Source: Pseudopedobacter saltans DSM 12145 (GTDB lineage Bacteria > Bacteroidota > Bacteroidia > Sphingobacteriales > Sphingobacteriaceae). Taken from it: DNA of 64,000 nt. The position numbers and the translations under genes are program-made. The notes beneath the pieces were generated by a model. It ran no database searches. It saw only the letters and a program-made list of their open reading frames with translations, and was not told the origin of the DNA. Positions 1 to 64,000 of this stretch are shown here, piece by piece. How positions within the stretch are numbered: the first letter of the stretch is position 1; each line of letters opens with the position of its first letter. Location of the stretch: NCBI RefSeq assembly GCF_000190735.1, contig NC_015177.1, forward strand, positions 2,232,001-2,296,000, in the 5' to 3' direction.

Positions 1-29
1 TATTATATTCGTGTTGTTAATAGAATAGC

Positions 30-485
30 ATGATAAAAAATATTTTTGAGGCAAATGTGGTACAGGAACTTATCAACCGCATTAGCTCTTTACGCTCGGA
101 TAGTCAACCTTCCTGGGGAAAGATGTCCGTTGCCGAAATGCTGGCACATTGTAATGTTACCTACGAAATGGTTTATGAAGACAAGCATCCGAAACCAAAT
201 GCTTTTAAAAGATTTCTGCTAAAAATGTTTGTTAAGAATATGGTTGTGGGGGAAAAACCTTATAAGCAAAATAGTCCCACTGCTTCGGAATTTATCATTA
301 AAGACAGCAAAAATTTTGAAGAAGAGAAACAAAGGCTGGTCCATTATATCAAAAGAACACAAGAGCTTGGAGAAGCTCATTTCGAGGGTAAAGAATCACA
401 CTCTTTCGGTGTATTAGACACAAAAGAATGGAACAATATGTTTTATAAACACCTGGACCACCACCTCACACAATTTGGTGTATAA
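30..485 (+). CDS. DinB-like DUF1569 family protein
   Basis: A 151-residue soluble protein with no signal peptide. The pattern fits the DUF1569 branch of the DinB/YfiT four-helix superfamily: an early MLAHC motif (about residues 37-41) and a C-terminal KHLDHHLTQF motif (about 139-148) supply the histidines that typically bind a metal in this fold. The internal NMVVGEKPYKQNSPTA stretch is also typical of the subfamily. No specific reaction is known for DUF1569 proteins, so only family membership is claimed. It is a single gene followed by a convergent DUF493 gene 50 bp away. No ribosome-binding site is visible. Confidence 0.8.
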   Translation: MIKNIFEANVVQELINRISSLRSDSQPSWGKMSVAEMLAHCNVTYEMVYEDKHPKPNAFKRFLLKMFVKNMVVGEKPYKQNSPTASEFIIKDSKNFEEEKQRLVHYIKRTQELGEAHFEGKESHSFGVLDTKEWNNMFYKHLDHHLTQFGV

Positions 486-535
486 TTTTAAAGAGGTTGA
501 TATTGTATAAGAATACAAAAAACAACCTCCTTATT

Positions 536-859
536 TTAAAGCATCATGATACCTTCTATCGTTCCGGCTTTTTTGTAGTAAGCCACAACTTCATCTGCAT
601 CTTTAACCTCTTTCAGAATAGTTACGGATACATAACTACCATTTTTTGATTCATTTTTCTGAATGGTATCTTCAGGAAATATTGTCTTTAAATCTTCTAT
701 CCTACCTTCTTGGTTCTTTACAATAAATTTGAAATTGTATTTACCGGGGAAAGCCTGCACCTGTTCCAGTTTCTCTTTGAAAGTAACATAAAAGTCTTTT
801 CCTTTATCTAACCCGTCATCTAAATTCTGAAAATTAATTATCTTATTTTGATCTTCCAT
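536..859 (-). CDS. DUF493 (YbeD-like) family protein
   Basis: A 107-residue cytoplasmic protein of the DUF493/YbeD family, small alpha/beta proteins with an ACT-like fold and no established reaction. Typical features are the FPGKYNFKFIVK segment near residues 37-48, the SKNGSYVSVTI strand near 71-81, and the closing DEVVAYYKKAGTIEGIMML helix-strand. The first 25 residues are an acidic lead-in longer than in the E. coli protein, as is common in Bacteroidota. It converges on the DinB-like gene and is separated by 171 bp from the divergent acetyltransferase. Confidence 0.8.
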   Translation of the reverse strand: MEDQNKIINFQNLDDGLDKGKDFYVTFKEKLEQVQAFPGKYNFKFIVKNQEGRIEDLKTIFPEDTIQKNESKNGSYVSVTILKEVKDADEVVAYYKKAGTIEGIMML

Positions 860-1057
860 ACTAATCCATATTACATTTTTTAAACCATAAAAAACATCAA
901 GTAAGCACCAGGCTCTCTAAGAGCAAACCCGTACTTTCTATGCTTTGCGTTTAATATTTTTTTTAATTTAACAATCAAAAGCTATACCTGTTCTAAAAAT
1001 TGCTAATTTGTCAGTCGTTTCTGTATTTGAATGCGCTTTACAAACTTATCACGTGAC

Positions 1058-1648
1058 ATGACCGAAAAAGAAAAAATGCTTGCTGGCTTGCCGTATAATG
1101 CTCAGGATGAAATATTGATGAAGGAAAGAAGACATGCCAAACGCCTGCTCAGACAGCTTAATATTTCCGAGTATCTGGTTACAAAAACTGCCAAAAGCAT
1201 TATTCGGGAATTGATCCCTAACACGTCCGGGAAATTATACATTGAACCACCATTCCATTGCGATTATGGCTATAACATTTATTGCGGAGAGAATGTCTAT
1301 TTCAATGTTAACTGTGTACTGCTGGATGTTTGTAAGATAGATATTGGTAATAACGTTATGTTTGGTCCTAATGTCCAGATTTATACGGCTACGCATCCAT
1401 TGAATTTTAAAGAAAGATTGGAATACGAATTGGGAAAACCTATCAGCATAGGTAATAATTGCTGGATTGGCGGCAATACAACCATATGTCCCGGTGTAAA
1501 AATCGGTAACCGAAGTGTTATTGGCGCGGGCTCTGTTGTTACCAAAGATATTCCCGAGGATTGTCTCGCGGTAGGTAATCCGGCTAAGGTGATAAAAACG
1601 CTGAATAAATCAGACTTACCTGCTGATATCTACAATAATTTGCTTTGA
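1058..1648 (+). CDS. maa: Maltose/galactoside O-acetyltransferase family protein
   Basis: A cytoplasmic acetyl-CoA-dependent O-acetyltransferase of the Maa/NodL/LacA group. Residues 1-50 form the helical maltose-acetyltransferase domain (start MTEKEKMLAGLPYNAQDE). The rest is a left-handed beta helix of hexapeptide repeats (for example IDIGNNVMFGPNVQI and ISIGNNCWIGGNTTICPG), ending in the usual AVGNPAKVIK. The TATHPL motif carries the catalytic histidine. I chose the ATG at 1058 because family members start at this point; an in-frame ATG at 1031 would add nine residues. The 3' end overlaps the convergent TPR gene by 33 bp. The true acceptor sugar cannot be read from sequence. Confidence 0.85.
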   Translation: MTEKEKMLAGLPYNAQDEILMKERRHAKRLLRQLNISEYLVTKTAKSIIRELIPNTSGKLYIEPPFHCDYGYNIYCGENVYFNVNCVLLDVCKIDIGNNVMFGPNVQIYTATHPLNFKERLEYELGKPISIGNNCWIGGNTTICPGVKIGNRSVIGAGSVVTKDIPEDCLAVGNPAKVIKTLNKSDLPADIYNNLL

Positions 1649-2230
1649 TCGCTCTATCTGATTCAGGATATCCTTTCTGCCAGAATTTTCATTAAGAACT
1701 TTCTTAAAGTCTGCTATGGAAGAATTTGCTGCAGAGATTACCGCATTTTTATTGTAAACTCCGTTTATTTTTTGGCTTTTATAAATTCCATATTCCTGAT
1801 AGGCCAATCCCCTGTTCTGATAAAATTTCATATCGGCAGGAGTTAAGGATATTCCCGTAGTAAAATCCTTAATTGCGCCTAATAACAATGGTTCTTTATC
1901 ACTTGAATTTAGATCCTTTATCTGTTGGCAGAGATTCATCTTAGCCTTTCCTCGGTAATAGTAAGCGATAGATTCATCCGGCTTAAAGGAAATAAGCTTA
2001 TCGAAAGCGCTGATAGATTTCCTGTAATTATTGGCATGGTAGGCCGAATATCCCATAAGGTAAAGCACATTCATGTTAGAATTGTCAGCCGAATAAGCTT
2101 TTTCGAAATAATTTGCAGCACTACTGAAATCACCATTCATCATCGATCTTTGTCCAAGACGTTCAAATGGTTCCTGCGCCAACATGCTTATGGGCAGTAA
2201 AACGTTAAAAAAAATTAATAATCTTCTCAT
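1616..2230 (-). CDS. Secreted tetratricopeptide-repeat protein
   Basis: A 204-residue protein with an N-terminal signal peptide (MRRLLIFFNVLLPISMLAQ, cleavage likely after AQ), so periplasmic or envelope-attached. At least three TPR-like helix pairs are visible between residues 25 and 185, such as GDFSSAANYFEKAYSADNSN and YRKSISAFDKLISFKPDES. TPRs act as protein-binding scaffolds; no partner or function can be assigned. Its last 33 bp overlap the end of the acetyltransferase gene on the other strand. Upstream lies a 266 bp AT-rich gap shared with lon. Confidence 0.7.
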   Translation of the reverse strand: MRRLLIFFNVLLPISMLAQEPFERLGQRSMMNGDFSSAANYFEKAYSADNSNMNVLYLMGYSAYHANNYRKSISAFDKLISFKPDESIAYYYRGKAKMNLCQQIKDLNSSDKEPLLLGAIKDFTTGISLTPADMKFYQNRGLAYQEYGIYKSQKINGVYNKNAVISAANSSIADFKKVLNENSGRKDILNQIERSKQIIVDISR

Positions 2231-2496
2231 TCCTTTCAGGGTTCCCCCTTCACAATTTACTTTTTTTGTCGTAGAATTTTATTTAGTAACGTTATATGAC
2301 GATAAATATTTTCACAGCCATTACTTCATGACTAAATTACATGAATAAACCGTATTTATAACCGAAAAATCAGAGAATAGCTTAATTTAGACTGATATTT
2401 ATTATTGGCATAACTGTTGGACTTTATAAGTCTTCCAACATAAAGGTTATTTTTCTACGTTACAATCTGACAAATTGGCGTTCAAACAAATTTAAT

Positions 2497-4965
2497 ATGA
2501 GCAAATTCGATAATTTCGATTTTAACCAAGCATTACCATTGATTACTGAAGATACAGAATTTTTCCCTCTGATATCACAAGAGGACGAGGAGGAAATGAA
2601 TAACGAACAAACGCCTGAGGTATTACCTATATTACCACTTAGAAATACGGTATTATTCCCCGGTGTAGTTATTCCTATCACTATTGGCAGGGATAAATCT
2701 ATAAAACTGATAAAAGACGCTTACAAAGGCGATAAAACCATTGGTGTTGTGGCCCAAAGAGATGTAAGCATCGAGGATCCTCAATTCAGCGATCTCAATA
2801 CTATCGGAACAGTTGCCGTCATCATCAAGATGTTGCAAATGCCGGATGGCAACACAACAGTTATTATACAAGGTAAAAACAGATTTCAATTGCAGGAAGA
2901 ACTGCAGGAGGAACCTTATTTCAAAGCCGCTGTCACTAAATTTGAAGAGGTTAGACCAAAACTGGATAAAGAGTTTAAAGCAATGGTTTCTTCTGTTAAG
3001 GAAATGGCCATGCAAATTATCCAATACTCTCCAAACATCCCATCGGAAGCAGGAATAGCGATCAAAAACATAGAAAGCACTCCTTTTCTGATCAATTTTA
3101 TTTCTTCGAACATGAATGGTACTGTTTCGGAGAAACAAAAAATGCTTGAAGTTGCCAACCTGAGGACGAGAGCCGAAATGGTTTTAGAGCACCTTACGCT
3201 CGAACTACAAATGCTTGAACTTAAAAACCAGATACAAAATAAGGTTAAAGTGGATCTGGATAAGCAACAGAGAGATTATTTCTTAAACCAGCAGCTAAAA
3301 ACCATACAGGAAGAATTAGGTGGGAACTCTCCTGATATGGAGATCGAAAATCTTCGTGCCAGAGCGATGAAAAAGCTTTGGAGCAAAGACACCGCAAGCC
3401 ACTTTAGCAAAGAACTGGATAAACTGGCCAGGATGAACCCGGCGGCGGCGGATTATTCTGTACAGATAAACTACCTGGAAGTTTTATTGGATTTACCGTG
3501 GAACTTTTCTACCAAAGATAACTTCGATTTAAAAAGAGCACAAAAAATACTGGATAAAGACCATTACGGGCTTGAAAAAGTTAAGAAACGTATTATAGAA
3601 TATCTGGCTGTTTTAAAGCTAAAACATAACATGAAAGCGCCTATTTTATGTCTCGTTGGCCCTCCTGGGGTTGGTAAGACTTCGTTGGGTAAATCTATAG
3701 CCAAGGCTTTAGGCAGAAAATATGTGCGTATGGCTTTGGGCGGTGTAAGAGACGAAGCGGAAATCAGAGGACATAGAAAAACCTATATTGGTGCTATGCC
3801 GGGAAGAGTAATCCAATCTATTAAAAAAGCGGGAAGTGCTAATCCGGTATTTGTTTTGGATGAGATTGATAAAGTTGGGAACGACCACAGAGGCGATCCT
3901 TCGTCTGCGCTTTTAGAGGTTTTAGATCCCGAACAAAACAATGCTTTTAACGATCATTTCCTGGAACTGGATTACGACCTTTCTAATGTAATGTTTATTG
4001 CAACCGCCAACTCGCTAAGTTCTATTCAACCTGCATTATTAGACAGGATGGAAATTATAGAAGTTAATGGCTATACAATAGAAGAAAAAATAGAGATTGC
4101 CAGGAAACACTTGCTTCCTAAACAAAAAGAACTTCATGGTTTGAAATCTAAAGATGTTAATCTGAAGAATTCGGTTATCGAGAAGATTATTGAAGATTAT
4201 ACGAGAGAATCAGGCGTCCGCGGTTTAGAGAAAAAGATTGGTGCAGTTGTAAGAGGTGCGGCTACTAAAATAGCCATGGAGGAAGAATATAACATCAACT
4301 TTGGTCCTCAGGAAGTGGAGAATATTTTAGGTGCGCCTATCTATGACAAAGATCTTTACGAAGGTAATGAATTTGCAGGCGTTGTGACAGGTCTGGCCTG
4401 GACTCAGGTGGGAGGTGATATTTTATTTATCGAAGCCAGCTTAAGTCCCGGAAAAGGCAAGATGTCACTTACAGGTAATCTGGGAGACGTCATGAAAGAA
4501 TCTGCCAGCATCGCTATGGCTTATATCAGAGCACATGCAGAGGAGTTTGGTATTGATTACAAAATATTCGACCAATGGGACGTACATATCCACGTACCAG
4601 CCGGAGCAACACCTAAAGATGGTCCTTCTGCAGGTATCACTATGCTAACTGCATTAACATCTGCATTTACCCAAAGAATGGTTAAACCTCATTTGGCCAT
4701 GACCGGAGAAATCACCTTAAGAGGAAAAGTTCTGCCTGTAGGTGGTATTCAGGAGAAAATATTGGCCGCAAAAAGAGCTAATATCAAAGATGTGATACTG
4801 TGTAAGTCTAATAAAAAAGATATTCTGGAAATTAAGGAAAGTTATATCAAAGACTTAAATTTCCATTATGTTAGCGAGATGAGTGAGGTAATTAAACTTG
4901 CTTTAATGGATAAAAAAGTTAAAAAACCACTGGATTTAACATATAAAAAAGCATCGGAAGATTAA
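2497..4965 (+). CDS. lon: ATP-dependent protease Lon
   Basis: An 822-residue cytoplasmic AAA+ serine protease that degrades misfolded and regulatory proteins. In order: an N-terminal substrate-binding LON domain (about 42-235, starting LPILPLRNTVLFPGVVIP), a coiled linker, an AAA+ module with Walker A GPPGVGKTS near residue 388 and Walker B VFVLDEIDK, then the C-terminal Lon protease domain. The catalytic dyad is visible as Ser711 in DGPSAG and Lys754 in VGGIQEKILAAKRA. Length and domain order are normal for bacterial LonA. It stands alone, followed by a short inverted-repeat element. No SD site is present. Confidence 0.98.
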   Translation: MSKFDNFDFNQALPLITEDTEFFPLISQEDEEEMNNEQTPEVLPILPLRNTVLFPGVVIPITIGRDKSIKLIKDAYKGDKTIGVVAQRDVSIEDPQFSDLNTIGTVAVIIKMLQMPDGNTTVIIQGKNRFQLQEELQEEPYFKAAVTKFEEVRPKLDKEFKAMVSSVKEMAMQIIQYSPNIPSEAGIAIKNIESTPFLINFISSNMNGTVSEKQKMLEVANLRTRAEMVLEHLTLELQMLELKNQIQNKVKVDLDKQQRDYFLNQQLKTIQEELGGNSPDMEIENLRARAMKKLWSKDTASHFSKELDKLARMNPAAADYSVQINYLEVLLDLPWNFSTKDNFDLKRAQKILDKDHYGLEKVKKRIIEYLAVLKLKHNMKAPILCLVGPPGVGKTSLGKSIAKALGRKYVRMALGGVRDEAEIRGHRKTYIGAMPGRVIQSIKKAGSANPVFVLDEIDKVGNDHRGDPSSALLEVLDPEQNNAFNDHFLELDYDLSNVMFIATANSLSSIQPALLDRMEIIEVNGYTIEEKIEIARKHLLPKQKELHGLKSKDVNLKNSVIEKIIEDYTRESGVRGLEKKIGAVVRGAATKIAMEEEYNINFGPQEVENILGAPIYDKDLYEGNEFAGVVTGLAWTQVGGDILFIEASLSPGKGKMSLTGNLGDVMKESASIAMAYIRAHAEEFGIDYKIFDQWDVHIHVPAGATPKDGPSAGITMLTALTSAFTQRMVKPHLAMTGEITLRGKVLPVGGIQEKILAAKRANIKDVILCKSNKKDILEIKESYIKDLNFHYVSEMSEVIKLALMDKKVKKPLDLTYKKASED

Positions 4966-4975
4966 TAATCTTCTG

Positions 4976-5102
4976 AAAGAGGCTGTTCGAAAAACAAAAA
5001 CATTGTCTATTTCAACGATTTTCAGGAAAGTCCCTCCGATTCATCAGTAGGATTTTCTTCACTAAATAGATAGGATAGGGATAATTTTCGGCACAGCCTC
5101 TT
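4976..5102. repeat. MITE-like inverted-repeat element downstream of lon
   Basis: A 127 bp segment bounded by near-perfect inverted ends: AAGAGGCTGTTCGAAAA begins at 4977 and its complement, with one base inserted, ends at 5102 (TTTTCGGCACAGCCTCTT). The interior has no convincing coding frame. Short intergenic elements ending in AAAGAGGCTGT-type termini are, from general knowledge, frequent in Bacteroidota. The same arms could fold in RNA and help end lon transcription, but there is no T run directly behind the right arm. Confidence 0.5.
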
Positions 5103-5369
5103 GTCTTTTATCCCTAATTTGGATGTTGTTAACGATCTTACATCATAAATACACCACAAACCGCATTAAAAAATATCACACACGGTTTATTAAATCTATG
5201 ACAAAGACTTTCCTTAAGTGAAGTCTCCTATAGCGATAAGGTTTGTGAATTTCCATGAGAATTTATGTACTTTTCTTTTAAATTGGCTACTAATGATCGT
5301 TCTTTTTTATTAAGTAGTTTTTTATAGCTAATTTAACTCCGTAAATATTGATTTTAAAAACCTAATACT
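5103..5369. other. Gene-free gap between the lon-side repeat and uspA
   Basis: Together with the repeat element this makes a 404 bp gap without a gene. I see only AT-rich sequence here: no open frame with coding character, no tRNA-like fold and no clear promoter box. The regulatory region of the uspA-like gene must lie in it. Confidence 0.6.
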
Positions 5370-6200
5370 ATGAAAATACTAGTAGCGACGGATTACTCAG
5401 AAAATTCCAAATCTGCAATAGAATTTGCTATCCAGCTTGCCGATCAAAACACAGATATTGTACTTACTTTTTTTCACTCGTTACATGTGGGCCATCCGTA
5501 TGAACTTAATGATGAAGACTTTGCTATTTTGGAAAAAAACAAGGAGTTAGAAGACGGTCAGGTATTAAAAAGTTTTATAGAAGGCATTTATGCTAAACTG
5601 AATGTTACTCCTCAGAAATACGATTGTATCATTAAAGAATCTGTTGTGCCGCATGGCAACATCATTAATTATGCAGAGAAAGATAACTTCGATTATATCT
5701 GCGTTGGAGCAAGAGGGGCTTCTAAAATGGAAAAATATCTGGGTACCAACACGCTGAATATTATTAACAAAACAACTATCCCTGTATTTGCAATTCCATC
5801 AAGCTATCAGTTTAAAAAAATTGATAATGTAATTTATGCTTCTGATTTTACAGATTTAAAACCTGAATTGGAAAAGGTTTTAGATTTCACTTCAAAATTA
5901 GATGCTAAAACCGAATTACTTCATTTTGCATTTCCTTCCGAGACCGAACAAAGAGAACACATGGCTTCTGATTTACAAAAGCAGTATGATGATCAGAAGG
6001 TTAAATTCACAGTTATCCCTAATAATGCGCTTAAACCCGTTATAAACAATATTAAAGCTTATGTTGCAGAACATAATCCTTCTTTGCTTATTATGTTTAC
6101 GGTTCAAAATAAGTCTTTTTTCGAACGCTTTTTATTTGCCGGAAATACAGAATCTATTGTATTAAAAGCAACCGTACCTCTATTGGTTTATAAAAAATAA
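5370..6200 (+). CDS. Tandem-domain universal stress protein
   Basis: A 276-residue cytoplasmic protein made of two UspA domains in tandem (about 1-147 and 150-276). Each has the Rossmann-like pattern, with MKILVATDYSENS opening the first and NVIYASDFTDLKP the second. The usual ATP-binding signature is irregular: the first domain has GARGASKMEKYLGT, one residue short between the second and third glycines, and the second has lost the glycines (VQNKSFFERFLFAGNTES). It may therefore not bind ATP in the canonical way. It is transcribed alone and ends in a hairpin terminator. Confidence 0.9.
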   Translation: MKILVATDYSENSKSAIEFAIQLADQNTDIVLTFFHSLHVGHPYELNDEDFAILEKNKELEDGQVLKSFIEGIYAKLNVTPQKYDCIIKESVVPHGNIINYAEKDNFDYICVGARGASKMEKYLGTNTLNIINKTTIPVFAIPSSYQFKKIDNVIYASDFTDLKPELEKVLDFTSKLDAKTELLHFAFPSETEQREHMASDLQKQYDDQKVKFTVIPNNALKPVINNIKAYVAEHNPSLLIMFTVQNKSFFERFLFAGNTESIVLKATVPLLVYKK

Positions 6201-6211
6201 TTTTCAGGAAG

Positions 6212-6241
6212 ATCCTGCTATACCAAAAAGCAGGATTTTCT
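6212..6241 (+). terminator. Rho-independent terminator after uspA-like gene
   Basis: Stem ATCCTGCT (6212-6219) pairs with AGCAGGAT (6229-6236), with a 9-nt loop, followed by TTTTC. It lies 11 bp after the stop codon and 13 bp before the next start, separating the two genes transcriptionally. Confidence 0.7.
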
Positions 6242-6253
6242 GTTTTAGTCCTT

Positions 6254-7225
6254 ATGTATCCTTATAAAGCTCTTTTATTCATACTCTTGTTATTCAGCTT
6301 AGATTATTCATCCGTCTATAGTCAGAATAGCTCCTATCGTTCCGAATTTGGCTTTATAAGTGACAATGATGCTTATTTGGCTACCGGACAAGACAGGTAT
6401 TACACTAACGGACTGTTTTTGAATTTAAGACATGCAGTATCGCCGGCCCGTATAAGGAGTGATAAAGTATTTAAAAATATCTGGGAATTTAATGTCGCCC
6501 AGCAAATGTATAATCCAAAGTCTGGCTATGCTCCCACTCAACGATATGTTGACAGGCCTTTTGCAGGCTATCTATTTGGATCCTATGCCAGGCATTGGCT
6601 TTTTAAAAATGAAAATTCAATTAGGGCCGAGATTCAAATTGGTACAATAGGACAACATTCTTTAGCTGATAAAGGGCAGGAATTTTATCACCATGCATTT
6701 GGCTTCTACAATATCGACGGCTGGCAATATCAAATCGAAAACGAAATTGGCATAAATACCAAAGTTTCTTACTTACTGAAACTTACAGAAAGCAAAAATA
6801 AAAAGTTAGACCTAAGCCTACCATTTAGTGCACATTTGGGTAATTATTTTTCCGGATTAGATATGTCTGCTCTGTTCCGAATGGGCAAGATAAATCCGTT
6901 AAACAATTCGGTAGCAACCAATAGCAGCATTGGAAACGAAGGAAAGTACAAAGGCGAATTCTATTTCTTTTTAAAACCAAGGTTAAACTGGGTAGCTTAT
7001 AATGCGACAATATCGGGATCTATGTTTAATCCGAAAAGCGACAATGAAATTACTTTTGACAGCCGGCCTTTAGTATTCGCTCAGGAAGCTGGACTGGCTT
7101 ATGCAAAAGAACGCTGGAACCTGGGCTTCTCCCTCACTTTTAAAACAAAAGAAATAGAAAGCAGCGCCAAAGCACATCAATACGGTAGTGTTCGGGTGGC
7201 TTATAAATTTGGCAAAAATCTTTAG
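6254..7225 (+). CDS. LpxR-like lipid A 3'-O-deacylase family outer-membrane protein
   Basis: A 323-residue protein with a signal peptide (about residues 1-23, ending in SVYSQ) and a beta-barrel pattern of alternating residues ending in RVAYKFGKNL. The segment SDNDAYLATGQDRYYTNGL matches the conserved N-terminal region of the DUF2219/LpxR family, and GWQYQIENEIGIN its second conserved block. Characterised LpxR enzymes are calcium-dependent outer-membrane hydrolases that remove a 3'-linked acyl group from lipid A. Whether this protein is active cannot be decided here. It starts 53 bp after the uspA-like gene, beyond a terminator. Confidence 0.8.
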   Translation: MYPYKALLFILLLFSLDYSSVYSQNSSYRSEFGFISDNDAYLATGQDRYYTNGLFLNLRHAVSPARIRSDKVFKNIWEFNVAQQMYNPKSGYAPTQRYVDRPFAGYLFGSYARHWLFKNENSIRAEIQIGTIGQHSLADKGQEFYHHAFGFYNIDGWQYQIENEIGINTKVSYLLKLTESKNKKLDLSLPFSAHLGNYFSGLDMSALFRMGKINPLNNSVATNSSIGNEGKYKGEFYFFLKPRLNWVAYNATISGSMFNPKSDNEITFDSRPLVFAQEAGLAYAKERWNLGFSLTFKTKEIESSAKAHQYGSVRVAYKFGKNL

Positions 7226-7463
7226 GTTTTAGCTAAGATATAGAAAGTGGAGACTGACGATGGCAGTTTAAAGTTTGATAGATTACCCACAAAGTGCATA
7301 GATCGGAATGCATCCTGATCAGTATAAATATTAAAGACTTCCCTATGGCATCCCTTTGGGAAACAACCAACTAAAAACTTTGAGAACTTAGCTTCATCTT
7401 CTGTTTTTAAATAACCTAACTAAAAAATAACATTCCAAAATAAAGAGAAGCGCCTTTTATTGA

Positions 7464-7471
7464 TATCTTTG
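7464..7471 (+). promoter_or_regulatory. Bacteroidota -7 promoter box before cmk
   Basis: TATCTTTG is an exact TAnnTTTG box. Only seven bases separate it from the cmk ATG at 7479, so transcription should start at or next to the start codon. No clear -33 TTG/TTTG is found at the expected distance. Confidence 0.5.
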
Positions 7472-7478
7472 CGGTCTC

Positions 7479-8159
7479 ATGAATAAAAATATTGTTGTTG
7501 CCATAGACGGTTATTCGTCATGCGGAAAAAGCACTTTAGCAAAGGCCCTAGCTAAACAGCTTCATTTCATTTATGTAGATAGTGGGGCCATGTACAGAGC
7601 TGTAACTTTATATTTTCTAAGAAATCATATCGACCTTCAGAATGAAGACCAGGTAAAAAAAGCACTGGACGAAATCGATCTTAATTTTCATGCTAAAGAC
7701 TACAATACACATATTCTGCTAAACGGAGAAGATGTTTCAGAAGAAATCAGGCAAATGCATATTTCTGAAAATGTAAGTGCAATATCGGCTATTAAACAAG
7801 TGAGAACTGCCATGGTAAAACAGCAACAGAAAATGGGTCGTTCTAAAAACATCGTTATGGACGGCAGAGATATTGGCACTACTGTTTTCCCGCATGCGCA
7901 GGTTAAACTTTTCATGACGGCAGATCCTAAAATAAGAGCTGAAAGACGATACAAGGAACTTATTGCCAAGGGGGAAAATGTCACATTGGAAGAAATTTTC
8001 GAGAATCTCGCTCACCGCGATTACCTGGATACTACCAGAGAAGAAAGCCCCTTAACCAGAGCCGAAGACGCTATTATTCTGGATAACACAAAACTTACTG
8101 AAGAAGATCAATTAAACTTCGCCCTTGACAGGGTTACCCCTTTTCTAAAATTAGCATAG
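7479..8159 (+). CDS. cmk: Cytidylate kinase
   Basis: A 226-residue cytoplasmic nucleoside monophosphate kinase converting CMP/dCMP to the diphosphates with ATP. The P-loop GYSSCGKST is at residues 11-19, followed by the YVDSGAMYRAVTLYF block. The NMP-binding insert of bacterial Cmk is present (NVSAISAIKQVRTAMVKQQ), as is the MDGRDIGTTVFPHA motif and the lid arginines in RAERRYKEL. Length is standard. The gene has its own promoter box immediately upstream and ends at a hairpin facing a small convergent gene. rpsA lies about 530 bp downstream, an often conserved neighbour. Confidence 0.97.
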   Translation: MNKNIVVAIDGYSSCGKSTLAKALAKQLHFIYVDSGAMYRAVTLYFLRNHIDLQNEDQVKKALDEIDLNFHAKDYNTHILLNGEDVSEEIRQMHISENVSAISAIKQVRTAMVKQQQKMGRSKNIVMDGRDIGTTVFPHAQVKLFMTADPKIRAERRYKELIAKGENVTLEEIFENLAHRDYLDTTREESPLTRAEDAIILDNTKLTEEDQLNFALDRVTPFLKLA

Positions 8160-8168
8160 ACAAAGCTA

Positions 8169-8208
8169 AAAGCTACATTTATAATTGGAGACTTATAGAT
8201 GTAGCTTT
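8169..8208. terminator. Hairpin between convergent cmk and small gene
   Basis: A 10-bp perfect stem, AAAGCTACAT (8169-8178) with ATGTAGCTTT (8199-8208), lies between two convergent genes and could stop transcription from both sides. The tail lacks a long T run on either strand, so this is a moderate call. Confidence 0.4.
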
Positions 8209-8228
8209 ATAAATGATTTCAAAGTTAT

Positions 8229-8456
8229 TTATTCTGGGTCTTTCTCCTCATTATGCTGGTCGTATTGCTGTTCGTCCTGAGGAAGATCAATGGTATTTGT
8301 TATTTTATGTTCGGCTTTCTTTCTAAAATCGTCCATTGAATATTGCTTTTTCTCAGGATTGGGATGTTTAAGTGTTTTCTTCGAATCGAATTCTTTTTCT
8401 GCAGCAATCTCATCCTGATTAGCCTCCTTTATTTTCTTTTCATTTTGATTTTTCAT
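8229..8456 (-). CDS. Small charged hypothetical protein
   Basis: A 75-residue, highly hydrophilic protein rich in Lys, Glu, Gln and Asp, with no cysteine, tryptophan, signal peptide or membrane segment. It is probably unstructured. I recognise no family. It is supported by an ATG start, a full frame bounded by a hairpin at the 3' end, and placement in a space where nothing else is coded. The composition resembles small stress-associated proteins of soil Bacteroidota, but that is only an impression. Confidence 0.5.
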   Translation of the reverse strand: MKNQNEKKIKEANQDEIAAEKEFDSKKTLKHPNPEKKQYSMDDFRKKAEHKITNTIDLPQDEQQYDQHNEEKDPE

Positions 8457-8643
8457 AGCAAGACACTTTATCTATCTATTATTAGCATATATAATGCCGA
8501 TTGCTTAGCTATATAAAAGTAAATGGCCTAAAATGATTATATGCGACTATATTGCCTTTTAAAATAAAATAAACGCATTCTGTAAAAAATGCAAAATGCT
8601 CAAAATCAATCAAATTTATTTTCTAATTCCAAATATATATTAG

Positions 8644-8651
8644 TACCTTTG
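8644..8651 (+). promoter_or_regulatory. Bacteroidota -7 promoter box before rpsA
   Basis: TACCTTTG is an exact TAnnTTTG box, 38 bp before the rpsA start. It would give a leader of about 30-35 nt that contains the hairpin and the AGGAG site described next. Confidence 0.5.
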
Positions 8652-8654
8652 CCA

Positions 8655-8677
8655 TCCCCAAAGCGGGGAAAAAGGAG
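8655..8677 (+). promoter_or_regulatory. rpsA leader hairpin and Shine-Dalgarno-like site
   Basis: The leader holds a small GC hairpin, TCCCC (8655-8659) with GGGGA (8665-8669) around loop AAAGC. It is followed by AGGAG at 8673-8677, 12 nt before the ATG. SD sites are rare in this phylum and in this window, so a purine-rich SD-like site in front of the S1 gene may be a control point. No direct evidence of regulation exists here. Confidence 0.35.
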
Positions 8678-8689
8678 ATAAATTATTTA

Positions 8690-10603
8690 ATGGCAAAAAA
8701 ACAAGTAGCAGAAAAGGAGTTAAAAGCAAAAGAAGCAGAACTTCAAGACACTAAAGGTCGCGTAAAAGAGACGTTTGAATCAGAAGCTGATTCATTGTCA
8801 ATCGACGACATCAAATCATCTAGCCGCCAAGCAGATCCAGCTGATTTTGATTGGGATGCAGATGACAAAGTTTTCGGTAACTACAGCCAATCCGAAAGAG
8901 AAAAACTAGAGCAATTGTACGCTGGTACTTTCAATTCTGTTGAAAAAGGCGAAATTATTGCTGGTACTGTTGTTACTATTAACAACAAAGACGTGGTATT
9001 AAACATCGGTTTCAAATCTGATGGTTTAGTTCCATTAAACGAATTCCGCGACATGCCAGAATTAAAAGTTGGTGATGTTGTAGACGTATTCGTAGAGCAA
9101 AGAGAAGATGCAAATGGCCAATTGGTTCTTTCTCGTAAGAGAGCGAAAACTCAACGCTCTTGGGAAATGATCAACGAGGCTTTAGAAAACGACACAATCA
9201 TCAATGGTTTTGTTAAGAGCAGAACTAAAGGTGGTTTAATCGTTGATATTATGGGTGTTGAGGCATTCCTTCCAGGATCTCAAATCGACATCAAGCCTAT
9301 CCGTGATTACGATATCTACGTAGGTAAAACTATGGAATTCAAAGTTGTTAAGATCAACCACGAATTCAAAAACGTTGTAGTTTCTCACAAAGTATTAATC
9401 GAGGACGACTTAGAATCACAAAAAGTTGAAATCGTTTCTAAACTAGAAAAAGGACAAGTATTAGAAGGTACTGTTAAAAACATCACTGATTTTGGTGTGT
9501 TCATCGATTTAGGTGGTGTAGACGGTTTACTTCACATTACAGATATCTCTTGGGGCCGTATCGAGCATCCAAAAGAAGTTCTTTCTTTAGATGAGAAAGT
9601 TAACGTTGTTGTTCTTGACTTTGATGACGAGAAAAAACGTATCGCTTTAGGTTTAAAACAATTAACTGCTCATCCTTGGGAATCTTTAGATACTGAATTA
9701 GGTATTGGTTCTAAAGTAAAAGGAAAAATCGTAACAGTTGCTGATTACGGTGCTTTCTTAGAAATCATCCCTGGTGTTGAAGGTTTAATCCACGTTTCTG
9801 AAATGTCTTGGTCTCAAAACTTGAGAAATCCTCAAGAATTTATGAAGATCGGTGACGAAATCGAAGCTGTTGTATTAACTTTAGACAGAGAAGAGCGTAA
9901 AATGTCTTTAGGCATTAAACAATTAACTCCTGATCCTTGGGAAAAAGCTGCTGAAAGATACCCTGTAGGAAGCAAACACAAAGCTGTTGTTAAAAACATG
10001 ACTAACTTTGGTGTGTTTGTTGAAATCGAAGAAGGTATCGACGGTTTAATCCATATCTCTGACCTTTCTTGGTCTAAAAAAATCAACCACCCTAACGAAT
10101 TCACTAAAGTTGGTGAAGAATTAGACGTGATTGTTTTAGAACTTGATGCAGAAAACAGAAAATTAAGCTTAGGTCACAAACAATTAGAAGAGAATCCTTG
10201 GGATACTTTCGAAACTATCTTCACTTTAGATTCTGTACACGAAGGAACTGTAACTAAAGTTACTGACAAGGGTGCTTTGGTAGCATTACCTTACGGTGTA
10301 GAAGGTTTTGTTCCTACAAAACATTTAGCTAAAGAAGATGGAACAAGCTTAAAAGTTGATGATGTTGCTGAGTTCAGAATTATTGAATTCAATAAAGACT
10401 CAAAAAGAATCGTTGTTTCTCACGCTCGTATCTGGGAAGAAGCTAAAGCTGAAGCTGTAGCTGAAGAAAAAGCTGCTAAGAAAAAAGAAGCTAAAGCATC
10501 AGATAACGCTGTGAAAAAAGTAAAAGATTCTGTTGAAAAATCTACTTTAGGCGACTTAGACGTATTAGCTCAATTAAAAGCTGATATGGAAGCTAAAAAA
10601 TAA
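8690..10603 (+). CDS. rpsA: 30S ribosomal protein S1
   Basis: A 637-residue RNA-binding protein of the small ribosomal subunit made of six S1 (OB-fold) repeats between about residues 80 and 575. Repeats are recognisable by phrases such as VLEGTVKNITDFGVFIDLGG, GKIVTVADYGAFLEI and AVVKNMTNFGVFVEIEEG, each ending in a GLKQL-type strand. Both ends are charged: an acidic N-terminal extension of about 80 residues and a Lys/Ala/Glu-rich tail. Codon use is strikingly biased (frequent TTA, GAA and GTT), consistent with high expression. It is a single gene with its own promoter box and a strong terminator. Confidence 0.98.
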   Translation: MAKKQVAEKELKAKEAELQDTKGRVKETFESEADSLSIDDIKSSSRQADPADFDWDADDKVFGNYSQSEREKLEQLYAGTFNSVEKGEIIAGTVVTINNKDVVLNIGFKSDGLVPLNEFRDMPELKVGDVVDVFVEQREDANGQLVLSRKRAKTQRSWEMINEALENDTIINGFVKSRTKGGLIVDIMGVEAFLPGSQIDIKPIRDYDIYVGKTMEFKVVKINHEFKNVVVSHKVLIEDDLESQKVEIVSKLEKGQVLEGTVKNITDFGVFIDLGGVDGLLHITDISWGRIEHPKEVLSLDEKVNVVVLDFDDEKKRIALGLKQLTAHPWESLDTELGIGSKVKGKIVTVADYGAFLEIIPGVEGLIHVSEMSWSQNLRNPQEFMKIGDEIEAVVLTLDREERKMSLGIKQLTPDPWEKAAERYPVGSKHKAVVKNMTNFGVFVEIEEGIDGLIHISDLSWSKKINHPNEFTKVGEELDVIVLELDAENRKLSLGHKQLEENPWDTFETIFTLDSVHEGTVTKVTDKGALVALPYGVEGFVPTKHLAKEDGTSLKVDDVAEFRIIEFNKDSKRIVVSHARIWEEAKAEAVAEEKAAKKKEAKASDNAVKKVKDSVEKSTLGDLDVLAQLKADMEAKK

Positions 10604-10629
10604 TCTGAATTAATTTTATGATTATATAG

Positions 10630-10660
10630 GCCTCTCTGGAATTCCAGAGAGGCTTTTTTA
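10630..10660 (+). terminator. Strong Rho-independent terminator after rpsA
   Basis: A 24-nt perfect palindrome occupies 10630-10653 (arms GCCTCTCTGGAA and TTCCAGAGAGGC), followed directly by TTTTTTA. It lies 26 bp after the rpsA stop codon. Confidence 0.9.
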
Positions 10661-10733
10661 TTTCAATCTTTTTCAATTATTAATATAACTCTAATAATTT
10701 TAGGCTATTTTAGGGCAAAAACCTAAACAAAGT

Positions 10734-11960
10734 ATGACCAAATATTTTACTCTTCTTTTTATATTTATAACCTATACAAGCTACTGCCAAACAAACTATA
10801 AAGAATCCAAAATCATTAATCTAACAGGAGATACAATAAAAGGATATATTGACTATAAAAATTGGAATAATAATCCGGAACAAATAAGATTCAAAGCAAC
10901 TCCCTCCTCTCCATACGAGATATTACAACCGAAAGATATATTTTCATTTGAGGTTGAGAAAGAAAAATACCTTTCTGCTGATGTAGATGTATCTTATTCT
11001 CCATCGGATATAAACCGCATTAATAACAATTCACCCAAGCCGGAAACTAGAACAAAAACTGTATTTCTAAAAGTCCTTATTAATGGAGAAAAAAGCCTTT
11101 ATTCTTTTAAAAGCAGTTCTTCCGAGGATAACTTCTACATTAAAAACAATGATAAATTCGAATTATTAATATATAAAAAATATGTAGAAGCAGAATCCTT
11201 TCAGATTCTCGAAAACCAGAAATATAGAAAGCAGATTTATGCATACCTGGAACATCCATTATCTTTGCAAGCTGCTATTGAAAAAGCACAATACTCGCCA
11301 AGCGGACTCCAATATATTTTTGAGTTATATTATAAACAAAAAGAGAAAAACACAGCCTATAAAAGTTCAAAAGACACTACTAAACTAACTTTTGGACCTA
11401 CTATTGGCGGAATGCGGAGAAGCTATAATATCAAAGACGTAAGCTATTTTGTTCCAAAAATAACACCTACATTTGGTGTATTTTTAAACATAGCAATCCC
11501 CAGAAACTTTTATAAATTAAACTTCTACAACGATTTATTATTCGCTTACACAAAATACAAGGATGAGAAAGATTTGTATGAAAGTGGATTTCGAACGGCT
11601 ACCTTAATAGATTCCTATAACTTTAAGGTTTCATCTCTAAAGTTGAGTAACTCTTTGAGATACATGTTTCATCAACAAGAAGATTTTGGAGTCTTTATTC
11701 AGGCCGGGATTACAAATTCATTTATTGTATCTATCAATAATGAGAAAACAAGATATACCAACAGATATGGAACCATTACTGAAGAAAAATTACCCGCCAT
11801 ACCGAATCTTAGAAACTATGAACAGGGATATATCTTCGGCATTGGTGCCAAAAAAGCCCACTATGCGCTTGATTTTCGCTTCGAGAAGACTAATGGAATA
11901 TCTTCTACATACAAAAGCAATTTTAACTCATTTTATATTTTGGCTTGTTATTCTTTTTAA
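10734..11960 (+). CDS. Hypothetical outer-membrane beta-barrel protein
   Basis: A 408-residue protein with a signal peptide (MTKYFTLLFIFITYTSYCQ). The N-terminal part begins with a motif seen in many Bacteroidota envelope proteins of unknown function (INLTGDTIKGYIDYKNWNN). The second half, from about residue 215, reads as amphipathic beta strands and ends in an aromatic residue (FYILACYSF), as expected of an outer-membrane barrel. I do not recognise a specific function. It stands between the rpsA terminator and a long repeat-filled gap. Confidence 0.65.
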   Translation: MTKYFTLLFIFITYTSYCQTNYKESKIINLTGDTIKGYIDYKNWNNNPEQIRFKATPSSPYEILQPKDIFSFEVEKEKYLSADVDVSYSPSDINRINNNSPKPETRTKTVFLKVLINGEKSLYSFKSSSSEDNFYIKNNDKFELLIYKKYVEAESFQILENQKYRKQIYAYLEHPLSLQAAIEKAQYSPSGLQYIFELYYKQKEKNTAYKSSKDTTKLTFGPTIGGMRRSYNIKDVSYFVPKITPTFGVFLNIAIPRNFYKLNFYNDLLFAYTKYKDEKDLYESGFRTATLIDSYNFKVSSLKLSNSLRYMFHQQEDFGVFIQAGITNSFIVSINNEKTRYTNRYGTITEEKLPAIPNLRNYEQGYIFGIGAKKAHYALDFRFEKTNGISSTYKSNFNSFYILACYSF

Positions 11961-13267
11961 TTGATGAGGTGTTTTTAGGAATGGCTAGTGGGTTAATTTG
12001 TACTGTTCTTACCTCGCCAGGGCTTAAGCGCAATCAAAGGATTTCTCTGTTAATAATTTCTATCATCAATACTTATTGTTACTACTCTATTTTCTTTCCC
12101 TCGCATAGAGCTTACCGCCCCCCAAATAGCTGGACAGGACCAGTTCGTTTTCAGAAAGTATTACAAAGATTCATCGTGTTTCTTTTTCAAAAAAGAAAAA
12201 AGAATATCAGCATCAATGATACAATACCGATAAAAATCAATAGAAATTAATGTATATATCAAGTCCCATAATCTTTGTCACTGCATCCTAGTATAATGCC
12301 TATACGAAGAATGAAAGTTAGTCCGCCTCATGGCCGGCGGCTGGTCTAGATACTTTTTTCAGAAAGTCTTTATATTTCTATATGGTCTTCAAGAATACTA
12401 AAGCATTTTGTCTTTGATACAAAAGTATCCAACCTGCCTTGCCGGCAGGCAGGAAAATCAAGGCGTATAATCTTTGTCGCTCCATCTAGATAAATCTTTA
12501 ATGGCGCAATCCGGATATGTGTGTTCGCTACTGTTTTATGTTGCTTTCTGCAACACATTGGATTGCTTGTTTGTACTTATTGATTGTCTGTATACAAAGA
12601 TTTATCTGATTTTACCCCGACGTAAAGTCGGGACAAGGTCTCCAAATCTTATAATGCCGAGTTCGAATCATTAAAAAAAAGTACAAGTCTGCAATGTTCA
12701 TTGTAAAAATGGTTGTACTTAGAGACAAATTGCACAACCGAGCCTCTTTTGCCAAAGGGATGGGATTTCCTTCAGAGACTTACTCTCCCTGCTGTTATTA
12801 TCATATAGCAATAGATAAAGTTCAATTGCTTCCTTTTGGAAAAAGTTGGTGCGATTTCATTTTTCCCTGAGCGTAAGGCTGGAGCTAAGGCCATAAAAGA
12901 AAATGTTTTTGTTTCTTTTTCAAAAAAGAAAAAGAATGTCAGCACCAAAAATGTTAATTGAATGCCTATGTGAAGCGTGAAGGATTTCCGTTTCGATAAT
13001 TTGTGCCCAACGCGTTTTGAGAATAAAATAGCCCACCGTCTTCAATAGCCGGACGGGCCTAGTTCTTTTTTTCGAATAGAGTATATTGTTTTATATGGCT
13101 CTCAAGAATGCTAAAGCATTTTGTCTTGATACAAAAGAAACCAAAAAAATGAGGTATCGAGTTCATGACACAAAGCAACATCAGATCTTAGGCCTCAGCC
13201 CAACGAAATAATTAGCATACCCCTTACTATTAATAAGCAATGAACTTTCTACATTACTAAACTAAAA
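11961..13267. repeat. Gene-free stretch of decayed intergenic repeat units
   Basis: This 1.36 kb gap has no credible gene. It holds several degenerate copies of the same blocks. A GTTTCTTTTTCA-AAAAAGAAA hairpin block recurs at 12178-12220 and 12911-12950. A block with ATGGTCTTCAAGAATACTAA is at 12379-12425 and recurs, diverged, at 13092-13137. GC-rich edges of the form GG(A/C)CGG...CTAGTTC occur near 12132, 12335 and 13047. A CCTGCCT/GGCAGG quasi-palindrome sits at 12433-12453 and a CCCGAC/GTCGGG hairpin near 12617-12634. Short open frames inside change composition at the repeat borders and are not genes. Confidence 0.6.
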
Positions 13268-13300
13268 TTTGGCTTCATATTGCATTTTTCCCTATTTTTG
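13268..13300 (+). promoter_or_regulatory. Promoter of pyrR-pyrB
   Basis: TTTG (13268-13271) is followed after 21 bp by TATTTTTG (13293-13300), a full match to the Bacteroidota -33/-7 consensus. The start codon is 17 bp downstream, leaving a leader of only about 10-14 nt. Confidence 0.7.
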
Positions 13301-13317
13301 TCCAAATCAAAGAACTG

Positions 13318-13866
13318 ATGCAGAATTTAACCCTTCTTGATGGTCAAAAATTTCAAATCACGATACAACGTCTTTGCCATCAGTTAATAGAAAACCATAA
13401 CGACTTTTCAAACTCCGTAATCATTGGTATACAGCCAAGAGGGATTGCGCTTTCTAAAAGAATTGCCGAAGAATTGAAAAAAATCATGCCTAAAGCAGAG
13501 ATTAATCACGGCAATCTGGATATTACATTCTACAGGGACGATTTCCGCAGAGGTGACTCTCCCCTGCTTCCTAACAGTACACAAATCGATTTTATTATTG
13601 AAGGTAAAAAGGTGATTTTAATCGACGATGTACTCTGGACGGGAAGAACCATCAGAGCCGCTATGGACGCAATGCTGGCTTTTGGCAGACCTGCAAAAGT
13701 AGAACTTTTGGTTTTGGTAGACAGAAGATACTCCAGACAATTACCTATAGAACCGGATTATATAGGTATAAAGGTGGACTCTATTTCATCGCAGAAAGTA
13801 GTAGTTAGCTGGAAAGAACTAGACACAGAAGATAAAGTAATTTTGATTTCAGATAATAAAAAATAG
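13318..13866 (+). CDS. pyrR: PyrR: uracil phosphoribosyltransferase / pyr regulator family
   Basis: A 182-residue type I phosphoribosyltransferase. The PRPP-binding loop is VILIDDVLWTGRTIRAA, preceded by the IIGIQPRGIALSKRIAEEL block and DITFYRDDF, all typical of PyrR. In Gram-positives PyrR binds pyr mRNA and controls attenuation by UMP, with a secondary uracil phosphoribosyltransferase activity. Here the leader between promoter and ATG is far too short for such an attenuator, so the enzymatic role is likelier unless it acts elsewhere. pyrB follows after 2 bp, forming an operon. Confidence 0.93.
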   Translation: MQNLTLLDGQKFQITIQRLCHQLIENHNDFSNSVIIGIQPRGIALSKRIAEELKKIMPKAEINHGNLDITFYRDDFRRGDSPLLPNSTQIDFIIEGKKVILIDDVLWTGRTIRAAMDAMLAFGRPAKVELLVLVDRRYSRQLPIEPDYIGIKVDSISSQKVVVSWKELDTEDKVILISDNKK

Positions 13867-13868
13867 AA

Positions 13869-14807
13869 ATGGCAGAGCTAGCACAAAGGTTAAGCACAAG
13901 ACATCTTTTAGGAATTAAGGATCTAAACAAGAATGATATTGAGCTGATATTAGAAACTGCCGATACTTTTAAAGACGTTATCAACAGGCCGATAAAAAAA
14001 GTGCCTTCTTTAAGAGACATCACCATTGCAAATATCTTTTTCGAAAACTCGACAAGAACAAAACTATCTTTCGAGCTTGCTCAAAAAAGACTTTCTGCCG
14101 ATATCATCAATTTTGCAGCATCAAGTTCTTCTGTAAGCAAAGGAGAAACACTTATTGATACGGTGAATAACATTTTATCTATGAAAGTGGATATGGTAGT
14201 TATGAGACATCCTTACCCAGGTGCAGGTATATTTCTAAGTAAACACATTGATGCTCAGATTGTAAACGCCGGAGATGGTGCACACGAACACCCTACCCAG
14301 GCTTTATTGGACGCTTTCTCTATAAGAGAAAAATATGGCGAAGTTGCAGGAAAAAAAGTAGTTATTGTAGGTGATATATTACATTCCAGAGTAGCTTTGT
14401 CGAATATTTTATGTCTGCAGAAACTAGGAGCTGAAGTGATGGTTTGCGGACCTACTACACTAATTCCTAAATACATCAACACATTAGGTGTAAAAGTAGA
14501 ACACAATCTTAGAAAAGCTTTAAACTGGTGCGATGTAGCGAATATGCTTCGTATACAACTGGAAAGACAGGATATTAAATACTTCCCTTCACTTCGTGAG
14601 TATTCTATGATGTATGGACTGAATAAAGAGATATTGGATTCATTAGATAAAGAAATTACGGTAATGCATCCCGGTCCAATTAATAGGGGTGTCGAAATTA
14701 CCAGCGATGTTGCCGACAGTAAGCAATCTATCATATTAAACCAGGTAGAAAACGGAGTTGCCGTAAGAATGGCGGTTCTTTATTTACTGGCCAGCCAGAA
14801 AGATTAA
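13869..14807 (+). CDS. pyrB: Aspartate carbamoyltransferase catalytic subunit
   Basis: A 312-residue cytoplasmic enzyme joining carbamoyl phosphate and aspartate to carbamoylaspartate, the first committed step of pyrimidine synthesis. The carbamoyl-phosphate motif FENSTRTKLSFELA is near residue 58. The second-domain motifs HEHPTQALLDAFSIRE and MHPGPINRGVEI are intact. No pyrI regulatory-subunit gene follows, suggesting the unregulated or PyrR-associated class. It is the second gene of the pyrR-pyrB operon and is followed by a hairpin. Confidence 0.97.
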   Translation: MAELAQRLSTRHLLGIKDLNKNDIELILETADTFKDVINRPIKKVPSLRDITIANIFFENSTRTKLSFELAQKRLSADIINFAASSSSVSKGETLIDTVNNILSMKVDMVVMRHPYPGAGIFLSKHIDAQIVNAGDGAHEHPTQALLDAFSIREKYGEVAGKKVVIVGDILHSRVALSNILCLQKLGAEVMVCGPTTLIPKYINTLGVKVEHNLRKALNWCDVANMLRIQLERQDIKYFPSLREYSMMYGLNKEILDSLDKEITVMHPGPINRGVEITSDVADSKQSIILNQVENGVAVRMAVLYLLASQKD

Positions 14808-14869
14808 ATTTTGCTTTTCAGCTACTGCTTATCTAATACAGCAAAAAACCAGTTTTAAAGTATAGGAAA

Positions 14870-14898
14870 ATTATGGAGACAATTTCAGTCTCCATAAT
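14870..14898 (+). terminator. Hairpin after pyrB
   Basis: An 11-bp perfect stem, ATTATGGAGAC (14870-14880) with GTCTCCATAAT (14888-14898), around a 7-nt loop. It lies 62 bp after the pyrB stop. The tail AATTT is weakly T-rich, so it is a likely but not classical terminator. Confidence 0.5.
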
Positions 14899-15005
14899 AA
14901 TTTACGATTACAATCGCTGTTTGCTTTTATCACAATATTAAAACCAGTTTATTCCTCTCAATTCATCTTCAAATACTTATATCTTATAATCAGAAAAAAT
15001 TTCTG

Positions 15006-15013
15006 TAAATTTG
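15006..15013 (+). promoter_or_regulatory. -7 promoter box of the toxin-antitoxin operon
   Basis: TAAATTTG matches TAnnTTTG and lies 21 bp before the ATG of the small antitoxin-like gene at 15035. No -33 element is clear. Confidence 0.45.
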
Positions 15014-15034
15014 TATAAATCAAAAAAGTGAGTT

Positions 15035-15196
15035 ATGGCAGCTTCAACTAAAAAAACAGAAAAGGAAACTATTCAAAAAACGGATATAAAAGAAACAAAA
15101 AACAAATCCAAAAAAGTCTCTAAAACCTGGTTAGCATTTCTTGAAATAGCAAAAAATCCCGGCGAAATATTAGATATGAAAGCCGTTTTGAAATAA
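15035..15196 (+). CDS. Small antitoxin-like protein (VapB role)
   Basis: A 53-residue frame, very short, ending in TAA directly abutting the ATG of the PIN-domain toxin gene. The first half is Lys/Thr/Glu-rich and probably disordered. The second half (SKTWLAFLEIAKNPGEILD followed by MKAVLK) reads as an amphipathic helix that could lie in the toxin groove. Position, size and zero-base spacing are those of an antitoxin in a VapBC-type pair. No DNA-binding domain of a named family (AbrB, RHH, Phd) is evident, so family assignment is open. Confidence 0.7.
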   Translation: MAASTKKTEKETIQKTDIKETKNKSKKVSKTWLAFLEIAKNPGEILDMKAVLK

Positions 15197-15619
15197 ATGG
15201 GGCGATACTTATTAGATACTAATATAATAGTATTTCTGGTATTAGGGGATTCAGATAGTATTTCCCATAATACTAAAATGATTTTGGGCGATTATTCCAA
15301 TCAGCTTTATACAAATACAATTGTAGTATCAGAACTTATACAGTTATATCGAATAAAAAAAATAAAACCTAACAAATACAAAACAGCCACAGAGATAGTA
15401 GAGGGTATAGAAAAAGATCTTGACATCAAAATCCTCCCTTTTTCAAAAGAACATCTTTCCACGTTAGCTAAACTTACCATTGTAGAAGGACATAATGATC
15501 CTGCCGACCATGCTATCATATCACATGCTATAACAGAAAAACTAATATTGGTTTCCTCTGACAGAAAATTTTTACACTACATCAAACAAAATCTCCATTT
15601 TGTGTTTAATAAAAGATAA
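15197..15619 (+). CDS. vapC: PIN-domain toxin (VapC-like)
   Basis: A 140-residue PIN-domain protein, the ribonuclease type of VapC toxins, which cleave RNA using Mg2+ held by conserved acids. These are visible: an Asp in the opening YLLDTNIIVF, Glu in VVSELIQLY, Asp in NDPADHAIISHA and Asp in LVSSDRKFL. Length is standard. It directly follows the antitoxin-like gene, so the two are surely co-transcribed and probably translationally coupled. RNA target unknown. Confidence 0.88.
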   Translation: MGRYLLDTNIIVFLVLGDSDSISHNTKMILGDYSNQLYTNTIVVSELIQLYRIKKIKPNKYKTATEIVEGIEKDLDIKILPFSKEHLSTLAKLTIVEGHNDPADHAIISHAITEKLILVSSDRKFLHYIKQNLHFVFNKR

Positions 15620-15678
15620 TCAAAAATTCATTTAAATATATTATTTGCGTTAATATTTCGTTTAAAACGTGGATTACA

Positions 15679-15707
15679 TATTTTTGTCTAAAATACAGTT
15701 ACCTTTG
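15679..15707 (+). promoter_or_regulatory. Two -7 promoter boxes before the large TPR gene
   Basis: TATTTTTG (15679-15686) and TACCTTTG (15700-15707) both match TAnnTTTG exactly, 14 bp apart, upstream of the TPR gene start. They suggest two overlapping transcription starts for the envelope cluster that follows. Neither has a clear -33 element at normal spacing. Confidence 0.45.
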
Positions 15708-15745
15708 GGTATAGAATTATTATCGATAGATTGCTTAAATACATT

Positions 15746-18700
15746 ATGCTTAAGAAAATAACCCTAACTGCCTCTATTTTATATACCGCAATAAATCTGG
15801 AAGCGCAAACTCCTCTGCAATATCATATCAATGACAAATATAAAAATGCATTGGAATTGCTTGAAAAAGGCAAATATGCAACCGCTTCATCTTTATTCAG
15901 AGACGTAGAGAAGTTAAATTATACTACCTCTGAACAAGCTGACAATAGAGTTGATATTTCTGAAATCAAAATAAACGCACAATATTATAGGGCTTTGTGT
16001 GCTCTGGAGCTAAAAAATGATGATGCCATAGATCTTTTTCTAAGCTTTATCAGACAACATCCTGAGAGCGCAAAAACTAAACAAGCTTACTTTCAGGTTG
16101 GGAGATATTACTTTAGACAAGCCAATTATAAAGAAGCCTTAAATTGGTTTACTAAGGTAAGCACCATCGATATGTCGGGGGATGAAGCCATTGAATACAA
16201 ATTCAAAACCGCTTACTCTTATTTCGAAGTCCAAAACTACGAAGATGCCAAGCCTCTTTTCAATATGGTGCAAGACACCAAATCTGATTATGCAGAACAG
16301 GCGACTTATTATTACGCTTATATCGCATATTTGGATAAAGACTATAAAGCGTCTCTAAAAAGCTTTGAAAAACTAAAAAACTCTAAAAATTACGAAAGAA
16401 GTTATCCGTATTATATTTCGGCAATTTACTTTTTAGATAAGCGTTATGACGATGTTATTGCTTATGCTATTCCTATCTTAAATACTACTCAGCAACAATA
16501 TGAAACACAAATGTTCAGAATTGTTGCAGCATCTTATTTCGCAAAGGAAGATTATGCAAATGCAGCTAAGTATTACGAGAAGTTTATCGCTAACGACGGA
16601 GGTAAAAGCCAAAACAATCAGGACTCGTATCAAATTGGTTATACTTACTACAAGCTAAAAAAGTATGATAAGGCGGTAGAGCAATTGATTAAATTAAATG
16701 CAGATCTTAATGCACACAGTCAATTTGGTTTCTACACACTTGGAGATTCCTACTTGAAGACTTTGAATAAACAAGGTGCAAGAAATGCGTTTTTAGAAAG
16801 TTCTAAGATGAACTTTGATGCGGATATTCAGGAAGACGCATTATTCAATTTTGCGAAACTTTCTTACGAATTGGAATTTCACAATATCGCATTGGATGCA
16901 GCGAAAACTTATTTAAAGAATTACCCCCGTTCTCCAAAATTAAATGAGGCCAAAACCTTATTAGCGAACATCCTTCTAAATACCAAAAATTACAGAGAAG
17001 CAATTGACATATTAGAAGGTATAAAAAATAAAGACGAGGACGCAAAAGAGGCTTATCAAAAGGTAACCTATTTTAGAGCTTTAGAATTCTATAATGAAAG
17101 GGCTTTTGAAAACGCTATTGGAATGTTCTTAAAATCAAACACCTACCCTATTGATCCGGAGGTACATGCTTTAGCTACGTATTGGTGTGCAGAGTCTATG
17201 TATGAGGTGAGGAAATATGGCGAGTCTGTAAATTACTTCGAGAATTTCTTAAAAATGCCTGCCTCGAGGAAAACTGACCTATACAATTATGCCAATTATG
17301 CTTTAGGTTATGCTGCTTTAGAAGGAGAAAATTATGGTAAAGCTGCAACATATCTGGACAAATTCTTAAAAGGTAATGAGAAGGATCAATCTACTATTAA
17401 CGATGCCACATTGAGATTGGCCGACGCTTATTTCGGTTCTAAAAATTACGGAGCGGCACTTTCTTATTATAATCGTATTATTGCTTCGAAAACCAGCAGC
17501 GAGGATTATGCATTATTCCAAAGAGGTGTAATTGAAGGTTTGATGAATCAACCTGATACAAAAATTGCAACCCTGCAATCTTTGTTGAATAAATTCCCTA
17601 ACTCCAATTATGCTGATGATGCCGGTTTTGAAATTGCCTATACTTATTTCTTAATTGGACAAGGTGAAAAATCACGTTCGGACCTTGTCGCTTTAATTGA
17701 AAAATATCCACGTAGTTCTTACGTACCAAGAGCGCTTGTTACCATCGGTTTGGTTTATTATGACCAACAAAATGATGCGGCTGCGCTGGATGCATTCAAA
17801 AAAGTGGTTAGCGAATATAAATCAACAGACGAGGCACAACAAGCTATAAAACTTATAGAACGCATTTATATCGATTCTGGAAATGCTACCGGATTCATTG
17901 ACTACGCAAATACGACTTCCATAGGTAACTACACTGTTGCTGAACAGGACAACATCATGTTTCAGGCTGCAAATGCCAGATACTTAAGAGGTGACTGGAA
18001 CGGCGCTGTTGAATCTATTAATGCCTATTTTGATAAATTCCCTAAAGCAATTCAGGACAAACAGGCTAAGTTCATCAGAGCAGAAAGTTATAAAAACCTG
18101 GGTAAATATGCTCCGGCTATTATAGATTATGAATATATTCTAAATGATTGGACCAGTGAATATACCGAAAGAGCGCTGATGAGTATCTCTTCTATTTACC
18201 TAAAAAACAAACAGTACAACGAAGCTATTGTACACCTTAAAAAGTTAGAAATCGCATCGGAATATAAAGCAAACTACCAATATGCCATCAACAATTTAAT
18301 GAAAGCATATGAAGGTTTAGTTGTTCCGGATGAGGTTCTGAAATATGCTAAGATTATTCGTGAGTACGAAAAGTCGTCTGAACAGGATAAAGATCTGGCT
18401 ACTTTATATGCAGGAAAGGCGTACCTAATAAAAGGCGAAAATGCCGCTGCGCAAAAAGAATTCGATGCTTTGGTTAAAAAATCTAAAACTGTTGAGGCTG
18501 CAGAAGCGAAGTATTTAATCGCAAAAATCGAGTATGAGAAAAAAGACTATAAGGCTTCTCAGAAAACTTGTTTTGATTTGATTAATAATATGCCTAATTA
18601 CGACTATTGGGTAGCAAAAAGCTTCCTTTTGCTGGCAGACAACTATGTCGCCCTGAAAGATACTTTCCAGGCAAAAAGCACTTTACAAAGTATTATCGAT

Positions 18701-18772
18701 AATTACGAAGGAAACGATGACATTTTACCGGAAGCAAAAGAGAAGTTACAAAAACTAAATAGCGGAAAGTAA
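15746..18772 (+). CDS. Large secreted tetratricopeptide-repeat protein
   Basis: About 1008 residues: a signal peptide (MLKKITLTASILYTAINLEAQ) followed by TPR/Sel1-like helix pairs along almost the whole length, for example QHPESAKTKQAYFQVGRYYF, LNDWTSEYTERALMSISSIY and NFEIAYTYF-type turns of the YbgF/BamD style. I chose the ATG at 15746 because it puts the charged residues directly before the hydrophobic core; an in-frame ATG at 15731 adds five residues. It heads a co-directional set with a barrel protein, a HU/SPOR protein and ExbB-ExbD-TonB, so it is probably a periplasmic scaffold for an energised outer-membrane complex. That role is inference. Confidence 0.8.
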   Translation: MLKKITLTASILYTAINLEAQTPLQYHINDKYKNALELLEKGKYATASSLFRDVEKLNYTTSEQADNRVDISEIKINAQYYRALCALELKNDDAIDLFLSFIRQHPESAKTKQAYFQVGRYYFRQANYKEALNWFTKVSTIDMSGDEAIEYKFKTAYSYFEVQNYEDAKPLFNMVQDTKSDYAEQATYYYAYIAYLDKDYKASLKSFEKLKNSKNYERSYPYYISAIYFLDKRYDDVIAYAIPILNTTQQQYETQMFRIVAASYFAKEDYANAAKYYEKFIANDGGKSQNNQDSYQIGYTYYKLKKYDKAVEQLIKLNADLNAHSQFGFYTLGDSYLKTLNKQGARNAFLESSKMNFDADIQEDALFNFAKLSYELEFHNIALDAAKTYLKNYPRSPKLNEAKTLLANILLNTKNYREAIDILEGIKNKDEDAKEAYQKVTYFRALEFYNERAFENAIGMFLKSNTYPIDPEVHALATYWCAESMYEVRKYGESVNYFENFLKMPASRKTDLYNYANYALGYAALEGENYGKAATYLDKFLKGNEKDQSTINDATLRLADAYFGSKNYGAALSYYNRIIASKTSSEDYALFQRGVIEGLMNQPDTKIATLQSLLNKFPNSNYADDAGFEIAYTYFLIGQGEKSRSDLVALIEKYPRSSYVPRALVTIGLVYYDQQNDAAALDAFKKVVSEYKSTDEAQQAIKLIERIYIDSGNATGFIDYANTTSIGNYTVAEQDNIMFQAANARYLRGDWNGAVESINAYFDKFPKAIQDKQAKFIRAESYKNLGKYAPAIIDYEYILNDWTSEYTERALMSISSIYLKNKQYNEAIVHLKKLEIASEYKANYQYAINNLMKAYEGLVVPDEVLKYAKIIREYEKSSEQDKDLATLYAGKAYLIKGENAAAQKEFDALVKKSKTVEAAEAKYLIAKIEYEKKDYKASQKTCFDLINNMPNYDYWVAKSFLLLADNYVALKDTFQAKSTLQSIIDNYEGNDDILPEAKEKLQKLNSGK

Positions 18773-18881
18773 GAGATTAGAGACGAGAAAACGGGCAAGG
18801 TTTGTTGCTCAAATTAATAAAGCAGAAAAATTTTATAGGTTCTCCGGACAAATAGGAAACAGATAAAAAAACGAAAAACAG

Positions 18882-20600
18882 ATGAAACTATCATATAATT
18901 TAAATCGTTACTTATTATTGTGCTTACTAGGTGTAAATACTTCTTTATTTGCACAGGTAAAAACAGAGGAAAAGAAACCACAGGAAGAAAAACCAAAAGC
19001 AGCAGTTACGGAAGAAGTTGAAGTGGTTAGATCTTACAAACCTATTCTTGCAGATGCGGTAAAGATTAGAAGAAATCCTGATCTTAATGAAAAGAAGGTA
19101 TTCAATCCGAAAGTAAAATACAATCCTATAGATAAAAAGTTAGAGCTGGATTCGGAAATTGGCGCATTAGAAGCTCAAAAACTGATAAAGCAAGACGAAG
19201 AAACCCTGTACAATAACTTTGCTAAGTTCGGTATGGGAAATCTTGGCAGTACACTGGGTGCACTACATATTGGAACAGATAGAGACGAGGCATTACAAGC
19301 TGGGTTTAACTTTAACCATTGGGCCAATAGTAATGGTACTTTAAATAAGCAAAAGATGTCCGAGCAATCGATTGGTGCTTATGGAAGAAGTATTGGCGAT
19401 AATATTGTGCTGGACGGAAAGTTGAACTATAACCGTCGAAGCAATTATTTTTATGGTGTAAACCCTGAAGATGCCAATTTTAATTTAGACCCTAAAAAAC
19501 AAAGATTTAATCTTTTTGAAGGAGATGGCTTAATTTACAACCGAATTGACCCTAATGACATGGATAAGTTTGCATATGCAGCTAAAATAAACGGCTATAT
19601 ATTCAACAATATCTTCGAAGGAAAAGAAACAGGTGTCGCACTTTCAGGTGGTTTAAGTAAAAACCTTAACAAATTCCAAATAGGTGCAAACGGTTTATTG
19701 GATTTCACTACTAGTAAAGATTTTGCTTACTCTTTAGACAATCATATTTTTAAAGTCAACCCTTTTATTAAGTTGGATGGAGAGAAATTTAAACTTACGG
19801 CGGGAATCAACTATATTGCAGAATTCGGAACGAATTCCAATTCGAATCTTTTCCCTAATGCCAGTATAGATTTTTCATTGGTAAAGAATTATCTTGGATT
19901 ATTTGCGAAACTTGATGGTAATGTAAATAAAACCAGGTTGAAAGATTTAAGCTATGTAAATCCTTTCATCAATGAAAATATTGATATCAGAAATCAGATT
20001 GAAAAATTCAATATTTCGGGAGGTATTAAGGGGACACTCGCTGCAAATATTGGATACAAAGCTTATATCAGCTATAAAAATATAGATAATTTCGCCTATT
20101 TCGTAAACGATACTACGCGTAGGGAAACTTTCAATCTGGAATATGAATCGGGCAATACCAGTGTATTTGGCATTACCGGTGAACTTAACATCAAATTTTC
20201 TGACATTGCCAGAATTGACAGTAAACTGGAGCTGAATCAGTACACACTGAAACATGAGCTGAATGCATGGCAACATCCTTCTGCTAAATTGACTACTAAT
20301 GCTTCTTTTAAAATAGCTAAGAAGGTGAAGTTAGATGCTGATTTATATTTTCAAGGCCCTACAAAAGCAAAGTTGTATGAACCAGATCCAACATCTTCTA
20401 CGGTTCCAGCTCCTTTGATTGGAAATATCAAGACATTAAAGTCATTTGCAGACCTTGGTGTTGGTGCAGAATATCTTTATAATAAACGGATTAGTGCATT
20501 TTTAAGAGTAAATAACCTGTTCAATTCGGATTATCAAAGATATTTGTATTATCCTAGTTACGGATTTAACATTCTTGGTGGTATCAGTTACGGATTTTAA
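18882..20600 (+). CDS. TonB-dependent-receptor-like outer-membrane barrel without plug
   Basis: A 572-residue protein with a signal peptide (about residues 1-25, ending in SLFAQ), a 20-residue Lys/Glu/Pro-rich linker, then the segment EEVEVVRSYKPILADAVKIR, which could act as a TonB-box-like contact. The rest is beta-strand repeats ending SYGFNILGGISYGF with the terminal Phe of outer-membrane barrels; RVNNLFNSDYQRYLYYPSYG resembles the C-terminus of TonB-dependent receptors. No carboxypeptidase-like or plug domain is visible, and the length is below a full receptor. It sits 109 bp after the TPR gene and before a HU/SPOR gene. The ligand is unknown. Confidence 0.75.
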   Translation: MKLSYNLNRYLLLCLLGVNTSLFAQVKTEEKKPQEEKPKAAVTEEVEVVRSYKPILADAVKIRRNPDLNEKKVFNPKVKYNPIDKKLELDSEIGALEAQKLIKQDEETLYNNFAKFGMGNLGSTLGALHIGTDRDEALQAGFNFNHWANSNGTLNKQKMSEQSIGAYGRSIGDNIVLDGKLNYNRRSNYFYGVNPEDANFNLDPKKQRFNLFEGDGLIYNRIDPNDMDKFAYAAKINGYIFNNIFEGKETGVALSGGLSKNLNKFQIGANGLLDFTTSKDFAYSLDNHIFKVNPFIKLDGEKFKLTAGINYIAEFGTNSNSNLFPNASIDFSLVKNYLGLFAKLDGNVNKTRLKDLSYVNPFINENIDIRNQIEKFNISGGIKGTLAANIGYKAYISYKNIDNFAYFVNDTTRRETFNLEYESGNTSVFGITGELNIKFSDIARIDSKLELNQYTLKHELNAWQHPSAKLTTNASFKIAKKVKLDADLYFQGPTKAKLYEPDPTSSTVPAPLIGNIKTLKSFADLGVGAEYLYNKRISAFLRVNNLFNSDYQRYLYYPSYGFNILGGISYGF

Positions 20601-20645
20601 AAGCATTTTTTTTCGTTATATAAAAAAGCTATTTTTACGCACAAA

Positions 20646-21722
20646 ATGGAAATCCCCTTAAATCTGAGAGCGCTTATAGAAAAAAATAATCGGGTAATTT
20701 TACCCGGTATTGGTGCGTTCTATAAAAAAAGGACAGAGGGATTTTTTGATGAAAATAGAAATAGCTTTTATCCTCCTAAAGAAGATATCTCTTTTAGCTA
20801 TAACTTAATTGAGAGGGCAGATCAATCATCTTATTCCGAAGCTGAAGTCAATTTTATTACTTCATTAACAGATAAAGCAAAGGAATCTATCTCTAAGTCC
20901 GGAGAATTCTATCTGAAAGACCTGGGAAACTTAAAAAGGAAAGGTGATGTTATTGTTTTCGAAAAAACTTTAGATCAGCATAATTTTAACAGTTCTTTCT
21001 TTGGTTTACCTGTACTGGACTTACCTAAAGAAGAACCTAAACCTGTTTTAATACCGGAATCAGTCTCAGTTATTGCAACGACACCGTATGTAAATACAAA
21101 CCAGGGATTTTCATTAGCTGAACAGGCTTTAAGTGTATCAATGGAGAGTGAATCTGAACCTGTTGTATCTGAATCTAAATCGAAAATCTGGTTATTTTCA
21201 TTTTTAATACTGATTATTTTAGGTCTTGGAGGTTTTGCTTTTTATCAATTCAATCCGCAGATTGTTGATAATGTCTGGAAGCAATTAAACCCTGACCAGA
21301 AAATAAATACTGCGCCGCCGACTGTTGTAAAAATTGATTCCGACAGCCTGGATAAACAGATTGCCGATTCTATATATAACCAAAATATAGAAACGGAACT
21401 AGCTAATCAGGGATTTGAAGCTGAAAAGCTTAAAGATTCTGCCGATATTAGTATTCAGAAACGTACTGTACCAAATCCTAATGGAATTCGTTATGAAATA
21501 ATAATAAGTGCATGGAGAACAGAGGCCAAGGCATTAAGTGAACTGAAAAAGCTAAGGGCTAATGGTATTGATGCCCATATTGTTGATGATGCGGGAGGAT
21601 TGATGATAAAAATTAGTGCAGCAACATTATATTCCAAGGAAGACGCGGAAAAAGAACTGAGAAGAATCAGAGAAGAATTAAATCCTGAGGCTTTCATAAA
21701 ACCCTTTAAATCATTAAATTAA
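20646..21722 (+). CDS. HU-domain and SPOR-domain single-pass membrane protein
   Basis: A 358-residue protein. Residues 1-125 match the HU-like (CCDC81-type) domains of Bacteroidota (LRALIEKNNRVILPGIGAFY, then SKSGEFYLKDLGNLKRKGD). One membrane segment is near 181-201 (IWLFSFLILIILGLGGFAFY). The C-terminus (about 280-350) is a SPOR domain with the repeated alpha/beta pattern YEIIISAWRTEAKALSELKK. SPOR domains bind denuded peptidoglycan, so the C-terminus should be periplasmic and the HU part cytoplasmic. exbB follows after 21 bp, implying one operon. Confidence 0.8.
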   Translation: MEIPLNLRALIEKNNRVILPGIGAFYKKRTEGFFDENRNSFYPPKEDISFSYNLIERADQSSYSEAEVNFITSLTDKAKESISKSGEFYLKDLGNLKRKGDVIVFEKTLDQHNFNSSFFGLPVLDLPKEEPKPVLIPESVSVIATTPYVNTNQGFSLAEQALSVSMESESEPVVSESKSKIWLFSFLILIILGLGGFAFYQFNPQIVDNVWKQLNPDQKINTAPPTVVKIDSDSLDKQIADSIYNQNIETELANQGFEAEKLKDSADISIQKRTVPNPNGIRYEIIISAWRTEAKALSELKKLRANGIDAHIVDDAGGLMIKISAATLYSKEDAEKELRRIREELNPEAFIKPFKSLN

Positions 21723-21743
21723 TTAAAATCAAGAATAATAATT

Positions 21744-22433
21744 ATGTTTCTACAAGATACTGTTGATACATTTTCGAACACCATCCAGGCGATGCAACAA
21801 GAGGTTCCTCAACAAGAATTAAGTTTATTTGAGCTTTTGTCCAAGGGAGGATGGGTGATGATTCCTTTAACTTTGTTAGCATTATTAGGCCTTATCATTT
21901 TCTTCGAACGTTATTTAACTATTAAAAAAGCCTCTAAAGACGAAAGTCAATTGATTTTACAGGTAAAATCAAGTATCAAGACCGGTAATCTTGACTCAGC
22001 TATTGCAATCTGTAAAAGTAGTAATAGTCCTTTAGGCAGAATGCTACAAAAAGGTTTATTAAGAGTTGGGAGACCTATTAAAGAAATCGAAGGTTCTATT
22101 GAAAATGTAGGTAAACTTGAGGTTTCTAAATTAGAGAAAAACGTAGGTATTTTGGGTATCATTGCAGGTATCGCTCCGATGCTTGGGTTCGTTGGTACAA
22201 TTATAGGGGTGATCACTATCTTCCACGATGTTTCTGTAAAAGGAATTATCGAAATTGGAACAATTTCTGGTGGTTTATATGTAAAAATGATTTCTTCCGC
22301 TACGGGATTGATTATAGGTATTGTATCATATGTTTTCTATAATATTTTAATGATGATGATTGATAAAGTTATCTTAAAAATGGAAACAGATTCTATTGAG
22401 TTTATTGATTTATTAGAAGAACCGGGAAGATAA
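21744..22433 (+). CDS. exbB: MotA/TolQ/ExbB proton channel family protein
   Basis: A 229-residue inner-membrane protein with three membrane segments: residues about 35-55 (GGWVMIPLTLLALLGLIIFF), then the paired segments after residue 130 (ILGIIAGIAPMLGFVGTIIG and SSATGLIIGIVSYVFYNIL). ExbB pentamers surround ExbD and use the proton gradient to drive TonB or Tol proteins. It begins 21 bp after the SPOR gene and is followed by exbD after one base, so the proton-motor genes are one operon. Confidence 0.93.
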   Translation: MFLQDTVDTFSNTIQAMQQEVPQQELSLFELLSKGGWVMIPLTLLALLGLIIFFERYLTIKKASKDESQLILQVKSSIKTGNLDSAIAICKSSNSPLGRMLQKGLLRVGRPIKEIEGSIENVGKLEVSKLEKNVGILGIIAGIAPMLGFVGTIIGVITIFHDVSVKGIIEIGTISGGLYVKMISSATGLIIGIVSYVFYNILMMMIDKVILKMETDSIEFIDLLEEPGR

Positions 22434-22434
22434 A

Positions 22435-22833
22435 ATGAACTTTAGAAAAAGACAAAGACCTCAGGTAAGAGTACATACTGACGCCTTAAACGACATTATG
22501 TTCTTCTTGCTGCTTTTCTTTTTGCTGGCTTCTGCTGTTGTCAACCCCAATGTGGTTAAATTATTTCTGCCACGTTCAAGTTCAGGACAGTCAGTGCCTC
22601 AAAAGACAATAAATGTTTCTATCACAAAGGATCTGAAATATTATGTGGAAAAAGAACCGGTTCCTTTCGAAGCGTTAGAACAAAAGATATTACCTTATCA
22701 GCAGGCTAATCCTGAGCTGACGATTATTTTATATGCTGACAGATCTATTGCTATTGAAAACATCGTAAATCTGACGGATATAGCTAATAAATTGAGGGTG
22801 AAATTGGTTTTGGCAACTGAGACAAAAGAGTAG
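22435..22833 (+). CDS. exbD: ExbD/TolR family biopolymer transport protein
   Basis: A 132-residue protein with a short cytoplasmic arm, one membrane helix (IMFFLLLFFLLASAVV) and a periplasmic domain. The conserved membrane aspartate of the family is present as Asp20 in ALNDIMFFLL. The periplasmic portion ends in the usual LTDIANKLRVKLVLAT pattern. Together with the preceding ExbB it forms the proton-driven motor. The TonB-like gene follows after 4 bp. Confidence 0.93.
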   Translation: MNFRKRQRPQVRVHTDALNDIMFFLLLFFLLASAVVNPNVVKLFLPRSSSGQSVPQKTINVSITKDLKYYVEKEPVPFEALEQKILPYQQANPELTIILYADRSIAIENIVNLTDIANKLRVKLVLATETKE

Positions 22834-22837
22834 AATA

Positions 22838-23674
22838 ATGATTAACTTATTAAAATCAAGCCCCGATAACAATTATCCAAAGGCGATAGCTATTTCTATT
22901 GCGCTTTTGGGAGGCTTTTTAATATTAAGCATTTTCTATATTATCAACAGAGCAGAACCTTTGGAAGAGGTTGGTACAGGAGGTATTATTGTAAATTACG
23001 GTACTTCTGATATAGGAATGGGTGACGACTACATGAGTGTTGAAGAACCTTCTTCTGATCCTAATGCTAACCAAACTGCTCCTGATAAGATCACTCCGGA
23101 TGCAGACGTAACTCCGCAAAAGACGGTAAATCAAACTGCTGACAATAAAATTGTCACTCAGGATTTTCAGGATGCTCCTGCCGTAAATACAAAAACAGAA
23201 ACTAAAACAAATACAGCCCCTACCCAAAATACCGAAACTAAAGAAAGCAAACCGGTTGTTAATCAGAATGCACTTTATAAAGGTAAAAAGAGTCAGGGTA
23301 CAGGACAAGGTGATGGTACTGGTGACGAAGCCGGTAATCAGGGAAAAGTATTAGGTGATCCATTAGCTAACAATTATGATGGTACAGGATCTGGAAATGG
23401 TGGTGTAGCGCTTTCAATTGCCAGCAGAAGATTCGTGGCTTCTCCGGTTATTAAGGATGACGGACAAAAATCGGGAAAAGTTGTAGTAGAAATCAGGGTG
23501 GATAAAAATGGAAATGTAATTGCCGCCAAAGCTGGTGCGAGAGGTACAACACTAACTGATAATGACCTTTGGGATAAATGTGAAAGAGCTGCCTTAGGTT
23601 CAAGATTTAATACATTAGATTCAGCTCCGGATACTCAAATTGGATATATCACTTTTAATTTTAAGGTGAAGTAG
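22838..23674 (+). CDS. TonB-like energy transducer
   Basis: A 278-residue protein with an N-terminal signal-anchor (about 16-36, AIAISIALLGGFLILSIFYI), a long Pro/Thr/Gln/Asn-rich periplasmic spacer to about 150, a Gly-rich stretch (GTGQGDGTGDEAGNQGK) and a C-terminal TonB-like domain with VVVEIRVDKNGNVIAAKAGA and IGYITFNFKV. This is the usual layout of Bacteroidota TonB proteins, which carry energy from ExbBD to outer-membrane proteins. It is the last gene of the motor operon, and its natural partner may be the plug-less barrel encoded upstream. Confidence 0.85.
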   Translation: MINLLKSSPDNNYPKAIAISIALLGGFLILSIFYIINRAEPLEEVGTGGIIVNYGTSDIGMGDDYMSVEEPSSDPNANQTAPDKITPDADVTPQKTVNQTADNKIVTQDFQDAPAVNTKTETKTNTAPTQNTETKESKPVVNQNALYKGKKSQGTGQGDGTGDEAGNQGKVLGDPLANNYDGTGSGNGGVALSIASRRFVASPVIKDDGQKSGKVVVEIRVDKNGNVIAAKAGARGTTLTDNDLWDKCERAALGSRFNTLDSAPDTQIGYITFNFKVK

Positions 23675-23734
23675 AACAATTTTTTTAACCACGGAGATAC
23701 TAGGAACACACATTTTTTAGTTGACAGTTAGAAT

Positions 23735-23830
23735 ACCTATGTTTAATTGTTCATAGTCGATGGTCAATAGTCGGCAGCTTCGTACGAAATACTTACTAAT
23801 GAACTTAATGAAACAGTGAACTCAATATTC
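23735..23830. repeat. Short heptamer-phased intergenic repeat
   Basis: Between tonB and folC the sequence CATAGTCGATGGTCAATAGT shows a 7-bp period (AGTCGAT/GGTCAAT/AGTCGGC), followed by a stretch of TAATGAA/TGAACT type. A related heptamer stretch on the opposite strand is at 38262-38280. Confidence 0.4.
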
Positions 23831-23837
23831 AGCTAAA

Positions 23838-25118
23838 ATGGCCTACCAGGACACCATAAAATATCTATATAGCAGATTACCCATGTTTACCAAAATAGGT
23901 GCATCTGCTATAAAAAAGGACATTACCAATACCGCAGCATTCTGTCGGGCATTAGACAATCCTCATTTAAAATTCAAATCTATACATGTAGGCGGAACGA
24001 ATGGCAAAGGATCTACATCTCATATGATAGCCGCCATCCTCCAAACTGCCGGATACAGGACCGGCTTATATACTTCTCCTCATCTAAAGGATTTTCGTGA
24101 GCGTATAAAAGTAAACGGAGAAATGATTTCTGAAGAAGCAGTGATTCGTTTTGTTGATGAGAATAAACCATATATTGAAACTATTGAACCTTCTTTTTTT
24201 GAAGTTACGGTCGCAATGGCTTTTGATCACTTTGCAAAAGAACAAGTTGATATTGCAGTAATAGAAGTAGGTTTAGGCGGCCGTCTGGATTCCACGAATA
24301 TTATCTTACCTGAATTATCGGTTATCACCAATATCGGTTTTGACCACATGCAGATTTTGGGAGATACATTAGATAAGATTGCATTCGAAAAGGCGGGAAT
24401 AATTAAAAAAGGAACTCCGGTAGTAATTGGTGAATATTTACCGGAAACCTTACCTGTATTTAAAGAAAAAGCTGAGCAGGAACACAGCCCGATCTATTTT
24501 GCACAGGACATATTCAAAACCGAGTTTATTGAAGGTCATTCTTCTACTATCTCGGTTAAAGTAGATAAGGGAACTGAGTCCGACAATCTCGAACTGGATT
24601 TAACAGGCTTATATCAATTGAAGAATATAAAAACAGTTCTCGCATCTGTTGATGAGCTCAGAAAAAAGGGTTTTATTATTTCTGAAAGTCATGTCAAAAC
24701 AGCACTAAAAGATGTAAAAGGGTTAACCGGGCTGATGGGTAGATGGCAAACCTTACAGAAAAACCCTTTGGTAATTTGCGATACCGGACATAACGAGGAC
24801 GGAATTAAGGAAGTATTAAAAAATATCGCCATAACACCGCATAAACAATTGCACATGGTGTTAGGTATGGTAAAGGATAAAGATATTTCCAAAGTTTTGC
24901 AACTGCTTCCTAAACAGGCAATTTATTACTTCTGCGCTCCAGATTTCGAGCGGGCAAAAAATCCCTCAGAACTGGCTGCTGAAGCCGCGATTTACGGACT
25001 TGAGGGAAATCACTACGACAGCATACAGAAAGCGCTGGAGACTGCTAAAAATAATGCAAAACCAGATGATCTGGTATTTGTAGGTGGAAGTACTTTTGTA
25101 GTTGCCGAAATAGTTTAA
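23838..25118 (+). CDS. folC: Bifunctional folylpolyglutamate / dihydrofolate synthase
   Basis: A 426-residue cytoplasmic Mur-ligase-type enzyme that adds glutamate to dihydropteroate and folates with ATP. The P-loop HVGGTNGKGSTSHMIAAIL is near residues 51-69, followed by GLYTSPHLKDFRERI, the VIEVGLGGRLDSTN metal-binding block, GFDHMQILGDTLDKIAFEKA and a C-terminal ligase domain with LVICDTGHNEDGIKEVL. Length is normal. It starts 163 bp after the TonB-like gene behind a repeat, so it probably has its own promoter. Confidence 0.96.
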   Translation: MAYQDTIKYLYSRLPMFTKIGASAIKKDITNTAAFCRALDNPHLKFKSIHVGGTNGKGSTSHMIAAILQTAGYRTGLYTSPHLKDFRERIKVNGEMISEEAVIRFVDENKPYIETIEPSFFEVTVAMAFDHFAKEQVDIAVIEVGLGGRLDSTNIILPELSVITNIGFDHMQILGDTLDKIAFEKAGIIKKGTPVVIGEYLPETLPVFKEKAEQEHSPIYFAQDIFKTEFIEGHSSTISVKVDKGTESDNLELDLTGLYQLKNIKTVLASVDELRKKGFIISESHVKTALKDVKGLTGLMGRWQTLQKNPLVICDTGHNEDGIKEVLKNIAITPHKQLHMVLGMVKDKDISKVLQLLPKQAIYYFCAPDFERAKNPSELAAEAAIYGLEGNHYDSIQKALETAKNNAKPDDLVFVGGSTFVVAEIV

Positions 25119-25214
25119 TATTTCTAGTGTCGTATCAACGATAAAATGTCATATGCGTTTGCAACTCCCGTTGGGCGGGGCAAGCTCTGAGGTTCTCGAA
25201 GGGTCATTCCCAGA

Positions 25215-25241
25215 GGCTTCGATCCCGACAAGTCGGGAAGC
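25215..25241. repeat. 27-bp intergenic hairpin repeat, copy 1
   Basis: A 27-bp string containing a CCCGAC-AA-GTCGGG hairpin is present here and again, perfectly but in reverse orientation, at 44281-44307. It lies in the gap between folC and a convergent gene. Confidence 0.6.
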
Positions 25242-25266
25242 CTGACAAAATGTGGTTGACAGGGCA

Positions 25267-25992
25267 CTAGTTAATTCTATACTTTAATCCTATATTATGG
25301 CTTGATACTTTTATACCTTTTCCAGGTAAAGAAATTCCAATCAGTCCATCAGAAAACAAAGATAATTTTTCCATGACTCTAATGGAAGCTCCTAAACCGG
25401 TTACAAGAGAAACTTCCATAACAGATTCTTTGTAATGATAATCTACGGCTTCTGATTCTGAAGTTTCCATATATTCTTTGATAATTAAATCTTTTTGGGC
25501 ATATATAATTTCGGGACCAATTAACCATTGGAAGCTCAATATCTTTCCTCTATCTTTTGTCAAAGAAAGCGAGGAATAAGCAGACATTTGAAAAAATTTT
25601 GATTTATTGTCAGGAATCGCCAAATCTGTTCGCGTAGAAAGCCCACTCAACATGCTAGCGTAGAATAAATGCCCTTTCAGTGAAAAGCGGTCTGTTATTC
25701 CTTTTTCAAAACCTAAGAACAGCCCGGAACTGTAATCAAATTTGTCGAACGAAACAAAATCATTAACTATACTAAAATCAGACATCGATGAAGAATATCC
25801 CTTAAACTTTTTCTGTTTTCCGTCTTTCCAAAAATTATAACCGTAAGAAAGACTAACATAGAATTCTCCCCCACCTTGATTATAAAGATTTATAGGTCTT
25901 GGCCCATTAATTACAATTTGAGAATATGTATGGCTTATATTTAAGCCAAGAAATAAGAATGTAAGTATAACGACTGCGTATAATTTAAACAT
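25267..25992 (-). CDS. Hypothetical secreted outer-membrane protein
   Basis: A 241-residue protein with a clear signal peptide (about residues 1-25, ending HTYSQ) and strand-rich, aromatic sequence (GGGEFYVSLSYGYNFWKDG and GFEKGITDRFSLKGHLFYAS) ending in IGLKYRIN, typical of a small outer-membrane barrel. No family is recognised. It starts 16 bp after the lipoprotein gene upstream, so the two are probably co-transcribed and may work together at the cell surface. Confidence 0.6.
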   Translation of the reverse strand: MFKLYAVVILTFLFLGLNISHTYSQIVINGPRPINLYNQGGGEFYVSLSYGYNFWKDGKQKKFKGYSSSMSDFSIVNDFVSFDKFDYSSGLFLGFEKGITDRFSLKGHLFYASMLSGLSTRTDLAIPDNKSKFFQMSAYSSLSLTKDRGKILSFQWLIGPEIIYAQKDLIIKEYMETSESEAVDYHYKESVMEVSLVTGLGASIRVMEKLSLFSDGLIGISLPGKGIKVSSHNIGLKYRIN

Positions 25993-26008
25993 AAGACTAG
26001 TTAAAAAG

Positions 26009-26857
26009 TTATTTACAGGAAACTTCTACATTGGCTGTACCACTGTCTTGTTGCCCCATTGCTGTGAGAGTAGATCTTATACTAGTGAGTTTACTACCAT
26101 CAAACTTAAAGTCATTTGTGTAAACCGCATCCAGACCTATTCCTATTTCTATTCCAATTTCCCCTAGGTCTATCTCTCCCAAATCAGGCATTGTTTTTAA
26201 AGTGTAGGAAGTCATATATGCATTTCGAAGACATGGAATGAGATTCAAATTATAGGAGTCAGTAAATCCTAAATCACAAAAATTATCCTCCTTTTTACGA
26301 TCCAGGTATTTAAAATTGGTAAATTCAAACAAAACAAAACCCGATGCGGGATCCTTTATGACTGCATGGTTTAACCTATCTTTATTATCATAGGTTAGAT
26401 CGATGATTCCTTTATCATCCCCATATCCTTTTTCAATTCTGGTTAATAATTTTTTATCGTTATAATGATAAATATCTACCTGATTGGCATCTTCGATAAT
26501 TGTTTTTCCGTCAACATCTATATGTACTGCGACCTCTTTCTGCACACTTCCAAAATCCGTCATGTAAATACGGCTAACCATTTTTTTGTCGGACGATTTT
26601 CTTCCTTTAAAATACAAGAATTGTTTTGGGTTTTCCTTGGTTAGATAATGTGACTCTCCTTCTGAAGAAATATCTTCTATTAACATGGAATTTTCATCAT
26701 ACTTTATACTTCGTATTTCTCCGTCCGAATAGGTATATTTTGTAATCAAACAGTGAGCTCCGTTTCCACTGCCAATACCAACAGGTGTCATTACTGAATC
26801 ATCCTGGCGACAAGAAAACATAAATATCGCACAGACAGCAAGTATAATTTTACGCAT
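26009..26857 (-). CDS. Hypothetical lipoprotein
   Basis: A 282-residue protein whose N-terminus (MRKIILAVCAIFMFSCRQDD) is a lipoprotein signal with a lipobox-like FMFSC; Cys16 would carry the lipid. The mature part has repeated strand-turn phrases such as LIEDISSEGESHYL and LTRIEKGYGDDKGIIDLTYD, resembling secreted proteins with YD-like or DUF4595-type repeats, but I cannot name a family. It is the first gene of a probable two-gene unit with the barrel-like protein. Confidence 0.6.
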   Translation of the reverse strand: MRKIILAVCAIFMFSCRQDDSVMTPVGIGSGNGAHCLITKYTYSDGEIRSIKYDENSMLIEDISSEGESHYLTKENPKQFLYFKGRKSSDKKMVSRIYMTDFGSVQKEVAVHIDVDGKTIIEDANQVDIYHYNDKKLLTRIEKGYGDDKGIIDLTYDNKDRLNHAVIKDPASGFVLFEFTNFKYLDRKKEDNFCDLGFTDSYNLNLIPCLRNAYMTSYTLKTMPDLGEIDLGEIGIEIGIGLDAVYTNDFKFDGSKLTSIRSTLTAMGQQDSGTANVEVSCK

Positions 26858-27045
26858 TTAGGTTATAATTGATTATTAGTAAATATATAAATATTAACTT
26901 AAAACAACTTTAAATTAATTAAAAAACCGATAAATACAATTTATAACAAATAATAAATTCGAGAATACTTGTAATTCTATGTAATAACCGCTATAAAGGG
27001 AATATTTTCATCTTAGCTCTAAATGGGATTAGCTAGATGATTAAA

Positions 27046-27080
27046 CTGCCTGTTATGTTTTCGGGAAATATAACAGGCAG
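27046..27080 (-). terminator. Terminator hairpin after aguA
   Basis: An 11-bp perfect stem, CTGCCTGTTAT (27046-27056) with ATAACAGGCAG (27070-27080), lies 23 bp past the aguA stop. On the minus strand it is followed by TTTAA. Confidence 0.6.
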
Positions 27081-27102
27081 CTTTGCAATAACAAATCTGG
27101 AT

Positions 27103-28203
27103 TTAGATTGAAGGTTCTTGCTGGCTTAAGCAGTGAAAGCTTCCCAACCCCCATATAATGTCTGTTGAATCAATACCAACTACTTCCCTATCTGGATGAT
27201 ACTCGGCAATTATATCTAAAGCTTTCTGGTCTTTATCGCATCTGTAGGTAGGTACAATAACGTGTCCGTTACTGATATAATAATTTGCATATGAAGCCGG
27301 TAATCTGCAATCATCGTAAATTACCGGATCTGGCATAGGCAATTCTACTATATTAAGTTGCTTACCATTTAAAAGACGCATTTCCTGCAATTCTCTTAAA
27401 TTAGTTTGTAAAAGCTCATAATTTTCATCGTTCTTATTTTCTTCTATAACAGTTAGCACAGTATCTTCATTCACAAAACGTATGGTATCGTCTATATGTC
27501 CGTCTGTATCATCGCCGACAATGCCATCACTAACCCAAAGAATCTGCTCCGTTCCGTAAAAGTCTCTGAGATATTTTTCTACCTGATCCTGATTAAGGTG
27601 CGCATTTCTATTTTCATTCAATAAACAGCTTCTGGATGTCAGAATAGTTCCGGCACCGTTAAATTCAACCGATCCGCCTTCCATAATAATTCCCGGATTA
27701 AAAACAGGAATATTAAAATGCTGACCAATTTTAGTGGGAATAACGTCGTCCAAATCGAAAGGCGGATATTTGCCTCCCCAGGCATTAAATCCCCAGTCTA
27801 CAATTACCTTTTTAATTTCTGCATTGGGATTGATTAAAAACGCCGGCCCATGGTCTCTGCACCAGGCATCATTTGTGGGATGAAAGAAGAATTCGACCTT
27901 AGACAAATCTGCTCCCGCCGCTTCTATGTGTTTTAAAGCAAATGCCTTCATTTGTTCATCACGCACATTTATTCTTACTTTCTCTGTTAAAGACAAGTAT
28001 TTGATAAATTCTGCGTAAGGCTTGTATATTGTATCAATTTTACCAGGCCAGCTAGCTTCCTTGTGTGGCCAACTTAACCATGTAGCCTCATGTTTAGCCC
28101 ACTCTGGAGGAAAGTGATAACCTAATTGTTTTGGAGATTGAAGTCCGAAGTCCGAGGTCCGGAGCCCAGAGTCTGACGATGATAAGCTATTATTATCTGA
28201 CAT
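27103..28203 (-). CDS. aguA: Agmatine deiminase
   Basis: A 366-residue member of the agmatine / peptidyl-arginine deiminase family, which turns agmatine into N-carbamoylputrescine and ammonia. The EWAKHEATWLSWPH start of the fold, the GDDTDGHIDDTIRFV catalytic Asp/His block, GIIMEGGSVEFNG and the C-terminal GSFHCLSQQEPS with the catalytic Cys are all present. The N-terminus is odd: about 25 residues precede the conserved start, and part of them (SGLRTSDFGLQS) is coded by a heptamer repeat. No internal start codon precedes the conserved block. Its ATG follows the upstream gene's stop by one base, and aguB lies beyond that gene. Confidence 0.95.
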   Translation of the reverse strand: MSDNNSLSSSDSGLRTSDFGLQSPKQLGYHFPPEWAKHEATWLSWPHKEASWPGKIDTIYKPYAEFIKYLSLTEKVRINVRDEQMKAFALKHIEAAGADLSKVEFFFHPTNDAWCRDHGPAFLINPNAEIKKVIVDWGFNAWGGKYPPFDLDDVIPTKIGQHFNIPVFNPGIIMEGGSVEFNGAGTILTSRSCLLNENRNAHLNQDQVEKYLRDFYGTEQILWVSDGIVGDDTDGHIDDTIRFVNEDTVLTVIEENKNDENYELLQTNLRELQEMRLLNGKQLNIVELPMPDPVIYDDCRLPASYANYYISNGHVIVPTYRCDKDQKALDIIAEYHPDREVVGIDSTDIIWGLGSFHCLSQQEPSI

Positions 28204-28615
28204 GTTATTTTAATGATTTTTTTAATGCGATTAACATAAAATGTATTCCCTCGCATTGCTTATAAATAGCATCAAATGTATCTTGATGCATTATACTCCT
28301 TTTTATTGCTAAATGTAAGCATCCTACTACTTCTATATTTGATCGAATGGAATAAGTAAGAAATCTGGAAAACTCTGCATTCGATTGACCAGTACTCCCT
28401 TCCGCAATATTGAGAGAAACGGAATCTGCTGCGCGTTTCAATTGAGATGCCAATACATAAAGTTCTTCTTTAGGAAAATCTTTAGTAGCTAAGTCCACCG
28501 ATACAGCTAAATCAATTGCTTGTTGCCAGACCTTTAAACTTTCAAACTTAAATGCCATTCTATAGTAAGATTTTAGATCTTAAGACTTCCGTCCTCAGTC
28601 TTCCGACTTCGGACT
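28142..28615. repeat. Inverted heptamer-repeat arms flanking a four-helix-bundle gene
   Basis: The two ends carry the perfect 11-bp inverted repeat AGTCCGAAGTC (28142-28152) / GACTTCGGACT (28605-28615), each extended inward by imperfect 7-bp phased copies (AAGTCCG, AGGTCCG and GAGTCTG on the left; CCGACTT, CAGTCTT and AGACTTC on the right). The 474 bp between the outer ends contains just the four-helix-bundle gene. The left arm lies inside the aguA coding region and the right arm starts two bases from the aguB stop. Confidence 0.6.
28205..28558 (-). CDS. Four-helix-bundle protein (23S rRNA IVP family)
   Basis: A 117-residue all-helical protein of the four-helix-bundle / 23S rRNA intervening-sequence (S23) family. 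Hallmarks are FESLKVWQQAIDLAVSV at the start, ASQLKRAADSVSLNIAEGS in the second helix, EFSRFLTYSIRSNIEVVGCL in the third and a C-terminal helix. Relatives include the Avd accessory protein of diversity-generating retroelements, but no reverse transcriptase is near. It lies between aguB and aguA on the same strand, with TAA-C-ATG spacing to aguA, and is bracketed by inverted heptamer repeats. The function is unknown. Confidence 0.88.
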   Translation of the reverse strand: MAFKFESLKVWQQAIDLAVSVDLATKDFPKEELYVLASQLKRAADSVSLNIAEGSTGQSNAEFSRFLTYSIRSNIEVVGCLHLAIKRSIMHQDTFDAIYKQCEGIHFMLIALKKSLK

Positions 28616-28617
28616 AA

Positions 28618-29496
28618 TTATTCTTCATCAATAAATCTCTTCGTAATAGGCTGATAAGAATCTATACGGCGATCCCTTAAGAAAGGCCAGTGTTTACGGA
28701 AAAAATCAGATTCTGACAGATCTAAATCTACAACTTTAATTTCTTCATTATCATGAGAAGCTAAGTATAATAATTTTCCTTGAGCATTTGTTGCAAAACT
28801 ACCTCCCCAGAACTTCATTGCACCGTCTTGTTCAAAGCCTACGCGGTTTACACTTACTACTGGAACGCCATTAGCAACCGCATGCGAACGTTGAATAGTC
28901 TGCCATGCATTATATTGATCCTTATTAGTTTCCTCATCCTGATCTGTGGCCCAACCTATTGCCGTTGGATAAAATAAAATCTCGGCCCCCATTAAAGCGG
29001 TGATACGGGAAGCCTCAGGATACCATTGGTCCCAACAGATTAATACGCCTATTTTCGCGAATTTGGTTTGGAAAACTTTATAACCTAAATCTCCGGGTGT
29101 AAAATAGAATTTCTCGTAGAAAGCAGGATCGTCAGGAATATGCATTTTTCTATATTTCCCCAGATAGCTTCCATCTGCATCTAATATCGCTGTAGTATTG
29201 TGATATAGACCTTGCGCTCTCTTCTCGAAAAGAGAAGCAATAATTACTACTCCTAATTCCTTAGCGACAGCACTTAATGCATCGGTAGATGGACCCGGGA
29301 TGGATTCTGCTAAATCGAAATTTGCGTAATCTTCCACATCACAGAAATATAATGATGTAAAAAGTTCTTGCAAACATATAATTTGTGCACCTTTCGAAGC
29401 GGCAACTCTAATGCTTTCAATAGCTTTCTGCAAATTCTCTGCTTTGTTAGCCGTACAAGTGTTTTGTACCAGGCCTACCTTAACATTTTTCCCCAT
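28618..29496 (-). CDS. aguB: N-carbamoylputrescine amidase
   Basis: A 292-residue cytoplasmic nitrilase-superfamily amidohydrolase that converts N-carbamoylputrescine to putrescine, CO2 and ammonia. The catalytic triad is readable: Glu in ICLQELFTSLYFC, Lys in YRKMHIPDDP and Cys in IGVLICWDQWYPE. The PTAIGWATDQDEE region and the RRIDSYQPI end are typical of AguB. It sits upstream of aguA, separated by the four-helix-bundle gene, so the last two steps of the agmatine route to putrescine are encoded here. Confidence 0.95.
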   Translation of the reverse strand: MGKNVKVGLVQNTCTANKAENLQKAIESIRVAASKGAQIICLQELFTSLYFCDVEDYANFDLAESIPGPSTDALSAVAKELGVVIIASLFEKRAQGLYHNTTAILDADGSYLGKYRKMHIPDDPAFYEKFYFTPGDLGYKVFQTKFAKIGVLICWDQWYPEASRITALMGAEILFYPTAIGWATDQDEETNKDQYNAWQTIQRSHAVANGVPVVSVNRVGFEQDGAMKFWGGSFATNAQGKLLYLASHDNEEIKVVDLDLSESDFFRKHWPFLRDRRIDSYQPITKRFIDEE

Positions 29497-29523
29497 TTGA
29501 GTATTCTAATTAAAAATGAGCTG

Positions 29524-29531
29524 CAAAATTA
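29524..29531 (-). promoter_or_regulatory. -7 promoter box before aguB
   Basis: On the minus strand TAATTTTG matches TAnnTTTG and lies 27 bp upstream of the aguB start, a plausible start for an aguB/four-helix/aguA transcript. No -33 element is evident. Confidence 0.4.
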
Positions 29532-29678
29532 ATATAATAAAACATTATAGCCGTCATTTGTTCATCAGAATGTGATTTCCCTCATCTGTTATTTTTATGC
29601 ACAGATTCTTGTAAAAGAGAAAGTCATTCTTTAACTTGAATAAAATTTAACTCTTTATAAACCAATATTTTCCCGTTT

Positions 29679-31886
29679 ATGGACTTCTTACAAAACAATT
29701 TAATCTACATCATCCCTGTTCTAGGACTAATAGGTATCCTTGTTATGGTATCCAAAACTATCTGGATTAACAAACAACCAACTGGAGACGATAACATGAA
29801 CAGGCTCGCCGGCTATATTGCCGATGGCGCTATGGCATTTTTAAAAGCGGAATGGAAAATATTATCCTACTTTGCAATTATTGCCGCTATTATCCTGGCT
29901 TATTCCGGTACGCTGGTAGGTACCTCCAGTCCCCTTATTGCTATTTCCTTTATCATAGGGGCAATAACATCTGCTTTTGCAGGATATATTGGAATGAATA
30001 TAGCCACGAAATCCAATGTAAGGACAACACAAGCCGCTCGTTCAAGTCTGGCTAAAGCTTTACAGGTATCCTTTACTGGTGGTAGCGTAATGGGATTAGG
30101 AGTCGCCGGATTAGCTATTTTAGGGCTAGGATCGCTTTTTATTGTATTTTATGTTCTGTTTGTTACCAGTCAGGGTGCCAGTGTAAACGGAAAAGAAATG
30201 GAAACCGCACTGGAAGTATTAGCCGGTTTCTCCTTAGGCGCCGAATCTATTGCCTTATTTGCTCGTGTTGGCGGTGGTATCTACACGAAAGCCGCAGATG
30301 TCGGGGCTGATTTGGTTGGAAAAGTAGAAGCTGGTATTCCGGAAGATGACGTAAGAAATCCAGCGACTATAGCTGATAATGTTGGTGACAATGTAGGAGA
30401 CGTTGCCGGCATGGGTGCCGATTTATTTGGCTCTTATGTTGCAACAATTCTTGCTACAATGGTTCTGGGTCGCGAAATTGTTTCCCTTGATAATTTTGGA
30501 GGTATCGCTCCGATTTTATTACCAATGTTAATTGCAGGTTTGGGATTATTATTCTCCATAATAGGTACGCTATTCGTAAAAATCAAAAATGAAACCGACA
30601 GTGTTCAGGCTGCACTTAACCTCGGAAACTGGTCGTCTATTATTTTAACTGCTATCGCTTCATTCTTTGCCGTAAAATGGTTATTACCTCAGTCTATGTC
30701 TATTAGAGGTTACGATTTTACATCCACTGACGTTTTCTTATCGATAATTGTCGGATTAATTGTTGGTGCTTTAATGAGTATAATCACAGAATATTATACT
30801 TCGATAGGAAAAAGACCTGTTCAGTCTATTATCAGACAATCCTCTACCGGACATGCAACAAATGTTATTGGGGGTTTAGCTGTTGGAATGGAGTCAACTA
30901 TGCTTCCGATGATTGTTCTTGCAGGAGGGATTTACGGATCCTATCATTTTGCCGGTCTTTATGGAGTTTCTATTGCTGCAGCGGGAATGATGGCTACCAC
31001 CGCAATGCAATTGGCTATAGATGCATTTGGTCCAATAGCAGATAACGCCGGCGGTATTGCTGAAATGAGTCAGCTTCCGGATGAAGTTCGTGGAAGAACA
31101 GATAATTTGGATGCTGTTGGCAATACAACTGCCGCTACGGGAAAAGGATTTGCTATTGCATCTGCAGCCTTAACCTCACTGGCTCTTTTTGCTGCTTTTG
31201 TAGGCGTTGCAGGGATAGACAGAATTGATATTTATAAAGCCGACGTTTTGGCCGGCTTATTTGTTGGTGGAATGATTCCATTCATATTTTCATCTCTATG
31301 TATTTCTGCTGTGGGAAGAGCCGCTATGGATATGGTCAATGAAGTCAGACGTCAATTTAGGGAGATTCCCGGTATTATGGAATATAAAGCCAGACCTGAG
31401 TACGAAAAATGCGTTGCCATTTCAACACAAGCATCTATTAGAGAAATGATGTTACCTGGAGCTATTGCTTTAATTACACCTGTGGTTGTAGGGTTTATAT
31501 TTGGCCCCGAAGTTTTAGGAGGTCTTTTAGCAGGAGTTACAGTATCCGGTGTGCTAATGGGAATGTTCCAATCAAACGCTGGCGGAGCCTGGGATAACGC
31601 TAAAAAATCATTTGAAAAAGGGGTTGTTATTGATGGAGAAACACATTATAAAAAATCAGAGCCTCACAAGGCTTCTGTAACAGGAGATACAGTTGGCGAT
31701 CCTTTTAAAGACACTTCTGGTCCCTCAATGAATATTTTGATTAAATTAATGTCTATTGTATCATTGATTATCGCTCCGCATATTGCTGTTACAGACCATA
31801 AATTGGCAAAGCATGTTGACGAACCCCTAGTAAAAACAGAAATACGTTTAAATTATAACAATTCATCTGTTAAGGAGAACAAATAA
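29679..31886 (+). CDS. hppA: K+-dependent membrane-bound pyrophosphatase (ion pump)
   Basis: A 735-residue polytopic inner-membrane protein that couples PPi hydrolysis to Na+ and/or H+ export. The PPi site is visible from residue 207 on ([20 protein letters not shown] followed by [18 protein letters not shown]), as are the C-terminal Asp-rich loops ([16 protein letters not shown]). Residues 481-486 read GNTTAA; in this family Ala after GNTT marks the K+-dependent class, while Lys marks the K+-independent one. It lies alone, followed by a symporter gene on the same strand. Confidence 0.96.
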
Positions 31887-31918
31887 TCGTTTTGTAACAG
31901 GAATTTTTAAAAGAATCC

Positions 31919-31952
31919 ACAAAGAGCGCAGAGAAAAACTGACGCTCTTTGT
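31919..31952 (+). terminator. Hairpin after hppA
   Basis: A 10-bp perfect stem, ACAAAGAGCG (31919-31928) with CGCTCTTTGT (31943-31952), around a 14-nt loop, 33 bp after the stop. It lacks a T tail, and the sequence resembles the ACAAAGAGCGCAGAG-type intergenic repeats of the phylum, so either role is possible. Confidence 0.35.
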
Positions 31953-32169
31953 ATTAGATAACAGGCCGTTCCTTATATTTTAATAATGGCATGTAACTCA
32001 AAACCATCTCTTTAAAATATTAAGATTAAAAACAGACTACTGTGATAAGCCGTCTCCAGGCTATCGTTAAGGATCATAAGAGTTCAGAGATCTGTATTTT
32101 TTTAAAAAGACGATATATCTTTTTGAAAAATTATATAAAACTGTATTTTCGGGGTAAATTAACCGTTAT

Positions 32170-33453
32170 ATGCACTCAATAGATACGCCAAGCCCTAAAA
32201 AACCCAAAAAATTTTATCAAATTCTTTATGTACAAGTATTAATAGCGATTGCCATTGGTATTTCATTAGGGTATTTTTATCCGGAAACAGGTGAAATGAT
32301 GAAGCCCTTTGGTGATGGATTCATTCATCTTGTCAAGATGATTATTGCTCCTGTAATATTTATCACGGTATCGATGGGAATAGCAGGAATGAACGATTTG
32401 AAAAGTGTGGGCAGAGTTGCGGGCAAATCTTTCGCTTATTTTCTTACTTTCTCTACACTGGCCTTAATCGTTGGTCTCTTCGTCAGTAACATTGTACAAC
32501 CTGGAAAAGGTTTAAATATAGATCCTACTACACTTGATAAAAATCAGGTTACCCATTTTATTTCTGAAGCAGAACACTCTTCTCTTTTGAGTTTTGTTAT
32601 GAATGTTATTCCGAAAACACTCATAAGTCCCTTAAGCGGTGACAATATTCTTCAGGTATTATTTGCTGCAATACTATTTGGAGTTGGATTGGCCCGAACG
32701 TCAGAAAAAAGTAAACCTGTTATTGATTTTTTTCAGGCCCTGTCTTATCCAGTATTTAAAATAGTCGAGCTACTAATGAAGTTGGCTCCTCTGGGTGCTT
32801 TTGGTGCAATGGCTTTTACCATTGGAAAATACGGTATAAGTGCAGTAGTTAACCTTGCCTATCTTGTTCTTACTTTTTACTTCACTTCGATATTATTTGT
32901 TGTTTTGATATTGGGGGCTGTAGCCAGGTACAACGGTTTCAGCATATTCAAATTACTAAACTATATCAAAGACGAGCTACTATTAGTTTTAGGTACCAGT
33001 TCTTCCGAAGCGGCATTACCTTCGTTAATGCAAAAAATGGAAAATGTAGGTTGTTCTAAAAGTGTGGTGGGATTGGTAATTCCTACCGGATACTCATTTA
33101 ATCTTGACGGAACAAATATCTATATGACCATGGCAGCCTTATTTATTGCTCAGGCTTGTAATATAGAACTTAACATTCAGCAGCAAGTCGTTCTTTTATT
33201 GGTAGCTATGCTGAGCTCCAAAGGAGCAGCGGGTGTTACTGGTGCCGGATTCATAACTCTTGCTGCTACTTTGGCTGTAGTGCCAGAAGTTCCGATAGCA
33301 GGTATGACACTTATTCTTGGAGTAGATCGATTTATGTCTGAATGTCGGGCATTAACAAATTTAGCAGGAAATGCAGTGGCTACTGTTGTTGTGGCTAAAT
33401 GGGAAGGACAGTTAGATAAAGAGAAGTTAGACGAGTCATTAAATAGGAGATAA
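32170..33453 (+). CDS. Dicarboxylate/amino acid:cation symporter (DctA/GltP-like)
   Basis: A 427-residue inner-membrane transporter of the DAACS family, importing C4-dicarboxylates or acidic amino acids with Na+ or H+. Signature stretches are the serine-rich re-entrant loop [49 protein letters not shown] and [16 protein letters not shown]. About eight membrane helices are evident. The substrate cannot be settled from these motifs alone. The next gene starts 30 bp downstream but has its own promoter box. Confidence 0.92.
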
Positions 33454-33468
33454 AAACACTTAAATTCC

Positions 33469-33476
33469 TATTTTTG
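33469..33476 (+). promoter_or_regulatory. -7 promoter box immediately before the pseudouridine synthase gene
   Basis: TATTTTTG, an exact TAnnTTTG box, ends seven bases before the ATG at 33484, the same spacing as at cmk. It implies a leaderless or nearly leaderless transcript. Confidence 0.5.
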
Positions 33477-33483
33477 TAACTAC

Positions 33484-34170
33484 ATGCTAGAAATCATATA
33501 TCGGGACGAACATATTGTTGCTGTAAATAAACCTCACGGATTATTAGTTCATCAATCTCCTATAGCGCGCGACGCCGAAGAATTCGCATTACAGATTTTA
33601 CGAGATCAGATTGGACAAACAGTATGGCCTTGTCATAGGCTGGACAGAAAAACCGGAGGTTTACTTTTATTTGCTTTAGATAAAGAAACGGAAATAAATC
33701 TTCAGACTCAGTTTCAAAATGGCTTAGTCCAGAAAAAATATCTTGCGATCGTTAGAGGCCATACTATGGAAAGGATGACCATAGATTATCCTATAGCCAA
33801 AGACGATGGCAAATTACAAGATGCAGTAACTCATTTCAGAACATTATCCTTGACAGAAATCGACCTGCCTTTTGGAAAACATGCTACTTCCCGTTACGCT
33901 CTTATAGAAGCAATACCCGAAACGGGGAGAATGCACCAACTAAGACGTCATTTTGCCCACATCCTTCATCCTATTATCGGCGATCGTCCTCATGGCTGTA
34001 ATAAACAAAATAAACTCTTCAAAGAAAAATGGCAAATGGATACTATGATGCTTCATGCATCTGAACTTAGCTTTGAACATCCTTTCACAAAAAAGAAAAT
34101 TCATTTGCAAGCTATACCCCAGTCAGAATTTTCAAGAACACTACAGCTACTCAAATTCGAAATCCCATAA
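33484..34170 (+). CDS. RluA/TruC-type pseudouridine synthase
   Basis: A 228-residue cytoplasmic RNA-modifying enzyme. The catalytic Asp54 lies in HRLDRKTGGLLLFAL, the defining motif of the RluA/TruC clade. The fold opens with IIYRDEHIVAVNKPHGLLVH and ends with GRMHQLRRHFAHI, as in TruC (tRNA pseudouridine-65 synthase). There is no N-terminal S4 domain, which again fits TruC. The exact RNA target is inferred from length and pattern only. Confidence 0.9.
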   Translation: MLEIIYRDEHIVAVNKPHGLLVHQSPIARDAEEFALQILRDQIGQTVWPCHRLDRKTGGLLLFALDKETEINLQTQFQNGLVQKKYLAIVRGHTMERMTIDYPIAKDDGKLQDAVTHFRTLSLTEIDLPFGKHATSRYALIEAIPETGRMHQLRRHFAHILHPIIGDRPHGCNKQNKLFKEKWQMDTMMLHASELSFEHPFTKKKIHLQAIPQSEFSRTLQLLKFEIP

Positions 34171-34252
34171 CATTAATTGTTAGAAAATTGTAAAAAAAAT
34201 ATCATAAATTGGTTTTTGATTTTATCTTAGATAAGATATTGAGGAATCATTT

Positions 34253-35701
34253 ATGTTTTATAAAAAATCAATCGATCAGTTAAGAGCCGAATGCAGCGGT
34301 GAGGGGGAATTAAAAAGGACCCTTTCCGCAGCCAACCTTATTTCCTTAGGAATCGGAGCCATTATTGGAGCCGGAATATTTACATTAACCGGAACAGCCG
34401 CGGCTTTACATGCTGGACCAGCAGTAGTATTATCATTTTTACTGGCCGGACTTGCCTGTGCGCTCGCCGGACTCTGTTATTCGGAATTTGCATCAATGAT
34501 TCCAGTTGCAGGTTCAGCCTATACGTACGCATATGCAACAATGGGTGAATTTGTCGCATGGATTATTGGCTGGGACTTAATATTAGAGTATTTGTTTGCC
34601 GCATCAACCGTTTCTGTAAGCTGGTCCGGATATGTTGTCAGCTTTCTCAAAGACTTCGGGATACAAATCCCTCCTCACATTGCTCAATCCCCTTTCAATT
34701 ATGACTCTTCAACAGGTGTATTCACCGCGACCGGGGCAATAATAAATTTACCAGCAATGTTCATTGTGGCTCTTGTGACCGTTTTGCTTACTATCGGTAT
34801 AAAAGAATCCACTAAATTTAATAACATCATCGTTGTCGTTAAGCTACTCGTTATTTTCCTTTTCATTGGATTTGGTATTTCTTACATCAAGCCCGAGAAT
34901 CTTACTCCGTTTATTCCAGAAAATACGGGTCCCGGTGCCTTTGGATTCGACGGAATTTTGCGTGGAGCAGGTATTATTTTCTTTGCTTATATTGGATTTG
35001 ATGCTGTTTCCACAGCAGCTCAGGAAACTAAAAATCCACAAAAAGATATGCCCAAAGGTATTTTAGGTTCTCTCTTTCTATGTACAATAATATATGTACT
35101 GGTTGGATGGGTTATGACAGGGATGGTACATTATAGTAATTTAGATGTCCCAGATCCGGTTGCAGTAGCTGTCAATTCTGCTGGAGAAGATTTATTTTGG
35201 TTGAGATTTCCTATTAAGATTGGCGCAATAGCAGGATTGAGTTCTGTTGTTCTTGTAATGTTAATGGGTCAACCCCGGGTTTTTTATTCTATGTCTAAGG
35301 ACGGATTGCTACCAAGCTCTTTTGCTAAAGTGCATCCAAAATTTAAGACTCCTTATGTAACTACTATTATTACCGGTTTTGTAGCAATGATTATTGGAGG
35401 ATTAGCTCCAATAAATCTTCTTGGAGAACTTGTTTCTATAGGAACATTACTAGCCTTTGCTATTGTTTGCGGTGGTATATTGGTACTACGTTACACCCAT
35501 CCGGAAATACCCAGAACATTCAAAACACCATTATTCCCATATATCCCTATTTTAGGTATCTTGGTTTGTCTTTATCTCATGTACGGACTACCTTGGCATA
35601 CCTGGGAGCGTTTAATCATCTGGATGGCAATAGGTATAATTATTTATTTTTTCTATAGCAGAAAACATTCTAAAATAAGAAATAGTATAACCAATAAATA
35701 A
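34253..35701 (+). CDS. APC-superfamily amino acid permease
   Basis: A 482-residue inner-membrane transporter with about 12 membrane helices and the substrate-site signature LGIGAIIGAGIFTLTGTAA in the first helix. The layout resembles the cationic amino acid transporter (CAT/YfnA-like) group: GLCYSEFASMIPVAGSAYTY, then FFAYIGFDAVSTAAQETKNP and MGQPRVFYSMSKDGLLP. The substrate is not fixed by these motifs. It starts 82 bp after the pseudouridine synthase gene and ends at a strong terminator. Confidence 0.93.
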   Translation: MFYKKSIDQLRAECSGEGELKRTLSAANLISLGIGAIIGAGIFTLTGTAAALHAGPAVVLSFLLAGLACALAGLCYSEFASMIPVAGSAYTYAYATMGEFVAWIIGWDLILEYLFAASTVSVSWSGYVVSFLKDFGIQIPPHIAQSPFNYDSSTGVFTATGAIINLPAMFIVALVTVLLTIGIKESTKFNNIIVVVKLLVIFLFIGFGISYIKPENLTPFIPENTGPGAFGFDGILRGAGIIFFAYIGFDAVSTAAQETKNPQKDMPKGILGSLFLCTIIYVLVGWVMTGMVHYSNLDVPDPVAVAVNSAGEDLFWLRFPIKIGAIAGLSSVVLVMLMGQPRVFYSMSKDGLLPSSFAKVHPKFKTPYVTTIITGFVAMIIGGLAPINLLGELVSIGTLLAFAIVCGGILVLRYTHPEIPRTFKTPLFPYIPILGILVCLYLMYGLPWHTWERLIIWMAIGIIIYFFYSRKHSKIRNSITNK

Positions 35702-35723
35702 CCTGCATTTTTTTCAACAGAAG

Positions 35724-35754
35724 AAGCCAAAGGTTAAATCCTTTGGCTTTTTTA
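35724..35754 (+). terminator. Rho-independent terminator after amino acid permease
   Basis: Stem AAGCCAAAGG (35724-35733) with CCTTTGGCTT (35740-35749), 6-nt loop, followed by a T run. It is 22 bp past the stop codon and 29 bp before the next start. Confidence 0.85.
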
Positions 35755-35782
35755 TTTGTTATCTTTATAAAAAACTATTCTT

Positions 35783-36355
35783 ATGGCTGGATTTTTCAAC
35801 TTTAATGAGATTTTATCCGTTACGATGATTCTATTTGCCATAATAGATATTCTCGGATCAATACCCGTAATTATCGAGTTAAGGAAAAAAGCCGGGCATA
35901 TTCAATCCGAAAAAGCCAGCATAGTTTCACTTGTTATTATGATTTCCTTTCTTTTTGTAGGGGAAGAAATGCTAAAGATAATTGGGTTGGATATCTCGTC
36001 ATTTGCAATAGCAGGGTCTCTGGTGATATTTTTTATAGCCATGGAAATGGTGTTAGGCATTAATTTTTTTAAAGAAGATATCCCTGAAACTGTCTCTATT
36101 GTTCCACTGGCTTTTCCTTTGATTGCAGGAGCGGGCTCGCTAACTACTCTCCTTTCTCTGCGGGCAGAATATCAACTGCAAAACATCATGATTGGCATTA
36201 TCGTAAATATGCTATTCGTTTATACTGTATTAAAAAATACAGAAAAACTGGAACGTATGCTAGGTGTAGTAGGTTTACAGGTTCTAAGAAAAGCATTTGG
36301 AGTAATTCTTTTAGCTATAGCTATAAAACTGTTTAGAAGTAATACCGGACTGTAG
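35783..36355 (+). CDS. MarC family integral membrane protein
   Basis: A 190-residue protein with about six membrane segments, fitting the MarC/YchE/YhgN family. Typical elements are ATG-proximal FNEILSVTMILFAIIDILGS, the central FFIAMEMVLGINFF and the PLAFPLIAGAGSLTTLLSL loop. The biochemical role of MarC proteins is not established, despite an early link to multidrug resistance. It is read alone from its own promoter region after the permease terminator. Confidence 0.85.
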   Translation: MAGFFNFNEILSVTMILFAIIDILGSIPVIIELRKKAGHIQSEKASIVSLVIMISFLFVGEEMLKIIGLDISSFAIAGSLVIFFIAMEMVLGINFFKEDIPETVSIVPLAFPLIAGAGSLTTLLSLRAEYQLQNIMIGIIVNMLFVYTVLKNTEKLERMLGVVGLQVLRKAFGVILLAIAIKLFRSNTGL

Positions 36356-36433
36356 CTTAAAAGCATCTATTATATGTTGTAGCAATAGATTATAATATAG
36401 CGTATTATTCAAATACTACAATATGCATAACTT

Positions 36434-37012
36434 ATGTCCCATAAACCAATTATTGCCTATGCTGTTATTCTTTATTTTTTATTAGTTACACAAAGCACTA
36501 GTGGGCAGTTCATAAATTTCAAAACAGATAAATATTGGGCTGATATTGGATTAGGCTCCTTCAACACATTTAAATATTCCAACGGAATTCATGAAAACAT
36601 CGGCATAAACCTTTTAAAAAAAAGAGTTTTATATAAAATCCAATTTCAATATGACGATGAATTCAAAATCATGTCGCCAATATCACCTCAGGAAAACTTA
36701 TATGCATTCAACATACTGATAGGCAAACAACTTATTTTAGAGGACATGTTATTCTTACAATTAACTACCGGAATAGGAGCCATCTCAGGAGAATTAAGAG
36801 GAGAAAATATTTTAGAAAAAAAATCTGGATTATTCGCCCCTACTATTTACAATAAGGAAAAAATCATCACTCCTTCTCTGCCTCTAGAAACGGAACTCAT
36901 TTTTACACCCATTAAATATGCAAAAATTGGATTCAGTATATTTGGAAACATAAACACTAAAAGACCTTTTTATGGCTTTGCAATAAAGGCAGGCCTAGGA
37001 AAAGTCAGATAA
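36434..37012 (+). CDS. Hypothetical secreted barrel-like protein
   Basis: A 192-residue protein with a signal peptide (about residues 1-25, ending STSGQ) and strand-rich remainder: KYWADIGLGSFNTFKYSNG near the start and a repeated GFAIKAGLGKVR-type ending. It probably is a small outer-membrane or periplasmic protein. No family is recognised. It converges with the methyltransferase gene, 19 bp away. Confidence 0.55.
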   Translation: MSHKPIIAYAVILYFLLVTQSTSGQFINFKTDKYWADIGLGSFNTFKYSNGIHENIGINLLKKRVLYKIQFQYDDEFKIMSPISPQENLYAFNILIGKQLILEDMLFLQLTTGIGAISGELRGENILEKKSGLFAPTIYNKEKIITPSLPLETELIFTPIKYAKIGFSIFGNINTKRPFYGFAIKAGLGKVR

Positions 37013-37031
37013 CTTTAATGATATTCTGTAA

Positions 37032-38195
37032 CTATACTTTCAACAACCTGGCAACAAACATCGAATCCGCTTTATCCTTATATCCCTTAATAATTTGTTG
37101 AGATTCTAAAGTCAAGCCAAACTGTTTGCATAACCAATCTGTCTGTTCTTCGTTTTCTTCCTTAAAAACTGAACACGTGATATAGATTAATGGCTTCCCC
37201 TGTTTAAGAAAAGGAATCACATTCGATGCGATTTTTCGCTGTAAATCCCGAAAAAACGATATTTTCGATTTGCTGAACTGCGCAATCATCTCCGGTGTTC
37301 TGCCCCAGGTACCAGAACCACTACATGGTGCATCTAAAATAATTCCGTCAAATTCGTAATCATGAAGAAAGACAGCCGGGTTTTGAGTTAAGTCAAGTAC
37401 TTTTGCCTGGAATCCTTTAATGCCAGCCTCAATAAAACGTTCCTTAAGGTTTTCTAAAATAGACTCCCTTATGTCACTAACCAGCAACTTAATATCTGGC
37501 TGTTCATCCAATAACATCAGGGACTTCCCCCCCGAAGCGGCACAGCAATCCCACCATTTATCCCATCTTTGAGGCTTAAATACGTCACCTACCTTCTGAG
37601 AAGATAAATCCTGTACTTCAAAACTACCTTTATCTAAGATTATTTGATCCAGCTTTGCGCCATTTTTGAAAGCATAGGTTATTTCTGAAAGCTTCTTGTA
37701 AGACACTTCCTGTTGTCTCAGCCTAAATTCAAAGTCTGCTGTTGCAGACCGTTTTACCCTGACAAAAAGATCTGGTTGAACAAACTGACTTTCTATGAAT
37801 TCACCTTTATTCACTTCAGTAGATAGATGTTCAGAAAATGGGAATACATCATTCATAGAAAATGTCGGGTAGCTTTCTTTCACCTTGTCTATCTTTTCTG
37901 AAATAGGACTGCTGAGATACTTCACCCATTCCGGTTTATAATAATCCAGATAAGTGCTTTTCTCCTGATTACATAAAAACTCCGCTACCACCAACCTATC
38001 CTGCAAAGGCAACTGTTCTAGAGCCTTTCCCATGCGATAATAGTTATAAATCAACTGGCTGCTAATCTTTCTGTCCCTGGACCCCATTTGCTTATTCCTC
38101 TTATAAAACTGAGTAAGGAAACGATGCAATGGCTGATCTTCTTTATAAGAAGCCAATATATTTTGAACTGTGGATAGTTGATGAAATGCTTTCAT
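37032..38195 (-). CDS. RsmB/NOP2-type RNA (cytosine-5)-methyltransferase
   Basis: A 387-residue S-adenosylmethionine-dependent enzyme of the RsmB/RsmF/NOP group that methylates cytosine C5 in RNA. The two-cysteine mechanism is intact: DAPCSGSGTWGRTPE supplies the base-releasing Cys and YITCSVFKEENEEQ the nucleophilic Cys. The SAM region is CCAASGGKSLMLLDEQP followed by LLVSDIRESIL. The N-terminal part resembles the NusB-like RNA-binding arm of RsmB but is short. The target base is not deducible. Confidence 0.9.
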   Translation of the reverse strand: MKAFHQLSTVQNILASYKEDQPLHRFLTQFYKRNKQMGSRDRKISSQLIYNYYRMGKALEQLPLQDRLVVAEFLCNQEKSTYLDYYKPEWVKYLSSPISEKIDKVKESYPTFSMNDVFPFSEHLSTEVNKGEFIESQFVQPDLFVRVKRSATADFEFRLRQQEVSYKKLSEITYAFKNGAKLDQIILDKGSFEVQDLSSQKVGDVFKPQRWDKWWDCCAASGGKSLMLLDEQPDIKLLVSDIRESILENLKERFIEAGIKGFQAKVLDLTQNPAVFLHDYEFDGIILDAPCSGSGTWGRTPEMIAQFSKSKISFFRDLQRKIASNVIPFLKQGKPLIYITCSVFKEENEEQTDWLCKQFGLTLESQQIIKGYKDKADSMFVARLLKV

Positions 38196-38285
38196 TATTT
38201 GGTATTGAGTAATGGGTATTGAGACTCAAAAAGTTCAGAAGGCCGGGTTTACAATAAACCATTGACTATGGACCATCCGATTTCT

Positions 38286-39542
38286 TTAATAAACCCGTTT
38301 TAACTGAAAATCCTGATACTTCAAAACCAGAAGTTCCTTATTTGAATATCCGAACTTAAGATCTCTCACCAGGTGAATATTGTTATGTAAGCCTTTGTAT
38401 ACTTCCTTCGTTAAGAAATCTCCGTAATCTTTTCCTTTTTCGGCCATTAGCCCGCCAAAGAAAAAGCCGATATCAAAACCTTTAAAAGCAAATTCCCCCG
38501 GCTCCAATTGAAATTTCGCTCTATAGGATTTAACAAAATGATCTACAGCCGATGACTTATAATCAATTTTGGACGAAGAAGTAATATAAGCATTAATATT
38601 TTGCATGATATGACCATCCAAAAAAGTCAGTTTCTCCCACTCGGGATGTCCAATTACCGCAATCTGGAAATTAGCTGTCAGTTTACTTAGTTCCTTTGTT
38701 ATCGACAATAAGAAATTCCTATCTGTAGAAGGTAATACAATCACATTTAGCCCCGTTGGAGTTAGGCTTTTAAACACATTTTCGTAACCAACAGCTTTTA
38801 TACCAATTTCCGATAAAGGAATCAGTTTTGACAGTTCTGAAACTTCCTTTTTAAAAGGGACTGCATATTTATATTCTCCCTCTTGCCCGCTTCTGATCAG
38901 AACTATTTTCTTAGGCTTCAAATTACTTTTGATAAAGTCTACCGCTTTAGTAACATGCTGCTCAATAGAATTATTTATACTGATGAGGTAAGGATTATTA
39001 AAGCTATCAGCAGAGGTTGCTGCCAAGGGCGAAACCATTAGTTTCTGCATTGATTTACTATATTCTGAAAAAGTCTTAATACCATTAGGGAAAACAGGAC
39101 CAACAATCAGATCAGAGTTTTTAATTCCTGCTTTATTGGCTAAATTACTAAGAGATGTAATATTATCTTTAGAATCGTAAACCTGAAATTTGAATTTACC
39201 TCCGTAAGTTTTTGCTATAGAATCCAAGGCCATTTTGTAACCCTGATAAAAATCAATGGCTAACTCAGCCTTACTTAAATCCTGCTTTTTCGCAATACGG
39301 TAGTTAATAACATCCAGTTCGAAAGGCAGCAGTAAAGAAACAACCATTTCTGGTTTCTCTGCTTTCTTCTCCTTTACTACTTCGGTTTGCTTATTTTCTT
39401 TTTTCTCCTGACCGGAGCCTGATGGTAGATTTGTAGTAGGTCTTGTTTTTGGCGAACATGCTGCCAAAAACAAGACTAATAAAAATAATATGTGTTTTCT
39501 ATTCCCACTCAATTGTTGCTGGCGGTTTCGAACTGATGTCAT
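38286..39542 (-). CDS. Periplasmic-binding-protein-like lipoprotein (type 1 fold)
   Basis: About 418 residues with a hydrophobic signal followed by Cys ([15 protein letters not shown]), so a lipoprotein. A Lys/Glu-rich linker leads into a type 1 periplasmic-binding fold: [44 protein letters not shown] and IAVIGHPEW. Bacteroidota relatives next to guaA usually carry LysM repeats before this fold; I see none here. I chose the ATG at 39542, which overlaps the guaA end by 44 bp; an earlier ATG at 39584 is less likely. The ligand is unknown. Confidence 0.75.
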
Positions 39543-41031
39543 AAACAACTCTGTTAATTCCTTTAACATTATTAATAATTTCATTAGAAATTTTTGCTAA
39601 TAGCTCGTAAGGTAAATGACACCAGTCTGCCGTCATACCATCTACAGATTCTACAGCTCTTAAACTAACTACGTTTTCATAAGTACGCTCATCTCCCATT
39701 ACTCCAACAGACTGTATTGGTAAGAAAATTGTACCCGCTTGCCATACTTTATCGTAAAGACCTGCTTTTCTAAGGTTTTCGATATAAATATAATCCGCTT
39801 CCTGTAAGATAGCCACTTTCTCCGGAGTTACTTCTCCCAAAATTCTGATTCCCAAACCCGGACCAGGGAAAGGATGTCTACCTAAAATATTTTCTGGTAA
39901 GCCTAAAGCTCTACCTACTCGCCTTACTTCGTCTTTAAATAAAGACCTTAGTGGCTCTACCACTTTCAATTTCATGAAATCTGGTAAACCTCCCACATTA
40001 TGGTGAGATTTGATTGTTGCCGAAGGACCTCCGTTAACCGAAACCGATTCGATTACATCCGGATATATAGTACCTTGAGCCAACCATTTCACATCCTGAA
40101 TTAAATGAGCTTCTGCATCAAAGATATCGATGAATTTACCGCCAATTGCTTTTCTCTTCTTTTCAGGATCTGTTAAACCTTTCAATGCTGCATAAAACTG
40201 GTCTTTCGCATCTACACCTTTAACGTTAAGACCTAAAGTTTTGTATGATTCCAGTACCGATTCAAACTCGTTCTTCCTCAGTAACCCATTATCAACAAAC
40301 ACACAGTACAGATTGTTTCCGATAGCTTTATGCAAAAGTAAAGCCGCTACCGAAGAATCCACCCCGCCGGACAAAGCCAAAACGACTTTATCGTTTCCCA
40401 ACTGCTCTTTTAATGAGGCTATAGTTTCATCAGCAAAAGCAAAAGGTGTCCAGTCCTGGCTACAACCACAAATATCTATAATAAAATTCTGCAATAAAGT
40501 CTTACCATCTAAAGAATGTGTTACTTCCGGATGGAACTGGATACCATAAGTTTGGCTGTCTTTTACATGATAAGCAGCAACTTTAACAGTGTCCGTACTT
40601 GCAATGATTTCGAAATTGGCAGGCACTTCTTTTATGGTATCTCCATGCGACATCCAAACCTGAGATTTAGCCGGCAGGTCTTTCATCAATGGGTTGTTGC
40701 TATGAATATAATCTAAATTCGCTCTTCCATATTCCCTGATTTCAGAAGGTAAAACACTGCCACCAGAATGTTGTGCAATGTACTGCGCTCCGTAACAAAC
40801 ACCTAATAAAGGTAGTTTGCCATGAAACTGGTTAAAATCCACTTGTGGCGCTCCCTCCTGACGTACAGAGGAAGGACTTCCTGAAAGAATTACACCTTTT
40901 GTGTATTCATCTATTGCCGGAATTTTATTGAATGGGTGGATTTCGCAATAAACATTTAGTTCTCTTACCCTACGAGCTATTAATTGGGTATACTGCGATC
41001 CGAAATCTAGAATCAGAATTTTCTCTTGCAT
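39499..41031 (-). CDS. guaA: GMP synthase (glutamine-hydrolysing)
   Basis: A 510-residue cytoplasmic enzyme making GMP from XMP, glutamine and ATP. The class I glutamine amidotransferase domain comes first ([19 protein letters not shown], nucleophile in [11 protein letters not shown], and FHPEVTHS). The ATP-pyrophosphatase domain follows with [18 protein letters not shown], and the dimerisation domain ends in KPPATIEWE. The ATG at 41031 gives the normal MQEKILIL start; a TTG two codons upstream is possible but lies within the promoter box. The lipoprotein gene overlaps its 3' end. Confidence 0.98.
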
Positions 41032-41034
41032 CCG

Positions 41035-41042
41035 CAAAAGTA
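41035..41042 (-). promoter_or_regulatory. -7 promoter box abutting the guaA start
   Basis: On the minus strand TACTTTTG matches TAnnTTTG and is only three bases before the ATG at 41031. Transcription from it would begin at the start codon. Confidence 0.45.
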
Positions 41043-41138
41043 ATTAAATAAGCCCATATTTTAAATGGATGATTTCAAATATTATGCTTAGATTTCTTAA
41101 AGATTTCTCATTTTTAAACGATAAACCTTTTATAACAC

Positions 41139-42584
41139 ATGAAAACATCTCTGGCAATAGTTTTCGCTCTTCTTTTGATACTTATTTGTATCGTGTTATT
41201 CAATACCATAACTTTCAAAAGTAAACAAATTGAAGCTGATGAATTCGAATTTGTTGATGTGAGGAAAGGAAGTATAGCCCGTTTGCAGGAAGCACTTCGT
41301 TTCAAAACTATTTCTTATGATGATTCTACTAAAACAGATAGTGCTGAATTTTTAAGATTCCATTCTTATTTAGCGTCAGCTTTTCCTTTGGTCTTTGAGA
41401 AAACAGAACTTATTAAGATAAATAACTTAAGTCTTTTACTTCGTTGGAAAGGTAAAGAACAAGGTGGTCCGCTTGTATTAATGGCTCATCAGGATGTTGT
41501 CCCTGTTGAAGAATCGACATTGAAAAGTTGGAAAGCTGATCCTTTTTCGGGTGAGGTGATAGACGGATATGTTTATGGCCGTGGAGCTATAGACGATAAA
41601 GGAAGCCTGATGGCAATTTTAGAAAGTGTAGAAATGTTATTATCAGAAAATTTTATTCCTCAGAACGACATTTACCTTGCTTTCGGACACGATGAAGAAG
41701 TAACCGGACAAAATGGAGCCAAAGCAATTGTAAGTTGGTTTAAACAGAAAAATATTATTCCAAAGATGGTTTTGGACGAAGGTGGAATGATTACCAATAC
41801 TAAAGTTCCTAATCTGGAAAAAACCGCTGCAGTCGTGGGTATAGCAGAGAAAGGTTACCTTACTGTAAAACTGGAAACCAGTATAGAAGGAGGCCACTCT
41901 TCCATGCCCGCACAAAACACGGCTATTGATATACTGGCAGATGCAATTGTTAAAATTAAACAGAATCCTTTTCCAAGCGAACTTAATGGCGTAGTCAATT
42001 CGTTTATGGATTACGTAGGCCCAGAGCTTCCTTTCACCAGTAAAATGGCCATGGCAAATCGTTGGTTATTTAGCCCTATAATTAGGAATATTTATAGTAA
42101 AACACCTGCGGGAAATGCATCTATTAGAACAACACAAGCATTTACCGTCTTCCGGTCAGGTGTGAAAGAAAACTTAATTCCCGGCGAAGCTCATGCTACA
42201 ATTAACTTACGTACTTTGCCAAATTCGAGTGAAAAAGATATCCTTTCGCATCTTAAAAAAGTAATCGCAAACGATTTGGTGAAAATCAGCGTTGGTGCAA
42301 ACAAAACCAATCCTCAGCAAATAGCTAATTTAAACGATAGCACATTTCTATATTTACAGAGTACCCTATCTTCATTCAGGAAGGACATTGTTGTAGCACC
42401 TTTTTTAATGATTGGGGCTACCGACAGCAGATACTTTGGCGAAATCACTCCACAGGTATTCCGTTTTGTTCCATTTACTGATTTAGAAGGTTTACATGGT
42501 ATAAATGAAAGAATAGCCATTAAGGAATACAAAGAAGGTATTACCTTTTATTACTATTTTTTAAAAAATCTCAAGTTTTCTTAG
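41139..42584 (+). CDS. M20 family metallopeptidase
   Basis: A 481-residue zinc peptidase with an N-terminal membrane anchor or signal (SLAIVFALLLILICIVLFNT), so acting outside the cytoplasm. Metal ligands are readable in VLMAHQDVVPVEE, GRGAIDDKGSLMAILE and FGHDEEVTGQNGAKA (the last also supplies the catalytic Glu). Overall resemblance is to the PM20D1/carboxypeptidase-S branch, whose members hydrolyse N-acyl amino acids or dipeptides. It is divergent from guaA and shares a 107 bp control region with it. Confidence 0.9.
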   Translation: MKTSLAIVFALLLILICIVLFNTITFKSKQIEADEFEFVDVRKGSIARLQEALRFKTISYDDSTKTDSAEFLRFHSYLASAFPLVFEKTELIKINNLSLLLRWKGKEQGGPLVLMAHQDVVPVEESTLKSWKADPFSGEVIDGYVYGRGAIDDKGSLMAILESVEMLLSENFIPQNDIYLAFGHDEEVTGQNGAKAIVSWFKQKNIIPKMVLDEGGMITNTKVPNLEKTAAVVGIAEKGYLTVKLETSIEGGHSSMPAQNTAIDILADAIVKIKQNPFPSELNGVVNSFMDYVGPELPFTSKMAMANRWLFSPIIRNIYSKTPAGNASIRTTQAFTVFRSGVKENLIPGEAHATINLRTLPNSSEKDILSHLKKVIANDLVKISVGANKTNPQQIANLNDSTFLYLQSTLSSFRKDIVVAPFLMIGATDSRYFGEITPQVFRFVPFTDLEGLHGINERIAIKEYKEGITFYYYFLKNLKFS

Positions 42585-42946
<362 letters not shown>

Positions 42947-43420
42947 TCAATGAACTTCACGATATTCACGATCTTCCAATTTATTACATTGAACTCCAAA
43001 CTTATTTAAAAACTCTACTCCCTCATCCAAAGACAATCCTTTATAGGCGGCGTACGAATATTTATAAAACACTCTTTGTATTCCAGAAGCATAGATCAAT
43101 CTCGCACAGGAGATACACGGAGACAATGTAGTATACAAAGTGGCTCCCTGTATTTGAGCGCCATTTTTCACAGCGTATAGAATGGCATTTTCTTCGGCAT
43201 GTAAAGCTAGAGAACAACTATTTTTAGAATCTCTTGGACATCCCTCCTCAGGCCATTCCTCGTCACAATTATGCGTTCCTGCAGGAGGCCCGTTATAACC
43301 AATTGAAATAATTCTGGTATCTTTGGTAAGCACCGCTCCGACATGGTTTTTCACACAATGTGATTTCTGCGCCAGATCTGATGCCAGATTCATAAATATT
43401 TGATCGAAGCTTAAAGACAT
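42947..43420 (-). CDS. dCMP/cytidine deaminase family protein
   Basis: A 157-residue zinc-dependent deaminase. The zinc and proton-shuttle motifs are HAEENAILYAVK and PCISCARLIYASG, with an extra cysteine-rich insert (NCDEEWPEEGCPRDS) that is typical of the dCMP deaminase (ComEB) clade, where it binds a second zinc. These enzymes convert dCMP to dUMP for dTTP synthesis. The C-terminus ends at the degenerate tetranucleotide repeat, which codes for its last residues. Confidence 0.9.
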   Translation of the reverse strand: MSLSFDQIFMNLASDLAQKSHCVKNHVGAVLTKDTRIISIGYNGPPAGTHNCDEEWPEEGCPRDSKNSCSLALHAEENAILYAVKNGAQIQGATLYTTLSPCISCARLIYASGIQRVFYKYSYAAYKGLSLDEGVEFLNKFGVQCNKLEDREYREVH

Positions 43421-43611
43421 AAAAAGTTAGAAGTCGAAATTAAAAGTTAAAATATACAAAGTGCACAAAAATAGCTCGTTTTATAGGTGATTTCAAATTT
43501 ACTAAACACTGAATTAATGTGATTTTTTTATTAGGAATAAACTTATCTATGATTTTTTTCGTTAAAAATTGCATATTCGCATTAAGAGTTTTCATTAAAA
43601 ACATCAAATAA

Positions 43612-44241
43612 ATGCTAGAGCTCATATTTTCCGGAATTGGATTGGGGATTGTGCTGTCGTTTTTAACCGGACCAGCTTTCTTCGCTTTAATTAAATTAAG
43701 CATAGAAAAGGGCTTTCAAGCAGGTGTTTTTCTTGCATTGGGAGTTGTTCTTTCCGACTTAATCTATCTTATTATTACTTTATTCGGATCGTCATTTCTA
43801 AAATTCGAAAACCAATATCGTGTACCTATCGGTATTGTAGGAAGTCTTATTCTTTTCGGTATAGGTGGCTTCTATATATTCAAAAAAGTAAAAATAGATT
43901 ATCAAAAAATCAGCTGTCCTAAAAGGAAATTTGGTTATTTCCTTAAGGGTTTTTTCATGTGTATATTCAATCCCTTTATTTTATTATACTGGATAAGCGT
44001 TACCAGCGGTATATATTCGTTAAACGGTGAAATTAAAAACAGTGAAATGGTTCCGTTTTTTGGAGCGATTTTATTGACCTTATTTGGCATGGATGTATTA
44101 AAAGCCTATTTCGCTTACAAATTAAGATATAGAATTACCGAAAAATCCATCCAGCGATTAAACAGAATAGCAGGCATTATTATTATTATTTTCGCGTTCA
44201 GACTGATCTATAACCTTATTTTCACGCATTCGCTGATATAA
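43612..44241 (+). CDS. LysE/RhtB-family amino acid exporter
   Basis: A 209-residue inner-membrane protein with six predicted helices and the family start MLELIFSGIGLGIVLSFLTG followed by PAFFALIKLSIEKGFQAGV. The FMCIFNPFILLYWISVTSG helix matches the conserved N-P motif of LysE proteins. Such proteins export amino acids or related metabolites; the substrate is unknown. It is preceded by a 191 bp AT-rich gap shared with the divergent deaminase. Confidence 0.85.
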   Translation: MLELIFSGIGLGIVLSFLTGPAFFALIKLSIEKGFQAGVFLALGVVLSDLIYLIITLFGSSFLKFENQYRVPIGIVGSLILFGIGGFYIFKKVKIDYQKISCPKRKFGYFLKGFFMCIFNPFILLYWISVTSGIYSLNGEIKNSEMVPFFGAILLTLFGMDVLKAYFAYKLRYRITEKSIQRLNRIAGIIIIIFAFRLIYNLIFTHSLI

Positions 44242-44583
44242 TTGCCAGTTACTAGTATCCTGCCAACCAAACTTTATCAAGCTTCCCGACTTGTCGGGAT
44301 CGAAGCCTATACGAATGCCTCTTATTAAGTTAAATTTCACGTCACCTTGAAGGTCTCACATGCGAATTTGCTCTTGATATTTAAACTTACTTGTGGGATG
44401 CCAGCCTGTGGCAGCAAGTTTCTCCAACGTCAACATGACGATATACTTCAATAATAGCATTGCTCAGGTGACAACTCATGTAGCATTTTATGGTCGACTG
44501 ACACTAATAGTTTTTAATTGTCAGATATCTTTCTCTTTTAAACCCACTCACAACCTATTACTTACTACTTAAAACCTATACTA
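44242..44583. repeat. Gene-free gap with intergenic repeats after the LysE gene
   Basis: The gap from the LysE gene to purF holds no gene. At 44281-44307 it carries the perfect inverted copy of the 27-bp hairpin repeat at 25215-25241. Around 44420-44442 the sequence TTTCTCCAACGTCAACATGA resembles another widespread Bacteroidota intergenic repeat. The rest is unremarkable. Confidence 0.55.
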
Positions 44584-44617
44584 TAAAAAAACCGATAAGT
44601 ACCAAGACTTACCGGCT
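44584..44617 (-). terminator. Rho-independent terminator after purF
   Basis: On the minus strand, stem CCGGTAAGT with ACTTATCGG (plus coordinates 44607-44615 and 44592-44600, one G-U pair) is followed by a run of T. It lies about 77 bp past the purF stop. Confidence 0.75.
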
Positions 44618-44693
44618 TCCATTTTCTGATTACGATATCTTTTAGGTCTACAAAAAACCCTTTTGAGTCTTAACTTATTACTTCCAGCTTACT

Positions 44694-46595
44694 CTACATA
44701 TATGCCCGGGCATTTTTACCTTCTACCCAATTCATAAATGCTCGGTTTACTACTTTATTTCCTCCAGGAGTTGGATAATCTCCAGAGAAGTACCAATCTC
44801 CTCTATGATCCGGACAAGCTTCATGTAAGTTGTCTAAAGTCTGGTAAATCACTTCTACTTTAGCTCCAATTTCCTTTGGAGTTATGATTTCCGCAATTTT
44901 ATTAGAAATTTCTTCATCTGTAAAAGGTGCATAAATTTCTTTTACATGATTTACAACTTCTTCTTTAGGCAAATCTACCTGTGCCTTACATTTTTCGTAA
45001 ACTTCTTCTACCACATGTCCCATCCCGCGTTCTCTCAGCATCGTAATAGCTGCCTCAAAAGCAACAAACTCTCCCATTCTACTCATATCTATACCATAAC
45101 AGTCCGGATAACGGATTTGAGGTGCAGATGAAACGATAATGATTTTAACGGGACCCAATCTGTCGAATATTCGAAGAATACTTTGCTTTAATGTTGTACC
45201 ACGAACTATCGAATCATCGATAGCGACCAATGTATCTACATCTCTTCTGATTAAGCCATAAGTAGTATCGTATACATGAGACACCATATCGCCACGGTCT
45301 GCATCCTGAGTAATGAAAGTGCGCAATTTTGCATCTTTAATAGCTAGTTTCTCCACTCTTGGCGCCAGATTCAGAATCCTGTCTAACTCTTCTTCAGTTA
45401 AATTGTCATTATTCAACAATGCTTCTTTTTGTCTATGGCGATTATAGGCATGTAAGCCTTCCATTAAGCCATAAAAAGAAACTTCTGCTGTATTTGGGAT
45501 ATAAGTAAATACTGTCTTCTCCAAATCATGATCCACATGATTCAGAATTGTTGGAGTTAATAATTTACCCAGTTCTTTTCTTTCCTGATAGATAGAAGCA
45601 TCACTTCCTCTCGAAAAATAAATCCTTTCGAAAGAACATGCCTTTTTCTCTAAAGGTTCGCGGAACATTTCTTCTGTAATAGTTCCGTCCTTTTTAATAA
45701 TTAATGCATGTCCGGGTTTAATTTCTTTTACCTGCCCGATTTTAACATTGAATGCAGTTTGAATAGCCGGTCTTTCTGATGCAGCAACCAGAACCTCATC
45801 ATCCTGATAATAAAAAGCAGGACGAATTCCGGCTGGATCTCTCATTACAAACGCGTCGCCATGACCAAAAATACCTGACATTGTATAGCCACCGTCCCAC
45901 GTTTTCGCAGATCTTCTCAGGATTTTTAATACGTCCAGATTATCCGCAATTTTCTGAGAGATCTCTACATTATCGTATCCTTGTTCCTTGAACTTATCGA
46001 AAAGCATCTGGTTTTCATTATCCAAAAAGTGTCCGATTTTCTCCAATACTGTAACTGTATCTGCTTGTTCTTTCGGATGCTGACCTAAATCATACAATTG
46101 CTGTAAAAGTTCATCAACATTGGTCATGTTAAAATTACCAGCAACAACCAGGTTACGAGACATCCAGTTATTCTGACGTAAAAATGGATGACAAGCCTCA
46201 ATGCTATTTTTACCATGTGTACCATAACGAAGATGTCCCAATAGCACTTCTCCGGTAAAACTCACATTGTCTTTTAACCATTGGGCATCCTGCAAAAGTG
46301 TTGGGTCTTCTTTCTCTACTGCTGCAAATTTTTTCATTACATAAGTAAAGATATCCTGCACCGCATTTCTTTCCATAGAACGGTAACGACTAATGTACCT
46401 GTTCCCCGGTTTTACATCTAACTTTATGGTTGCAATACCAGCTCCGTCCTGACCACGGTTATGCTGTTTCTCCATCAACAAATACAGCTTATTCAGGCCG
46501 TATAAAGACGTACCATACTTTTCCTGATAATAAGATAAGGGTTTTAGTAGGCGTATGAATGCTATTCCGCACTCGTGTTTAATAGAATCGCTCAT
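44694..46595 (-). CDS. purF: Amidophosphoribosyltransferase (PurF, long form)
   Basis: A 633-residue enzyme for the first step of purine synthesis, PRPP plus glutamine to phosphoribosylamine. The N-terminal nucleophile hydrolase begins MSDSIKHECGIAFIRLL; Cys9 should become the catalytic residue after propeptide removal. The KQHNRGQDGAGIATIKL block follows. The PRPP-binding motif VDTLVAIDDSIVRGTTLKQS lies near residue 460. Length exceeds the E. coli enzyme by about 130 residues, as in Bacteroidota relatives. It is co-directional with the nuo genes but has its own promoter box and terminator. Confidence 0.95.
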   Translation of the reverse strand: MSDSIKHECGIAFIRLLKPLSYYQEKYGTSLYGLNKLYLLMEKQHNRGQDGAGIATIKLDVKPGNRYISRYRSMERNAVQDIFTYVMKKFAAVEKEDPTLLQDAQWLKDNVSFTGEVLLGHLRYGTHGKNSIEACHPFLRQNNWMSRNLVVAGNFNMTNVDELLQQLYDLGQHPKEQADTVTVLEKIGHFLDNENQMLFDKFKEQGYDNVEISQKIADNLDVLKILRRSAKTWDGGYTMSGIFGHGDAFVMRDPAGIRPAFYYQDDEVLVAASERPAIQTAFNVKIGQVKEIKPGHALIIKKDGTITEEMFREPLEKKACSFERIYFSRGSDASIYQERKELGKLLTPTILNHVDHDLEKTVFTYIPNTAEVSFYGLMEGLHAYNRHRQKEALLNNDNLTEEELDRILNLAPRVEKLAIKDAKLRTFITQDADRGDMVSHVYDTTYGLIRRDVDTLVAIDDSIVRGTTLKQSILRIFDRLGPVKIIIVSSAPQIRYPDCYGIDMSRMGEFVAFEAAITMLRERGMGHVVEEVYEKCKAQVDLPKEEVVNHVKEIYAPFTDEEISNKIAEIITPKEIGAKVEVIYQTLDNLHEACPDHRGDWYFSGDYPTPGGNKVVNRAFMNWVEGKNARAYM

Positions 46596-46616
46596 TGAAG
46601 CTCGTTAGTAAGCTCA

Positions 46617-46624
46617 CAAAATTA
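46617..46624 (-). promoter_or_regulatory. -7 promoter box before purF
   Basis: On the minus strand TAATTTTG matches TAnnTTTG and lies 21 bp upstream of the purF ATG. No -33 element is evident and no PurR-type box could be recognised. Confidence 0.4.
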
Positions 46625-46739
46625 TAAATTCCATTAAGATTGTAAAAGGAAAAACGTCAGATTCATCACATTTCTTTGTAAGTGGGATGTGACAATCTAA
46701 ACATCAACCAGTTTGAAGTTGCTAAACCGAATAAATCCC

Positions 46740-48209
46740 CTAAAAAAACTTAACAACAGACGGAAAAATTCCCAATAAGATTATTAAAATGGCAAATGCA
46801 ACGGGCAAAAAGACCAGCTTCCTATTATACCAGTTTATGGACTGTTCTTCGCCTTCTCTTAAAAAGAGGTTAAGTGGTATTTTAAAATAATAGAAAAGTG
46901 AAATTACAGTAGTTATTACTGCTACAATTAGCAACCAGGTTCCGTATGGTGCTATCTGCGGTTGATTAATAAGTTCTGAGAATAAAATAAATTTTGCTAT
47001 AAACCCTCCGGTTGGAGGTAATCCAATTAAGGAAACCAGAAATATAATCAAAACCGTGGAAGCCAATACAGTTGCTTTTCCTAAACCTTTGATGCTCTGT
47101 AAAGAAAGTGCGTCATATTTTTCTTCGTAATGGTAAAGCACCAGGAACGCTCCAATATTGGTTACAATATATACCAATAAATAGAAAAACAGGGAGTGGA
47201 ATACATCTGTTTCCGGCAATACAAAAATCATTAGCATGAAACCCGTATGACCGATGGCAGAATATGCCAACAGACGTTTCAAATCATTTTGGAAGACGGC
47301 AAGAACATTTCCTGCCAGCAAAGACAAAATTGCCAAAGCAAATATAACCTGCAGGTAAATTTCTCCTACCAGATGAAATTGATTGTTGATACTATATAAC
47401 CATCCGAAAACCGCAACTTTTGGTACCGTCGACAGGAAAGATGTCACCGAAGTTGGGGCAGCTTGATAAACATCCGGTGTCCAGAAATGAAATGGAGCCG
47501 CAGACAGTTTAAAACCTATTCCCACTACAAAAAATATAATGATAAGATTTTTGGCTATAGGGGGCACCTCATTAAGTCCGTTAAAAACGCTTCCGTCCAA
47601 AAGGTTAAGAGATCCGCTAAATCCATAAATAAATGAAATACCGTAAAGCATAATCGCAGAAGAAGTAACACCAAACAACATGTATTTCATTCCAGCTTCC
47701 ATTTGCTGGCTTTTTTCAGCAGTGTAAGAGACCATAATGTATGATCCCAAAGAGAGCATTTCAATTGCAATAAATACAATTAACAAATTGGCTGACGTTA
47801 CTAAAATCAGCATAGCCAAAATAGTAGCTATAAATACCGAAAAAAAATCGTTAACACCTTTAGCATGCCCCAGGATTCTTTTATCATTATTAAAAAAAAC
47901 AGCTGAAAAAACAGCTCCTATTAAAATCAGGATTTTAAAAAGAATACCTTTTTTGGTCAAAACCAACATATCAGCAAACAAAGCAATCCCGTCTGATCCT
48001 ACCCTGGCAAATTGAGCTATTGAAAAACAAATTCCCAGAATAAAGGTCAATAAGGATATAAAGAAAACCAGCTTTTCAGATCTCTTTACAAACAAATCCA
48101 GGACAATTACCACTAGAAACCCGGCTACCAATATAAACTCGGGAGCTAAAAAAGGTATCGAATCAACGATATTCTGTATGGAACCTGATATGTTAAAATT
48201 CTCTATCAT
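46740..48209 (-). CDS. nuoN: NADH-quinone oxidoreductase subunit N
   Basis: A 489-residue polytopic membrane protein, one of the three antiporter-like proton-pumping subunits of complex I. About 14 helices are visible, with conserved charged helices such as AAPFHFWTPDVYQAAPTSV and NVLAVFQNDLKRLLAYSAIG. It is the last gene of the nuoH-N operon, 3 bp after nuoM. Confidence 0.96.
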   Translation of the reverse strand: MIENFNISGSIQNIVDSIPFLAPEFILVAGFLVVIVLDLFVKRSEKLVFFISLLTFILGICFSIAQFARVGSDGIALFADMLVLTKKGILFKILILIGAVFSAVFFNNDKRILGHAKGVNDFFSVFIATILAMLILVTSANLLIVFIAIEMLSLGSYIMVSYTAEKSQQMEAGMKYMLFGVTSSAIMLYGISFIYGFSGSLNLLDGSVFNGLNEVPPIAKNLIIIFFVVGIGFKLSAAPFHFWTPDVYQAAPTSVTSFLSTVPKVAVFGWLYSINNQFHLVGEIYLQVIFALAILSLLAGNVLAVFQNDLKRLLAYSAIGHTGFMLMIFVLPETDVFHSLFFYLLVYIVTNIGAFLVLYHYEEKYDALSLQSIKGLGKATVLASTVLIIFLVSLIGLPPTGGFIAKFILFSELINQPQIAPYGTWLLIVAVITTVISLFYYFKIPLNLFLREGEEQSINWYNRKLVFLPVAFAILIILLGIFPSVVKFF

Positions 48210-48212
48210 TAT

Positions 48213-49802
48213 CTATTTAAACAGCGTTATAAATTGGTTTACCGATGCATTAATTACATCAAAAACCAACGATGGCATTATTCCCAAAACCAATGCTAAA
48301 ATAGCCAAGGGTGTAAAAGTCAGGATTTCTCTTGCATTCAAATCCTTTAATGCGCTTAACCAAGATTCTTCTTTTAAACGTAATGTTCCAAAAAACATTC
48401 TTTGCAAAGTCCACAACAAATAAGCCGCTCCCAACAAAATCCCCAAAGCTCCGCCAATAGCCATCCAGCGTGGAATAAATCCGTTAATGCTTTCTGATTT
48501 GAAAGCCCCTATCAATGTAAATATTTCAGAGATAAAAGCAGAGAATCCAGGCAAACCCAAAGAAGCAAAGAATGCAATTGTCACAAAGAATGTCAATTTC
48601 GGCATATGCGATGCTAAGCCTCTGAAATTATAAATATACCTGTCGTGTACCCGGCCATAGATTACGCCTACAGCATAGAACATCATCACAGAAAGAAATC
48701 CGTGAGAAATCATCTGCAACATTGCTCCGCTAATTCCTTCGGGAGTCATAGAGGCCAATCCCAATAATACGAATCCCATATGGGAAACCGAAGAATAGGC
48801 TATCAGACGTTTTAAATCCGCCTGGGCCAATGCAACCATAGCTCCGTATAAAATCGATATCACGCCTAAAAGTCCTACATAAAAAGATAAATCTGTCGCA
48901 ACTTCAGGGAAAATGCTATAGGCGATTCTTATAATTCCGTAACCTCCCACTTTCAAAAGAATCCCCGCCAGGATAATAGAAATTGGTGTTGGCGCTTCAA
49001 CGTGTGCATCGGGTAACCAGGTATGAAATGGAAAAACAGGTACTTTTATGGCGAAGGCAATAAATACGACAATGAAAGCCAGTGTCCTTGCCGGAATCCC
49101 TAAAATATCGGTATTAGATAACACGGAGAATATAGAATCCGGAAGATAATTTGCAGGATTCATCATATGCACCATGTTGAAAGTATGATTTCCTGAAACC
49201 GGGTCTACCACAGAAAAATACAGTCCTGCAATGACCAAAAGCATAAATACCGAACCGATTAAGGTGTACAGGAAAAATTTGATTGCCGCATACTCTCTTC
49301 TTGGCCCGCCCCACATTCCTATCAGAAAGTATAAAGGCAATAGCATAAGCTCGTAAAAAACGTAGAATAAAAAGATATCTAAAGCACAAAAAACTCCTAT
49401 TGTTGCAGTGTTTAACAGCATCAATAAAGCGAAATATCCTTTTTTATTCGTTGTAATTTCCCATGATGATAAACTGGCTATCAGCATTACCAAAGCTGTC
49501 AGCCAAACCAGGGTAATTGAAAAACCATCCACACCTATAAAATAGTCAATCTGTAATGTTCCAAAACTACCGGCATTTAACCTGATCCATTCCAGACTTT
49601 CTGTAAACTGATATCCGGATAACTGATCGACACCCGCCTGCCCTGTCTTAAAATTAAAATACAGGTAGCTTGACAATATCAATTGAAAAGCAGAAACCGC
49701 TACAGAAATATATTTAAAATTCTTATCTAATTTAGAGGGCAAAATCATAATGATGATGCCAACCAGTAATGGAATAAAAATTAATAATGATAATAAACCC
49801 AT
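48213..49802 (-). CDS. nuoM: NADH-quinone oxidoreductase subunit M
   Basis: A 529-residue antiporter-like proton-pumping subunit of complex I. Key conserved segments are FYVFYELMLLPLYFLIGMWG, with the essential Glu in helix 5, and KVPVFPFHTWLPDAHVEAPT, followed by ALAQADLKRLIAYSSVSHMG. It lies between nuoL and nuoN with 1-3 bp gaps. Confidence 0.97.
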   Translation of the reverse strand: MGLLSLLIFIPLLVGIIIMILPSKLDKNFKYISVAVSAFQLILSSYLYFNFKTGQAGVDQLSGYQFTESLEWIRLNAGSFGTLQIDYFIGVDGFSITLVWLTALVMLIASLSSWEITTNKKGYFALLMLLNTATIGVFCALDIFLFYVFYELMLLPLYFLIGMWGGPRREYAAIKFFLYTLIGSVFMLLVIAGLYFSVVDPVSGNHTFNMVHMMNPANYLPDSIFSVLSNTDILGIPARTLAFIVVFIAFAIKVPVFPFHTWLPDAHVEAPTPISIILAGILLKVGGYGIIRIAYSIFPEVATDLSFYVGLLGVISILYGAMVALAQADLKRLIAYSSVSHMGFVLLGLASMTPEGISGAMLQMISHGFLSVMMFYAVGVIYGRVHDRYIYNFRGLASHMPKLTFFVTIAFFASLGLPGFSAFISEIFTLIGAFKSESINGFIPRWMAIGGALGILLGAAYLLWTLQRMFFGTLRLKEESWLSALKDLNAREILTFTPLAILALVLGIMPSLVFDVINASVNQFITLFK

Positions 49803-49803
49803 T

Positions 49804-51864
49804 TTAAAATATCATTTGAAAAATGAAGAACGACAAAAAGATGATTAACATCCACACCACATAATGCTGAAATTTCCCATTGTGAACCGCCCTGAACCAA
49901 ATCCCTATTCTTTCTACTAATAATGCTGAGAAATTCACCAAACCGTCTACTATATTTCTATCAAACCAGTTAAATGCATATGAAATATAGACTGTAAATC
50001 TTCCTAAGAAATTCACAAATCCATCGACAAAAGTTCTGTCAAACCAATACCAGAATTTCGCCTTCCAAACTGTGGTATTCACAAAAAAGATTTGATAAAA
50101 CTCATTAAAATACCACTGATTATAAGAAAACTTGTACAACCAGGTATTTTCTGCCGATAAGGAAAACTTATTTTGCGCATACAATTTATATGCTGCAAAA
50201 ATCAGCAGTAAACTTAGTATGTTAATGTAAATCGGTACTAAAAGGTGAAAAGTAGCATTGCCACTCTCGTGATTATTTGCTGCGAATGCATGGTATATCC
50301 AAGATTTTTCCAGATTCAATGGAGAAAGGGAAAAAATCAAGCCGATACAGAAAACAGCTAAAATGACAACCGGAACTTTCATCCAGTTGGATGGATCATG
50401 TATTTTATTTAAATCAATATTGGTATTGATGATCTTTGGCAACCTGAACTCTCCATAAAACACCTTAAAAATAAGCCTGAAGATATAGAAAGTTGTACAC
50501 CAGGAAGCTATTGAGATAAAGATTGGAAATATCCAATAAATTCCACCTTTAGCATCGCTCCAATCAAACACACTCAATAAAATAGCGTCTTTTGATAAAT
50601 AACCGGATGTAAAAGGCAGACCTGACAGTGCTAAAGCTGCAATTAAAAATACTGCGAATGTAATCGGTAAGCGCTTTTTTAATCCGCCCATGTTCAACAT
50701 ATCCTGCGGATCAAAATCTACAGCGTATTTATCTTTCAGATGCTGCATTTCATGAATAACAATACCAGCACCAAGGAAAAGTAAACATTTGAAAAACGCA
50801 TGAGTCACTAAATGAAATATTGCGGAAGCGCTGTTGCCAACGCCAATCGCCAAAATCATAAAACCCAATTGCGAAATCGTAGAGAATGCAAGCACTCGTT
50901 TAATATCGTTTTGGGTAAGGCCTATAGTAGCGGCCATAAAAGCGGTAAATAAGCCAATAGATGCTATCACTGTTAACACAGTACTATTAAACAACGGTTC
51001 TATTCTCACTAACAAAAAAACACCCGCTGCAACCATTGTAGCGGCATGGATCAGTGAAGAAACTGCTGTTGGTCCCTCCATTGCGTCAGGCAACCATGTA
51101 TGTAAGGGAAACTGCGCAGATTTCGCAATTGCTCCCGCGAAAAAACAAAGTCCGGCTATGGTTAGCCAATAATCCGGCATAGTTGAAAAAGGTGTCACCC
51201 AATTTCCCTGATGGATAAATGACGATGAGATTAGGTTTCCAGTACCAAAAATGGCGTCGATATCTAACGTTCGGAATTGGCTATATACAATCAGTAAACC
51301 CACCAGAAAACCTACGTCTCCGATACGGTTCATAATAAAAGCCTTTTTACTTGCTTTTGCTGCACTTTCACGAGTAAACCAAAAACCAATTAACAAATAA
51401 GACGCAAAACCAACCAATTCCCAAAAAGCGTAAACCAGAAACAGATTATCTGCAACTACCAAAGCCAGCATCGCAAAACAGAATAAGCTTAAATAGGCAA
51501 AATATTTTGGCTTATCATTGTCATGCCGCATGTATTCTATCGAGTAGATATTTACCAGTAACGCGATAAAACTTACCAGTAAAAGCATGATAACCGTAAG
51601 GTTATTGACTAGTATACCTACATTTATCCGAAAACCTGAAAAATCTATCCATGGAAAGGAAAAATGATAAGCAGAACCCGAATTCCAAACAGCTAAAAAA
51701 ACAAGTATGGAGCTTAAAAAACTGAATGAAATACCCAGTATAGAAATAAAAGATGCGGCTTTTTTAAATATGAAAGCCAACACAAAAGATAGCAACGGTG
51801 CTAAGCAGGCTACAACTGTAGCATATATCATCTGGCTTTCAGAAATATGTAATATAGCGCCCAT
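49804..51864 (-). CDS. nuoL: NADH-quinone oxidoreductase subunit L
   Basis: A 686-residue antiporter-like subunit, the distal proton pump of complex I with the long amphipathic lateral helix at its C-terminus. Conserved stretches include LFLVYAFWELVGFASYLLIG, SAQFPLHTWLPDAMEGPTAV and GLTQNDIKRVLAFSTISQLG. Three similar short motifs near the end (YWFDRTFVDGFVNF, FNWFDRNIVDGLVNF) form a tandem repeat, common in this clade. It is in the operon order K-L-M-N. Confidence 0.97.
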   Translation of the reverse strand: MGAILHISESQMIYATVVACLAPLLSFVLAFIFKKAASFISILGISFSFLSSILVFLAVWNSGSAYHFSFPWIDFSGFRINVGILVNNLTVIMLLLVSFIALLVNIYSIEYMRHDNDKPKYFAYLSLFCFAMLALVVADNLFLVYAFWELVGFASYLLIGFWFTRESAAKASKKAFIMNRIGDVGFLVGLLIVYSQFRTLDIDAIFGTGNLISSSFIHQGNWVTPFSTMPDYWLTIAGLCFFAGAIAKSAQFPLHTWLPDAMEGPTAVSSLIHAATMVAAGVFLLVRIEPLFNSTVLTVIASIGLFTAFMAATIGLTQNDIKRVLAFSTISQLGFMILAIGVGNSASAIFHLVTHAFFKCLLFLGAGIVIHEMQHLKDKYAVDFDPQDMLNMGGLKKRLPITFAVFLIAALALSGLPFTSGYLSKDAILLSVFDWSDAKGGIYWIFPIFISIASWCTTFYIFRLIFKVFYGEFRLPKIINTNIDLNKIHDPSNWMKVPVVILAVFCIGLIFSLSPLNLEKSWIYHAFAANNHESGNATFHLLVPIYINILSLLLIFAAYKLYAQNKFSLSAENTWLYKFSYNQWYFNEFYQIFFVNTTVWKAKFWYWFDRTFVDGFVNFLGRFTVYISYAFNWFDRNIVDGLVNFSALLVERIGIWFRAVHNGKFQHYVVWMLIIFLSFFIFQMIF

Positions 51865-51865
51865 C

Positions 51866-52171
51866 TTATCCTCTTAGAGTATTCGCATCGTTAGGATCGA
51901 TACTTTTTACCCTGTTATAAAAATTTAATATAATAACCAAACCTACCGCTACAGATGCCGCTGCCAGTACAATTATAAATAATGCAAATAATTGCCCGGT
52001 ATTGTCTATTCTGTCATATTTTCCAAACGCTACCAGATTAAGTATAGATGAATTCAGCATCAGTTCTATCCCTATTAAAACCTGTATGGCATTCTTTCTG
52101 GTTATAACTGCATATATCCCGAAAGAAAACAAAACAGCTCCTACAACAAGAAAGTGATATAACGTAATCAT
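51866..52171 (-). CDS. nuoK: NADH-quinone oxidoreductase subunit K
   Basis: A 101-residue membrane subunit with three helices. The two buried glutamates needed for proton transfer are visible in the IQVLIGIELMLNS helix and near it. I chose the ATG at 52171, whose TG also form the nuoJ stop (ATGA overlap); starting further upstream would add 21 residues coded within nuoJ. Confidence 0.95.
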   Translation of the reverse strand: MITLYHFLVVGAVLFSFGIYAVITRKNAIQVLIGIELMLNSSILNLVAFGKYDRIDNTGQLFALFIIVLAAASVAVGLVIILNFYNRVKSIDPNDANTLRG

Positions 52172-52710
52172 AAGTTCGACTCCTTTCTGGCTAAATGCGC
52201 GGCTCCAATCAGAACCATCATTAAAAGAACACAAATCAACTCGAAGGGTAAAAGGAAACCAGTCATTAAGTTAATCCCTATATTACTGATATTCTCGTCC
52301 GATGGTAGTTTCACATTATCAGTTGCAATTGCCGACTGTATCCAACTTAGTGAGTTAAAGTCTATCTGAAATATGGTATAAATTAAGATAGCAAAAACAG
52401 ATAAACTTAATATAGCTCCTGGCAATCTGTTTTCGGATAGTTTTTGCTTGGTCAAACCATCTAACCCCTGTAAGGATTTTTTTGAAGACAGCATAAATAC
52501 AAATAGCAACATCACCAATACTCCACCAACATAAATTACGATTTGTGTAAGTGCCACAAAATCAGCCAAAGCAAAAATGTACAAACCTGCAGATGCAAAT
52601 AACGTGACGAAGAACATAAAAACGGAACGCACCAAATTTTGACTGGTTACCACGTAACAAGCACTCAAAATGGCGATACCCGCTAATAGATAAAATAAAA
52701 TTTGCTCCAT
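52168..52710 (-). CDS. nuoJ: NADH-quinone oxidoreductase subunit J
   Basis: A 180-residue membrane subunit with five helices. The second and third helices hold the conserved ALADFVALTQIVIYVGGVLV segment. The stop overlaps the nuoK start by four bases, and nuoI ends 3 bp upstream. Confidence 0.95.
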   Translation of the reverse strand: MEQILFYLLAGIAILSACYVVTSQNLVRSVFMFFVTLFASAGLYIFALADFVALTQIVIYVGGVLVMLLFVFMLSSKKSLQGLDGLTKQKLSENRLPGAILSLSVFAILIYTIFQIDFNSLSWIQSAIATDNVKLPSDENISNIGINLMTGFLLPFELICVLLMMVLIGAAHLARKESNL

Positions 52711-52713
52711 TAA

Positions 52714-53298
52714 TTATTCTTCTTTCTGTTTGGATGCAGCTAATTTTGCTGCCTTTCTTTCTTCCAATTGTTTGTCTAACTCCTGACGTTTTAGCTCTGC
52801 TTCTTCTTCCGTCATCGTAGAAAATTTATAATTTAATTCCGTTATGCTCGGAAAACTTCTGTCGTACTGATTAGTCATAGTTATACATTCCGTAGGGCAT
52901 ACAGTTGTACATAATCCGCAATACATACATTTAGCCATGTCAATATCAAACTTGGCAGCGTATAGTCTTTTTACAGATCCGTCCGAAGTTTTACCAATCG
53001 CCTCCGTTGCTTTAATGGATTCTATTTCTATACAATCAACTGGGCATATTTTGGCACATAGGTCGCAAACGATACAATCATCTATTTCTACATGCAGCTG
53101 GTATCTCCCTACTTCGGGAATTGGCAATTTCTGATGTGGATACTGAAGTGTCACGATACCCGCCTGCTCCTCAAAATAATTGGGATCTTCTATCCCTTTT
53201 ATTTTCTTTGACTTAAAAGCTCCTATCAGATGTTTAAATGTGATAGTTAAGCCCTTCCACGAAGTCTTTAATCCGTCATATGCTTTCTTAATTATCAT
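52714..53298 (-). CDS. nuoI: NADH-quinone oxidoreductase subunit I (2 x 4Fe-4S)
   Basis: A 194-residue peripheral subunit carrying two [4Fe-4S] clusters (N6a/N6b). Both ferredoxin motifs are complete: CIVCDLCAKICPVDCIEI and CMYCGLCTTVCPTECITM. The Lys/Glu-rich tail after residue 170 is longer than in E. coli. It follows nuoH after 1 bp. Confidence 0.96.
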   Translation of the reverse strand: MIIKKAYDGLKTSWKGLTITFKHLIGAFKSKKIKGIEDPNYFEEQAGIVTLQYPHQKLPIPEVGRYQLHVEIDDCIVCDLCAKICPVDCIEIESIKATEAIGKTSDGSVKRLYAAKFDIDMAKCMYCGLCTTVCPTECITMTNQYDRSFPSITELNYKFSTMTEEEAELKRQELDKQLEERKAAKLAASKQKEE

Positions 53299-53299
53299 A

Positions 53300-54373
53300 T
53301 TAAAACAGTAAAAGCCTCCACAATCCAGATATCACCAAACATGCAAATGCCAGAGGAGTAAGTATTTTCCAGCAAAATCCCATTAACTGATCAACTCTGA
53401 ATCTCGGTAATGTCCATCTTACCCACATTTGAGCAGCAACCAATAAAAGGGTTTTAAGTAAAATCCAAAAAATTCCCCAAACCATCCCTGTGGTATAATC
53501 TGCTAATTTTATATCTCCAATATTAGGCAACGGTGTATTCCAGGCTCCTAAAAACAAGGTCGCTCCCAGCATAGAAACCAAAAACATCATAGCATATTCT
53601 GCTAGAAAAATAAAGGCAAAACCTACACTTGAATATTCCGTATGGAAACCTGCTACCAATTCCGATTCAGCCTCGGGAATATCAAAAGGAGCCCTGTTAC
53701 ATTCTGCAAGCGAAGCGATGAAATAAATAACAAAAGCCACAATTAAATGCGGAGCCTGAAAAATATTCCATGCTAAAATCCCCCCTATTTCCGAAACATC
53801 CCAAACCCCTAAAAACTTGGCTGTATGTTCGGTCAACACCCCCTGATTTGCTCCTATTAGCTGCAAATCCAAGCTCTGAGAAATCATTACCGCTGAAATA
53901 ATAGCGAAACCAATAGGTATTTCGTAAGAAACTATTTGCGCGACAGATCTTACAGCACCCAATAAGCTGTATTTATTATTGGAACCCCATCCCGCCATTA
54001 ATATCCCAAGTGCTTCTATTGAAACTATTGCAAACACATAGAATACACCTATATTGCTTGCCATAGGTACCAGATTTGGTGCCCAGGGCATGGCAACGAA
54101 ACCCAGGAAAACAGCAACAAAAATGATGATTGGTGCCGCAACAAAGAGTATTTTATCTACTGCGGTTGGATAAATAGACTCCTTTTGAATGAGCTTTAAG
54201 ATATCAGCTATTGTTTGTAGCAAGCCGAACTTACCGGTTTCCATCGGACCTAATCTATCCTGAATAAATGCAGAAACTTTACGCTCGCCATAAACTCCGC
54301 CATATAAGGCAAAAGCGGCTATAAATGAAAATATAGCAACCGCAGCAAGTATATATGTGATGTAAAATTCCAA
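53300..54373 (-). CDS. nuoH: NADH-quinone oxidoreductase subunit H
   Basis: A 357-residue membrane subunit forming the quinone channel of complex I, with about eight helices. Conserved loops are RKVSAFIQDRLGPMETGKFG, AECNRAPFDIPEAESELVAG and VRWTLPRFRVDQLMGFCWK. It is the first of seven contiguous nuo genes (H-I-J-K-L-M-N). No nuoA-G genes occur in this window; murI lies directly upstream instead. Confidence 0.97.
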   Translation of the reverse strand: MEFYITYILAAVAIFSFIAAFALYGGVYGERKVSAFIQDRLGPMETGKFGLLQTIADILKLIQKESIYPTAVDKILFVAAPIIIFVAVFLGFVAMPWAPNLVPMASNIGVFYVFAIVSIEALGILMAGWGSNNKYSLLGAVRSVAQIVSYEIPIGFAIISAVMISQSLDLQLIGANQGVLTEHTAKFLGVWDVSEIGGILAWNIFQAPHLIVAFVIYFIASLAECNRAPFDIPEAESELVAGFHTEYSSVGFAFIFLAEYAMMFLVSMLGATLFLGAWNTPLPNIGDIKLADYTTGMVWGIFWILLKTLLLVAAQMWVRWTLPRFRVDQLMGFCWKILTPLAFACLVISGLWRLLLF

Positions 54374-54400
54374 TTCCTAGTAAATTAGTAGTCTTTTGTG

Positions 54401-54408
54401 CAAACTTA
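54401..54408 (-). promoter_or_regulatory. -7 promoter box of the nuoH-N operon
   Basis: On the minus strand TAAGTTTG matches TAnnTTTG and lies 27 bp before the nuoH start, within the 56 bp between murI and nuoH. It supports independent transcription of the nuo genes. Confidence 0.4.
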
Positions 54409-54429
54409 ATTATTTTGATGCTAAATAAG

Positions 54430-55242
54430 CTACTTAACCCAAATGTTTTTTTGAATTAATTCTATTTGGTCACCGAAAAAGATCTTCGTACTACATTCAA
54501 ACGATGGCGTTTTAAACGACACGTAAAACTCATCTTTATAGTCTAATGACTGATTATTAAGCAATTGTAATTTTTCCAATTGCAATTTAACATCATCTGC
54601 TACAATAGATGCTGTATTTAGAATATCAACCTGATTATTAAAAAAACTTTCTATCTCTCTTTTTATCAAAGGATAATGTGTACACGCCAGAATCAAAGCA
54701 TCTATATTCTGTAATTGAGGGGAAGACAGATAAGACTCAATTACCGTATGACTGATGTTATTTTCAAAAAAGCCTTCTTCTATCATGGGAGCCAGTAATG
54801 GCGTAGCCAAAGAATTGACCTGAAGCCCGAGGTTTCTCTCTTTTAACTTTCTAGCGTAAACATCTGAACTGATAGTTGCTTTGGTGCCAATTACACCTAT
54901 CTTCTGATATTGCATATCGTCTGTTACGTAGTGTACAACAGGATCAATTACATTTAAAATTGGTATTCTATCACCCATAAACTGCACCAAATCATCATAA
55001 GCTAAAGACGAAGCCGTGTTACATGCTATAACTATAACTTTGCAACCTTTTTCTTCCAGAAACTTTCCAATTTTCAAGCTGTAGTACCTGATAGCGTCCG
55101 GAGACTTATCTCCATATGGCATATGACCCGTATCTCCAAAATAAATAATCTTCTCCTTAGGTAGTACTTTTCTAATAGCATTTGCTACTGTTAATCCTCC
55201 AATTCCCGAATCAAAAATGCCTATTGGCTGCTCTGCAATCAT
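54430..55242 (-). CDS. murI: Glutamate racemase
   Basis: A 270-residue cytoplasmic enzyme making D-glutamate for peptidoglycan. Substrate and catalytic motifs are intact: GIFDSGIGGLTVANAI with the acid near residue 11, VIACNTASSLAYDDL with the first catalytic Cys, and ALILACTHYPLIKREI with the second. Standard length. It is upstream of nuoH on the same strand, separated by 56 bp. Confidence 0.97.
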   Translation of the reverse strand: MIAEQPIGIFDSGIGGLTVANAIRKVLPKEKIIYFGDTGHMPYGDKSPDAIRYYSLKIGKFLEEKGCKVIVIACNTASSLAYDDLVQFMGDRIPILNVIDPVVHYVTDDMQYQKIGVIGTKATISSDVYARKLKERNLGLQVNSLATPLLAPMIEEGFFENNISHTVIESYLSSPQLQNIDALILACTHYPLIKREIESFFNNQVDILNTASIVADDVKLQLEKLQLLNNQSLDYKDEFYVSFKTPSFECSTKIFFGDQIELIQKNIWVK

Positions 55243-55354
55243 ATGCTTAAATTTTAACCGAAATTCCTATTTATTTTTGAAATCTTTATCAGAAAAAGGC
55301 AATTTGTTTTACTTGTTTTTGGTTCGGCTAATAATTAGTCATTAACTTTAATTG

Positions 55355-56764
55355 CTAAGCCTGACTGTAAAATACCTGTTGTATCTCTTTGCGATTTTTA
55401 ACATCCAGCTTTAAATAAAGATTACCAATGTGATATTTTGTGGTACTTAACGAAATGAATAATTTTTCTGAGATTTCCTGATTGGTCAGTCTATTAAAGA
55501 TACACATCAGCACTTCTGTTTCCCTTTCTGTGAGACTGTACTGCAGTTTCAGTTCCTGCATAATTTCTGTATTGCCAGTTGGTTGCTCTTTAATAGCATT
55601 TTTTTGAAAGGTATGTTCGACATTCTTAAGCTCTTCCAGCTCGCGAAGATATCTGTTCAGTTCCTCTCTGTATCTTTCATTTTCGTCCTGCAATACCCTC
55701 ACCTTATAAATAATAGCAAAGCTGATACTTATTATTTCGAGTGTACTTGCAAAGCGAATCATGTCCATCCCGAAGAATGACAGAAAGGGAGAATCGATAT
55801 AATTGTTTAAGGTATAAAAAACTGATACAAGAGCAATAAAGCCAAAACTTAATATTAAAAACCGGGCATAAACATCTTCCCTGAACATCTTTATACCATT
55901 ATATATACAAACAACAGGCAGCAAATAAAAGAGCACACTGGCCAGGTTACGAAATAGCTGTATATCTGTCCACGTGTACACCAATACTGTGCAAAAAATA
56001 GCAACAATAATAGGTATAGCTATTTGTTTAAAACGAGGTACCTTCTTTTTCAGATCCAGAAAATAATAAGCAAATATTCCGGAAAGCACAGCACAGATGG
56101 CAATATTCCAGAGTAAAAAATGAGGACTGACCCACTTGCCTTTCGTGAAAAAGTAAAACATGCCATCCTGGTAGAAAAAGATCAGAAATAAAGACAATTG
56201 CAGCAAAGAATAAAGCCAGAAACGTTTATCCCGAAAAATAAGGTAAAGCACTACGTTAAAGATAATGGACATAATAGCTAAGCCGTAGTACAGGCTATTA
56301 ACCATAAAATTAATATTCGCCTGCTTCACAAATCTCCCCGGTTCATCTACTGTAATCTCTATACGCTGAATAGGCTGCTTTTTTATGTTAAGATAATATA
56401 CGCTGTCTCTGGCTGTAAAATAAAAAACCGGATAACGTGTCTGAATTGAATGTCCTTTAATATCTATATTTCTTTGCTGCTGTATAAGCTGTCCGTCTTG
56501 TTGCAAATACATATCATAGTCAACTATCTGCATATTTGAGATTTGAAATATCACTGGACCGGGCAATAAAGACGACGGAATATTCCCTTTTATCCAGATG
56601 TTACCTTGTTTATCTTCCGCTGTCAATAACCCTTCTTTACCATAAATAGTGCTGAATTTTAAATCAGACATGATAGCAGAAAGTGTTTTATCTGCAGAGT
56701 GTGCATAAAGTTTTCCTCCCAACAAAAAAATGCAGATAAGCCAACGTATAAAGGAAAATGGCAT
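55355..56764 (-). CDS. Membrane 7TM-DISM sensor with LuxR-type DNA-binding domain
   Basis: A 469-residue regulator: signal peptide (about 1-21), an extracytoplasmic sensory region to about 150, then seven membrane helices (about 160-355, for example GLAIMSIIFNVVLYLIF and FLILSFGFIALVSVFYTL) in the 7TMR-DISM layout, a coiled coil (ENERYREELNRYLRELEELK) and a C-terminal GerE/LuxR helix-turn-helix (LTERETEVLMCIFNRLTNQ then EISEKLFISLSTTKYHIGNL). It would thus bind DNA directly from the membrane. It is divergent from a secreted GLUG protein with 260 bp between them, an obvious target candidate, although autoregulation is also possible. Confidence 0.85.
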   Translation of the reverse strand: MPFSFIRWLICIFLLGGKLYAHSADKTLSAIMSDLKFSTIYGKEGLLTAEDKQGNIWIKGNIPSSLLPGPVIFQISNMQIVDYDMYLQQDGQLIQQQRNIDIKGHSIQTRYPVFYFTARDSVYYLNIKKQPIQRIEITVDEPGRFVKQANINFMVNSLYYGLAIMSIIFNVVLYLIFRDKRFWLYSLLQLSLFLIFFYQDGMFYFFTKGKWVSPHFLLWNIAICAVLSGIFAYYFLDLKKKVPRFKQIAIPIIVAIFCTVLVYTWTDIQLFRNLASVLFYLLPVVCIYNGIKMFREDVYARFLILSFGFIALVSVFYTLNNYIDSPFLSFFGMDMIRFASTLEIISISFAIIYKVRVLQDENERYREELNRYLRELEELKNVEHTFQKNAIKEQPTGNTEIMQELKLQYSLTERETEVLMCIFNRLTNQEISEKLFISLSTTKYHIGNLYLKLDVKNRKEIQQVFYSQA

Positions 56765-57024
56765 AGTTAGAAGTTACAAAGATAATTTAAAGACACAAAC
56801 CTAATATTTTTTTGATTAGTTGCCACTAACGGATTACAAACTTTGATAAAGCCTTGTCAGAAAACTTGAAATTTCTCCGTTTACATACTGTTTTTTTTAT
56901 CAGAACTAGACTAAAAGTATAGGCTGGATTAGAAGTACTAGTTCTAATTTTGGAAAATCACAAAGCTATAATTATCAGCCGCAATTGAAAAAATAAAAGC
57001 ATACAAATAACTAAACATTAATTT

Positions 57025-58551
57025 ATGGAAACATCTCGACCAGAAAAAAAATTACAATTATCGCGTTACTTTATTACTATCCTGTGCGCATTATTCATGA
57101 TATGCAATCAAGCTACTGCACAATCCATAAACATTGCAACAGCGGCGGACCTTGCTAAAATAGGTAATGACGCAAATTACCCGCTTAACGGAGACTATGT
57201 ACAAACAGCAGACATCAACCTCTCTGGCTATGCTAACTGGATTCCTATTGGCGCTTTTACCGGAACATACGATGGACAATACCACTATATTGATAACTTA
57301 ACTATACAAGGTGCAGACAAATCATCCCAGGGCCTTTTTAGTGAAATAGGAGCGACCGGAAAAGTAAGCAGCCTGCATATGCGTGGTGTAAACATAAATT
57401 TAGCAGGATGGTCTAGTCGAATAGGTGCTATTGCGGGTTACAGCTACGGCAAAATAATGCGTGTTGCAGTACATAACGGAACTATTCGAGCATATCAACA
57501 GGTCGGTGGAATTGTGGGTGACCTATTATCACCGGGTGAACTTTCCGAGTGTTATGCAAATGTAACAGTAGAAGACAACGGATACGTATACTCACCCCCA
57601 ATACCTGAGACACCTGATAATAAAGGCTCTTATTTTGGAGGGTTAGCGGGTGAGAACCGGAGCATAGTAACAAACTGTCATGCAGAGGGAACTGTTACAG
57701 GCACAAGCGATGTCGGAGGCCTGATTGGCTATAATACGGCAAATAGTACCATCTCACACAACTACTCATCAGGTGCTGTAAATGGCGACGAATGGTTAGG
57801 TGGCCTGATTGGATTTAATGGCGGCAGTATTGAGGGCTCATATTGGAATATAACTACTTCCGGACAAAGCACAAGTCATGGAACCGGAGCAGTAGGAAAA
57901 ACAGATGCACAAATGAAGCAACAGGCTACTTTTGCAGGTTGGGATTTTTCTAATATCTGGACTATAAACCAGGGCGTCTCACAACCTACCTTACGCTGGC
58001 TTGATTTAGCACCTCTGCCTGTATCTTTAATAAATTTTACAGCTCAGGCACAAGGAAACAGAACTAAATTAATATGGCAAACCGCACAGGAAACCAATAA
58101 CAAAGAATTTATCATTTACCGAAGCACTGATAGCAAACAGTTCACAGAGATTACCAGAATAGCCGGAGCAGGAAATTCATCTTCAATAAAAAACTATTAC
58201 TACGATGATGAAAATCCGCTTAACGGCAACAATTATTACAAACTGGTACAGATAGATTTGGATAATAAAGAAACAGAATTAGGCATAAGGATAGTAAGCT
58301 TTGAGCTTACCGATTTGAGCCTTCAGCTTTACCCCAACCCTACAGATGATGTTGTAAATATCTCTTTCAGGAACAGTAAATACAACCTGTTAACCGTAAC
58401 AGATTTAAGCGGGAAAGTGTTACAGCAGGTGCAGATAAAACCGGATGAAAGCAGTATGAAAGTTTCTTTGGGTAATTATCCTACAGGGACGTATTTGCTG
58501 CGTTTTAACGGCAATGATGGAACAGTAACAGAAAAAGTGATGAGGAAGTAA
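57025..58551 (+). CDS. Secreted GLUG-repeat protein with type IX sorting tail
   Basis: A 508-residue secreted protein. The signal peptide ends near residue 33 (ICNQATAQ). Residues 60-290 carry beta-helix-like GLUG repeats seen in adhesins and IgA-peptidase-like proteins (GGLAGENRSIVTNCHAEGTV and GGLIGFNGGSIEGSYW). A second domain (about 335-425) follows, and the last 75 residues form a Por-type sorting domain (LQLYPNPTDDVVNIS ending GTVTEKVMRK), marking export by the type IX system. Whether it is an adhesin or an enzyme cannot be told. It is divergent from the LuxR-type sensor. Confidence 0.85.
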   Translation: METSRPEKKLQLSRYFITILCALFMICNQATAQSINIATAADLAKIGNDANYPLNGDYVQTADINLSGYANWIPIGAFTGTYDGQYHYIDNLTIQGADKSSQGLFSEIGATGKVSSLHMRGVNINLAGWSSRIGAIAGYSYGKIMRVAVHNGTIRAYQQVGGIVGDLLSPGELSECYANVTVEDNGYVYSPPIPETPDNKGSYFGGLAGENRSIVTNCHAEGTVTGTSDVGGLIGYNTANSTISHNYSSGAVNGDEWLGGLIGFNGGSIEGSYWNITTSGQSTSHGTGAVGKTDAQMKQQATFAGWDFSNIWTINQGVSQPTLRWLDLAPLPVSLINFTAQAQGNRTKLIWQTAQETNNKEFIIYRSTDSKQFTEITRIAGAGNSSSIKNYYYDDENPLNGNNYYKLVQIDLDNKETELGIRIVSFELTDLSLQLYPNPTDDVVNISFRNSKYNLLTVTDLSGKVLQQVQIKPDESSMKVSLGNYPTGTYLLRFNGNDGTVTEKVMRK

Positions 58552-59326
58552 GCAACTTCTCTTCGTCATTTAAATGAGGTATGGAACTATCCAGGAAAAG
58601 ATAAATCTCCGCGTTGATTGGTAGAGGCTTAAATAGTACACAGGCCATGCTTCTAAACATGGAGATCTTTTCTCTTGAAGTTGTTAAGATCACGGGAGAA
58701 TTATTCATCCTCTTCCTTACATCAAGATATCTCCTTCCTCGAAAAGCCTGGTATAATCCGTTTGGTAGATTGTTTTGTTATTCGCACTACCTTATCAAAC
58801 CAACCTATTCATCTTCAAAAGAAGACCCAACCCACTTGTATTACACATTATCCCACTAACTATGGATATTGTTTTTTGAATATACATAAGGTACATTTCC
58901 TTCTCCAGAATCCGTAGCATTCCCCAAAGTCTTAGGATTCTGCACTTTGAAAGGTTCTCTATTAGGATATTAATAGTAGTATTTAGTTCTAAACAAAAGA
59001 GTGTTAAAACAGTGACTTTATAGAGTTTTACCTCTACGAACCCTCTATAAACCCTCTGTTATCTCACTAAGATACCTCCTTAAAAAAGTATACAATGGTA
59101 ACTGTATGGTTAATCAATAGCGAATGAATAAGCTATAAAATATATGGGTTTTAAAAAGCGGGGGTTTGAATCGTAAAAGACTCATCATTGTAAGGAATTA
59201 TAACGACGCAATTTATATTTTTTACAAGATTGCTTCGACTCCTTTCTATAACGGTGACAGCTGACTTTTATACGTTGGGATAAAATTATAGCCGTCATTT
59301 CCAAGAATGATGTTAATGGACCATAT
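58552..59326. other. Gene-free stretch of about 0.8 kb
   Basis: Between the GLUG gene and the Skp pair no credible gene, RNA gene or clear repeat is seen. Short frames exist on both strands, but none has a start signal, a signal peptide or coding composition. On the minus strand about 35 codons near 58858-58965 read like a gene remnant (REPFKVQNPKTLGNATDSGE), ending at stops on both sides. Confidence 0.5.
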
Positions 59327-59366
59327 AAAAATTAAGGGCAACACAAATGCGTTGCCCTTAATTTTT
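59327..59366. terminator. Bidirectional terminator after the Skp genes
   Basis: A 16-bp perfect stem (59327-59342 with 59351-59366) around an 8-nt loop, with A and T runs at the ends so that it works on either strand. It lies 17 bp beyond the stop of the minus-strand Skp gene. Confidence 0.85.
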
Positions 59367-59383
59367 GTTATTGCAATTAATGA

Positions 59384-59896
59384 TTATTTCAATCCTAATT
59401 TTGCTTTAACGTCTCCTAAGATGTTGATACCTCCGTCAAAGTAAACTACGCCTGGTTGAGTGATATCTAACACATAAGCATAACCTTTTTCTTTAGCTAC
59501 AGCTTTTACTGCATCTTCTGCTTTTTTCAAGATCGGATCATACAACTCACCTCTTTTTCTTTCAAAGTCTTCAGACGCCTTTTGTTGGAATTCTTGAATT
59601 CTTTTTTCTAAATCCTGAATTTCTTTGATTTTAACTTCTTTCATAGCATCGCTCAAAGTTTTCTCTTTAGACTGGTAATCCTGTACTTTGCTTTGATACT
59701 CTGTGTACATTGTTTTACCGTCGTTATCTAAAGTGCCTTTGTATTCCTCTAACTTTTTATCTGCATTGGCAACTTCTGGCATCGCCTTAATTAAGTCAGC
59801 CGAGTTGATATGTGCTATCTTCTGTTGTGCACTAGCAACATTTCCTACTAACAACATACATCCTGCTACTAATGCAATTCTGAATAATTTTTTCAT
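59384..59896 (-). CDS. skp: Skp/OmpH family periplasmic chaperone (second copy)
   Basis: A 170-residue protein with a signal peptide (about 1-23, ending NVASAQ) and long helices of heptad character (KEVKIKEIQDLEKRIQEFQQ), matching the jellyfish-like Skp trimer. It starts KIAHINSADLIKAMPEVANA and ends in the core strand segment GYAYVLDITQPGVVYF. Skp carries unfolded outer-membrane proteins to BamA. It follows another Skp-like gene after 46 bp, and both follow bamA. Confidence 0.92.
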   Translation of the reverse strand: MKKLFRIALVAGCMLLVGNVASAQQKIAHINSADLIKAMPEVANADKKLEEYKGTLDNDGKTMYTEYQSKVQDYQSKEKTLSDAMKEVKIKEIQDLEKRIQEFQQKASEDFERKRGELYDPILKKAEDAVKAVAKEKGYAYVLDITQPGVVYFDGGINILGDVKAKLGLK

Positions 59897-59942
59897 TGTT
59901 TTTGTTCTAGTTTTATTTTATACGAGTTTATAATAATTTTTA

Positions 59943-60467
59943 CTATTTCGCAAATGTTCCGGGCTTATATCCCATTCTTGTAATAATATCGTTGCTTCTA
60001 TCGTAATTAGGACGAGCATACAAAAATGTAACTGTTGCTTTATCCAGTATAACATCCAGGCTTTCCCTGGCTGCATATTCCTGTATTGCTTTTGCAATTC
60101 TCTCCTGCACCGGTTTTATTAACCTTACTTTTTCTTTAAACAGGTCGCCTTCGTAACCAAATTTCTTTTGCTGTAATTCGTTTGCTTCTGTTTGTTTTTG
60201 TCCAATTTCCTCCTCTCTCCTCTTTCTCATATCATCAGTTAAAAGTACTTTATCTGCCTGATAAGCTTTCTGCATTCCTTCAACGTCTTTAAATTTTTGC
60301 TCAATATCCTTTTGCCATTGAATAGACAACTCATTTAATTGTTTTTGAGCAGAAGCATATTCTGGTATATGTTTTAAGATATATTCTGAATCTACATATG
60401 CCAAGCGTTGTGCTAAAGCTACGTTAGCTATAACGATTAATGCAAATAATATTATACTTTTCTTCAT
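59943..60467 (-). CDS. Skp/OmpH family periplasmic chaperone (first copy)
   Basis: A 174-residue Skp-like chaperone. I chose the ATG at 60467, giving signal peptide MKKSIILFALIVIANVALAQ and the mature start RLAYVDSEYILKHIPEYASA; an earlier start would add 35 residues coded inside bamA. The middle is coiled coil (MRKRREEEIGQKQTEANELQ). The C-terminus is SLDVILDKATVTFLYARPNY. It lies 10 bp after bamA, as expected of a bamA-skp-skp operon. Confidence 0.92.
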   Translation of the reverse strand: MKKSIILFALIVIANVALAQRLAYVDSEYILKHIPEYASAQKQLNELSIQWQKDIEQKFKDVEGMQKAYQADKVLLTDDMRKRREEEIGQKQTEANELQQKKFGYEGDLFKEKVRLIKPVQERIAKAIQEYAARESLDVILDKATVTFLYARPNYDRSNDIITRMGYKPGTFAK

Positions 60468-60477
60468 GAATAGAAAA

Positions 60478-62997
60478 TCAATTAAAACCTCCCATTTGCT
60501 GAGCGATACTAAAATGGAACTGGCCTTTATTCGCATCCGGATTTCCTGGGATCTTATCAAATCCATATCCATAATCTATCCCCAACAATCCAAATATAGG
60601 TAAGAATATTCTGGCACCAACACCTACAGAGCGCTTTACATTGAACGGATTAAATTCAGAGAACCTGTTCCATGTATTACCACCTTCCGCAAATACTAAA
60701 CCAAATACCTGGGCGGATTCGCTTAAGGTTATCGGATATCTTAACTCCATCACGTATTTGTTATAAATTGGACTACCTGCTGTAGTTGGCGATCCTTCCG
60801 GTACTATCGAATTATTGGTATAACCTCTTAAACCTATAATCTCTGAACCTTGTAAGAAATCGAAGCCCTGCATACCATCACCACCTACCTTAAATCTACC
60901 AAATGGTGCTAATCCAACTGCTTTATTGTAGTAACCGATAAATCCAAATTGAGCCTGTGCTTTCAATACCAATTTACCATAGATTTTTTGGTAGAATTGC
61001 GAATCGAATTTCCATTTATGGTATTCCGCAAACTTATATTTATCAGATGTAGACAGGTTATTGTAATTCTTTCCGTTAAAAGAAGAATAAGGTAAAGTAG
61101 CCTGTACTGTAAATCTTAAGTGAGAACCTGACGTTGGATAGATTGGAGCATCAATAGAGTTCCTTGCAAACACCTGAGATAAACTCAAATCGTAAGAATC
61201 CCCATTTTCAAACAAATATCCAACGTAGTTTTTCAACTTAAACTGCTGTAAGTTGGCAGAGTAATCAATTCTGAAATAATCATCAGGCCATTTCAATTGC
61301 TTACCTAAACTAAATGTCAATCCATTTAATCTGATTTTTTGTTGATTGATATTCGCATTTGACAATCCATTACTTTGCAATGAAGTGTAAGCGCTAATTC
61401 CAAAATAGATTGGCTTTTTACCACCTAACCATGGCTCCGAGAAAGAGAAGCTGTAAGATTGATAATACTTGCCGTTTGTTTGTCCTCTGATACTCAACTT
61501 CTGCCCATCGCCTTTTGGGAGTGGTTTATAAGCTTTCATGTTGAATAAGTTTCTTGCAGAAAAATTATTGAAAGTCAACCCCAGAGTACCGATAACTCTG
61601 CCACCACCAAAACCACCCGAAAGTTCAATTTGATCCGAAGGTTTTTCTACCACAGTATATTGAATATCCACAGTTCCGTCATTCGGATTAGGAAGAGGTG
61701 TAATACCAACTTTTTGCTCATCAAAATTACCTAATTGGGTGATCTGCCTTTGTGAACGGATTAGGGCATCTTTAGAAAATTTCTGCCCCGGTTTAGTTCT
61801 CAATTCTCTTAATACGACCTGATCGTTTGTTAACTCGTTACCTTTTAAAATTATTTTGTTGATCGTATATTGCGGACCTTCAAAAATCCTGATTTCTAAA
61901 TCTACAGTATCCTTATAGATTCTTGTTTGTACCGGATCTACATTAAAAGTCAAGTAACCATCGTTCAGATATAAGGAAGAAACATCATCGCTTGAAGGAC
62001 TATTTCTTAAAGTTTTTTCCAGCTTTTCTTCACTGAATACATCTCCTTTTTCAATTTTAAGAATTTGGTTCAAAATTGAAGTCGGGTATTTGGCATTACC
62101 TACAAACGTGATATTTCCAAAATAATATTTAGGCCCTTCATGGATTTTCATCTCAATATCAATGGCCCTATCACTATATTTCTTAATGGTATCAAACACG
62201 ATTTCGGCCTCTCTGTATCCTTTTTCACGCATTTTAGAAACCATTTTCTCTTTATCACCCTCGTATTTTTCGTTAGTAAATTTACCAGAACCAAAAACCT
62301 TATACCAGGCTTGTTCCTTGGTTTTCTTCATAAACTTCTTTAAACGAGCAGTCGAAAACTCTTTATTCCCCTCTATTTTTATAGAGTGTACTTTTACCTT
62401 ACTATTCTTATCAACATTTACGTTAACAATCTTGCTGTTTGCATCAGCAGAATCGGCTTGATAGGTAATCTTAACTTCAGTATTTAAGTATCCTTTATCA
62501 AAGAAGTGTTTTTTAACTATCTCTGTGATGGTTTTATTAAGATTTTCGTTTACTACTTTACTCTTCTGTTTATCCAGCTTCTCCTTCACGTCGGTAGTTT
62601 CACTTTTGGACAAACCTTTCAGTTGGATTTTAGAAACTCTTGGAATTTCAACAAGATTAAACTCCAGATAAATCGTCTCACCTTCTATTTTAGATACCGC
62701 AAGCTCTACATTTTCGAATAATTGCTGATCCCAAAGGTTTTTAACGGCTGCAGAAGTTGCATCTCCAGGTACTAAAATCCTGTCTCCAACATTTAACCTT
62801 GAAATAGTTAAAAGAATAGCTTCATCCAAATGTTTCAGGCCATTCATTTTTATGCCTCCAATAACATATTCTTTCGGACTTAAATAATCCAAATCATCAT
62901 CAGACTGGGCAGCTTGGAAAGATTTAGAATTGCGCAATTGCGAAAAACCACTAAAACTAATCGAGATTAATATAAGCGCTAAAAGTAATTTCTTCAT
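60478..62997 (-). CDS. bamA: Outer-membrane protein assembly factor BamA
   Basis: An 839-residue Omp85 protein inserting beta-barrels into the outer membrane. A signal peptide (MKKLLLALILISISFSGFSQ) is followed by POTRA repeats to about 440 (VIGGIKMNGLKHLDEAILL, KVKVHSIKIEGNKEFSTARL and YYFGNITFVGNAKYPTSIL) and a C-terminal 16-strand barrel with the lid motif GLRGYT. It ends with a strand region rather than a canonical terminal Phe/Trp (AQQMGGFN). It follows uppS by 61 bp and precedes two skp genes: outer-membrane biogenesis in one cluster. Confidence 0.97.
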   Translation of the reverse strand: MKKLLLALILISISFSGFSQLRNSKSFQAAQSDDDLDYLSPKEYVIGGIKMNGLKHLDEAILLTISRLNVGDRILVPGDATSAAVKNLWDQQLFENVELAVSKIEGETIYLEFNLVEIPRVSKIQLKGLSKSETTDVKEKLDKQKSKVVNENLNKTITEIVKKHFFDKGYLNTEVKITYQADSADANSKIVNVNVDKNSKVKVHSIKIEGNKEFSTARLKKFMKKTKEQAWYKVFGSGKFTNEKYEGDKEKMVSKMREKGYREAEIVFDTIKKYSDRAIDIEMKIHEGPKYYFGNITFVGNAKYPTSILNQILKIEKGDVFSEEKLEKTLRNSPSSDDVSSLYLNDGYLTFNVDPVQTRIYKDTVDLEIRIFEGPQYTINKIILKGNELTNDQVVLRELRTKPGQKFSKDALIRSQRQITQLGNFDEQKVGITPLPNPNDGTVDIQYTVVEKPSDQIELSGGFGGGRVIGTLGLTFNNFSARNLFNMKAYKPLPKGDGQKLSIRGQTNGKYYQSYSFSFSEPWLGGKKPIYFGISAYTSLQSNGLSNANINQQKIRLNGLTFSLGKQLKWPDDYFRIDYSANLQQFKLKNYVGYLFENGDSYDLSLSQVFARNSIDAPIYPTSGSHLRFTVQATLPYSSFNGKNYNNLSTSDKYKFAEYHKWKFDSQFYQKIYGKLVLKAQAQFGFIGYYNKAVGLAPFGRFKVGGDGMQGFDFLQGSEIIGLRGYTNNSIVPEGSPTTAGSPIYNKYVMELRYPITLSESAQVFGLVFAEGGNTWNRFSEFNPFNVKRSVGVGARIFLPIFGLLGIDYGYGFDKIPGNPDANKGQFHFSIAQQMGGFN

Positions 62998-63058
62998 TTA
63001 TGTCGTTAATAACAGCTAAATTAGCCTTATTCTTTGTTAATTTTTGTTAAAAGTAAAT

Positions 63059-63799
63059 TTACCTAACTTGTTCACTGGTAAGCCCAAACCTTCTTTCTCT
63101 TTGTTGAAAATCTACAATGGCCTCAAACAGATCTTCCTTTCTGAAATCGGGCCAAAGCTTTGGCGTAAAATATAATTCAGCATAAGCTAGTTGCCATAAA
63201 AGATAATTACTCATTCGTAATTCTCCGCTTGTGCGTATCATTAATTCAGGATCAGGGAGATTAGCCGTTGACAGATAACCTGAAAAAACTTGTTCGTTAA
63301 TGCTACCTAAGTCAATTTTTCCGGCTTTTACATCAGCGGCAAGATTTTTTGCAGCTTCGGTAATTTCCCATCTTGAACTGTAAGATAACGCTAAAGTAAG
63401 TGTAAGTCGTGTATTGCCCGATGTTTTTTCCATAGCATCTTTCAATTCCTTATAACATCTTTTTGGCAAAGCTGCTAAATCACCTATGGCATTTAACCTA
63501 ACATTATTCTTCTTTAATGTTTCGGTTTCTTTTGCTATAGTGGAAACCAAAAGCTCCATTAAAGCGGTTACTTCCAGTTTCGGTCTATTCCAATTTTCTG
63601 TTGAAAAAGCATATAAAGTAAGATTTTCCACTCCAATTTCCGCAGCTCCTTCTACCGTATCTCTTACCGCTATTACTCCATTTTTATGTCCAAACACCCT
63701 TAGTTTACCCTGCTCTTTCGCCCATCTCCCATTCCCATCCATAATTACAGCAATATGCTTTGGCAACCTGGAAGTGTCTATTCTATCCTTAAAACTCAT
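63059..63799 (-). CDS. uppS: Isoprenyl transferase (undecaprenyl diphosphate synthase)
   Basis: A 246-residue cis-prenyltransferase making the C55 lipid carrier of peptidoglycan and LPS. The catalytic Asp21 lies in HIAVIMDGNGRWAKEQG. LYAFSTENWNRP and MIRTSGELRMSNYLLWQLAY are the other diagnostic blocks. It precedes bamA on the same strand, a common Bacteroidota order. About 200 bp of AT-rich, gene-free sequence upstream runs to the window end. Confidence 0.97.
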   Translation of the reverse strand: MSFKDRIDTSRLPKHIAVIMDGNGRWAKEQGKLRVFGHKNGVIAVRDTVEGAAEIGVENLTLYAFSTENWNRPKLEVTALMELLVSTIAKETETLKKNNVRLNAIGDLAALPKRCYKELKDAMEKTSGNTRLTLTLALSYSSRWEITEAAKNLAADVKAGKIDLGSINEQVFSGYLSTANLPDPELMIRTSGELRMSNYLLWQLAYAELYFTPKLWPDFRKEDLFEAIVDFQQRERRFGLTSEQVR

Positions 63800-64000
63800 T
63801 TTCTAAATGATGAAATCTATATCAGGTTTCTTTCTTTTTCTTTACAAGGTGCTTAAGTCCTATAAATTAACAATCCACACCTACTTTACTGCGAAGGTAG
63901 AAATTACTTTGTTTTTTTCTTTAATAAAAGCAAAAATATACGTTAGTCAAAATCAAAATTTAAAATTTCAAAGTTAAAACCAATGTTTAGGACCTGATAA

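Follow-up and report, generated by a model that had tools for sequence, protein, structure and literature searches.

What does a complete proton-driven motor do when the receptor-type barrel encoded beside it has no plug? This question is raised by six genes in a 64,000-nucleotide stretch of DNA (the window) from Pseudopedobacter saltans, a member of the Bacteroidota close to Pelobium and Pedobacter whose 4.6-Mb genome forms one contig. A sequence-only reading had suggested that these genes encode no nutrient receptor but an energised machine dedicated to the envelope. We asked how far this view holds when the encoded proteins, their predicted structures and their neighbourhoods in other genomes are compared.

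The six genes and their motor

The genes occupy positions 15746-23674 of the window, all on the plus strand, in the order TPR, barrel, HU/SPOR, ExbB, ExbD and TonB-like. Gaps of 109, 45, 21, 1 and 4 bp separate them, and a further 163 bp lead to folC (folylpolyglutamate synthase, 23838..25118, plus strand, assigned by profile match and neighbourhood), the constant 3' neighbour of the motor. On the 5' side lie pyrR, pyrB and a small PIN gene. All six ORFs lie, in one direction, at the positions given by the sequence-only reading, and its assignments hold. Scans of the DNA for promoters and terminators gave results at chance level. Between pyrB and the TPR gene (15035-15619), a basic 53-residue ORF is followed by the PIN-domain (VapC-like) gene; the two are possibly a toxin-antitoxin pair and are absent from that place in the relatives compared. 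Beside folC, on the minus strand (25267-26857), are two unassigned genes: the product of the first is secreted and matched no Pfam or NCBIfam family, and that of the second is probably a lipoprotein.

The first gene (15746..18772, plus strand, ATG start) encodes a periplasmic protein of 1008 residues with a type I signal peptide, a putative scaffold that matches TPR_6 in Pfam (E 5.7e-37). Its best matches among natural solved structures are CpoB and YbgF, and it scores 190 bits against the CpoB-type model TIGR02795 (cut-off 90.1), a match that the repeats make unspecific. Identity across the class ranges from 28 to 77%, the top relative among the matches listed being that of Pelobium manganitolerans (72% identical).

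The third protein (20646..21722, plus strand, 358 residues) combines a cytoplasmic HU-CCDC81 part, a membrane helix and a periplasmic SPOR domain, with the topology assigned by eye (Pfam: HU-CCDC81_bac_1, 4.8e-12; SPOR, 7.2e-5, over the cut-off). SPOR domains bind peptide-stripped glycan, a material enriched at septa (PMC6895207). By analogy with this family, the domain found here (residues 282-351; 21489..21698, plus strand) would be expected to bind denuded septal glycan and thus to link the protein to peptidoglycan. In other families the third genes keep the membrane helix and, in most cases, the SPOR domain, while HU is often missing; the HU-SPOR combination described from the sequence is therefore present here but not general, and SPOR appears to carry the more constant function. 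The HU-CCDC81 part (20664-20807), which varies by family while SPOR persists, is odd in its own right, since an HU-type domain in the cytoplasm is here part of a membrane protein that would bind the wall. The open-licence literature yielded nothing relevant on HU-CCDC81, or on SPOR with TonB receptors, in Bacteroidetes.

The last three genes encode the motor. ExbB, an ExbB/TolQ-type proton channel (21744..22433, plus strand), matches MotA_ExbB at 2.8e-21 and has an invariant Thr152 and a conserved Ser/Thr185. ExbD, an ExbD/TolR-type subunit (22435..22833, plus strand), matches the Pfam ExbD family at 6.3e-23 and has a candidate proton-binding residue, Asp20, assigned by eye. The TonB-type force transducer (22838..23674, plus strand) has the standard layout: an N-terminal membrane helix, a periplasmic span of about 150 disordered residues and a C-terminal domain (residues 199-278; 23432..23671, plus strand). 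It has no Pfam match and lies below PF03544, a family that two of its relatives match weakly and one, in another class, matches above the cut-off. The C-terminus is nevertheless predicted to adopt the TonB fold (9ddz, TM 0.70, probability 1.00), with TolA structures ranking lower. A histidine anywhere in the membrane region of the transducer was found in only six of 30 relatives, and the other TonB of this genome also has none there, as judged by eye; loss of this residue was set aside as a distinguishing mark.

The genome has only two ExbB genes, that of the cluster and that of an ExbB-ExbD-ExbD-TonB set at about 3.507-3.511 Mb; nine Pfam TonB_C matches are found elsewhere. The cluster motor falls below the equivalog cut-offs of both TolQ (62.6 bits vs 221) and TolR (34.0 vs 127.3), and its ExbD scores as ExbD, not as TolR. 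The likeness of the cluster ExbB to TolQ was dropped as an argument, the other ExbB of the genome scoring higher on TolQ.

A receptor-type barrel with no plug and a conserved tail

In TonB-dependent receptors the plug is a domain that is folded and exceeds 100 residues. The AF2 model of the barrel protein (18882..20600, plus strand, 572 residues; mean pLDDT 82.5, alignment of 56 sequences) is confident from residue 113 to the end. There we counted, on the DSSP string of the model, 22 strands forming a transmembrane barrel (residues 113-572; 19218..20597, plus strand). Residues 19-108 have a pLDDT below 50 and are predicted to be disordered; the barrel is therefore without a plug, as the sequence had suggested, and the model contains no such domain. 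Consistent with this, the Plug family (PF07715) is matched by none of 19 barrel homologues across the class, and the protein is not among the 80 Plug matches of its genome. The barrel itself matches no Pfam family; the TonB-receptor barrel model is matched by two of the 19 homologues. The nearest solved structures are all TonB-dependent transporters of 22 strands, BtuB and FhuE coming first with E about 1e-16 (Foldseek). BamG is likewise a phylum-wide outer-membrane barrel, but it was rejected as the identity of this protein, being a 14-strand barrel of the FadL type and not a 22-strand one of the TonB-dependent transporter type (PMC12611786, PMC12578637).

Within the disordered region, residues 44-70 (EEVEVVRSYKPILADAVKIRRNPDLNE; 19011..19091, plus strand) carry 2.62 bits per column against 1.98 in the barrel, and the most conserved 20-residue windows of the entire barrel protein fall in this stretch. 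Because it is disordered and yet the most conserved part, this tail looks like a docking peptide, which might resemble a TonB box. TonB boxes elsewhere in the genome resemble LNEVVVVGYG, and barrels of other classes have PNEVVIRS or LPEFVITG at the tail position. With a matrix built from 29 boxes of the genome, 30 of 79 barrels had their best window on the tail, where position alone would give about two, although the scores rarely exceeded shuffled maxima and the 79 barrels are related, hence not independent. A contact of the tail with TonB is thus plausible; for the segment EEVEVVRSYKP, named as a possible contact in the sequence-only reading, the placement of the box windows speaks in favour and the scores do not, so that the assignment is suggestive only.

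The tail is also found apart from the barrel. Two genera of the family have proteins in which the signal peptide and tail of the barrel protein precede the TPR protein, of which the C-terminal three quarters are kept (L036:6496-8982 and L148:7326-9932, both frames open), which marks the tail as a module and ties it to the TPR protein. The fusion at L036 adjoins a normal TPR-barrel pair and is 67% identical to TPR residues 244-1009, while in G042, a one-contig genome, over 700 kb separate the fusion from the normal pair. An assembly fault was considered for the fusion in genome G020 and is unlikely, given the second case at a distant site of G042.

Conservation of the cluster across Bacteroidota

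With the TPR alignment as query we retrieved at least 540 relatives and fetched 80 loci; in 78 of the 78 whose contig continues, the barrel gene directly follows the TPR gene. The full six-gene order was counted by us in 39 Sphingobacteriales loci, nearly always with folC. In two Pedobacter-type exceptions, the part from SPOR to folC lies about 22 and 31 kb off on the same contig, by our computation (L061 and L104, respectively).

The neighbourhood comparison, set beforehand, with the predicted barrel structure, as one of two tests by which the sequence-only reading could be refuted, was extended to an even sample of 148 genomes of the phylum, 37 of them from the class of P. saltans (TPR threshold E 1e-30), and it found TPR-barrel adjacency far beyond this genome. 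Both genes are present in all 37 class genomes and adjacent in 36; in other classes, where the profiles match only partly, they are adjacent in 28 of 59 genomes. In the sole class exception (G092) the TPR gene lies at C1:100853 and the barrel gene at C1:291958, 188 kb apart. Three or more families of the class possess the cluster whole or mostly, f15 and f24 among them, as do three or more outside it, including f43, f31 and f36. Outside the class, one locus has the order TPR-barrel-SPOR-ExbB-ExbD-TonB (L149), a second the same as far as ExbD (L150) and a third barrel-SPOR-ExbB-ExbD-TonB (L135). In Flavobacterium-like and Bacteroidales genomes the motor stands elsewhere as ExbB-ExbD-TonB-folC. 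Indeed, folC comes after ExbB-ExbD-TonB in almost all lineages, including those in which the motor is away from the TPR-barrel pair.

Gene order kept across families and classes indicates that the cluster is not a product of chance, and its recurrence in several classes gives the linkage the appearance of an old one that was broken in some lineages. The cluster is kept in a genome of only 1.7 Mb (one ExbD ORF was not flagged there), which, together with the TPR-barrel pair in every class genome, fits a core envelope role and not a nutritional one. Neither test refuted the sequence-only reading, the genes being widely adjacent and the barrel model free of a plug. A dedicated, energised envelope machine without a nutrient role is therefore well supported. 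The conserved core is, however, the TPR-barrel pair, to which the motor is not always attached.

A proposed Tol-Pal-like machine built from Ton parts

We then asked which known system the cluster resembles. With the Ton system it shares ExbB, ExbD, the predicted TonB-fold C-terminus and the 22-strand receptor-type barrel. Unlike that system, it has a transducer that does not reach PF03544, it lacks a linked substrate partner, it is class-wide and it shows linkage with genes for a TPR protein and a SPOR protein; because the plug is missing, the barrel cannot be classed as a TonB-dependent transporter. The job of Tol-Pal is carried out by TolQRA, TolB and Pal. Here the likeness lies in a second proton motor with its transducer, a TPR protein with CpoB as its best natural solved match, a putative peptidoglycan-binding part and an outer-membrane target. 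The differences are that the transducer C-terminus is nearer to TonB than to TolA, that the outer-membrane part is a barrel and that the wall-binding SPOR part sits in the inner membrane. Moreover, as TolB, Pal and TolQ/TolR all stay below their cut-offs, the cluster cannot be classed as Tol-Pal itself.

TolB_N (PF04052) was matched in none of the 37 class genomes and in seven of the 148 overall, with a model that is insensitive in this phylum, and Pal was for this reason used as a marker too. Pal (TIGR02802) exceeds the cut-off in 30 of the 148 genomes but in none of the class; all 30 belong to one family (f30), in which it was found in 30 of 30 sampled members. None of these 30 genomes has the TPR protein and none of the 107 TPR genomes has Pal above the cut-off, a complementarity that fits a replacement but may reflect a single event, all Pal-positive genomes being of one family. 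OmpA-type wall-binding domains below the cut-off are common in all sampled genomes, so another protein may supply a Pal-like activity. Tol-pal loci were not detected in Bacteroidetes by a published survey, which put forward PorE as a tether (PMC12204202). PorE, in the same phylum, would likewise link outer membrane and peptidoglycan, but it is one outer-membrane lipoprotein with CpoB-, TolB- and Pal-like parts, whereas the cluster has its own motor and barrel.

We tentatively propose, giving it nearly an even chance, that the cluster is a trans-envelope machine driven by the proton motive force, Tol-Pal-like in its working and assembled from Ton parts. In this scheme ExbB and ExbD of the inner membrane would drive the TonB-type transducer across the periplasm, and the C-terminal domain of the transducer would engage the tail that is conserved at the N-terminus of the plug-less barrel. 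The force would therefore act on an anchor in the outer membrane that lacks a gate and would import nothing. The TPR protein may dock on the barrel, the tail or both and so couple the barrel to the machinery of the cell wall; the SPOR protein may bring the assembly to denuded, septal peptidoglycan. Such a machine would probably serve to draw the outer membrane towards the cell wall or hold it there, chiefly during division, the barrel standing in for TolB-Pal and TonB for TolA. E. coli has ExbBD plus TolQR, and the two ExbB motors of this genome run parallel to that pair, which supports the proposal; the separation of the motor from the TPR-barrel pair in many lineages, the rival tether PorE and the failure of TolQ scores to discriminate count against it. 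The stricter claim, that the cluster replaces Tol-Pal in Bacteroidota as a phylum-wide constriction and tethering motor of the outer membrane, TonB pulling the barrel by its tail with SPOR as the guide to the septum, is doubtful enough that we would put it at about one chance in three.

A 22-strand pore without a plug should be harmful unless filled, and no genes of the cluster are linked more strongly than those for the TPR protein and the barrel. Both points would suit TonB-driven transport with the plug moved elsewhere, in which the pore is blocked by the TPR protein or by the barrel's own tail until the motor opens it, letting an envelope component such as a lipid, a lipoprotein, a glycan or a wall fragment pass in or out. 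We hold this to be unlikely, though worth keeping in mind: the compared loci show no consistent link to an ABC importer or a substrate-binding lipoprotein, the SPOR domain points to the cell wall, and universal presence would be unusual for an uptake system. It is more improbable still that the motor energises, as a general TonB system, the roughly 80 plug-bearing receptors of the genome, with the TPR protein and the barrel as loosely linked bystanders. The TonB-type C-terminal domain, the 80 Plug matches to be served and the motor travelling apart in several lineages are what one would expect of such an energiser, but the separate set near 3.51 Mb and the TonB_C matches elsewhere speak against it, as does the recurrence across classes of the linkage of motor, SPOR and barrel genes.

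The HU/SPOR protein has a weak similarity to FtsN (7.6e-4) and joins HU and SPOR in one chain, and SPOR proteins are reported to function in septal synthesis (PMC7642682). It could accordingly be an FtsN-like core of a division or chromosome-linked wall-synthesis complex with the barrel as a mere outer-membrane anchor; this we regard as very improbable, since HU is absent in several relatives and the motor with its TonB would be left unexplained.

If the Tol-Pal-like proposal is right, a TonB-type motor acting on a gate-less barrel would put force to mechanical use and not to import. A search of the open-licence literature brought up no account of the cluster, an earlier one outside that scope being possible. 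Members of the Bacteroidota are dominant in the human gut and in many other settings. The cluster offers for this phylum a concrete, phylum-wide candidate, equipped with a proton motor where PorE has none, for pulling in the outer membrane at division, and it may hold the outer membrane in Bacteroidota as Tol-Pal does in E. coli.
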